A stretch of DNA of 32,291 nucleotides, from NCBI RefSeq assembly GCF_000403135.1, contig NZ_AQPN01000120.1:1-32291 (forward strand), read 5' to 3'. Positions 1 through 32,291 of the stretch are shown here, in pieces (position 1 is the stretch's first letter; every line of letters begins with the position of its first letter). The position numbers and the translations under genes were made by a program. This DNA is from Arcticibacter svalbardensis MN12-7 (GTDB lineage Bacteria; Bacteroidota; Bacteroidia; Sphingobacteriales; Sphingobacteriaceae). Below the pieces are notes generated by a model that was not told the origin of the DNA, did not search any database, and saw nothing but the letters and a program-made list of their open reading frames with translations.

Positions 1-214
1 CAACCCAATTGTAGATGAAATATATGAAGCCGCAATGAAGAATGGCGCTTTGGGAGGAAAGATTTCCGGTGCAGGAGGTGGGGGTTATATGATGTTTTAT
101 GTAAAAAATTGCTTTGTACATCATCTGGTTAATGTATTAAACGAATTTGGCGGTCGGACAGAGAGAGTTCATTTCTATGACAAGGGTGTAATCACATGGA
201 AAACACAAGACTAA
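1..214 (+). CDS. C-terminal end of a GHMP-family sugar kinase (heptose-7-phosphate kinase, HddA-like), cut by the window edge
   Basis: The open frame runs from base 2 to a TAA at 212-214 and has no start inside the window. The visible ~70 residues contain the glycine-rich GHMP motif 3 (K-I-S-G-A-G-G-G-G), which shapes the ATP/phosphate site near the end of these kinases. Thirteen bases separate it from the guanylyltransferase gene, and a GmhB-like phosphatase follows. This is the enzyme set for making GDP-D-glycero-alpha-D-manno-heptose, so the best reading is the 7-phosphate kinase that forms the alpha-1,7-bisphosphate. The family assignment comes from the motif; the substrate is inferred from the neighbours. 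Another GHMP kinase, for example of fucose or mannose, cannot be excluded from the fragment alone. Confidence 0.75.
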
Positions 215-227
215 ATAAAAGAACTTC

Positions 228-944
228 ATGACTGATGTAGCTATTGTACTGGCAGGAGGATTAGGAACCAGACTTCAATCCGTGGTTAAAGACGTGCCTA
301 AACCCATGGCAGAAGTTGCCGGACGTCCCTTTTTGAGCTATCTCATGTATTTTTTGTCAACCAACAAGATTAAAAAAGTCATTTTAGCAGTAGGTTATAA
401 ATACGAGATCATTAAGGAATACCTGAAAATTCCGGAGAACCGCTATGGATTAGAAATAACTTATAGCATTGAAACAGAATTGCTTGGTACAGGAGGTGCT
501 ATCTTTAAAGCATATGAACAGGTGGAAGGAGATAGTGCATTTATTCTAAACGGAGATACATTTTTTGATATATCATTATCAGATCTGGAAGCATTTGCTC
601 GCTCCAATTCAGCAGATTTAGCATTTGCACTTTTGGAAACCGAACATTCGAGCAGATACGGAAGTGTGAACTGTGCTTCAAATGGACAAATCTTAGCATT
701 TAAAGAGAAAAATGCAAACCTTAATATAAAGACGATTATTAATGGAGGAATTTACTACATGAATAAATCGCTTGTTTCAGGTACACCAATGCCCGCTAAG
801 TTCTCGATGGAGCAGGATTTCTTTGAAAGGAACTTACACAGATTGCAGGCATACGGAAAAGTATACCAAGCCCTTTTTATTGATATTGGAATTCCTTCAG
901 ATTATACATTATCGCAGGAGTTACTTAAAAATATTATAGCTTAA
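228..944 (+). CDS. hddC: Sugar-1-phosphate nucleotidyltransferase, HddC-like (D-glycero-alpha-D-manno-heptose-1-phosphate guanylyltransferase)
   Basis: A 238-residue cytoplasmic NTP-transferase. The N-terminal signature LAGGLGTRL (residues 8-16) followed by PKPM (24-27) is the nucleotide-binding loop and lysine of the family; LGTGGA (86-91) and the metal-site N-G-D (108-110) follow. The length suits the short guanylyl/uridylyl-transferases without a C-terminal beta-helix. It would join heptose-1-phosphate to GTP to give the activated sugar for surface polysaccharide, S-layer glycan or O-antigen. It lies 13 bases after the kinase end and one base before the GmhB-like phosphatase, so the three are surely co-transcribed. 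The ATG at 228 is the first start after the kinase stop. The transferase fold is certain; heptose as substrate rests on the operon. Confidence 0.82.
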   Translation: MTDVAIVLAGGLGTRLQSVVKDVPKPMAEVAGRPFLSYLMYFLSTNKIKKVILAVGYKYEIIKEYLKIPENRYGLEITYSIETELLGTGGAIFKAYEQVEGDSAFILNGDTFFDISLSDLEAFARSNSADLAFALLETEHSSRYGSVNCASNGQILAFKEKNANLNIKTIINGGIYYMNKSLVSGTPMPAKFSMEQDFFERNLHRLQAYGKVYQALFIDIGIPSDYTLSQELLKNIIA

Positions 945-945
945 G

Positions 946-1455
946 ATGTTAGATACGCTGTTTCTGGACCGTGATGGTGTCCTGAATAAGAAATTAGATG
1001 ACACCTATGTGCTCCTGCCATCTGACATAGAAATCCTTCCAGGTATAAAGGATTTCCTATTGTGGGCCAATCAGGCGTTTAAGCAAATTCTTGTGGTCAC
1101 CAACCAACGTTGTATTGGAAGGAAGATGCTAAGCCTGATTGAATTAAAGGCCATAAATGAACAGATTAACAAACAAGTAGGCTCTGTTATTCAGTACTTC
1201 TTTGTTTGTCCACATCTTGATGAAGACAATTGTAACTGCAGAAAGCCTAAAACGGGACTTTTCCTTCAAGCTAAAGAAATGTATTCCATTGATTTTGACA
1301 ATTCCTGGATGATAGGAGATTCTGTCAGCGATTTAATACCAGCCAGAAGCCTGGGAATAAAAACAATTTACGTCGGCCATCATGATAGCCAGATGGCTGA
1401 TTTTCGGGTTGAATCTACTGTCCAACTTCTACCTTCCCTCATAAATCAGGGTTAA
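946..1455 (+). CDS. gmhB: D-glycero-D-manno-heptose 1,7-bisphosphate phosphatase (GmhB-like HAD-IIIA hydrolase)
   Basis: A 169-residue HAD phosphatase. Motif I is L-D-R-D-G-V-L-N with nucleophile D8 and acid/base D10; motif II is T52 in VTNQ; motif III is K102; motif IV is G-D-S-V-S-D with D125 and D129. A zinc loop typical of GmhB and histidinol phosphatases is present (C88, H90, C96, C98). It removes the C7 phosphate from heptose 1,7-bisphosphate before nucleotidyl transfer. It starts one base after the guanylyltransferase stop, so translational coupling is likely. Its stop is 11 bases from the stop of a convergent gene, so it is the last gene of the operon. The isomerase GmhA would be expected upstream, outside the window. 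Confidence 0.87.
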   Translation: MLDTLFLDRDGVLNKKLDDTYVLLPSDIEILPGIKDFLLWANQAFKQILVVTNQRCIGRKMLSLIELKAINEQINKQVGSVIQYFFVCPHLDEDNCNCRKPKTGLFLQAKEMYSIDFDNSWMIGDSVSDLIPARSLGIKTIYVGHHDSQMADFRVESTVQLLPSLINQG

Positions 1456-1466
1456 CCTCTGCTCTG

Positions 1467-2759
1467 CTATTTATTATTATTGGCCCCGTTAACATTCACA
1501 TAGGAGCCAGGCCGTCTGCCTGTTTTTAGTAATTTATTAAGAGAAACCACATTGTGCGAGGTTTCAGAGCCATCAAAAAGCACCACTCCATTGTCTGTTC
1601 CAAGACTAGCATCTATATCATTGCGGGTTATTACGTTTTTAGTACATCCAGCTCTTAAGTATATAGCATTCCCCGATTTCACTTTTATTTTGTTATTAGT
1701 AATTTTTCCCGATGTGCAATTTACCAGCATAATGGCCATGCCATCCGTTGATATTGTATTTCCGGTTACACTAAAATTATCGAGATTACATAATTCCATC
1801 CCCCTGATCTTATTTTTATCAGCTGTTTTACCACCGGAAAGTTCAAATACATTATCCTTAATTAACCAACTCTTTTTTAAAGGTCCCGAAGCTAATAAGC
1901 CAGTAAATCCATACGTACTGGATTGCATATAGTTACCAATCGTTTCTAAACCTATAGTTCCTGCATTTTCAATCCCATAATAGATGTATTTTGAGCTCTC
2001 CATATGCATATCATAAAACTTATTATAATTAATCTTGCCATTTAAGGAATGTCCGCTAACAGACACACAGGCAGGTGCCGGTCCCAATTGTATGGTACCC
2101 ACGTTATAAAAGTAATTATAGGAGATCTCAAAGTCACTGAACCGTGGAGCAATCAGTGTGTTATGATTTTGAAACTCAACAGCCATACGGCCTATATTTT
2201 CAAACTTATTATACGTTATTGATATATTTTTAGCACTTGAATTGGTCCCCTCACTGACGAGTTTAATACCATTTGCCTGAGAGTTTGGAATACTAAACCT
2301 GCAATTCTGAATCTTCAAGCCATCCATCCTATCATTATCGCCATAATTAGCAATGAATATAAGTCCCTCCGCATCATCAACTGCACTCACCTTGGTCGAT
2401 TTAAAAGCAATGCCTTCAATTTGCAGATTATTGATCTCACCAGATATGGTAATTATTTTATTTTGATTACTGGTAAAAACAGTACCAGGCTCACCTGAAA
2501 TCTTTAAATTAGTCACGTTACTGATAGTAATAAAATTGTTTATTACATAGATCCCTTTTGGAAAGAACAAATGTGTATCACTAGAGATGTAGCTTTGAAT
2601 CTCCTGATCCTGATCAATAATCCCCCTTAGCCTTACTTCAATTCTATTAGGAGTAATTAAGGAGTCCGTTTCAGTTCTATTTAAAATGGGACTACCCATA
2701 CTTTCAAAGCTAACGAGGACAAGAACAAGGAATAAACCAGTAAAAATTCTTTCAATCAT
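1467..2759 (-). CDS. Secreted right-handed parallel beta-helix protein (pectate-lyase-like fold)
   Basis: 430 residues with an N-terminal hydrophobic signal peptide (about residues 5-22, M-I-E-R-I then FTGLFLVLVLVSF) and a likely cleavage before the mature region near SMGSPIL. From about residue 90 to the end the chain is a series of short N-rich rungs such as ITGNTIS, ITNNKIK and ITRNDID, alternating with small hydrophobics: the pattern of parallel beta-helix repeats (PbH1, NosD/pectate-lyase superfamily). Such proteins cleave or bind polysaccharide in the periplasm or outside the cell. It is convergent with the GDP-heptose operon, which fits a surface-glycan locus, but no catalytic residues can be named. 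A possible promoter at 2969-2997 would give it an unusually long leader. Confidence 0.78.
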   Translation of the reverse strand: MIERIFTGLFLVLVLVSFESMGSPILNRTETDSLITPNRIEVRLRGIIDQDQEIQSYISSDTHLFFPKGIYVINNFITISNVTNLKISGEPGTVFTSNQNKIITISGEINNLQIEGIAFKSTKVSAVDDAEGLIFIANYGDNDRMDGLKIQNCRFSIPNSQANGIKLVSEGTNSSAKNISITYNKFENIGRMAVEFQNHNTLIAPRFSDFEISYNYFYNVGTIQLGPAPACVSVSGHSLNGKINYNKFYDMHMESSKYIYYGIENAGTIGLETIGNYMQSSTYGFTGLLASGPLKKSWLIKDNVFELSGGKTADKNKIRGMELCNLDNFSVTGNTISTDGMAIMLVNCTSGKITNNKIKVKSGNAIYLRAGCTKNVITRNDIDASLGTDNGVVLFDGSETSHNVVSLNKLLKTGRRPGSYVNVNGANNNK

Positions 2760-2857
2760 AATTCAGCAATACCTAAAATAAAAATAATCAATTTTATAAG
2801 TCAATTTGAAATCTTAATTTGTTTAACACGTAAAATTAACACTGGTTGTTGTTCTAA

Positions 2858-2884
2858 AATCACAGATAATCACAGATAATCACA
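2858..2884. repeat. Tandem repeat, unit AATCACAGAT x 2.7
   Basis: Three head-to-tail copies (2858-2867, 2868-2877, partial 2878-2884). They lie in what would be the 5' leader of the beta-helix gene if the promoter at 2969-2997 is used. They may be a simple slippage product or a binding-site array. Confidence 0.75.
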
Positions 2885-2968
2885 ACCGGTAGAAAAGGCC
2901 AATTCTCACGCTATTTTTGCAGCTAATATTGATCTTCTGTTTAAATATTATCTTAACGCTATAAATTG

Positions 2969-2997
2969 CAAATATATTTATACTGATTTTCTACAAT
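2969..2997 (-). promoter_or_regulatory. Candidate Bacteroidota promoter for the beta-helix gene
   Basis: On the minus strand TATATTTG (2969-2976) matches the Bacteroidota -7 consensus TAnnTTTG. ATTG (2994-2997) lies 17 bases upstream of it, near the expected -33 TTTG position. The predicted transcript start is about 200 bases before the ATG at 2759. AT-rich sequence makes chance matches common. Confidence 0.4.
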
Positions 2998-3124
2998 TCT
3001 ATTTGACCATTTTATTGCCATTCAGTCTACAAAAAAAGTATCACCACTTTACTTTCCCAAGAATAAATCCTTGATTTTCGGCTACCTTTTAAAGCAAATA
3101 CATTGCATCCCTGTATCTACTGAT

Positions 3125-6064
3125 TTATTTCACCTCTCCTTTATCAAGTAAAGCATCATAAAGAATTTCTACAGTATGAAAGGCATCACGCCCGGATCCA
3201 TCTTTAATCTGATGCCTGCAACTGGTTCCCGTAGCTACGACTAAAGTATCAGCAGCAGTCTGCCTTACTGCTGGCAAAAGAACGAGTTCTCCAATCTGCA
3301 TGGAGATTTTATAATGTTCCTTTTCCAAACCGAATGATCCCGCCATTCCACAACAACCTGATGGTATCGTTTCTACACTATAATTTTCTGGTAAGGAAAG
3401 ACATCTTACCGAAGCGGCCAGTGAGGATATAGCTTTCTGCTGACAATGCCCATGCAGCAATACTTTTCTTGCATCTTTAATAAAAAGATCTTTACCAATA
3501 GTTCCATTTTCTGCCTCCTGCGCAATAAATTCATCAATCAAGAACGTATTTTTAGCTAAATTTCGGGCAGCATCCAATAAGTCAGCATCCACAAGATCAG
3601 GATATTCGTCCCTAAAAGTAAGTATTGCGGAAGGCTCAAGACCAATCAGGGGAGTGTCTGCCGTAATTAATTCAGCCAACTGACGTACATTTTTGTTTGC
3701 TATATTTTTTGCTTTACGAACAAAACCTTTCGAGAGCCAGGTACGCCCACTTTCAATATGTTCGGGCATCAATACATCAAAACCCAATTGCTCAAGTAAA
3801 AGGATGGCCTTAATTCCAATAGAGGTATCAATGTAATTGCTAAACTCATCAAAGAAAAAATACACTTGCCTTTTATTTACGTTCTTAAGCTTTCCTCGTT
3901 TTTTAAACCAGCTTTTAAGCGTAAAGGAATGAAGTTTTGGAAGTGTCCTTTCTTTAGCAAATCCAGCCACACGAGGCAAACTTGAAGCAGCTAAATAATT
4001 ATACAGACCGGGAAAGAGCATTCCAATACTTGAAATTACACTGAATCCTGCTATAACTCTTGAACGGAAGGGCGCCCCATTCGCATCATAATAGTGCTGT
4101 AAAAATTCAGCCTTCAATTTAGCAAGATCTACATTGGAAGGGCACTCTGATTTACAGCCTTTACAGCTCAGACATAGATCCATTACTTCCAAAATTTCTT
4201 TATGATCAAAGCGGTTAATTTTTTCAGAATGAGTAAGAAATTCCCTCAATGTATTTGCCCTGCCTCTTGTTGTGTCTTTTTCATTTCTTGTTGCCATGTA
4301 GGAGGGGCACATCGTTCCTCCCGAAAATTGCAGTTTACGACAATCTCCAGACCCATTGCACTGTTCTGCATGTTGAAGAATATGCTGACCATTAAAGCGG
4401 AAAATCGTCTTTATCTCGGGTTGTTGCTGTCCGGGTTCATACCTGAGCATGGTGTTCATTGGAGGAGTTTCCACAATCTTACCCGGATTAAAAATATGTT
4501 GCGGGTCCCAGGTATCCTTGATGGTCTTAAAAAGTTGGTAATTCTTTTCTCCAAACAGGTACGGCAGAAACTCGCCCCTTAATCTTCCATCCCCATGCTC
4601 CCCGGACAATGAGCCACGATACCTTTTCACCAGTTCAGCTATTTCAGCAGCGATCATCTTATACTGCGCATTTCCATTATGAGTCTTCAGATTTATGATC
4701 GGTCGTAGATGCAGTTCTCCCGCTCCGGCATGTGCATAATGCACAGAATAAAGTTCATGCTTCTTTAAGATCTCATTAAACTCATTGATATAGGAGGTCA
4801 GATCTTGCAAATCGACCGCTGTATCCTCAATTACAGGAACTGCTTTATCATCACCTGGAAGATTACTTAATAAACCTAATCCTGCTTTTCTTAAATCCCA
4901 GATCCTGCTGCATTCTTCGTCCAAAATAAGAGGATAATGATAACCTAGTCCAGCCCCTTGCAGCTCATCTTTCAGCAATCCAGCTAGTTCAACAACAGTT
5001 TCCGTTTTTTCCTTTATGAACTCAACCATCAGTATAGCTCCCGGGTCACCAAGTATAAAAAAACGATTCTTTCTTTGTTCAATGTTGTCCCTGGTACAAT
5101 CAAGTATATAATGATCCATGAGTTCGCAAGCAGATGGCTGGTAACTCATAGCGATGACATTGGCTCGCAGTGCCTCTTCAACGGTGTTAAAGTGAATACA
5201 TAACAACCCCTTAAATTTATCAGGCAAAGGAACAAGATTCAGCTTTATTTCTGTAACAAAGGCAAGTGTCCCTTCAGATCCTGCAATCAGCTTACAAAAA
5301 TTGAATGATTCAGCTCTCTCAGAAAAAGGAGTAGCATCCATCAGAAGATCTAATGCATAACCACTATTCCTTCTTTGGATACTTTTCTTTGGAAATTCTT
5401 TTTCTATTTCCGAACGGTTAGCCGGATCACCGAGCAGTGATAAAGTAGTATGATAAAGGGTCGATTCCAGACTAGTTCCTATGCATTTTTTATAGAAGGC
5501 CTCCAGGTTCAGCTCCTTAAACACAACCTCTGAGCCATCACTAAGTACAGCGTTAACCTCAAGTAAATGTTCCCTGGTACTTCCATAAACGATTGAATTT
5601 GCCCCACAACTATTATTGCCTACCATTCCACCGATCATTGCCCTGTTTGCTGTTGATGTTTCAGGGGCAAAGAAAAGCCCGAATGGCTTAAGGAAAATAT
5701 TTAATACGTCTCTGATCACACCTGGTTGTACGCGTACCCACTTTTCCTCTTGATTGAACGCTATGATTTCAGTAAAATATTTCGAAAGATCAACGACTAT
5801 GCCTTCGCCTACTACCTGTCCGGCAAGGGATGTTCCTGCACAACGCGGAATAAGGCTTGTCTTTTCACTTTTAGCAAAACGGACGAGCGCTTTTATATCA
5901 TGTACTGTTTTGGGAACTGCCACAGCGAGGGGAATTTCCCGGTAAGATGAAGCATCAGTAGCATATAAAATGCGTTGCAAAGGATCCAGATACAGCTCAC
6001 CATCTAATTCCGCACGTAATTGGTCTAGCTTATCTAATGTAGTTTTATCTGTCTTTGAAACCAT
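3125..6064 (-). CDS. Three-module FAD / Fe-S dehydrogenase, YdiJ-type, probable D-2-hydroxyglutarate dehydrogenase
   Basis: The frame is open to 6136, but the Met at 6064 (M-V-S-K-T-D) gives a 979-residue protein close to E. coli YdiJ (1018). The extra 24 residues upstream are untypical and AT-rich, so I prefer 6064. Order: FAD-binding domain (P-R-C-A-G-T-S near 74-80; G-N-N-S-C-G-A-N near 149-156), FAD-oxidase C-terminal domain (E-H-G-D-G near 489-493), a ferredoxin-like module with first cluster cysteines in CNGSGDC and a CxxCxxCxxxCP second cluster (C631, C634, C637, C641), then a cysteine-rich CCG module (C-C-G-M-A-G-S near the end). The family oxidises D-2-hydroxy acids such as D-2-hydroxyglutarate or D-lactate and passes electrons to the respiratory chain. 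It is divergent from a DUF1338 gene whose product is D-2-hydroxyglutarate, so that substrate is strongly suggested; D-lactate remains possible. Confidence 0.85.
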   Translation of the reverse strand: MVSKTDKTTLDKLDQLRAELDGELYLDPLQRILYATDASSYREIPLAVAVPKTVHDIKALVRFAKSEKTSLIPRCAGTSLAGQVVGEGIVVDLSKYFTEIIAFNQEEKWVRVQPGVIRDVLNIFLKPFGLFFAPETSTANRAMIGGMVGNNSCGANSIVYGSTREHLLEVNAVLSDGSEVVFKELNLEAFYKKCIGTSLESTLYHTTLSLLGDPANRSEIEKEFPKKSIQRRNSGYALDLLMDATPFSERAESFNFCKLIAGSEGTLAFVTEIKLNLVPLPDKFKGLLCIHFNTVEEALRANVIAMSYQPSACELMDHYILDCTRDNIEQRKNRFFILGDPGAILMVEFIKEKTETVVELAGLLKDELQGAGLGYHYPLILDEECSRIWDLRKAGLGLLSNLPGDDKAVPVIEDTAVDLQDLTSYINEFNEILKKHELYSVHYAHAGAGELHLRPIINLKTHNGNAQYKMIAAEIAELVKRYRGSLSGEHGDGRLRGEFLPYLFGEKNYQLFKTIKDTWDPQHIFNPGKIVETPPMNTMLRYEPGQQQPEIKTIFRFNGQHILQHAEQCNGSGDCRKLQFSGGTMCPSYMATRNEKDTTRGRANTLREFLTHSEKINRFDHKEILEVMDLCLSCKGCKSECPSNVDLAKLKAEFLQHYYDANGAPFRSRVIAGFSVISSIGMLFPGLYNYLAASSLPRVAGFAKERTLPKLHSFTLKSWFKKRGKLKNVNKRQVYFFFDEFSNYIDTSIGIKAILLLEQLGFDVLMPEHIESGRTWLSKGFVRKAKNIANKNVRQLAELITADTPLIGLEPSAILTFRDEYPDLVDADLLDAARNLAKNTFLIDEFIAQEAENGTIGKDLFIKDARKVLLHGHCQQKAISSLAASVRCLSLPENYSVETIPSGCCGMAGSFGLEKEHYKISMQIGELVLLPAVRQTAADTLVVATGTSCRHQIKDGSGRDAFHTVEILYDALLDKGEVK

Positions 6065-6227
6065 AATGAGTCGAACCGATAAAGTAAATGTATATAAATT
6101 AATATATCTATTTATAATAATGTTAAAATGACTCAATAAAAGACAAATAATAATAATTATAACTTTTTATTGTTTATATTTAAATAAAAATAACTACGAT
6201 AATCTTTATTTATAAAAAATATGACAT

Positions 6228-7055
6228 ATGGAAAAAGATAATTTGTTAAAACTATTATGGGATAACTATACGCAGATGACCCCATCTGCAAAGCACATAC
6301 ATCAGATATTTGAAGAGCAAGGCGAACAAGTATTAAATGATCATATTGCTTTAAGAACCTTTAATGATCCCAGGGTTAATATAGAAGTAATAGCCAAGCC
6401 ATTTATTGAGCTCGGCTATGTTGAAAAAGGGGAGTATGAATTCAAAGAGAAAAAACTATTGGCACATCATTATGAATTCCCTGATGATGAAAACGCTCCG
6501 AAAATATTTATTAGTGAACTTCTTCTCGAAAAATGCTCTGAAGAACTTCAAGAAATCATTTCAGGTGTGATTGATCAAATTCCGGATCATGCTTCTACTA
6601 AGGATAACCTGTTGCTGCAGGGAAGGCTCTGGGATATTTCCTTTCATGATTATGAAATATTAAGGAAAGAGTCTGAATACGCTTCCTGGATGTATGTATT
6701 TGGTTTTTGTGCCAACCATTTCACTGTATTGGTAAATGGACTAAAAACGTTGAAAAGTTTGGAAGAAGTAAATGACTTTTTAAAAGCTAAAAACTTCAAA
6801 CTCAATGACGCTGGAGGGGAAATTAAAGGTACTCCATCCCAATTTTTAGAACAATCAAGTACAATTGCTGATCAGGTTCCTGTTCATTTTGGACAGGATA
6901 TCAAAAACATACCAAGCTGTTACTATGAGTTTGCACGACGCTATCCTTTAGCTGATGGAAACTTGTACCAGGGCTTTATTGCTGCTTCAGCTGATAAAAT
7001 ATTCGAGAGCACAAATGTCTCACTAGTGGAAAAAATTCTTTCAAAAAATCAATAG
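6228..7055 (+). CDS. hglS: DUF1338 / HglS-type 2-oxoadipate dioxygenase/decarboxylase (forms D-2-hydroxyglutarate)
   Basis: 275 residues covering the DUF1338 fold. The metal site of this family is visible: H39 within D-H-I-A-L-R with partner R43 (the HxxxR signature), a second His at H164 (C-A-N-H-F-T) and E234 in Y-Y-E-F-A-R-R. HglS uses Fe(II) and O2 to convert 2-oxoadipate to D-2-hydroxyglutarate and CO2, the key step that joins lysine/aminoadipate breakdown to 2-oxoglutarate. The protein is shorter than the ~450-residue pseudomonad HglS, resembling the compact form. Its stop is one base before the saccharopine-dehydrogenase-family start, and it is divergent from the D-2-hydroxyglutarate dehydrogenase; both neighbours support the call. 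No Shine-Dalgarno precedes the ATG. The metal residues are identified by pattern, not structure. Confidence 0.87.
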   Translation: MEKDNLLKLLWDNYTQMTPSAKHIHQIFEEQGEQVLNDHIALRTFNDPRVNIEVIAKPFIELGYVEKGEYEFKEKKLLAHHYEFPDDENAPKIFISELLLEKCSEELQEIISGVIDQIPDHASTKDNLLLQGRLWDISFHDYEILRKESEYASWMYVFGFCANHFTVLVNGLKTLKSLEEVNDFLKAKNFKLNDAGGEIKGTPSQFLEQSSTIADQVPVHFGQDIKNIPSCYYEFARRYPLADGNLYQGFIAASADKIFESTNVSLVEKILSKNQ

Positions 7056-7056
7056 T

Positions 7057-8256
7057 ATGTCAGAACATAAAATAAACAAGGTTATTATTGTCGGAGCAGG
7101 AGGAATAGGAAGGGCTGTTGGGCTTTTACTGGCTGAGTATGCAGATTTTAAGATTAGTCTTTTTGTAGGGGACAGAGACCTTTTAACAGCAGGAGAGGCG
7201 GCTGGTTGGATTAATGAAGGCAATACGAAAGAGATTCATGCTACTGCTTTTCAGTTCCTGCCTGGCTATGAAAATCAGGATAGTAACTGTTTTACAAATG
7301 CTGACATCATCCTGGATTGTCTCCCTGGCACAGAAGCTCCACGTATGGGTGCTATTGCTAAAAGGTATGGTACGCATTATGTAAACCTGACCGAATATGT
7401 AAACGAAACGGAACAACTTCAAAGATTGTCTAAAGATGCTGAAACCGGTTTCATACTTCAAAGCGGTCTTGCTCCTGGTTTCGTAAATATCCTGGCACAA
7501 TCACTTTACAAAAAATTTGTAGTCAAATACAAAAACGAACAGGTTGAATATATAGGCATGAAGGTGGGAGCGCTAACAGAACATGCTGAATCCCCTCATT
7601 TTTATGGGTTTACCTGGAGCCCTGTGGGAGTAGCAACCGAGTATCTCAAGAACGCCTGGATTGTGGATGACTTTAAAAAGAAAACAGTTCCATCTTTATC
7701 TGGTCGCGAAACCCTGATCATAAATGGCATTTCTTATGAAGAAGATTACACGTCTGGTGGAGCTGCAGACCTTCCTGATGTGTTCTCAGGAATAGCGAAA
7801 AAGCTGGATTACAAGACACTTAGGTATCCTGGACATTATAAGTGGATTCAGAGCATTCTGGATCAGGTACCCGAAAATGAAGAACCTGTACAGTTTTTAG
7901 AAAGACATATGCTATCAGTAATACCATCCATCGAAGAGGATATCGTAGTGATCTACTGTGTAGTAAAGGGCTTTGACCGCAGTTCTTGTTTACGTTCTCT
8001 TGAAAAGGCTTTTAAGATAGGTCCAATAAAAGTTGGAAAAGCTACACTTAGAGCAATACAATCAACCACAGCAGCACCAATGGCAGAGTGTGCACGCATG
8101 CTCTTATCCGGAAAATACAAAGGTACCATATTACAGAGCTATATTGATCCCCTGGAGTTTCTAAACGGGCCTTTTGTGAAGGCGGTGTATTTCCCCGATC
8201 ATGCTGTGTATTTGCCAAAAGAAATGCGGAATGCTGTAGTACGAGTCGCCGTTTAA
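7057..8256 (+). CDS. Saccharopine dehydrogenase family oxidoreductase (lysine catabolism)
   Basis: 399 residues, Rossmann N-terminus with V-G-A-G-G-I-G (12-18) and an acidic-basic stretch D39-R40-D41 near the end of the second strand. This is followed by the saccharopine-dehydrogenase-like C-terminal domain (about 130-375). The family includes saccharopine dehydrogenase (glutamate-forming, LYS9 type) and lysine 6-dehydrogenase. Both yield aminoadipate semialdehyde, the substrate of the aldehyde dehydrogenase gene at 8782. It begins one base after the DUF1338 stop, so they are one transcript. Its last four bases overlap the end of the convergent Lrp gene. I cannot tell from sequence whether it acts on saccharopine or directly on lysine. 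If on saccharopine, a lysine-ketoglutarate reductase must be encoded elsewhere. Confidence 0.82.
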   Translation: MSEHKINKVIIVGAGGIGRAVGLLLAEYADFKISLFVGDRDLLTAGEAAGWINEGNTKEIHATAFQFLPGYENQDSNCFTNADIILDCLPGTEAPRMGAIAKRYGTHYVNLTEYVNETEQLQRLSKDAETGFILQSGLAPGFVNILAQSLYKKFVVKYKNEQVEYIGMKVGALTEHAESPHFYGFTWSPVGVATEYLKNAWIVDDFKKKTVPSLSGRETLIINGISYEEDYTSGGAADLPDVFSGIAKKLDYKTLRYPGHYKWIQSILDQVPENEEPVQFLERHMLSVIPSIEEDIVVIYCVVKGFDRSSCLRSLEKAFKIGPIKVGKATLRAIQSTTAAPMAECARMLLSGKYKGTILQSYIDPLEFLNGPFVKAVYFPDHAVYLPKEMRNAVVRVAV

Positions 8257-8735
8257 TGTTTCAGATCAGGTACAGGGCAGTTCCTTTTGAAAACAGTTCC
8301 AAAATTTATGGTAGTTTCCGTTCTGAGGATCCCTGGAATGGCATCTATTTTTTCATAAAGAATTTCACGCAGATGTTCATTATTCCGGGCGACAATCTTT
8401 AAAAACAGTGTATATTGGCCCGATATATAATAACATTCTACAATTTCAGGAATCTTTTTGAGTGCCTCAATTATGTGTTTTGATGTAGGATCTTCTTTTA
8501 AAATTATGCCTGTAAATGCACTACTTTCGTACCCTAGTCCTTTTTCGCTAAGATTAACCTGCGTGGTTTCAATGATCTGGAATTGTTTAAGTCTGGATAC
8601 ACGCTGGTGAACCAGGGAATTAGAAATATTTAAAGATTTAGCAATTTGAACATATGGCTTTTCAGCATCCATTTGCAACTGTTCAAGAATATTCCTATCT
8701 ATTTCATCCAAAATATAGGTATCACTCATAAGCAT
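8253..8735 (-). CDS. Lrp/AsnC family transcriptional regulator
   Basis: 160 residues: a winged HTH (about 8-57, recognition helix around I37-K50, S-N-S-L-V-H-Q-R-V) and a C-terminal RAM/AsnC ligand-binding domain (about 70-150). These regulators bind an amino acid and repress or activate the neighbouring catabolic gene, as BkdR and lysine-responsive members do. It is divergent from the ALDH gene with 46 bases between starts (a second Met at codon 3 is equally possible), and overlaps the saccharopine-family gene at its 3' end by 4 bases. It is the obvious local controller of this lysine cluster, with lysine or aminoadipate as likely ligand; this is inference from position. The shared gap carries an AT-rich dyad (8754-8777). 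Confidence 0.9.
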   Translation of the reverse strand: MLMSDTYILDEIDRNILEQLQMDAEKPYVQIAKSLNISNSLVHQRVSRLKQFQIIETTQVNLSEKGLGYESSAFTGIILKEDPTSKHIIEALKKIPEIVECYYISGQYTLFLKIVARNNEHLREILYEKIDAIPGILRTETTINFGTVFKRNCPVPDLKH

Positions 8736-8753
8736 TATATTGAAGCTGTAATT

Positions 8754-8777
8754 ATAAATATTTTAAAATAGATTTAT
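8754..8777. promoter_or_regulatory. AT-rich dyad in the divergent lrp-aldh gap, candidate Lrp operator
   Basis: Arms ATAAAT-A-TTTT and AAAATA-g-ATTTAT form an imperfect palindrome centred about 8764, between the starts of the Lrp-family gene and the ALDH gene. Lrp-type operators are AT-rich palindromes of this size, but this whole gap is AT-rich, so chance is a real alternative. Confidence 0.3.
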
Positions 8778-8781
8778 AGCA

Positions 8782-10311
8782 ATGAACAACATAGATTTTT
8801 TAAAAGTTCTGGGACTTGAAGATTTAAATCCGGGTGTATCTACAGGTAATGATTGGATCCTAACTGCTAACGAGATAGAATCAATCTCACCAGTTGATGG
8901 TAAACGAATAGGTACAGTTCGTATTGCCAGTCCGGAGGATTATGAAAGCGTTATAAAGACAGCTGAGGAAGCATTTCCAGAATGGCGTAAGTTACCAGCA
9001 CCCAAGCGGGGAGATATTATCAGACAGATGGCTGATGCTTTCAGAAAGTACAAGCAGGAATTGGGTACTCTTATTTCATATGAAATGGGTAAAAGTCTTC
9101 AGGAAGGCTTAGGAGAAGTGCAGGAAGTGATAGATGTCTGTGATTTTGCAAGTGGCCTATCCAGACAAATTTATGGTCTAACGATGCATTCAGAGCGCCC
9201 GGATCATCGCATGTATGAGCAATATCATCCACTTGGAATCGTAGGAGTAATTACTGCTTTTAATTTCCCTGCAGCTGTATGGGCATGGAATACGATGCTT
9301 GCACTGGTTTGCGGAGACGTTGCCGTTTGGAAACCCTCACATAAAGTTTTATTAACAGCTGTAGCCTGTCAGAAAATTGCAGGTCGTGTTCTTAAAGAAA
9401 ACAATGTACCTGAAGGAGTTTGCTCCCTGATATGCGGAGCAAATGAACTTGGTGAAACCATGGCGAAAGATAAGCGGATTCCTTTAATTTCAGCCACCGG
9501 ATCAACTGCTATGGGAAGAAAAGTAGCAGTGGCAGTAGGAGAAAGGCTTGGAAAAACCTTACTTGAACTTGGCGGTAATAATGCCATCATTATTACCGAA
9601 AATGCAGATCTTACTATTGCCCTCCATGCCTCAGTTTTTGGAGCCATTGGAACGGCAGGGCAGCGTTGCACCACTACTCGTCGTCTTATTATTCACTCAT
9701 CCATATTTGAAGAGTTTAAAATCAAACTACTAAACGCTTATAAACAGGTTAAGATAGGAAATCCATTGTTAGAGGGAATACATATGGGTCCACTGATTGA
9801 TCAGTCTGCAGTCCAGCATTATTTAAATGCTTTGGATGATTGTAAAGAGCAGGGAGCGCAATTTACTGTTGAAGGAGGAGTATTGGAAGGCACAGGATAT
9901 GAAAGTGGCTGTTATGTGAAACCGTGTATTGTAGAAGTAAAACCTGATTTCCCAATTGTTCAAAAAGAAACATTCGCACCATTACTTTATATTATGGAAT
10001 ACGATACCCTTGCTGAGGCAATTGGCATTCAAAACGGAGTATCCCAGGGACTTTCATCCGGAATAATCTCCCTGAATCTTAGAGAAACAGAGCTTTTTCT
10101 TTCCTCTGCAGGTTCCGATTGTGGTATTGCTAATGTGAATATCGGAACTTCAGGAGCCGAAATAGGAGGAGCTTTCGGAGGAGAAAAAGACTCCGGAGGA
10201 GGTAGAGAATCAGGATCTGATTCATGGAAAGCTTATATGCGCAGACAAACCAATACGATTAATTATGGAACCGGACTTCCTCTGGCACAAGGAATTAAAT
10301 TTGATTTTTAA
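8782..10311 (+). CDS. Aldehyde dehydrogenase, ALDH7-type: L-2-aminoadipate-6-semialdehyde dehydrogenase
   Basis: 509 residues, the full ALDH length. The catalytic residues are all present: N161 in F-N-F-P, K184 in W-K-P-S, E262 in L-E-L-G-G-N-N and nucleophile C296 in G-Q-R-C-T-T-T. The N-N in E-L-G-G-N-N-A and the opening P-V-D-G-K-R-I-G-T-V are the look of the ALDH7/antiquitin branch (AmaB/Pcd). It would oxidise alpha-aminoadipate semialdehyde, in equilibrium with piperideine-6-carboxylate, to aminoadipate with NAD(P)+. It is next to the saccharopine-family gene and divergent from the Lrp-family gene, which supports the lysine assignment. A hairpin terminator candidate at 10385-10415 ends its transcript. 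A broad-specificity aldehyde dehydrogenase is the alternative. Confidence 0.85.
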   Translation: MNNIDFLKVLGLEDLNPGVSTGNDWILTANEIESISPVDGKRIGTVRIASPEDYESVIKTAEEAFPEWRKLPAPKRGDIIRQMADAFRKYKQELGTLISYEMGKSLQEGLGEVQEVIDVCDFASGLSRQIYGLTMHSERPDHRMYEQYHPLGIVGVITAFNFPAAVWAWNTMLALVCGDVAVWKPSHKVLLTAVACQKIAGRVLKENNVPEGVCSLICGANELGETMAKDKRIPLISATGSTAMGRKVAVAVGERLGKTLLELGGNNAIIITENADLTIALHASVFGAIGTAGQRCTTTRRLIIHSSIFEEFKIKLLNAYKQVKIGNPLLEGIHMGPLIDQSAVQHYLNALDDCKEQGAQFTVEGGVLEGTGYESGCYVKPCIVEVKPDFPIVQKETFAPLLYIMEYDTLAEAIGIQNGVSQGLSSGIISLNLRETELFLSSAGSDCGIANVNIGTSGAEIGGAFGGEKDSGGGRESGSDSWKAYMRRQTNTINYGTGLPLAQGIKFDF

Positions 10312-10384
10312 TATTTCATCAGCATTAGGAAGTACGAACTCTGATTAAATATTAAAAGACTTACTAAAACCGTATCACAATTTC

Positions 10385-10415
10385 AAAGAGCCTTAATCAT
10401 GATTATGGGCTCTTT
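10385..10415 (+). terminator. Hairpin downstream of the ALDH gene, probable terminator
   Basis: AAAGAGCC (10385-10392) pairs perfectly with GGCTCTTT (10408-10415), and the loop itself contains the palindrome AATCATGATT. A T-rich run (tgttttta) follows only after about 12 bases, so it is a stem with a poor U-tract. It sits 74 bases past the ALDH stop, before an unrelated gene. Confidence 0.6.
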
Positions 10416-10506
10416 GTGTATAAGACTGTTTTTATTACAAAGACTTTTACAATTTGTGTAGTAAGCTGTTGCGTTGAATATTTATATTTGTTTAAAGCCT
10501 ATAAAG

Positions 10507-11394
10507 ATGAGCCAAATTAACAAAGAAGACATCAAACAGGAAGTGTTTGATCTATATGATGACTACGCACATAACCGCCTTAGCCGACGCGCATTTGTAC
10601 AAAACCTTTCACTTTATGCAGTTGGCGGATTAACAGTACCCGCATTAATGAGTTTTCTGATGCCTGATTACATTGGAAAGGTGCAAATCAAACCAGACGA
10701 TCCCAGGTTAAAATCAGAATACATCAATTATTCCTCTCCCAAAGGTGGGGGAACCATTAAAGGATTATTATCAAAACCAATTAAGGAAAATAAAAAGCTT
10801 GGTGGCATCATCGTGGTACATGAAAATCGGGGACTCAACCCTTATATTGAAGATGTTGCCAGAAGAGCTGCCTTGGCTGGATTTATTTCCCTTGCTCCAG
10901 ATGCATTGACTCCCTTGGGAGGTTATCCTGGTAATGATGACGAGGGTCGCAATTTGCAAAGTAAAAGGGATAAAGGCGAAATGGAAGAAGATTTTATTGC
11001 GGCATATGATTACCTAAAAAATCACAAAGACTGTAACGGCAAGGTAGGTGTTGTGGGCTTTTGTTTTGGTGGCGGAATAGCTAACATGATGGCTGTACGG
11101 ATTCCAGAACTAGCAGCAGCAGTACCTTTTTACGGCAGTCAGCCCGAAATTTCCGATGTACCCAAAATCAATTCACCCCTGATGTTACACTATGCATCTC
11201 TTGACACCAGAATTACGGCAGGATGGCCACCTTACGAAGCTGCATTAAAAGATAGTGACAAAAATTATCAGGCTTTTATTTATGAAAACGTAAACCATGG
11301 GTTTCATAACGATACAACACCCCGCTATGATAAGGCAGCCGCAGAACTTGCCTGGAAACGTACTATTGATTTTTTTACGGAGCATTTAAAATAA
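10507..11394 (+). CDS. Dienelactone hydrolase family protein with a Tat-like N-terminus
   Basis: 295 residues from the ATG at 10507 (M-S-Q-I-N-K); an earlier in-frame ATG at 10474 adds 11 residues with no family resemblance. Numbered from M-S-Q: a twin-arginine motif S-R-R-A-F-V (27-32) precedes a hydrophobic stretch with V-G-G-L-T-V-P-A-L, so the protein is probably exported folded or membrane-tethered. The alpha/beta hydrolase core follows: H-E-N-R-G (105-109), nucleophile C186 in G-F-C-F-G-G-G, D233 in S-L-D-T-R and H264 in V-N-H-G-F-H. That is the Cys-Asp-His triad of dienelactone hydrolases. The true substrate is unknown; many such proteins act on carboxylic ester lactones. It stands alone, with a terminator before it and a long gap after it. 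Confidence 0.82.
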
Positions 11395-11690
11395 GGTCCA
11401 CAGCCGTGATCCTGATTTTGAGCTAGAAAATTACATAGCACAATTTATTATTTAAATTTTTACTGATAGAAGATCATAAAAAATGAAAGACGAAGATTGC
11501 CAACTTTTAAAAGATTGGCTATTTGATAGATCGTATCTGGAGGTGTTTTAAGTAGCGTGACATCAGGTAAGTTCCGTAATAATTTTATCGTTGTAAATGT
11601 AAACCCGTTTAACAGTCCGATTTTTATGAGGTAATCTTAGTATAAGACAAGGGTAGCTTTTAGCTAATTGTATCTTATAGATTCCGAAAA

Positions 11691-11770
11691 GATACTAGTA
11701 TGATTCCGGTATAAGTCCGACTGTAGCGTGTTTAAGTCGGACTTTTATCGGAATAATACTAGTTTGTATC
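11691..11770. repeat. Long imperfect inverted repeat (80-base hairpin)
   Basis: The core AAGTCCGACT (11713-11722) and AGTCGGACTT (11735-11744) pair over 10 bases around a 12-base loop. The pairing continues outward: ATTCCG (11703-11708) with CGGAAT (11749-11754), ACTAGTAT with ATACTAGT, and GATAC (11691-11695) with GTATC (11766-11770), with small bulges. A second ATTCCG lies at 11681-11686. The structure is seen directly; its role is not known. It has no transposase nearby and no T-tract, so neither a terminator nor a known IS end is clear. A MITE-like remnant or a structured RNA are possibilities. Confidence 0.7.
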
Positions 11771-11840
11771 CCCATTCAATTTATTTAATGTCTTTATAAT
11801 ATCATGGCATTTAAGTTTATTTTTTGTATTAAAACAATAA

Positions 11841-11871
11841 TTGATCACCGTGCATTACGGCAATATGTTTC
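11841..11871 (+). promoter_or_regulatory. Candidate promoter for the VOC-family gene
   Basis: TTG (11841-11843), then 20 bases, then TATGTTTC (11864-11871), close to the Bacteroidota TTTG / TAnnTTTG pair. The start codon follows about 40 bases later. Weak by itself. Confidence 0.3.
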
Positions 11872-11910
11872 CTATCTTTAATAATAAATGATAGGCAAAA
11901 AAACAGCATT

Positions 11911-12276
11911 ATGGAACACCAGGCACTTTCAATCCGTCCCTTTATTGGCGCAAAGGAATTTAATGTTTCAAGGAACTTTTACAGGGATCTTGGTTTTCAG
12001 GAAGTAATTCTAACGCCCCATATGTGTCTATTTAAAAGCGGTCAATTGGGGTTTTATCTACAGGATGCTTATGTACGGGAGTGGGTAGATAATACTATGA
12101 TCTTCATGGAGGTAAAAAATGTCACTGATTTTTACAATGAACTACTTGCCTTACAACTCCCAAGCAAGTACAAAGAGGTAAGGTTAATTCCTGTAAAGGC
12201 AGAACAATGGGGCAGAGAATGTTTTTTGCATGACCCATCAGGCATACTCTGGCACTTTGGTGAATTTTCAATTTAA
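11911..12276 (+). CDS. VOC superfamily protein (glyoxalase/bleomycin-resistance-like)
   Basis: 121 residues, the length of a single VOC module with two beta-alpha-beta-beta-beta units. The start IRPFIGAKEFNVSRNFYRDLGF (residues 8-29) and the end F-L-H-D-P-S-G-I-L-W-H-F-G-E (105-118) are the classic first strand/helix and the D-P-x-G-x-x-W/H strand of these proteins. Members include glyoxalases, dioxygenases and antibiotic-binding proteins; metal ligands are not clear here, so no reaction is assigned. It stands alone between the hairpin-bearing gap and the FtsX-type permease. The ATG at 11911 is the only start compatible with the fold. Confidence 0.85.
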   Translation: MEHQALSIRPFIGAKEFNVSRNFYRDLGFQEVILTPHMCLFKSGQLGFYLQDAYVREWVDNTMIFMEVKNVTDFYNELLALQLPSKYKEVRLIPVKAEQWGRECFLHDPSGILWHFGEFSI

Positions 12277-12404
12277 AAATTTGCAGCATGTTTCAATTGC
12301 CTTTAGACAGTTTTCCTGTAAGCCTTTTTCCTTTTATCACCCTTTAACCTCCTTATGGATAGAATTGATAATTATCGGCTGTAAACTGTATCCTTTAATC
12401 ATTA

Positions 12405-12432
12405 ACGGACAATAGGTGTACGATAACGAACA
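12405..12432. promoter_or_regulatory. Array of three CGnACA/TGTnCG half-sites upstream of the permease gene
   Basis: CGGACA (12406-12411), TGTACG (12417-12422) and CGAACA (12427-12432). The last two form an inverted repeat with 5 of 6 pairs around ATAA. From 12474 a TGGCAT is followed after the usual spacing by TTAG, a poor -24/-12 (sigma-54-like) match. A regulator operator is plausible, but not shown. Confidence 0.35.
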
Positions 12433-12514
12433 TATCATAATATCTAAGTTATTGATTTTCAATAATATATATTGTGGCATATTATTTAGTCCTGTATTTC
12501 TAAATATCACTGTT

Positions 12515-14926
12515 ATGTTTCGACACTTTTTACTCATCGCCCGGCGTAATCTCCTTAAAAGAAAGTTCTATAGTTTTATCAATATTATAGGACTTACAAT
12601 AGGGATGAGTTGTTGTGTACTTATTGCGTTGTACGTACAGCATCAGCTCTCATATGATCGTTATAACACCAGGCATGACCGTATCTATCGGGTATTGCAG
12701 ACTTTTCGCAGTGTTGAAAAGGGACAGAAGATTACGTCTCCCGTAGCTGAGGATTACCAGGTTTGGGGTTGCGCCCCAGTTGGACCAGCTTTATTAGCAG
12801 ATTTCCCACAAGTAAAAGAGGTGGTACAATTTATGAGCCCTGTGAGTTTACTGTTGGAATATGGCGACAAACGGATCCAGCAGGAGAACCTGATCTGTAT
12901 CGACTCCACGGCTTTTAAAGTATTCAGCTGGAAACTTTTGGAAGGCAATCCACAAACGGCATTAGTCGCTCCAAATAGTATTGTATTAACTCACACTGTT
13001 GCTGAAAAGTTTTTTGGTCATAATAATGCCCTGGGTAAAACGCTTCGGGTAGATAATGAAGATCTTTTTACAGTGACCGGCGTTGTTGCTGATGTACCAG
13101 CAAATTCGCAAATTACTTTCAATGGGTTGATATCTATGTCCACGGCCAGAAATTGGCGGGAAGACGACTTCAAGTACTGGGGATATGTGGATTTTTACAC
13201 CTATTTTTTGCTCAAAGACCATGCAGAGATAGCAGGTATGACAGCAGAGATTCCTGCATTCCTCAAACGACACAACAGTGAAGATCCGGGTTACACCATT
13301 GCATTTGAAAGAATGGATGACGCATACCTTAACTCAAAAGCTACACGACAACCCGGACCAGTAGGTAGCATGAGCAATATTTATTTATTCTGCTGCATTG
13401 GTGTCATTATCCTAGTCATTGCCTGTGTTAATTTTATGAATTTATCTACAGCCAGATCACTGGAAAGGGCCAAAGAAGTAGGTGTGCGAAAAGCACTAGG
13501 AGTACAACCCTCCACACTGCGGTGGCAGTTTTTGTTAGAATCTATTTTAATTTCAATGCTGGCGGCCACTCTGGCCGTTGTATTAACTAAACTGAGCTTA
13601 CCTTTAGTTAGTGCTTTGTCTGGAAAAGAAGTTGATCCTAAAGTGTTCTTTAGTGGTCAATTAGCCTTATGGATGTTCATTCTTACTTTAACAACAGGGA
13701 TTCTGGCAGGTGTTTATCCCGCTTGGTTTCTATCACGCTTTAAGCCTACAGAGGTTTTGAAAGGCGTATTCAGGCCTTCGCACCGTAATATATCGTTGCG
13801 AAAAGCATTGGTCATATTTCAGTTTACGCTTTCCATCACTTTAATTGCCGGAACTGCAATTGTATATACAGAGTTAAAGTTCCTTAATAATCATGATCTT
13901 GGTTTTACAAAAGATCAAATGCTTGTTTTGAATTTTGAAGGTGATGCCCAAGTGCGAAAAAATATTGAAAGTATAAAGAAGACGATTGCTGATCAGCCAG
14001 GTGTTTTGTCGGTCGCTGCTTCCCGTGCAGTTCCAGGCGAATTTTTACCTAATGCGGGTACAGATAGTCAGAGGCCCGATGGCCAAATGGAAAATAATGG
14101 TCCACTTATTTATGAAATCGATTTTGATTTTATTCCATGCCTTCAAATTCCGCTTGTGGCAGGGAGAAATTTTTCGCGCGAATATCTTACAGATAGTACC
14201 CAGGCGATGGTTATTAACGAAGCTGCTGCAAAATTGTATGGCTATCGTCATCCTGCGGATGCCATAGGTAAAAAGTTTGCGCAATGGGGCAGGGAGGGTA
14301 AGATTATAGGCGTGGTGAAGGATTTTAATTTCCGGTCTTTACACACAGCAGTAGAACCTCTGACCTTAAGATATGGAATGCCAAATTCTCTTAATCGTAT
14401 TGTAGTAGCTATTAAGGCTGGTCATATTGCTTCTTCTATTGAAGCAATTAAAAAGACCTGGAAAACTGTGGCACCACAAAGGCCTTTTTTATATCATTTT
14501 TTAGATCAATCGTTCAATGAGCAATATGAATCAGATCAGCACTTCGGAGATCTTTTATCCTTATTCTCCTGTCTCGCTATCTTTATTGCCTGCTTGGGAC
14601 TGTTTGGATTAGCCACATTTACTGCTCAGCAGCGTATCAAAGAGATAGGAATTCATAAGGTGTTGGGTGCTTCTGTTTATGATATTGTTGTTCTCATTGG
14701 TAAGGATTTCATGCTTTTGGTATTAATTGCTATTGTCATCGCCATACCGCTTTGTGTATTGGTAATGAATCAATGGCTGAAAGATTTCGCCTACAGGGTA
14801 AGTATAAGTCCAGGGATATTTATCTTTACAGCCGCTCTCGCACTCTTAATTGCCTTAGTAACGATTAGCTGGCAAACTGTTCGAGCTGCCTTGACTAATC
14901 CTGTTCGATCACTTAAAAATGAATAA
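12515..14926 (+). CDS. FtsX/MacB-type permease (single-chain ABC-transporter permease), 803 residues
   Basis: I use the ATG at 12515 (M-F-R-H-F-L-L-I-A-R-R-N-L), the usual start of this Bacteroidota family; the frame is open to a GTG at 12416, but that extension is unlike the family. Layout: TM1 (about 24-44, G-L-T-I-G-M-S-C-C-V-L-I-A), an extracytoplasmic MacB periplasmic domain (about 65-245), three TMs in the first FtsX domain (about 285-415), a further TM near R-K-A-L-V-I-F-Q-F, a second MacB-like domain (about 465-625), and a final FtsX domain with three TMs (about 680-795) ending V-R-S-L-K-N-E. Such proteins pair with a MacB-type ATPase to move peptides, lipoproteins or antimicrobials, or transmit mechanical force. 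No ATPase gene is near, so its partner is unknown. They often act in stress responses. Confidence 0.88.
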   Translation: MFRHFLLIARRNLLKRKFYSFINIIGLTIGMSCCVLIALYVQHQLSYDRYNTRHDRIYRVLQTFRSVEKGQKITSPVAEDYQVWGCAPVGPALLADFPQVKEVVQFMSPVSLLLEYGDKRIQQENLICIDSTAFKVFSWKLLEGNPQTALVAPNSIVLTHTVAEKFFGHNNALGKTLRVDNEDLFTVTGVVADVPANSQITFNGLISMSTARNWREDDFKYWGYVDFYTYFLLKDHAEIAGMTAEIPAFLKRHNSEDPGYTIAFERMDDAYLNSKATRQPGPVGSMSNIYLFCCIGVIILVIACVNFMNLSTARSLERAKEVGVRKALGVQPSTLRWQFLLESILISMLAATLAVVLTKLSLPLVSALSGKEVDPKVFFSGQLALWMFILTLTTGILAGVYPAWFLSRFKPTEVLKGVFRPSHRNISLRKALVIFQFTLSITLIAGTAIVYTELKFLNNHDLGFTKDQMLVLNFEGDAQVRKNIESIKKTIADQPGVLSVAASRAVPGEFLPNAGTDSQRPDGQMENNGPLIYEIDFDFIPCLQIPLVAGRNFSREYLTDSTQAMVINEAAAKLYGYRHPADAIGKKFAQWGREGKIIGVVKDFNFRSLHTAVEPLTLRYGMPNSLNRIVVAIKAGHIASSIEAIKKTWKTVAPQRPFLYHFLDQSFNEQYESDQHFGDLLSLFSCLAIFIACLGLFGLATFTAQQRIKEIGIHKVLGASVYDIVVLIGKDFMLLVLIAIVIAIPLCVLVMNQWLKDFAYRVSISPGIFIFTAALALLIALVTISWQTVRAALTNPVRSLKNE

Positions 14927-15140
14927 GATAAATTTAAAGTTCTCTCTAAGATTTTTAAACGCATTATTTTTTATAGCAGACCTATTACTTCCTTTTAACC
15001 AAACGCTTTTGTAGTTTATGTTGTAGCGTATAAACTTTTTCCAGTCGTATATTTTTAGCCCATATACCTCAAAATATGTGCTAATTTCAAAACAGGCGAT
15101 TAGTGCAGTTAGCCGTTGGCTTACCTTACTACTTAAAAAA

Positions 15141-16463
15141 CTAAGGCGTAATTAACAGTTGCAATGAATCCGATTTCAACCTGTTTTTAAGCCATACTTG
15201 TAACCGCATTTTTTCTTTTGCCGAAACAGATGAAGAAAAATTAAAAACTGCCATGGTTACTGTATCGACACGGGTGGTTGCCAAATGTTTTACTTCAACA
15301 TTATTTATAGTATAAGTACGCAATTCGGGGTATAGGGCGTTCAGCTCACCATCAATTTCAGGTATAGGACGTGAAATTCCATCGAACGAATTTGATTTTT
15401 TGCTGGTCGAATCTCCCTGATAAACAGCCTCTAATATACTTGCTTTAATTTGAGAAATATCCAATTTGTTTTTAGCGTTTAAGCCCTGCCTGATAATGAG
15501 TTTTGTGTTTTCCAATTTATATGCAAACATTTTCTTTTGCAGGGTGTCAATTTCCCGTGGTATTAATTCATCACCCAGCAACAATAAGTCAATTTCATTT
15601 CCTTTTCTGCTGTATTTATAAATTTTAGAAATCACCTGTGTGTTCTTATAATTTAGCTCATGTTGAATAAAAGCGTTGGCATTGTTCTCAAAGATGCTTT
15701 TGTCTACAATTCTGTAAGCTAGGTATACGCTTGGTGCTGCTGTAACCAAAACAATAATTAAGATATAGCGATGTACCTTTCTTTCATATTGCTTATCTCC
15801 AAAATCTTTTTTATGAAACTTAAGGTAACGCACAATCAGGAAAGTAGCCACACAAATAAAAATACTATTGATAAAATAGAGATAAATAGCACCCAAAAAG
15901 AAGTAAATATTTCCCGATGCCAGACCGAAGCCAGCTGTACATAGCGGAGGCATTAATGCTGTAGCAATTGCTACTCCAGGTATTGCATTGGTTTTATGCT
16001 TTCTGGTTGCAGCGATGATCCCTGCTAGTCCACCAAAACCAGCTATAAATACGTCCCAAATCGAGGGAGATGTTCGAGAAAGTAGCTCTGACGAGGAATC
16101 ATGTAATGGAGTGATCCAAAAATACAGGGTGGAAGCGGCCACACTAATTATTGTAGCAATTACGAGATTCCTAACTCCTTTTTTTACTAATTCAAAGTCA
16201 TTTATTCCAATCCCAAGACCAACACCCATAATTGGCCCCATCAATGGCGAGATTAGCATAGCTCCAATGATAACTGCCGTAGAATTTACATTCAGACCTA
16301 TGGAAGCAATAAAAATTGCGAATATCAATGTCCATAAACTGGCACCTTTAAATTCTACATTTTTCTTTATGGATTCGATTGTTTCTGTTTCTTCAGCATT
16401 ATCTTCATGAAGACTGAAACGATAGAAGATAAAATTCTTCAGCGCAAGGTAAATCTCATTCAT
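15141..16463 (-). CDS. DUF389 (TIGR00341-type) membrane protein
   Basis: 440 residues. The first ~40 are a charged N-terminus; from W44 come about six membrane segments carrying the DUF389 features N-S-T-A-V-I-I-G-A-M-L-I-S-P-L-M-G-P and G-V-A-I-A-T-A-L-M-P-P-L-C-T-A-G-F-G, both highly conserved in the family. A hydrophilic C-terminal part of about 200 residues follows the last TM (near 240-260). The family's function is unknown; it occurs in many bacteria. It is divergent from the ClC channel gene, with 346 bases between the two starts, and belongs by position to the ion-stress cluster that follows. The ATG at 16463 gives the only sensible start. The family call is firm, the function is not. 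Confidence 0.88.
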   Translation of the reverse strand: MNEIYLALKNFIFYRFSLHEDNAEETETIESIKKNVEFKGASLWTLIFAIFIASIGLNVNSTAVIIGAMLISPLMGPIMGVGLGIGINDFELVKKGVRNLVIATIISVAASTLYFWITPLHDSSSELLSRTSPSIWDVFIAGFGGLAGIIAATRKHKTNAIPGVAIATALMPPLCTAGFGLASGNIYFFLGAIYLYFINSIFICVATFLIVRYLKFHKKDFGDKQYERKVHRYILIIVLVTAAPSVYLAYRIVDKSIFENNANAFIQHELNYKNTQVISKIYKYSRKGNEIDLLLLGDELIPREIDTLQKKMFAYKLENTKLIIRQGLNAKNKLDISQIKASILEAVYQGDSTSKKSNSFDGISRPIPEIDGELNALYPELRTYTINNVEVKHLATTRVDTVTMAVFNFSSSVSAKEKMRLQVWLKNRLKSDSLQLLITP

Positions 16464-16809
16464 ATGATAATATTACAATTATCTCGCCAACTTTCCTATT
16501 GTTGACTCCTGAAATAAAATGTAGAATCGACTTTATCATCTATAAACAGTGCTAATTTGGTGGGTTACTTTATGAGTATTTCGCCAAAATAATTCTGCTA
16601 GGAAGAATTGCTCCGCAAAAATAGTACGATTGTGGTATGTAGACGATCGGCCCTAAAGCAATGAAAGCGTAATTATTATGTAGTTTTGAGATGAATTCAA
16701 ATTTTATTAAATATCTGCTAAATACATTTTTAATATTACCACCTTTGTAGTAAGACTCAAAAAAGAGTCATACATCTTCTTAATTTCTGATTTTCTTAAC
16801 TTTTTCTCG
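16464..16809. other. Divergent gap between the DUF389 and ClC genes
   Basis: 346 bases with no coding frame that I can support. The one structure is a small GACTC-A6-GAGTC hairpin (16754-16769), about 40 bases before the ClC start. I see no clear promoter; a CCTTTGTA near 16743 is a poor match to the -7 element. Confidence 0.5.
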
Positions 16810-18656
16810 TTGAAACGATTTAATACCATAAAAAAATACCATAATTTCCTCCGTTATAAAAGAGATTTTACTGAATACAGTGTAAAAAAAGTTTTCAGTT
16901 TTGAGATTTTTATACATTGGCTGAAAAGCAAACTTTCCAGGAACCAATTTCTCCTATTAGCCGGAATACTAGTAGGTCTAACTGCTGGCATGGCTGGTGT
17001 ATTGCTTAAATCATTGGTTAGTTACATTCATTATTTTATCACAGGAAAATTTCACTTTACGGATCAGATTTTCTTTTATATTGTTTTTCCTTTTCTTGGT
17101 ATTGTATTAACTACGGTGATCGTAATTCTATTTTTTAAGGGTCAGGATAGAAAAGGGATCCCTGCAATTCTTTACGAAATTGCACAAAATTCAAGTCATG
17201 TGTCTCCGATAAAAATGTATTCTCAGATTATCCAAAGTGCGGTTACTATAGGATTAGGTGGATCTGCGGGATTAGAGAGCCCTATTGCTGTTACAGGTGC
17301 TGCTATAGGATCAAATTTTGCTAAAACATATAAACTGGATTATAGGAACAGGACTTTGCTGCTTGCTGCGGGTGCAACTGCTGGAATTGCCGCTGCTTTT
17401 AATGCGCCAATTGCAGGGGTGATGTTTGCCTTTGAGATCTTGCTTACAGGGGTGGTCTTTACCGATTTTATTCCCCTGGTCGTTGCTGCTGTTTGTGGAA
17501 GTTTGTTGTCCAAAATGATCCTGAATGAAGATGTGCTGTTTCACTTTACAGCCAGGAATGAATTCAATTACGGGAACCTTCCTTTTATTTAATTCTAGGG
17601 ATTGGCTGTGGTTTGTACTCCCGGTATTATGTGGTGGTCTCAATTAGGGTCGAACATTTCTTTAAAAATTTAAATCTTTCCAAGTTAAATAAAGCTGTGC
17701 TGGGCGGGTCTATTCTTTCGCTGTTATGTCTGCTTTTGCCCCCACTTTTTGGAGAAGGTTATCAAACGCTTAAAGATATCACGAATGGTCATACTTCACA
17801 AGTACTGGATAATAGTTTTTTTGGATACATTAATTCCAATGAATGGGTGCTTATTCTTTTCCTTGGATTGATCTGTCTCCTGAAGGTGTTCGCTACTGCT
17901 GTTACTATTCATTCCGGTGGCAATGGTGGAAACTTTGCTCCTTCGCTATTTGCAGGTGGTATTTTAGGTTGCTTTTTTGCAAGTTTATTTACTCTGATTG
18001 GAATTGATAATGTACCGGAGACCAATATGATCCTGGTTGGGATGGCCGGAGTGATGAGCGGCGTTATGTATGCTCCTTTAACGGCTGTTTTTTTGATTGC
18101 TGAGTCCAGTGAAGGTTATGACCTATTTATTCCGCTGCTCATAGTTTCCGTAACTTCCCATTTAATAGGAAGGTGGTTTTCACCTATATCTCCGGATTTG
18201 AATGAAATGGCTGTGAAGGGTAAGATTTTCACTAAGGAATATGACAAAAATCTGCTGTCCCTCTTGCAAACGGCTGATTTAATTGAGACTGACTTTCAAT
18301 CTATATATGTTGACGATACCTTTCAGGAGCTTCTCGAACTGGTAAAAAATGGTAAAAGGAATTATATCGGTGTTGTTAATGAAAATGGGGTATTGGAAGG
18401 AACGATCTCACTTGATGATCTTCGGCCCTATATGTTTCATGATCGAGATATGAGTGTGCTAACGGTTAGGGAACTAATGAAAGTGCCTCCTGTGGTTATC
18501 GATGCCCGGAATGATATCTTTAGCATCATCAGGATTTTCGATAAGTCTGGTACCTGGTATCTTCCGGTGAATGATTCAGATGCAAGGTTTTTAGGCTTTA
18601 TTTCTAAGTCTGCTATACTCACGAAATATAGGCAACTATTGAAGGATTATTCATAA
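16810..18656 (+). pseudogene. ClC chloride channel/transporter with two CBS domains, broken by a one-base frameshift
   Basis: Two frames, 16810-17592 and 17613-18656, are halves of one ClC protein. Near 17583-17586 the T-run has four T; adding one T gives N-L-P-F-Y-L-I-L-G-I-G-C-G-L-Y-S-R-Y-Y, the expected ClC helix, and a continuous 615-residue frame. The first half has K-G-I-P (near 117-120) and the gating motif G-S-A-G-L-E-S-P with its glutamate, which suggests Cl-/H+ exchange. The second half has G-G-N-F-A-P-S (the GxFxP motif) and a C-terminal pair of CBS domains (about the last 110 residues). No ATG fits; the start is probably the TTG at 16810. It may be a true null allele, a phase-variable homopolymer, or a sequencing error; the last is common in short T-runs. 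Confidence 0.85.
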
Positions 18657-18874
18657 TGATTCGTCTCTTATCTCAATCTGGCGTAATTGAATGAACCATT
18701 TTTGTCTTCTGTATGATCTATTTAAACTCATTGCAGATCTGATGCTGAAGTTTTTTGCTACTTAAGCATTTTACCAATACTTCTCAGCAAGAAATCTAAA
18801 ACGCATTGCATATAGCCTTTGCTTGCTAAGCTTCTGATGAATTAATGGATGATAGGGCACCTACAAAAAATCTT

Positions 18875-18969
18875 TTAGGTTCCTAAAGAAAAGTTAAAAA
18901 CCACTTTAGAGCCATCAGGTGCAATAGTAAGAATCTAATGTATCCATCGGCAGTAATCAGTACACCAGA
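18875..18969 (-). pseudogene. Deleted remnant of a second htrA/degP-like protease gene
   Basis: On the minus strand 18937-18969 reads S-G-V-L-I-T-A-D-G-Y-I, matching residues 96-106 of the intact protease at 24684 (S-G-V-I-I-T-A-N-G-Y-I). After an 8-base junction, 18875-18928 reads T-I-A-P-D-G-S-K-V-V-F-N-F-S-L-G-T-stop, identical in 16 of 17 residues to that protein's C-terminus. The two pieces are in different frames, and about 370 codons between them are missing. Most base differences from the intact gene are at third positions, so it was a working paralogue that diverged and was then lost, not a recent copy. It ends just downstream of the copA stop. The rest of the ClC-copA gap (18657-18874) shows nothing recognisable. 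Confidence 0.8.
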
Positions 18970-18983
18970 TTTATTCCAATTCA

Positions 18984-21380
18984 TTAATCCAGCTTTGTGC
19001 CCCTTAATCTTAAGGAATTCAGGATAACGGAAACCGAACTCAGGCTCATGGCCAGAGCAGCAATCATTGGAGAAAGAAGGATACCAAAAAAAGGATATAA
19101 GACTCCCGCAGCAAAGGGAATTCCTAGGGCATTATAGCCTAAAGCAAAAAATAAGTTTCCTTTAATATTCCGCATTACTTTACGGCTTAATAGCCGGGCC
19201 TTAACAATTCCGTTAAGATCACCTTTAACCAAAGTAATGGCTGCGCTTTGAATGGCGACATCGGTACCTGTACCCATGGCTATGCCAATATCTGCTTGCG
19301 ACAATGCAGGGGCATCATTAATACCATCGCCTGCCATGGCTACCTTTTTCCCTTCGGCTTGTAACCGTTTAATCTCCCGTAGTTTATCCTCTGGCAACAT
19401 TTGAGCTTTATAACCATCAAGGTTCAAGGTTTTACTTACTGCTTTTGCTGTATCTTCATTGTCGCCGGTAAACATCAAAACCTGCAGCCCCTCTTGTTGT
19501 AACTTATTGATTGCTCCTTTGCTTGATTCCTTGATCTTGTCATAAATAACTACAAAACCCACAGCAATGTTGCCAACCGATAAATAAGAGACGGTTTTGC
19601 CCTGTTTTTGCTCTGCATTAACCTGCTCACTTAAGCCAGAAGTGATTTCTGCACCTACCTGTTCCATTAATTTTTCATTACCAAGGGACAGTTTTTCTTC
19701 TCCGAGTACTCCAATAACCCCTTTTCCGGTAATTGCTTCAAAATGTGTTATGGGTTCAATTTTTATATTCTTTTCTTCACCATAGCGGAGAGTGGCTTGT
19801 GCCAGAGGATGCTCACTGCTGCTGTTTAAGGATATAATTTTTTTAAGGATATCCTCTTTTGTGAAATCAGGATTTGTGCTAACCACTTTTTCAACGGATG
19901 GTTTCCCTTCGGTAACGGTTCCCGTTTTATCTATAACGACTATATCTATGGCATTCATCTTTTCCAAGGACTCTGCATTTTTGATCAGTATGCCAGACTT
20001 TGCACCTTTTCCTACACCAACCATCACTGACATGGGTGTCGCAAGGCCAAGTGCACAGGGGCAGGCAATGATTAGGACAGCTATTGCGTTTACAAAAGCG
20101 TAGACATAAGAGGGCTCAGGGCCATAGATTGCCCAAACAATAAAGGTTGTTATCGATATAAAAACTACGATAGGAACGAAATAGCCAGAGATTTTATCTG
20201 CCAGTTTCTGTATGGGAGCCTTGGATCGGCTTGCGGAATTAACCATCTCAATAATCTGAGAAAGCAAAGTTTCTGATCCTACTTTTTCTGCCAGCATGGT
20301 AAATGTTTTATTTCCGTTTATCGTGCCTGAGCTGACCTTGTCTCCCGGTTTCTTATCGACAGGAATTGGCTCACCGGAAATCATCGATTCATCAATTGTT
20401 ACGTTTCCTGATTGGATACTTCCATCAACAGGTACCTTTTCGCCTGGTTTCACGCGTAAGAGATCACCTTTCTGGATGTCATCAATGGCAACCGTCATCT
20501 CCTTTTCGTCAACGATCTTTGTGGCCTCGTTGGGTGCCAGTTTCAGCAATTCCTTAATGGCACTGTTGGTCTTGCCATGTGCACGAGCTTCCAAAAGCTG
20601 CCCAAGTAAAACTAAGGTTAGGATGACACTGGCGGCCTCAAAGTACACATAAACGGTACCTGAATGTGTTTTGAACTGATCGGGGAAAATACCTGGAAAC
20701 AACAAGGAGATTATACTAAAAAGCCAGGATACCCCTGCACCAATGCCTATTAAAGTAAACATATTCAAGTTCCAGGTAATCACTGAACGCCATGCTCGTT
20801 CAAAGAACATCCATGTGGCATAAAACACAACTGGAATGGATAGGATAAATTGCACCCAGTTCCAGTACCTAAGATCCATCAGGTTAACCAGAGGATTACC
20901 ATGGATCATTTCTGACATGGATATAAAAAAGATAGGAACGGTAAACAGCGCGGCTATTTTGAACTTGCGCAGTAATTTGTCATATGTTTGATCTTCTTCA
21001 TCTTTTGTGCCCGTCCCGGATATGGGTACCAGATCCATTCCGCAGATTGGACATGCACCTGGTTTGTCCTTTATGATTTCAGGATGCATGGGACACGAGT
21101 ATTTTAGCGTAGAATTATCAGGTGATATAGCAGCCTGAGTATGTGTTTCTGCATCGATATGTCCTGCCATTTTAATTGTATAATTTCCAGTGGTAGATAA
21201 GACTTCCTGCAATTTTTCTAGTGGCACATGCTTTTCCATTGTAATAGTAGCTTCAGGTGGTATTAAGCTAACCACCGAAGATATACCTTTAATTTTATTC
21301 AGTGCCTGTTTTACCTTTTCGCAGCAGCCTTCACAGCTCATTCCGCCTATAATATAAGTATGCTTCATAATTCTTTTCAT
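18984..21380 (-). CDS. copA: Copper/silver-exporting P1B-type ATPase (CopA)
   Basis: 798 residues. The N-terminal HMA domain has the metal-binding M-S-C-E-G-C (C16, C19). It is followed by a second metal-binding segment of the YHS-like type (CPMHP at 96-100 and C-P-I-C-G-M at 110-115). The ATPase core then has S-G-E-P (335-338), the transmembrane CPC (440-442), the phosphorylation motif D484-K-T-G-T and the G-D-G-I-N-D-A-P hinge. The C-terminal helices carry Y-N and M-S-x-S-S, the Cu+ selectivity signature. It exports Cu+ (or Ag+) from the cytoplasm. ATG at 21380; a second Met is five codons in. It lies convergent to the ClC gene, and its 3' end meets an htrA relic. Length and motifs are normal; the call is firm. 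Confidence 0.95.
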   Translation of the reverse strand: MKRIMKHTYIIGGMSCEGCCEKVKQALNKIKGISSVVSLIPPEATITMEKHVPLEKLQEVLSTTGNYTIKMAGHIDAETHTQAAISPDNSTLKYSCPMHPEIIKDKPGACPICGMDLVPISGTGTKDEEDQTYDKLLRKFKIAALFTVPIFFISMSEMIHGNPLVNLMDLRYWNWVQFILSIPVVFYATWMFFERAWRSVITWNLNMFTLIGIGAGVSWLFSIISLLFPGIFPDQFKTHSGTVYVYFEAASVILTLVLLGQLLEARAHGKTNSAIKELLKLAPNEATKIVDEKEMTVAIDDIQKGDLLRVKPGEKVPVDGSIQSGNVTIDESMISGEPIPVDKKPGDKVSSGTINGNKTFTMLAEKVGSETLLSQIIEMVNSASRSKAPIQKLADKISGYFVPIVVFISITTFIVWAIYGPEPSYVYAFVNAIAVLIIACPCALGLATPMSVMVGVGKGAKSGILIKNAESLEKMNAIDIVVIDKTGTVTEGKPSVEKVVSTNPDFTKEDILKKIISLNSSSEHPLAQATLRYGEEKNIKIEPITHFEAITGKGVIGVLGEEKLSLGNEKLMEQVGAEITSGLSEQVNAEQKQGKTVSYLSVGNIAVGFVVIYDKIKESSKGAINKLQQEGLQVLMFTGDNEDTAKAVSKTLNLDGYKAQMLPEDKLREIKRLQAEGKKVAMAGDGINDAPALSQADIGIAMGTGTDVAIQSAAITLVKGDLNGIVKARLLSRKVMRNIKGNLFFALGYNALGIPFAAGVLYPFFGILLSPMIAALAMSLSSVSVILNSLRLRGTKLD

Positions 21381-21993
21381 TTAATGGGTTGATGTGACCT
21401 ATCCTGTAACCCTTTGTCATTGGGTTGGCATATAAAAGTACTTGGCTTAAAAAATTGAAAAGGGAATGTATTGGCATCCTTTTGTTGTTTAATCCACTTA
21501 ATAACGGACGGCATGCCATTTAATAATGTTAAACAGTTTCCAGTAAGAAATTTACATTTTAGAGATTGAAGGGTCGACTTGAAATAAATTGATCTTGATT
21601 TATGAATAGTAGAAAAATGTTTATCCTTCATATTAAAGTTATTTATATGCCGCCCTGTTTGCTAAAGGAATAGCCTGCTCTATAACCATTTGTAAGCCAC
21701 AAACAAATCCCAACAAGGTGTTTAGAGCAAATACCATAATTTATTAGTGCTATACATTTCATCATACAAAAGTAAAGTCTATTAAAGAATAGGCGTTATA
21801 TAATTAAATTTAAAATTTATATAATTGCGTGATTTAAATCGGTTATCTTCTTTATATCTTCTATATCTCGGTTTGACATATAATGTCTGTTAAAATCCAA
21901 ATAAGTTGACAGATGTTTGTTATAGTATACAAAATCATTTAATTTGCATTTTAATGTAGATTTGACCTAACTTGTGTTATCGAAATTTATGAT
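21381..21993. other. Long divergent gap between copA and nhaA
   Basis: 613 bases without a gene I can support. Two minus-strand frames exist: an 84-codon one (21377-21631) overlapping the copA start by four bases, and a 32-codon one (21639-21737, starting M-V-F-A-L-N-T-L-L-G-F) with a hydrophobic start. Neither resembles a family I know; the first is probably chance. An inverted pair AACCC (21408-21412) / GGGTT (21422-21426), with another GGGTT at 21386-21390, sits just before copA and could be an operator. A promoter for nhaA may lie near 21957. Confidence 0.5.
21957..21964 (+). promoter_or_regulatory. Candidate -7 element for nhaA
   Basis: TAGATTTG is a perfect match to the Bacteroidota TAnnTTTG and lies 29 bases before the nhaA ATG. 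The only nearby TTTG (21943-21946) is 10 bases upstream, too close for the usual -33 spacing, so the promoter is incomplete. Confidence 0.35.
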
Positions 21994-23301
21994 ATGCTCA
22001 ATCAGAAAACTCCTATTGAAAAGTTAATTGCCCCGGTTAACAGGTTTATACACTTGGAATATACCAGCGGGATAGTATTACTAGCAAGTGTAGTCATTGC
22101 TATTATATGGGCTAATTCAGCATATAATGATTTGTACCACCATATTTGGGATATCACATTTTCAATTGGTGTTAATGAACTTATTCTTAAACATTCGTTG
22201 CATATCTGGATCAATGATGGCTTAATGGCGATTTTTTTTTTCGTGATTGGGCTGGAGCTAAAACGCGAGTTTATGAATGGAGAGCTTTCCACTTTACGGA
22301 AAGCCATCCTTCCTATGAGTGCAGCCTTAGGAGGAATGATCTTACCAGCGGTGATTTACTATGCCATAAATATACATTCAGGAGCAGCTCATGGCTGGGG
22401 GATACCAATGGCGACAGATATTGCTTTCGCATTGGCTTTACTTTCTATGGCGGGTAAAAATATTCCGGCTTCAGTTAAAGTTTTTCTTTCTGCACTTGCT
22501 GTTGCTGATGATCTTGGTGCAGTATTAGTTATTGCCTTTTTTTATACTGTACAAGTCAATTTTGTAGCACTGGCAGTTGCTGGTATTTTTTTATTGGTGC
22601 TCATATGTGGAAATTTTCTTGGTGTTAGAAATACAATGTTTTATGTTATTATAGGAATTGGAGTATGGATTGGTTTTTTACTTTCTGGTGTACATGCTAC
22701 TATTGCAGGGGTATTGGTAGCTTTTACAATTCCAGCAGTAACTAGAATCAATGAAACGGTTTACTCTGATAACCTCAAGAAACTTACACATCAATTTGAA
22801 AAAGAAATTCCAAGTAATAGCACGCTTACTACCCCATCACAACATGAAACGATACAACATGTAAAGACCCTTAGTTTGGCTGCCGAAACTCCACTGCAAA
22901 AGATAGAATATGCTCTGCATCCTTGGGTAGCTTTTTTTATTATGCCAATATTTGCACTGGCAAATTCGGGAATAGTGATTGGTGCCGATTTTTTAAGCTC
23001 TGTTATTAATCCTGTTTCAATTGGTGTAGCTGCAGGACTTGTCGTAGGGAAATTTATAGGCATTTTGCTATTTACATGTGTAATGGTCAAATTTGGTTTA
23101 GGATCACTACCACAAGGCGCTAACTGGAAACATATGACTGGGGTCGCTCTTCTTGGTGGAGTAGGTTTTACCATGTCTCTATTTATCAGTGGACTGGCTT
23201 TTAGTAAGCCTGAATTTGTAGATCAGGCGAAATATGGTATATTGATTGCGTCTATTTTAGCTGGTCTCGCAGGAAGCCTGGTCTTAAGAAAAATTCGCTA
23301 G
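21994..23301 (+). CDS. nhaA: Na+/H+ antiporter NhaA
   Basis: 435 residues with about 12 membrane helices. The two ion-binding aspartates are present in A-L-A-V-A-D-D-L-G-A-V (D172, D173, matching D163/D164 of E. coli), together with D142 in A-T-D-I-A-F-A. Also seen: F-F-F-V-I-G-L-E-L-K-R-E (81-92), G-G-M-I-L-P-A (113-119) and F-A-L-A-N-S-G. It exchanges internal Na+ or Li+ for external protons, working best at alkaline pH. It is about 45 residues longer than E. coli NhaA (388), mainly in a loop near 260-290 (N-E-T-V-Y-S-D-N to Q-H-E-T). It is the first gene of a plus-strand run of stress genes. ATG at 21994 preceded by a -7-like TAGATTTG. Confidence 0.95.
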   Translation: MLNQKTPIEKLIAPVNRFIHLEYTSGIVLLASVVIAIIWANSAYNDLYHHIWDITFSIGVNELILKHSLHIWINDGLMAIFFFVIGLELKREFMNGELSTLRKAILPMSAALGGMILPAVIYYAINIHSGAAHGWGIPMATDIAFALALLSMAGKNIPASVKVFLSALAVADDLGAVLVIAFFYTVQVNFVALAVAGIFLLVLICGNFLGVRNTMFYVIIGIGVWIGFLLSGVHATIAGVLVAFTIPAVTRINETVYSDNLKKLTHQFEKEIPSNSTLTTPSQHETIQHVKTLSLAAETPLQKIEYALHPWVAFFIMPIFALANSGIVIGADFLSSVINPVSIGVAAGLVVGKFIGILLFTCVMVKFGLGSLPQGANWKHMTGVALLGGVGFTMSLFISGLAFSKPEFVDQAKYGILIASILAGLAGSLVLRKIR

Positions 23302-24010
23302 TTGTTTTATGTACGTTAAGAACCAACTTCAAATTTGGTCATGTATTGCCTATGACTGTATTTTTCCATAAATTAAACCCATAAAAGATCTCTCTTTCGA
23401 TTGTTAAAAAAATAGCCATTTTAGCAAAAGCTACTATTTAATCTTAAACAAGTAAACATGATAAATCCCATAAAGAAGCTGTTTTTATATGGCCTTTTAT
23501 TAACCAGCTTATTTCAACTAAGATATCATGGGCCCAATCTGCAAAACTACCCACAAAGTGGACAAAAGAAGCTATGGAATCAGTAATTCCTCTTTCTGGA
23601 TATCCTCGGCCACAACTGGAACGCAAGGATTGGATGTGTAAGAATGGAAAATGGAATTATTTCAGATCGCTTGTTAATCAATATTTCCGCCAACACCAAC
23701 CCAATTTACTTTATTCTTGGGGAGTTTCATTCCATTCCAGCTATTCCAAGCTCACTCAAAATAACGTATTTAGGAAAAGCAGTTTTGTAATATATCCTAA
23801 TACTGTAATTACCTTAACTAACACCAATTTTATCATGTGGAAAGATCCGGTGTTCGCCAATAAATTTCAATAATCACCGGTAAAGAATTAAATACTTAAT
23901 TGCAGAGGCTACGCCTAAATGGATGAGTTAACTTATTGACCTTACCTTAAGATATGTTTTTAAAACAAACGTTTATTTAATACGTAATATAACAATATAA
24001 TGATAAAACT
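23302..24010. other. 709-base gap holding only a relic gene
   Basis: Between nhaA and the next intact gene. Apart from the glycoside-hydrolase-like relic at 23458-23873 there is no frame of note; the flanks 23302-23457 and 23874-24010 are AT-rich and featureless. Confidence 0.6.
23458..23873 (+). pseudogene. N-terminal relic of a secreted glycoside hydrolase family 2-like gene
   Basis: The frame from ATG 23458 gives a good signal peptide (M-I-N-P-I-K-K-L-F-L-Y-G-L-L-L-T-S-L-F-Q). After about codon 21 it goes out of phase, and the neighbouring frame carries on with S-W-A-Q-S-A-K-L-P-T-K-W, then G-Y-P-R-P-Q-L-E-R-K-D-W and N-G-K-W-N-Y. That run is the start of the sugar-binding domain of family 2 hydrolases (beta-galactosidase/glucuronidase type), which open with the same Y-P-R-P-Q, then D-W, then N-G-x-W-x-Y. 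After that I see no further resemblance, and the frame stops at 23873. So a secreted family 2-like enzyme was truncated and frameshifted. The family call rests on a short motif; a different secreted carbohydrate protein is possible. Confidence 0.5.
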
Positions 24011-24586
24011 ATGGCAGAAATTAAAGTTGAAAAGAAAAAATCTATTACGCCTTGGATACTATTAGGCCTTGGAATAATAGCACTTTTATTATATTTTTTG
24101 GGTGTCTTTGACAAAAAAGAGTCGCTAAATAATGATGCATCGACAAATCTTATTGGCGTTCGCGAAAATGATTCTACTGTATTAGCCTACGTGTCGTTTA
24201 TCAACGGAGATAATGCTAAAATGAGCCTAGACCATGAATTTACGAACGAAGCTCTAATAAAATTAACTCATGCAGTAGATACAATGGCTGTCAAAGCAGG
24301 CTTCAGTGTTAAAGCAGATTTAGATAAAGCAAAGGAGTATGCGGACCACATAACTAACGACCCTTTTGAAACCACTCATGCTGACAACATCAGAAGGTCT
24401 GCTGAAATTATTTCTGACGCATTGCAAAATTTACAGAAAGCTAAATACCCAACCCTTGCAAACGATATTTCTGAAGTTAAGGATGCAGTAGGGGCCATTG
24501 ACCCAGATGTGCTTACACTTGATCAGAGAGAAGCGGTTAAAGGATTTTTAAGTAAATCTGCACACGTACTTGAGAAAATGAATTGA
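24011..24586 (+). CDS. Small membrane-anchored protein of unknown function
   Basis: 191 residues: a short basic cytoplasmic N-terminus (M-A-E-I-K-V-E-K-K-K), one membrane segment (about 12-33, T-P-W-I-L-L-G-L-G-I-I-A-L-L-L-Y-F-L-G-V) and a hydrophilic extracytoplasmic part of about 155 residues that looks largely helical, with no cysteines. I do not recognise the family. It lies 97 bases before the HtrA gene on the same strand and after the relic, so it may share a transcript with htrA and be a membrane partner or substrate of envelope quality control; that is inference only. The frame is well used, codon composition matches the neighbours, and the ATG at 24011 is the natural start. Confidence 0.75.
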   Translation: MAEIKVEKKKSITPWILLGLGIIALLLYFLGVFDKKESLNNDASTNLIGVRENDSTVLAYVSFINGDNAKMSLDHEFTNEALIKLTHAVDTMAVKAGFSVKADLDKAKEYADHITNDPFETTHADNIRRSAEIISDALQNLQKAKYPTLANDISEVKDAVGAIDPDVLTLDQREAVKGFLSKSAHVLEKMN

Positions 24587-24683
24587 TTGAATTTAATTGA
24601 AATTACTCGGTTTTTCCACTAATTAATTGGATTAATACGACATCAAAACAATTTAATACTAAGCGTTTCAAACAAGTTTACAT

Positions 24684-26159
24684 ATGAAAAAAATCACTAT
24701 CGTCCTTGCTTTTGTTGCTGTTATTCAGGTATTTAATATTGGATGCAACAAACAACAAACTTCCGGTAGCAAAGGGCGTTCATCATCCAATATCGGCACA
24801 GATACCACAAGTGATTTTGTTTCTACCGCTGAAGACAAACCAATAGAGGCGGTAGCAAATTTTGTTGAAGCCTCAAAATTGGTAACGCCAGCCGTTGTTC
24901 ATATTAGAGTTAGTGTAAATATACCCGCAACTTATGGAAATGCAGCCAGATCTGGTATGGGCTCTGGATCTGGTGTTATTATAACTGCCAACGGATACAT
25001 TGCTACAAACAATCACGTGGTGGAAAATGCATCCAAGATCAACGTAACTCTACCTGATAAAAGATCATTTACAGCGAAGCTGGTTGGTCGAGATCCTAAT
25101 ACAGACCTTGCTCTTTTAAAAGTAGATGCTGATAGTCTTCCTATCGTAAAATTCGGCAACTCTGATAAAGTGGAAGTAGGTGAATGGGTGCTCGCAGTTG
25201 GTTTTCCGCTTTCGCTCAATACGACAGTTACTGCTGGAATAGTAAGTGCCAAAGCAAGAAACATCGGTATTATTAACCGGCCTGATAATAAAAATAATAA
25301 TAATAGTGAGGTAGGAGGGAATACAGCCGTTGAGTCGTTTATACAAACAGACGCAGCCATTAATCCAGGCAATAGTGGAGGTGCACTTGTAAATACAAAC
25401 GGAGCTTTGATAGGCATTAATTCGGCTATTGCTTCGCAAACCGGTAGTTATACAGGGTATTCATTTGCGATTCCGGTTAACTTAGCGAAAAAAATACTTG
25501 ATGACCTTCGAAAGTATGGAACTGTTAAGCGTGGCATTTTAGGTGTGTCATTTCCCTCACCATCGGGAGAAGATCGGTTCTTGGCTGAACAGGGTTTAAA
25601 TCCAGCTGATGTAAAGGGAGTTTACATAACAGGGGTACAGAGCGAAGGTGCGGCAGCAAAAGCTGGTCTTAAAGAAGGTGATATTATACAAAGCCTTGAT
25701 GGTGTTCAGCTTAATTCATCAACCGAATTTTCAGAATATGTTGCAAGGCACGAACCTGGTGATGTTATTAAACTCGGCTATTTGCGCAAAGGGAAAAAGG
25801 CTATTACATCAGCAACCTTAAAGGAAGAGACATCTCAAGCACCTGTAGCAAAATCAGTCCAGTCGCTTGAAGAAATTTACAACAGGCTCGGAGCACGCTT
25901 TGGTCCGCTAACGAATACTATAAGACAACAATACAATCTAAATTCTGGGGTAATAGTAGAAGAAATAAAAAGGGATGGTTTTTTTGAGAGAGTAGGTATT
26001 CCCCCTGGTACTATCATCGCATTTATTAATGGAAAGCCGATTAATAATCCTACTGATATTGAAAAATCGTTTTTATCTGCACAACGTGGACTGATACAAA
26101 TATTTGCCATTGCTCCAGATGGCTCGAAAGTTGTTTTCAATTTTTCACTTGGAACATAG
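24684..26159 (+). CDS. HtrA/DegP-type periplasmic serine protease (predicted lipoprotein)
   Basis: 491 residues. A signal peptide ends in a lipobox-like F-N-I-G-C (C21), so the protein is probably lipid-anchored in the periplasm. The S1C trypsin-like domain has the full triad: H111 in T-N-N-H-V-V, D141 in N-T-D-L-A-L-L and S231 in N-P-G-N-S-G-G. Two PDZ domains follow (about 283-375 and 390-485); the second has the unusual shortened form common in Bacteroidota. It degrades or refolds damaged envelope proteins. A diverged relic of a paralogue lies beside copA (18875-18969). A 12-base direct repeat flanks it (24597-24608, 26195-26206). ATG at 24684. Confidence 0.94.
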   Translation: MKKITIVLAFVAVIQVFNIGCNKQQTSGSKGRSSSNIGTDTTSDFVSTAEDKPIEAVANFVEASKLVTPAVVHIRVSVNIPATYGNAARSGMGSGSGVIITANGYIATNNHVVENASKINVTLPDKRSFTAKLVGRDPNTDLALLKVDADSLPIVKFGNSDKVEVGEWVLAVGFPLSLNTTVTAGIVSAKARNIGIINRPDNKNNNNSEVGGNTAVESFIQTDAAINPGNSGGALVNTNGALIGINSAIASQTGSYTGYSFAIPVNLAKKILDDLRKYGTVKRGILGVSFPSPSGEDRFLAEQGLNPADVKGVYITGVQSEGAAAKAGLKEGDIIQSLDGVQLNSSTEFSEYVARHEPGDVIKLGYLRKGKKAITSATLKEETSQAPVAKSVQSLEEIYNRLGARFGPLTNTIRQQYNLNSGVIVEEIKRDGFFERVGIPPGTIIAFINGKPINNPTDIEKSFLSAQRGLIQIFAIAPDGSKVVFNFSLGT

Positions 26160-26511
26160 AAAGTACTTGGTTGAGTATTTAGGTTAATTCATGCTTGAAA
26201 TTACTCAATCAATTAATTGCTAACAACAAACGCTAGCGATCTTAATAATCACTTTCGGATGTATTTCCTAAGGGATACTGGCTAGTTGACTCTCAGTATG
26301 ATCTACCATGGAAGACAGTTTAACGGACAATTTACGGTTGTAAAAGAAGGTAGTTTAACGAATGAGGACTCGCCATTATCACATGTAAAAGAATTGACTA
26401 ACTATTCATTATAGTTCTCAGAGGATACTATAACGGTTATCCTTTATCGCATTCATGGCATGCGTATAGCACTTTTTGCCGGCACCGAGGTTATTTTACG
26501 AAAATAAAGTT
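26160..26511. other. Gap between htrA and the DUF2254 gene, with a hairpin
   Basis: 352 bases. Just after htrA, TTGAGTA (26171-26177) pairs with TACTCAA (26202-26208), extendable by AAAT/TTT on the inside with one bulge; without a T-tract this is a weak terminator or a stabilising stem. A 38-codon plus-strand ORF (26298-26414, M-I-Y-H-G-R-Q-F-N-G) ends in a stop, after which the same frame is open to about 26510. It may be a small relic, but I cannot name it. Confidence 0.4.
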
Positions 26512-27738
26512 ATGTTTCAAATGGTATTAAAATGGTTTAGGTTTACTTACAATAAAATTATTAGTAGTATAGCATTTATACCAGCGATTATCGCCCTGTC
26601 TTTTTTACTCCTATCCTTCATTATGGTTCAGTTCGACTTTTCAGAAGCCGGAAAATCGATAAAATCAAATGCCCATTGGCTGAGTCTTAAAGATGCCAGC
26701 ACTGCACGCAGCATCATATCTACCATTACTGGCGGAATTATCTCACTTACCGTGTTTAGTTTCAGTATGGTGATGATACTGCTAAACCAGGCAGCTTCTC
26801 AGATGAGTAACCGAATTTTAGATAAACTCATTGGTAATCGTTTTCAACAAACTGTTCTGGGGTTTTACATTGGAACAATCGTTTATGCCTTATTTCTTCT
26901 TAGTACAATTCGCGATATCAACTCGGGTATCTATGTTCCGGCAATAAGCACCTATTTACTAATTGCACTAAGCGTAATAGATATTTTTTTATTCGTCTAT
27001 TTTCTTCACTATGTTACTCAGTCAGTAAAATACGGAACTATCATCCACAAGATTCATGATATTACCAGAAAATCACTTGAAAAAAGTTGTACGATTCAAA
27101 GCAATACAGATATACATTTGAGTCAGCAAGAAGGTACTATAATTAATGCTTATAAGTCTGGGATCTTCCAAGGATTTACCTATGATGGATTACTGTCATT
27201 CTGCAAAAAGCAGGACATTGTGATTTACTTTTTTTATCCCTCTGGAACAATGGTGCTGCAGAATAACCCTTTACTCGGAATAAAGGGAAAAGCAAACCTG
27301 CCTGAAGACCTGGAGAAAGACTTGAAAAGTTTAATCGATATACATAGAGGTCAGAATATTGAATCAACATATTATTATGGTTTCAGGCAATTGATGGAAG
27401 TGGCAATAAAAGCACTAAGTCCTGGAATAAATGACCCTGGTACTGCTGTGTTAAGCTTGCAGGCTTTAGGGGATCTGCTGGCATTTAGAGTTCAAAATTT
27501 TCCCGTCACCCATATCAAAGATCGTGATAATGTTGTAAGAATTATCGTAAAAGAGCGAACATTTGAAGAGATTTTTGAAGAATGTATTTACCCGATTTGG
27601 GATTATGGTAAAGAAGACCGTTTAGTTCTGAATGAGCTACTTCATGTCTTGTTGCAACTACAAAAACAGTGTGAACAGCCTGTAATTATCAAGTTCCTGA
27701 AAATTGTGCAATCTGCTTTAACGGAGCAGAATATCTAA
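26512..27738 (+). CDS. DUF2254 family membrane protein
   Basis: 408 residues from the ATG at 26512 (M-F-Q-M-V-L-K-W-F). An in-frame TTG at 26476 would add 12 residues and is unlikely. Four membrane segments lie in the first ~180 residues: about 16-42, 80-100, 115-135 and 148-168. The loops carry the conserved segment ISLTVFSFSMVMILLNQAAS (83-102) that marks DUF2254, then a cytoplasmic C-terminal half with S-P-G-I-N-D-P-G-T-A. Function unknown; the fold hints at a gated channel or transporter, and such genes often stand near ion-homeostasis or peptidoglycan genes, as here (L,D-transpeptidase and antiporters). Codon use resembles the neighbours. I call the family but not a function. Confidence 0.85.
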   Translation: MFQMVLKWFRFTYNKIISSIAFIPAIIALSFLLLSFIMVQFDFSEAGKSIKSNAHWLSLKDASTARSIISTITGGIISLTVFSFSMVMILLNQAASQMSNRILDKLIGNRFQQTVLGFYIGTIVYALFLLSTIRDINSGIYVPAISTYLLIALSVIDIFLFVYFLHYVTQSVKYGTIIHKIHDITRKSLEKSCTIQSNTDIHLSQQEGTIINAYKSGIFQGFTYDGLLSFCKKQDIVIYFFYPSGTMVLQNNPLLGIKGKANLPEDLEKDLKSLIDIHRGQNIESTYYYGFRQLMEVAIKALSPGINDPGTAVLSLQALGDLLAFRVQNFPVTHIKDRDNVVRIIVKERTFEEIFEECIYPIWDYGKEDRLVLNELLHVLLQLQKQCEQPVIIKFLKIVQSALTEQNI

Positions 27739-27932
27739 GGATGTATTGCTTTTCAAAAAACAAATGTTAATAGAGCAATCAGTTGCCGTTTAAACATGAG
27801 GTACGGGTGCTAAACAGAATGTATTGATGCTTGAACAAAAAAATAATTAATTTGCTAGTGAGTCGCTAATATTAAAAAGCAATGAAGAATAATTAGAATA
27901 AATTTAAGAATTGATCGTATAACATTTAAAGC

Positions 27933-27960
27933 ATGTGTTATCCAGAAGTTCGTAACACAT
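27933..27960. repeat. Perfect 8-base inverted repeat upstream of the L,D-transpeptidase gene
   Basis: ATGTGTTA (27933-27940) and TAACACAT (27953-27960) around a 12-base spacer, 65 bases before the start codon. A regulator operator or a leader hairpin is possible. By spacing it could be a dimeric binding site. Confidence 0.45.
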
Positions 27961-28025
27961 TATACAGACATCAAGATCTATAAATAATTATCTGGTCTGA
28001 CAAATTTCACCACTAATAAGAGTTT

Positions 28026-29612
28026 ATGAGAATCATTTTTCTATACTTATTACTTCAATTTCTTTTCATGACGGAAGGTAACGCAAGCACGCCCACTTAC
28101 TTGCAGGATACAACTACAAACCTTTCAGATACGATTACCGGCCTGCATGTTAATCATCACTTGTTAGAAAACTTCATTAGTAATCAACAGATCAAAAATA
28201 AAGAAGCCCAGGATATTAGAGAGTTTTATGAGAACAGGAGTTACCAATACGCCTGGTTTCTTGAAGAAGGCTTGGCGGAACAAACGCAATCTTTTTGGAA
28301 TTTGTACGAAATTTTCCTAAATTATTCTGGCGACAGTTCGCTATACAATCGTGAATTGAATGAGCGTGTAAACTTTCTCAAAGAGGATGACGGACCGTTT
28401 AATCCATATGAACAAGATGTTGCAATTACAGAATTAAAGCTAACCGAGTTATTTTTAAAATTCGTTAAAAGAGCATATTCAGGGAATGTTGATCCTGAAA
28501 GTCTGCAATGGCAAATTCCGCAAAAGAAGGTCAACACTTTGGAAATCCTGAATGAATTCGTCAAAAATAAAGGCAAAGAACCAGAAAGTATTCTGCCGGT
28601 TAATCACCAGTATCTTTTAATGAAAGAAAAGATCATCCGTTTCCAAAAGCTACAAGGAAGGGAGTGGCCAGATATAGATTTAGGCAAAAATAAAGTTCTG
28701 AAGTTGGGAGATTCTGCGGCTGTAATCACCGATATAAAAAACCGCCTTCAGTTGCTTGGAGATCTGCCAACCACTGCTCAATCGCAGATTTACGATAGCA
28801 GTTTAGAATCCGCTGTACTTAATTTCCAACGTAGACATGGGTTAACAAAGGATGGAATTGTGGGTCCAGCTGTTATAAAGGCCATTAATATTCCTATACA
28901 AAGTAAGATTGAGAAAATGCTTATCAATATGGAGCGCATGCGGTGGATGCCGGTTATGAATGAAGGGAGGAGAGTAGTTGTAAATATTCCCGAGTTCAGA
29001 CTTCACGTTTATGAAGGTAGCAATGAGGTTTTAAGTATGAATGTCGTTGTAGGAAAATCCGCAAATCGTACCGTGATTTTTTCTGATAAAATAAAGAATG
29101 TTGTATTTAGTCCTTTTTGGAACATACCAAGAAGTATAATAAGAAACGAAATCCTTCCTGGCATTGAAAGGAACCCAAGCTATTTAAACCGGCACAACAT
29201 GGAGATAACCGGTAATAGCAATGGCTTGCCCATTATTCGCCAAAAGCCGGGAAGAAAGAATGCCCTTGGAAGGGTTAAATTTATATTTCCTAACAGATAT
29301 AGTATTTATTTGCATGACACCCCTTCTAAGGGGTTGTTCCAGAGAACACAAAGGGCTTTTAGCCATGGTTGCATCAGGGTCGCCGAACCGAGTGCACTTG
29401 CTGAATACCTTCTCAACGATCAAGCAGGGTGGACGGAGAAAAAGATAAAGAAAGCTATGCATTCCAACTCTGAAAAATGGGTTTCACTTAAAGAGCCTGT
29501 GCCTGTTTTTATCAGTTACTTTACTGCGTGGGTGGACGAGTCGCAACAATTAAATTTCAGGGACGATATATATGGACATGATGATTTAATCAAAAAGCAT
29601 TTATTTGAATAA
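28026..29612 (+). CDS. L,D-transpeptidase (YcbB/YkuD type) with a peptidoglycan-binding domain
   Basis: 528 residues with a signal peptide (about 1-20, F-L-Y-L-L-L-Q-F-L-F, cut near E-G-N-A-S). The N-terminal half (about 40-215) is the scaffold domain of YcbB-type enzymes. A peptidoglycan-binding repeat follows around 220-288 (V-L-K-L-G-D-S to D-G-I-V-G-P). The YkuD catalytic domain is at about 315-465, with H430 and the signature S-H-G-C-I-R-V (nucleophile C449, H447). It forms 3-3 crosslinks in peptidoglycan, which replace beta-lactam-sensitive crosslinks and help envelope stress survival. It stands between the DUF2254 and NhaP genes on the same strand. All key residues are present; start at ATG 28026. 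Confidence 0.93.
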   Translation: MRIIFLYLLLQFLFMTEGNASTPTYLQDTTTNLSDTITGLHVNHHLLENFISNQQIKNKEAQDIREFYENRSYQYAWFLEEGLAEQTQSFWNLYEIFLNYSGDSSLYNRELNERVNFLKEDDGPFNPYEQDVAITELKLTELFLKFVKRAYSGNVDPESLQWQIPQKKVNTLEILNEFVKNKGKEPESILPVNHQYLLMKEKIIRFQKLQGREWPDIDLGKNKVLKLGDSAAVITDIKNRLQLLGDLPTTAQSQIYDSSLESAVLNFQRRHGLTKDGIVGPAVIKAINIPIQSKIEKMLINMERMRWMPVMNEGRRVVVNIPEFRLHVYEGSNEVLSMNVVVGKSANRTVIFSDKIKNVVFSPFWNIPRSIIRNEILPGIERNPSYLNRHNMEITGNSNGLPIIRQKPGRKNALGRVKFIFPNRYSIYLHDTPSKGLFQRTQRAFSHGCIRVAEPSALAEYLLNDQAGWTEKKIKKAMHSNSEKWVSLKEPVPVFISYFTAWVDESQQLNFRDDIYGHDDLIKKHLFE

Positions 29613-29682
29613 CAACAGGTTTGTATTGGGAAAGACAAGTTTAACTTAACTATTTACCTTAAAGGTTGTTAATTGATAATAT

Positions 29683-30912
29683 ATGCAAGTTCTCAAATTA
29701 ATATCACTTATAATTACCTTATCAGCGATGTTAGCCTACATCAATATACGCTATTTAAAACTGCCTTCGACCATAGGGCTAATGGTGTTATCCTTATTAC
29801 TATCTCTTTTCGTTTTAGTTATTGGCTCAAATTCCGCAGTTGGTTCCTTTATAAAGGAATTAATGGCCCAGATCGATTTTTCAGACTTTCTTTTAGATTT
29901 CATGCTTGGATTTCTGCTTTTCGCAGGGGCGTTACATACCGATATCAAGAAACTCAGTAAAAGTAAATGGCCAATCCTTATCTATGCTACAGCAGGAACA
30001 TTAATATCTACATTTTTAGTCGCAGCAGCAGTTTATTTTCTGCTTCCCTTTCTGTATAAACCTGTTGATTTCATTTATTGCCTTTTGTTTGGTGCATTAA
30101 TTTCTCCTACAGACCCCATTGCTGTAATGGCTATCTTAAAAAAGGCTGGTATTTCAGAGTCCATTGAAACAAAAATAACAGGAGAGTCCTTGTTTAACGA
30201 TGGTGTTGGTGTGGTTGTTTTCTTGACGCTGTTTAATATAGCGAGTAAAGGGCTTACTGCAATATCAGCTTCTGAGATCGTAGTGCTTTTAGCGGAGGAG
30301 ATATTGGGAGGAATATTGTTAGGCTTATTACTTGGATATGTTGGTTTTTCGATGCTAAAAAAAATAAATCATTATCAAACTGAGGTATTAATTACATTGG
30401 CTATGGTGATGGGAGGGATAACAATTGCACCAATGTTTCACTTTTCGGGACCATTAGCCATGGTGATAGCAGGCTTATTTATTGGTAACAAAGGTGCACG
30501 TGAGGCTATGTCAGATGAAACAAGTGATTATGTTCATAAGTTTTGGGAAATGGTGGATGAAATTTTTAATGCCATTCTTTTTGTATTAATTGGCTTGGAG
30601 CTTTTGATTATACCTTTCGAAAGCTCGTTTTTGTATGTTGGATTAGTTGCGATAATAATTGTCCTCATCAGCCGGTTCATCTCATTAGTTACCCCGTCCT
30701 ATCTTTTTCGATTGAAATATGAATTTCCAAAAGAGACCTTCCTTATTATGACTTGGGGTGGATTGAGAGGTGGTATATCTATTGCCCTTGCACTGTCAAT
30801 TGGTAACGAAATGGAAAGAGATATGATAGTATCTGTGACCTATATTATCGTATTATTTTCCATTTTAGTGCAGGGCTTAAGCCTTGAAAATGTGGTAAAA
30901 AAACTCAATTAG
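29683..30912 (+). CDS. CPA1-family Na+(K+)/H+ antiporter, NhaP-like
   Basis: 409 residues with about 12 membrane helices and no long C-terminal tail. Motifs of the family: S-P-T-D-P-I-A-V (141-148; T143-D144-P145) and G-E-S-L-F-N-D-G (167-174; N172, D173), the pair that lines the ion site in NhaP/NHE proteins. It would use the proton gradient to expel Na+ or K+. A second Na+/H+ antiporter, NhaA, lies 6.4 kb upstream, so this region holds both families. It follows the L,D-transpeptidase by 70 bases. Ends 113 bases before a convergent SDR gene. The ion preference cannot be read from sequence. Confidence 0.92.
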   Translation: MQVLKLISLIITLSAMLAYINIRYLKLPSTIGLMVLSLLLSLFVLVIGSNSAVGSFIKELMAQIDFSDFLLDFMLGFLLFAGALHTDIKKLSKSKWPILIYATAGTLISTFLVAAAVYFLLPFLYKPVDFIYCLLFGALISPTDPIAVMAILKKAGISESIETKITGESLFNDGVGVVVFLTLFNIASKGLTAISASEIVVLLAEEILGGILLGLLLGYVGFSMLKKINHYQTEVLITLAMVMGGITIAPMFHFSGPLAMVIAGLFIGNKGAREAMSDETSDYVHKFWEMVDEIFNAILFVLIGLELLIIPFESSFLYVGLVAIIIVLISRFISLVTPSYLFRLKYEFPKETFLIMTWGGLRGGISIALALSIGNEMERDMIVSVTYIIVLFSILVQGLSLENVVKKLN

Positions 30913-31024
30913 TATTATCGTCAAAGAAATTACCTCATACAAGATCTAAATGATATTAGTCCCCAGCAAATAAATTTTGTGGGTGTTTTAATAATAATTT
31001 GTATGGTTGATTATGATGTTGCTT

Positions 31025-31828
31025 CTAACCGTTATCCACAAAACCCGGATACAACGTCATCCCCCCATCCACATAAATTGTGGTTCCTGTTATGTAATCA
31101 CTGTCGCCTGAAGCAAGCCACACAGCAACTTTCGCAATATCTTCAGGTAAGCCTATGCGTTTGTAGGGTATAAGTTTTAGCAATTGGTTTTTCTTTTCAT
31201 CATCATTCCATACATCATCGTTGATATCCGTAGCAATTGCCCCTGGTGAAATGCCGTTAATTCTGATTTTTTTTGGTGCAACCTCTAATGCGAGCGATTT
31301 CATCAACATTAAAATACCTCCTTTGGATGAAGCATAGTTTACATGACAGGCCCATGGAATAATATCGTGCACCGAACTAATAAAAATAATATTTCCTATT
31401 GCCTTTCCTTCTGGGAAACTTTCTTTTTTACTTTCAAACAGTTGAATGGCTTCACGTGCACACAAAAACTGACCAGTTAAATTCGTGTTGATAACCATAT
31501 TCCACTGGTCTAACGTCATGCTAGAAAATTCACTATCTTTTTGAATTCCAGCGTTGTTTATTAAAACGTCGAGAGTGCCATATTCATCAACCGCTTTGTT
31601 AAACATGGCTACTACTTCCTCTTCCTTTCCAACATTGGCTTTATGTATAAACCCTTTTCCGCCAGCTCTTATAATTTGTTCAAGAGTATATTTTGCACCA
31701 TCTTCATCGCTGTGATAGTTTACTACTACGTTAGCGCCTTGTTTCCCAAATTCTATTGCTATTCCCTGGCCTATTCCAGAGCTGGCACCCGTTACCAGGA
31801 CTGTTTGACCTATTACTTCTAGTGACAT
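31025..31828 (-). CDS. SDR-family oxidoreductase, glucose 1-dehydrogenase-like
   Basis: 267 residues, a classical short-chain dehydrogenase. The cofactor motif T-G-A-S-S-G-I-G (13-20), N-N-A-G (91-94) and catalytic S152, Y165, K169 (Y-A-S-S-K) are all present. The segment around the active site, I-S-S-V-H-D-I-I-P-W then V-N-Y-A-S-S-K-G-G, closely resembles bacillar glucose 1-dehydrogenases (S-S-V-H-E-x-I-P-W), so NAD(P)-dependent glucose oxidation to gluconolactone is the best guess. Such SDRs also appear as general-stress proteins, which suits the location. It is convergent with the NhaP gene, start ATG 31828. Substrate is a guess; the family is certain. Confidence 0.85.
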   Translation of the reverse strand: MSLEVIGQTVLVTGASSGIGQGIAIEFGKQGANVVVNYHSDEDGAKYTLEQIIRAGGKGFIHKANVGKEEEVVAMFNKAVDEYGTLDVLINNAGIQKDSEFSSMTLDQWNMVINTNLTGQFLCAREAIQLFESKKESFPEGKAIGNIIFISSVHDIIPWACHVNYASSKGGILMLMKSLALEVAPKKIRINGISPGAIATDINDDVWNDDEKKNQLLKLIPYKRIGLPEDIAKVAVWLASGDSDYITGTTIYVDGGMTLYPGFVDNG

Positions 31829-32291
31829 AATGCTTGATTTTTTATCGTTACTTTCTTATTTATTCCCATCATTTAACTTCTGATCAAAATTGTATGCGAT
31901 ACTAATTACGTGAGGATTGTTAATAGCGTAGGGGATTTACCCAGATAATCTCTATAGAAGCACATTTGCGTGGCATATAAGCCCAACTAAGTTTGCCAAT
32001 CTGTCCTTTCATCAAGTAGAAAAGGGAATATGCCTCATCAATGCTACCTTGTAGAGGTCACCGATTAATTCGTAATTTCCTATCAGCTAATAACTCATTG
32101 GCAATAGCTAATTGCATAAGAATAACTATATACCTTATTTTTTGTTCTAAATAAGGTTGTCTTTTGGCTTCTTTTAACTACCCAATTTATTGTTAAGTAA
32201 ACCTTTAGATATTTCAAATCGTATTATTTCTGGCTAATCTTAGTAACAGTTTTGATAATTAGGGTTTGCTGAAAAACTCAACAGACTAAAT
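31829..32291. other. Gene-poor end of the window, with a stop-interrupted minus-strand frame and a possible IS end
   Basis: 463 bases. On the minus strand 32117 to 31920 is one reading frame of 65 codons broken once by TGA (32058-32060): M-Q-L-A-I-A-N-E-L-L, then P-L-Q-G-S-I-D-E-A-Y and beyond. It could be a decayed small gene, but I do not know its family. At 32262-32279 GGGTTTGCTGAAAAACTC looks like the terminal inverted repeat of an insertion sequence, possibly continuing beyond the window. Confidence 0.35.
32262..32279. mobile_element. Possible terminal inverted repeat of an insertion sequence
   Basis: GGGTTTGCTGAAAAACTC resembles the end of transposons of the IS5/IS1182 kind, which often read GTTTnnTGAAAAACTC. 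No transposase is in view; the partner end would lie outside. The likeness is from memory and could be chance. Confidence 0.3.

What the first reader, a model, noticed from the sequence alone, without database searches (positions are those of the whole stretch)
3125..10311. Compact lysine/aminoadipate-to-2-oxoglutarate cluster built around a short HglS (DUF1338)
The sequence shows, in one 7-kb block, a saccharopine-dehydrogenase-family gene, an ALDH7-type aldehyde dehydrogenase, a DUF1338 gene with its HxxxR, His and Glu site, a YdiJ-type D-2-hydroxy-acid dehydrogenase and an Lrp regulator. HglS is known to turn 2-oxoadipate into D-2-hydroxyglutarate in pseudomonads. Here it would be combined with a saccharopine-type front end rather than the D-lysine route. 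The complete combination in a Bacteroidota-like genome is a clear functional hypothesis. Missing: an aminoadipate transaminase and possibly a lysine-ketoglutarate reductase.
Basis: partly seen in the sequence, partly recalled or inferred. Interest (0 to 1): 0.72.

Follow-up and report, generated by a model that had tools for sequence, protein, structure and literature searches.

The report
Bacterial lysine-breakdown gene cluster
These five neighbouring genes most likely let a bacterium break down the amino acid lysine to a central metabolite through a one-step entry enzyme rather than the animal-and-plant saccharopine route; the parts are known, and only their combination and an unusual version of the entry enzyme look new.

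Summary
Families: HglS/DUF1338, saccharopine-dehydrogenase family, Lrp/AsnC, piperideine-6-carboxylate dehydrogenase (ALDH7), and a YdiJ-like FAD/Fe-S oxidase. The lysine-to-2-oxoglutarate reading is supported. The 'saccharopine-type front end' is not: the 7057-8256 protein is better read as L-lysine 6-dehydrogenase. Its first solved-structure match is 3ABI, it shares TSGG with all 30 bacterial rows aligned where human saccharopine dehydrogenase reads PNRDS, a tree separates it from human and fungal saccharopine dehydrogenases, and no lysine-ketoglutarate reductase was found in the genome. An aminoadipate transaminase is missing from the locus; one genomic lead is 44% identical to the aminotransferase of an Agrobacterium plasmid cluster that holds the whole set. 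Relatives carry LysDH-HglS-ALDH7 runs (12 of 72 loci), and a YdiJ homologue lies near HglS in 62 of 72. Every enzyme is of a known kind; novelty is the combination, a divergent LysDH branch and the short HglS. In passing: four relatives join HglS to a kinase-phospholyase fusion and glycosidases, a candidate collagen-hydroxylysine locus.

The parts
3125..6064 (-). YdiJ-like FAD-linked oxidase + Fe-S protein, 979 aa; likely D-2-hydroxyglutarate dehydrogenase
   Evidence: Pfam FAD_binding_4, FAD-oxidase_C, Fer4_17, Fer4_8; NF049975 612.4 bits, below cut-off 1350; homologues (56-67% identity) lie on the strand of HglS within 4.5 kb in 61 of 72 further loci, and on the other strand in the congener
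6065..6227 (.). 163-bp divergent intergenic region between the starts of ydiJ-like and hglS
   Evidence: promoter scan of the region 2700-10600 not above shuffles
6228..7055 (+). HglS (DUF1338), short type, 275 aa; predicted 2-oxoadipate dioxygenase/decarboxylase
   Evidence: PF07063 96.1 bits; 3LHO E 6.9e-91, 6W1K E 2.5e-34; H39, R43, H164, E234 invariant in 14 sequences; only match in the genome at E 0.001
7057..8256 (+). saccharopine-dehydrogenase-family protein, 399 aa; likely L-lysine 6-dehydrogenase of a divergent branch
   Evidence: PF16653/PF03435; 3ABI first; TSGG at 232-235; starts 1 bp after the hglS stop; only match in the genome
8253..8735 (-). Lrp/AsnC-family regulator, 160 aa
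   Evidence: Lrp genes also lie beside the dehydrogenase in L002-L004 and in L119, L120, L126
8736..8781 (.). 46-bp divergent intergenic region, lrp / aldh7
8782..10311 (+). ALDH7-type L-piperideine-6-carboxylate (aminoadipate semialdehyde) dehydrogenase, 509 aa
   Evidence: NF050084 791.7 bits over cut-off 730; chains named alpha-aminoadipic semialdehyde dehydrogenase E about 1e-158; the only over-cut-off member in the genome, next 238.5 bits

Best explanation
A catabolic module that turns L-lysine into 2-oxoglutarate. (1) The 7057-8256 protein oxidises the epsilon-amino group of lysine with NAD(P)+ and releases ammonia, giving aminoadipate semialdehyde, which cyclises to piperideine-6-carboxylate. 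(2) ALDH7 oxidises that to L-2-aminoadipate. (3) A transaminase coded elsewhere gives 2-oxoadipate. (4) HglS, an Fe(II)/O2 enzyme, decarboxylates and hydroxylates it to D-2-hydroxyglutarate. (5) The YdiJ-like flavin/Fe-S protein oxidises this to 2-oxoglutarate. The Lrp protein probably senses lysine. Shown here: gene content, family membership, site residues, conserved neighbourhoods. Inferred: every reaction in this organism, step 1 in particular, which transaminase serves, and the ligand of Lrp.
For: Step 1: first match 3ABI, titled in the PDB as L-lysine dehydrogenase (phmmer E 1.3e-11 against 8e-8 for human SDH; 19-sequence profile 2.2e-37 against 3.2e-14 for the next full-length SDH; Foldseek rank 1, E 2.9e-21 against 8.5e-20; VIA Z 35.0, rmsd 2.6, 337 aligned against Z 29.8 for the best SDH). 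TSGG and R-[YFH]-PGH in 30 of 30 bacterial rows and NRDS in none; human SDH reads PNRDS and RYKGY there. Tree: human and fungal SDH on one side (100/100), 3ABI and all 30 bacterial rows on the other. No LKR among the 3 PF05222 proteins of the genome. Steps 2, 4. Step 5: YdiJ homologue within 4.5 kb of HglS in 62 of 72 loci, 61 of them on its strand. Whole set: 12 of 72 loci carry a 350-370-aa LysDH-family gene just upstream of HglS, all 12 with ALDH7 and 11 with YdiJ too, on one strand; pRiA4b holds HglS, ALDH7, aminotransferase and YdiJ in one run beside LysDH and Lrp, three of them over NCBIfam equivalog cut-offs.
Against: No activity was tested. The window-type dehydrogenase is only 29-34% identical to the LysDH-type rows outside its branch, and I know of no characterised member of its branch. 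In the phylum sample 8 of 9 genomes with a close relative of it (E < 1e-90) have no HglS hit, and it is not beside the other genes there. Carboxyspermidine dehydrogenase is tied with 3ABI in the VIA comparison (Z 34.2 against 35.0), though its HEE triad is absent; in Foldseek the margin over SDHs is small and one SDH (1FF9) has the higher TM-score by query (0.73 against 0.70-0.71). YdiJ model below cut-off; HglS matches no NCBIfam model. No transaminase at the locus and none over the 2-aminoadipate transaminase cut-off in the genome.
Confidence: 0.75

Rival explanations
1. Saccharopine route: 7057-8256 is a glutamate-forming saccharopine dehydrogenase working with a lysine-ketoglutarate reductase coded elsewhere.
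For: Family names PF16653/PF03435; the GFTWSPVGV stretch resembles human SDH KFSWSPVGV; SDHs are the next full-length sequence relatives, the Foldseek margin is small.
Against: 3ABI ranks first in four comparisons; NRDS absent, TSGG present; tree; no LKR candidate among the PF05222 proteins of a 99.99% complete genome. A profile of those three proteins does reach chains of human aminoadipic semialdehyde synthase of 434-476 aa, read here as its LKR part (E 5e-6 to 2e-5). No true bacterial LKR was run as a positive control.
Confidence: 0.12
2. The dehydrogenase acts on another amine or aldehyde pair (for example a carboxyspermidine-type condensation), and only ALDH7, HglS and YdiJ-like serve lysine or aminoadipate, which enters as aminoadipate or pipecolate from outside.
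For: Carboxyspermidine dehydrogenase is a tied structural match; close relatives stand without HglS in 8 of 9 phylum-sample genomes.
Against: HEE triad absent in all 30 rows; the gene starts 1 bp behind hglS, and a homologous LysDH-family gene adjoins HglS in 12 other order loci.
Confidence: 0.1
3. Chance neighbourhood of unrelated metabolic genes.
For: Mixed strands; ALDH7 is widespread (over cut-off in 153 of 296 phylum genomes).
Against: Same order in L002, most of it in L003, part in L004; LysDH-HglS-ALDH7 in another order in 12 of 72 loci; pRiA4b.
Confidence: 0.02

Closest known systems
Pseudomonas putida D-lysine route with AmaB, HglS and a YdiJ-type dehydrogenase (PMC7286885: abstract, sections 8 and 9, and passages read; the 2019 mBio paper is not held, its details are recalled)
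   Same: Lower half: ALDH7, 2-oxoadipate, HglS, D-2-hydroxyglutarate dehydrogenase
   Different: Entry by a lysine 6-dehydrogenase instead of D-lysine/pipecolate; short HglS; regulator and gene order
Lysine 6-dehydrogenase followed by piperideine-6-carboxylate dehydrogenase (biochemistry recalled; passages of PMC6697735, PMC9437556, PMC9854754; gene pairs in Ruegeria L118 and Legionella adelaidensis L123)
   Same: Upper half: LysDH-family gene beside an aldehyde dehydrogenase
   Different: No HglS annotated in those two stretches; window dehydrogenase is on a separate branch
Agrobacterium fabrum plasmid pRiA4b cluster (L124)
   Same: LysDH-family, ALDH7, HglS, YdiJ and Lrp together
   Different: Long HglS (463 aa), LysR gene, and the aminotransferase in the run
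Plant FLO7-type HglS (6W1K)
   Same: Short DUF1338 with HxxxR, His, Glu; sequence match E 2.5e-34
   Different: Plants use a bifunctional LKR/SDH entry (PMC7253579, search listing only)
LysDH-HglS-ALDH7-YdiJ runs of other Sphingobacteriaceae
   Same: Same enzyme families
   Different: One strand, no Lrp seen, HglS of another type (34-44% identity to the window's) and 350-370-aa LysDH

Membership tests
HglS / DUF1338 (PF07063) | Profile match over the curated cut-off | tested here: met
   96.1 bits against 25
HglS / DUF1338 (PF07063) | His-His-Glu metal triad and substrate Arg | tested here: met
   H39, H164, E234, R43; aligned with 6W1K and 3LHO
HglS / DUF1338 (PF07063) | 2-oxoadipate to D-2-hydroxyglutarate activity | not testable with these tools
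   needs an assay
Long bacterial HglS (NCBIfam NF049974) | Equivalog match | tested here: not met
   no NCBIfam match; the pRiA4b protein scores 750.8 against 550. Filed in PF07063 only
L-lysine 6-dehydrogenase (3ABI-like) | Closest to the solved LysDH by sequence and fold | tested here: met
   first; by fold the lead is small (tie within 1 Z with 8DEB; 1FF9 higher TM by query)
L-lysine 6-dehydrogenase (3ABI-like) | On the 3ABI side of a tree with SDHs | tested here: met
   midpoint root, 3ABI and 1E5L branches long, PDB rows partial
L-lysine 6-dehydrogenase (3ABI-like) | Lysine-binding residues as modelled for Geobacillus LysEDH (H181, Y238, T240, R242) | not tested
   residues read in passages of PMC6697735; that sequence was not at hand to map them
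L-lysine 6-dehydrogenase (3ABI-like) | Lysine-dependent NAD(P)+ reduction | not testable with these tools
   needs an assay
Saccharopine dehydrogenase (Glu-forming) | PNRDS stretch of human SDH | tested here: not met
   TSGG aligned there instead; that this stretch binds saccharopine is recalled
Saccharopine dehydrogenase (Glu-forming) | LKR partner in the genome | tested here: not met
   3 PF05222 proteins: two alanine-dehydrogenase-like, one PntA-like; no true LKR run as a control
Carboxyspermidine dehydrogenase | His-Glu-Glu triad | tested here: not met
   string HEE in none of 30 rows; triad from passages of PMC10413350
Piperideine-6-carboxylate dehydrogenase (ALDH7) | NF050084 over cut-off | tested here: met
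   791.7 against 730
YdiJ equivalog (NF049975) | Score over cut-off | tested here: not met
   612.4 against 1350; named 'YdiJ-like' only
2-aminoadipate transaminase (NF049976) | A genome protein over cut-off | tested here: not met
   5 matches, best 229.9 against 650

The most novel reading that the evidence does not exclude
In Bacteroidota the 2-oxoadipate/HglS step is an exchangeable sink for aminoadipate semialdehyde with different front ends. In the window the front end is a so far uncharacterised branch of lysine 6-dehydrogenase with a short HglS; in four relatives of one genus it is a hydroxylysine kinase/phospholyase fusion in a locus with an alpha-glucosidase-like and a beta-galactosidase-like enzyme and SusC/D-like genes, that is, a locus for using the glucosyl-galactosyl-hydroxylysine of collagen.
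Probability: 0.4. Interest if true: 0.65.

Novelty: new variant of a known kind. Interest (0 to 1): 0.4.

Why it matters
Proteins of this branch fall under the family name 'saccharopine dehydrogenase' although the evidence points to a lysine 6-dehydrogenase, so lysine catabolism in Bacteroidota genomes may be misread. The cluster offers a compact, testable route from lysine to 2-oxoglutarate that does not need glutaryl-CoA, and the neighbourhoods suggest that HglS is paired with more than one way of making aminoadipate semialdehyde.

Tried and rejected
Saccharopine front end: considered first, dropped on sequence rank, motif, tree and genome content (see Membership tests). Carboxyspermidine dehydrogenase: tied fold match, triad absent. 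Near-DNA search of plasmids found no match. Transaminase: class I/II (14 matches) and class III (5) proteins exist; one search named 7 of the 14 class I/II ones, and none of the names listed is a 2-aminoadipate transaminase; all 5 class III ones fall below that model's cut-off. The best lead is C44:25584-26756, 44% identical to the pRiA4b aminotransferase, but both resemble aspartate transaminases, so it is a lead only. Promoter and terminator scans were not above shuffles. Paper searches: by titles and abstract starts no listed paper describes LysDH plus HglS in Bacteroidota; 'lysine dehydrogenase' with 'hydroxyglutarate' gave 0 papers. These searches cover only the open library, and listings were capped. 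That GapMind's web tool lists such a route is recalled; the main text of its paper holds 'lysine' twice, neither about this route.

Results against the reading, in one place: 8 of 9 phylum-sample genomes with a close relative of the dehydrogenase lack HglS; 3 of the 5 same-genus genomes drawn, the window's included, lack HglS; 8 of 72 HglS loci show none of the partner genes; the fold ranking is close.

Full report
Observation. The five genes are present. HglS and the dehydrogenase are 1 bp apart; the dehydrogenase and Lrp genes converge with a 4-bp overlap; Lrp and ALDH7 diverge over 46 bp; YdiJ-like and HglS diverge over 163 bp. The YdiJ-like frame is best started at the ATG at 6064 (979 aa); my family scans used 3125-6061, one codon shorter. 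The genome (G000, 4.69 Mb, 149 contigs, 99.99% complete) is not named to me; the nearest named locus is Arcticibacter eurypsychrophilus L002 (89-98% protein identity for the five genes).

HglS. 275 aa, PF07063, one match in the genome. The closest solved chains are 3LHO (E 6.9e-91) and 6W1K (E 2.5e-34). H39, R43, H164 and E234 are invariant in all 14 sequences aligned, 6W1K and 3LHO included. Thompson et al. (PMC7286885; abstract, sections 8 and 9, and passages) report that the Arg dictates 2-oxoadipate specificity, that R74A abolishes activity, and that 99.7% of bacterial members with the triad keep the Arg; they used 3LHO as search model for FLO7. So the activity is a well-founded prediction, not shown here. 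The protein fits no NCBIfam model, unlike the long HglS of pRiA4b.

The dehydrogenase. Family names say saccharopine dehydrogenase, but the comparisons point to lysine 6-dehydrogenase. 3ABI, the Pyrococcus L-lysine dehydrogenase, is first by phmmer (1.3e-11; human SDH 8e-8), by a 19-sequence profile (2.2e-37; second a 118-aa fragment 3IC5 named putative saccharopine dehydrogenase, 1.1e-28; next full-length SDH 3.2e-14), by Foldseek (2.9e-21 against 8.5e-20 for human SDH; TM by query 0.70-0.71, with 1FF9 at 0.73) and by VIA-align (Z 35.0, rmsd 2.6, 337 aligned; carboxyspermidine dehydrogenase Z 34.2, a tie; SDHs Z 29.8 and below). The model has mean pLDDT 78.8 and pTM 0.83, with residues 233-236 of the TSGG stretch below 50, so no pocket claim is made from it. 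In 30 of 30 bacterial rows TSGG is present and R-[YFH]-PGH follows; NRDS is in none. Human SDH reads PNRDS and RYKGY in the printed alignment. In the tree the human and fungal SDH rows stand apart from 3ABI and the 30 bacterial rows (100/100); window-type rows form one group of 14 (98/95), and the other 16 bacterial rows the other (89/95, not starred) (midpoint root; long branches for 3ABI and 1E5L; PDB rows partial). The string HEE of the carboxyspermidine dehydrogenase triad is in no row (triad from passages of PMC10413350).

Is a lysine-ketoglutarate reductase present? LKR belongs to the AlaDh/PNT superfamily (recalled). A profile of the genome's own three members reaches chains of human aminoadipic semialdehyde synthase of 434-476 aa, read here as its LKR part, at E 5e-6 to 2e-5. 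PF05222 finds three proteins in the genome: alanine dehydrogenase (578.6 bits, over cut-off), a PntA-like one (412.5 on NF006942, over cut-off) and a second alanine-dehydrogenase-like one (325.8, below cut-off; its closest solved chains are alanine dehydrogenases). No LKR is seen; no true LKR was run as a positive control.

ALDH7 and the YdiJ-like protein. ALDH7 is over the equivalog cut-off and is the only such protein in the genome. The family is common in the phylum (153 of 296 genomes over cut-off). The YdiJ-like protein is below the YdiJ cut-off, and its C-terminal part resembles GlpC, so its assignment rests on neighbourhood.

Neighbourhood. HglS occurs in 17 of 296 phylum genomes and 73 of 300 order genomes. 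I fetched the surroundings of the 72 of those 73 other than the window (seven stretches are under 12 kb). Within 4.5 kb of HglS: YdiJ homologue 62 of 72 (61 on its strand, the congener L134 on the other), ALDH7 19 of 72, LysDH-family 13 of 72 and all 13 with ALDH7, no partner 8 of 72. Twelve of the 13 are LysDH-HglS-ALDH7 on one strand, 11 of them with YdiJ next; the thirteenth, L134, is the A. eurypsychrophilus locus again. In that sample the window-type HglS is only in the window and L134; the others match at 36-44%. Beside these, L003-L005 have HglS directly before the window-type dehydrogenase, and L006 does not.

From the plasmid collection, 82 records carry a relative of the dehydrogenase; I opened six. 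pRiA4b (L120/L124) holds LysR, HglS, ALDH7, aminotransferase and YdiJ, then the convergent LysDH-family gene with Lrp behind it; HglS 750.8 (550), ALDH7 810.6 (730) and YdiJ 1465.5 (1350) are over cut-off. Ruegeria L118 and Legionella adelaidensis L123 have the dehydrogenase beside an aldehyde dehydrogenase (that of L118 is over the ALDH7 cut-off; that of L123 was not scanned). L119 and L126 have Lrp beside it; L125 shows neither (that gene table is incomplete). So the gene set is a recurring one.

Transaminase. None at the locus. The 2-aminoadipate transaminase model finds no protein over cut-off. The pRiA4b aminotransferase finds C44:25584-26756 at 44% identity, E 6.6e-102. Both look like aspartate transaminases. 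Enzymes of this class are often broad (recalled), so a housekeeping enzyme could serve.

Against. Eight of nine phylum genomes with a close window-type dehydrogenase have no HglS; there it is not beside ALDH7, HglS, YdiJ or Lrp, and the only neighbours that recur are two frames shared by L006, L070 and L072. The window dehydrogenase is 29-34% identical to LysDH-type rows outside its branch. No reaction has been measured.

Verdict. New variant of a known kind, moderate interest.

Side finding. Four of the eight partner-less HglS loci (L135, L136, L137, L139; all of genus g3) have HglS at the end of a one-strand run with a 761-766-aa protein, a 653-666-aa protein and a further large one, alike across the four (clusters c17-c19). 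Domains were scanned in L135/L206 only: the first is an APH kinase plus class-III aminotransferase fusion whose lyase half is closest to ethanolamine-phosphate phospho-lyase 6TOR (E 9.2e-141); the second is YgjK/GH63/MGH1-like (alpha-glucosidase model 406 bits, below its cut-off of 625); the third is a GH2 beta-galactosidase-type protein, preceded by SusD and SusC-like proteins. The PHYKPL lyase, a relative of that phospho-lyase, makes aminoadipate semialdehyde from phosphohydroxylysine, and collagen carries Glc-Gal on hydroxylysine (both recalled). All four genomes hold a 66-67% relative of the window's ALDH7 elsewhere. A hydroxylysine (collagen) utilisation locus is the reading I find most likely; ethanolamine as substrate is not excluded.

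Noticed in passing
L135/L206 (G541), L136/L207 (G524), L137 (G451), L139 (G518): HglS ends a one-strand run with a GH2 beta-galactosidase-type, a YgjK/GH63-like and an APH-kinase + phospho-lyase fusion protein, SusC/SusD before them in L206 (domains scanned in L135/L206 only): candidate collagen glucosyl-galactosyl-hydroxylysine utilisation locus feeding aminoadipate semialdehyde towards HglS.
   Followed up: partly
L122 and L127 (Pseudoalteromonas plasmids): Short 3LHO-like HglS sits in the arginine succinyltransferase operon: Lrp, astC-like transaminase, astA, (astD in L127), HglS. Why a 2-oxoadipate enzyme lies there is not explained.
   Followed up: partly
L121 4822-8547 (Deinococcus proteolyticus plasmid): A DAO-family FAD oxidoreductase, HglS and an aldehyde dehydrogenase lie in line; may be a pipecolate or D-amino-acid entry to the same lower half.
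   Followed up: no
L066-L073: Close relatives of the window dehydrogenase stand apart from the other genes in eight genomes without an HglS match.
   Followed up: partly
window 228-1455: Sugar-nucleotidyltransferase (HddC-like, below cut-off) and HAD heptose-bisphosphatase-like genes in tandem; unrelated to the cluster.
   Followed up: no
window 10504-11394: YghX-family dienelactone-hydrolase-type protein (424.6 bits, cut-off 460) follows the cluster here and in L002.
   Followed up: no
G450 (L205): HglS match split over two open stretches (238 and 89 aa, a stop inside the second), possibly decayed.
   Followed up: no
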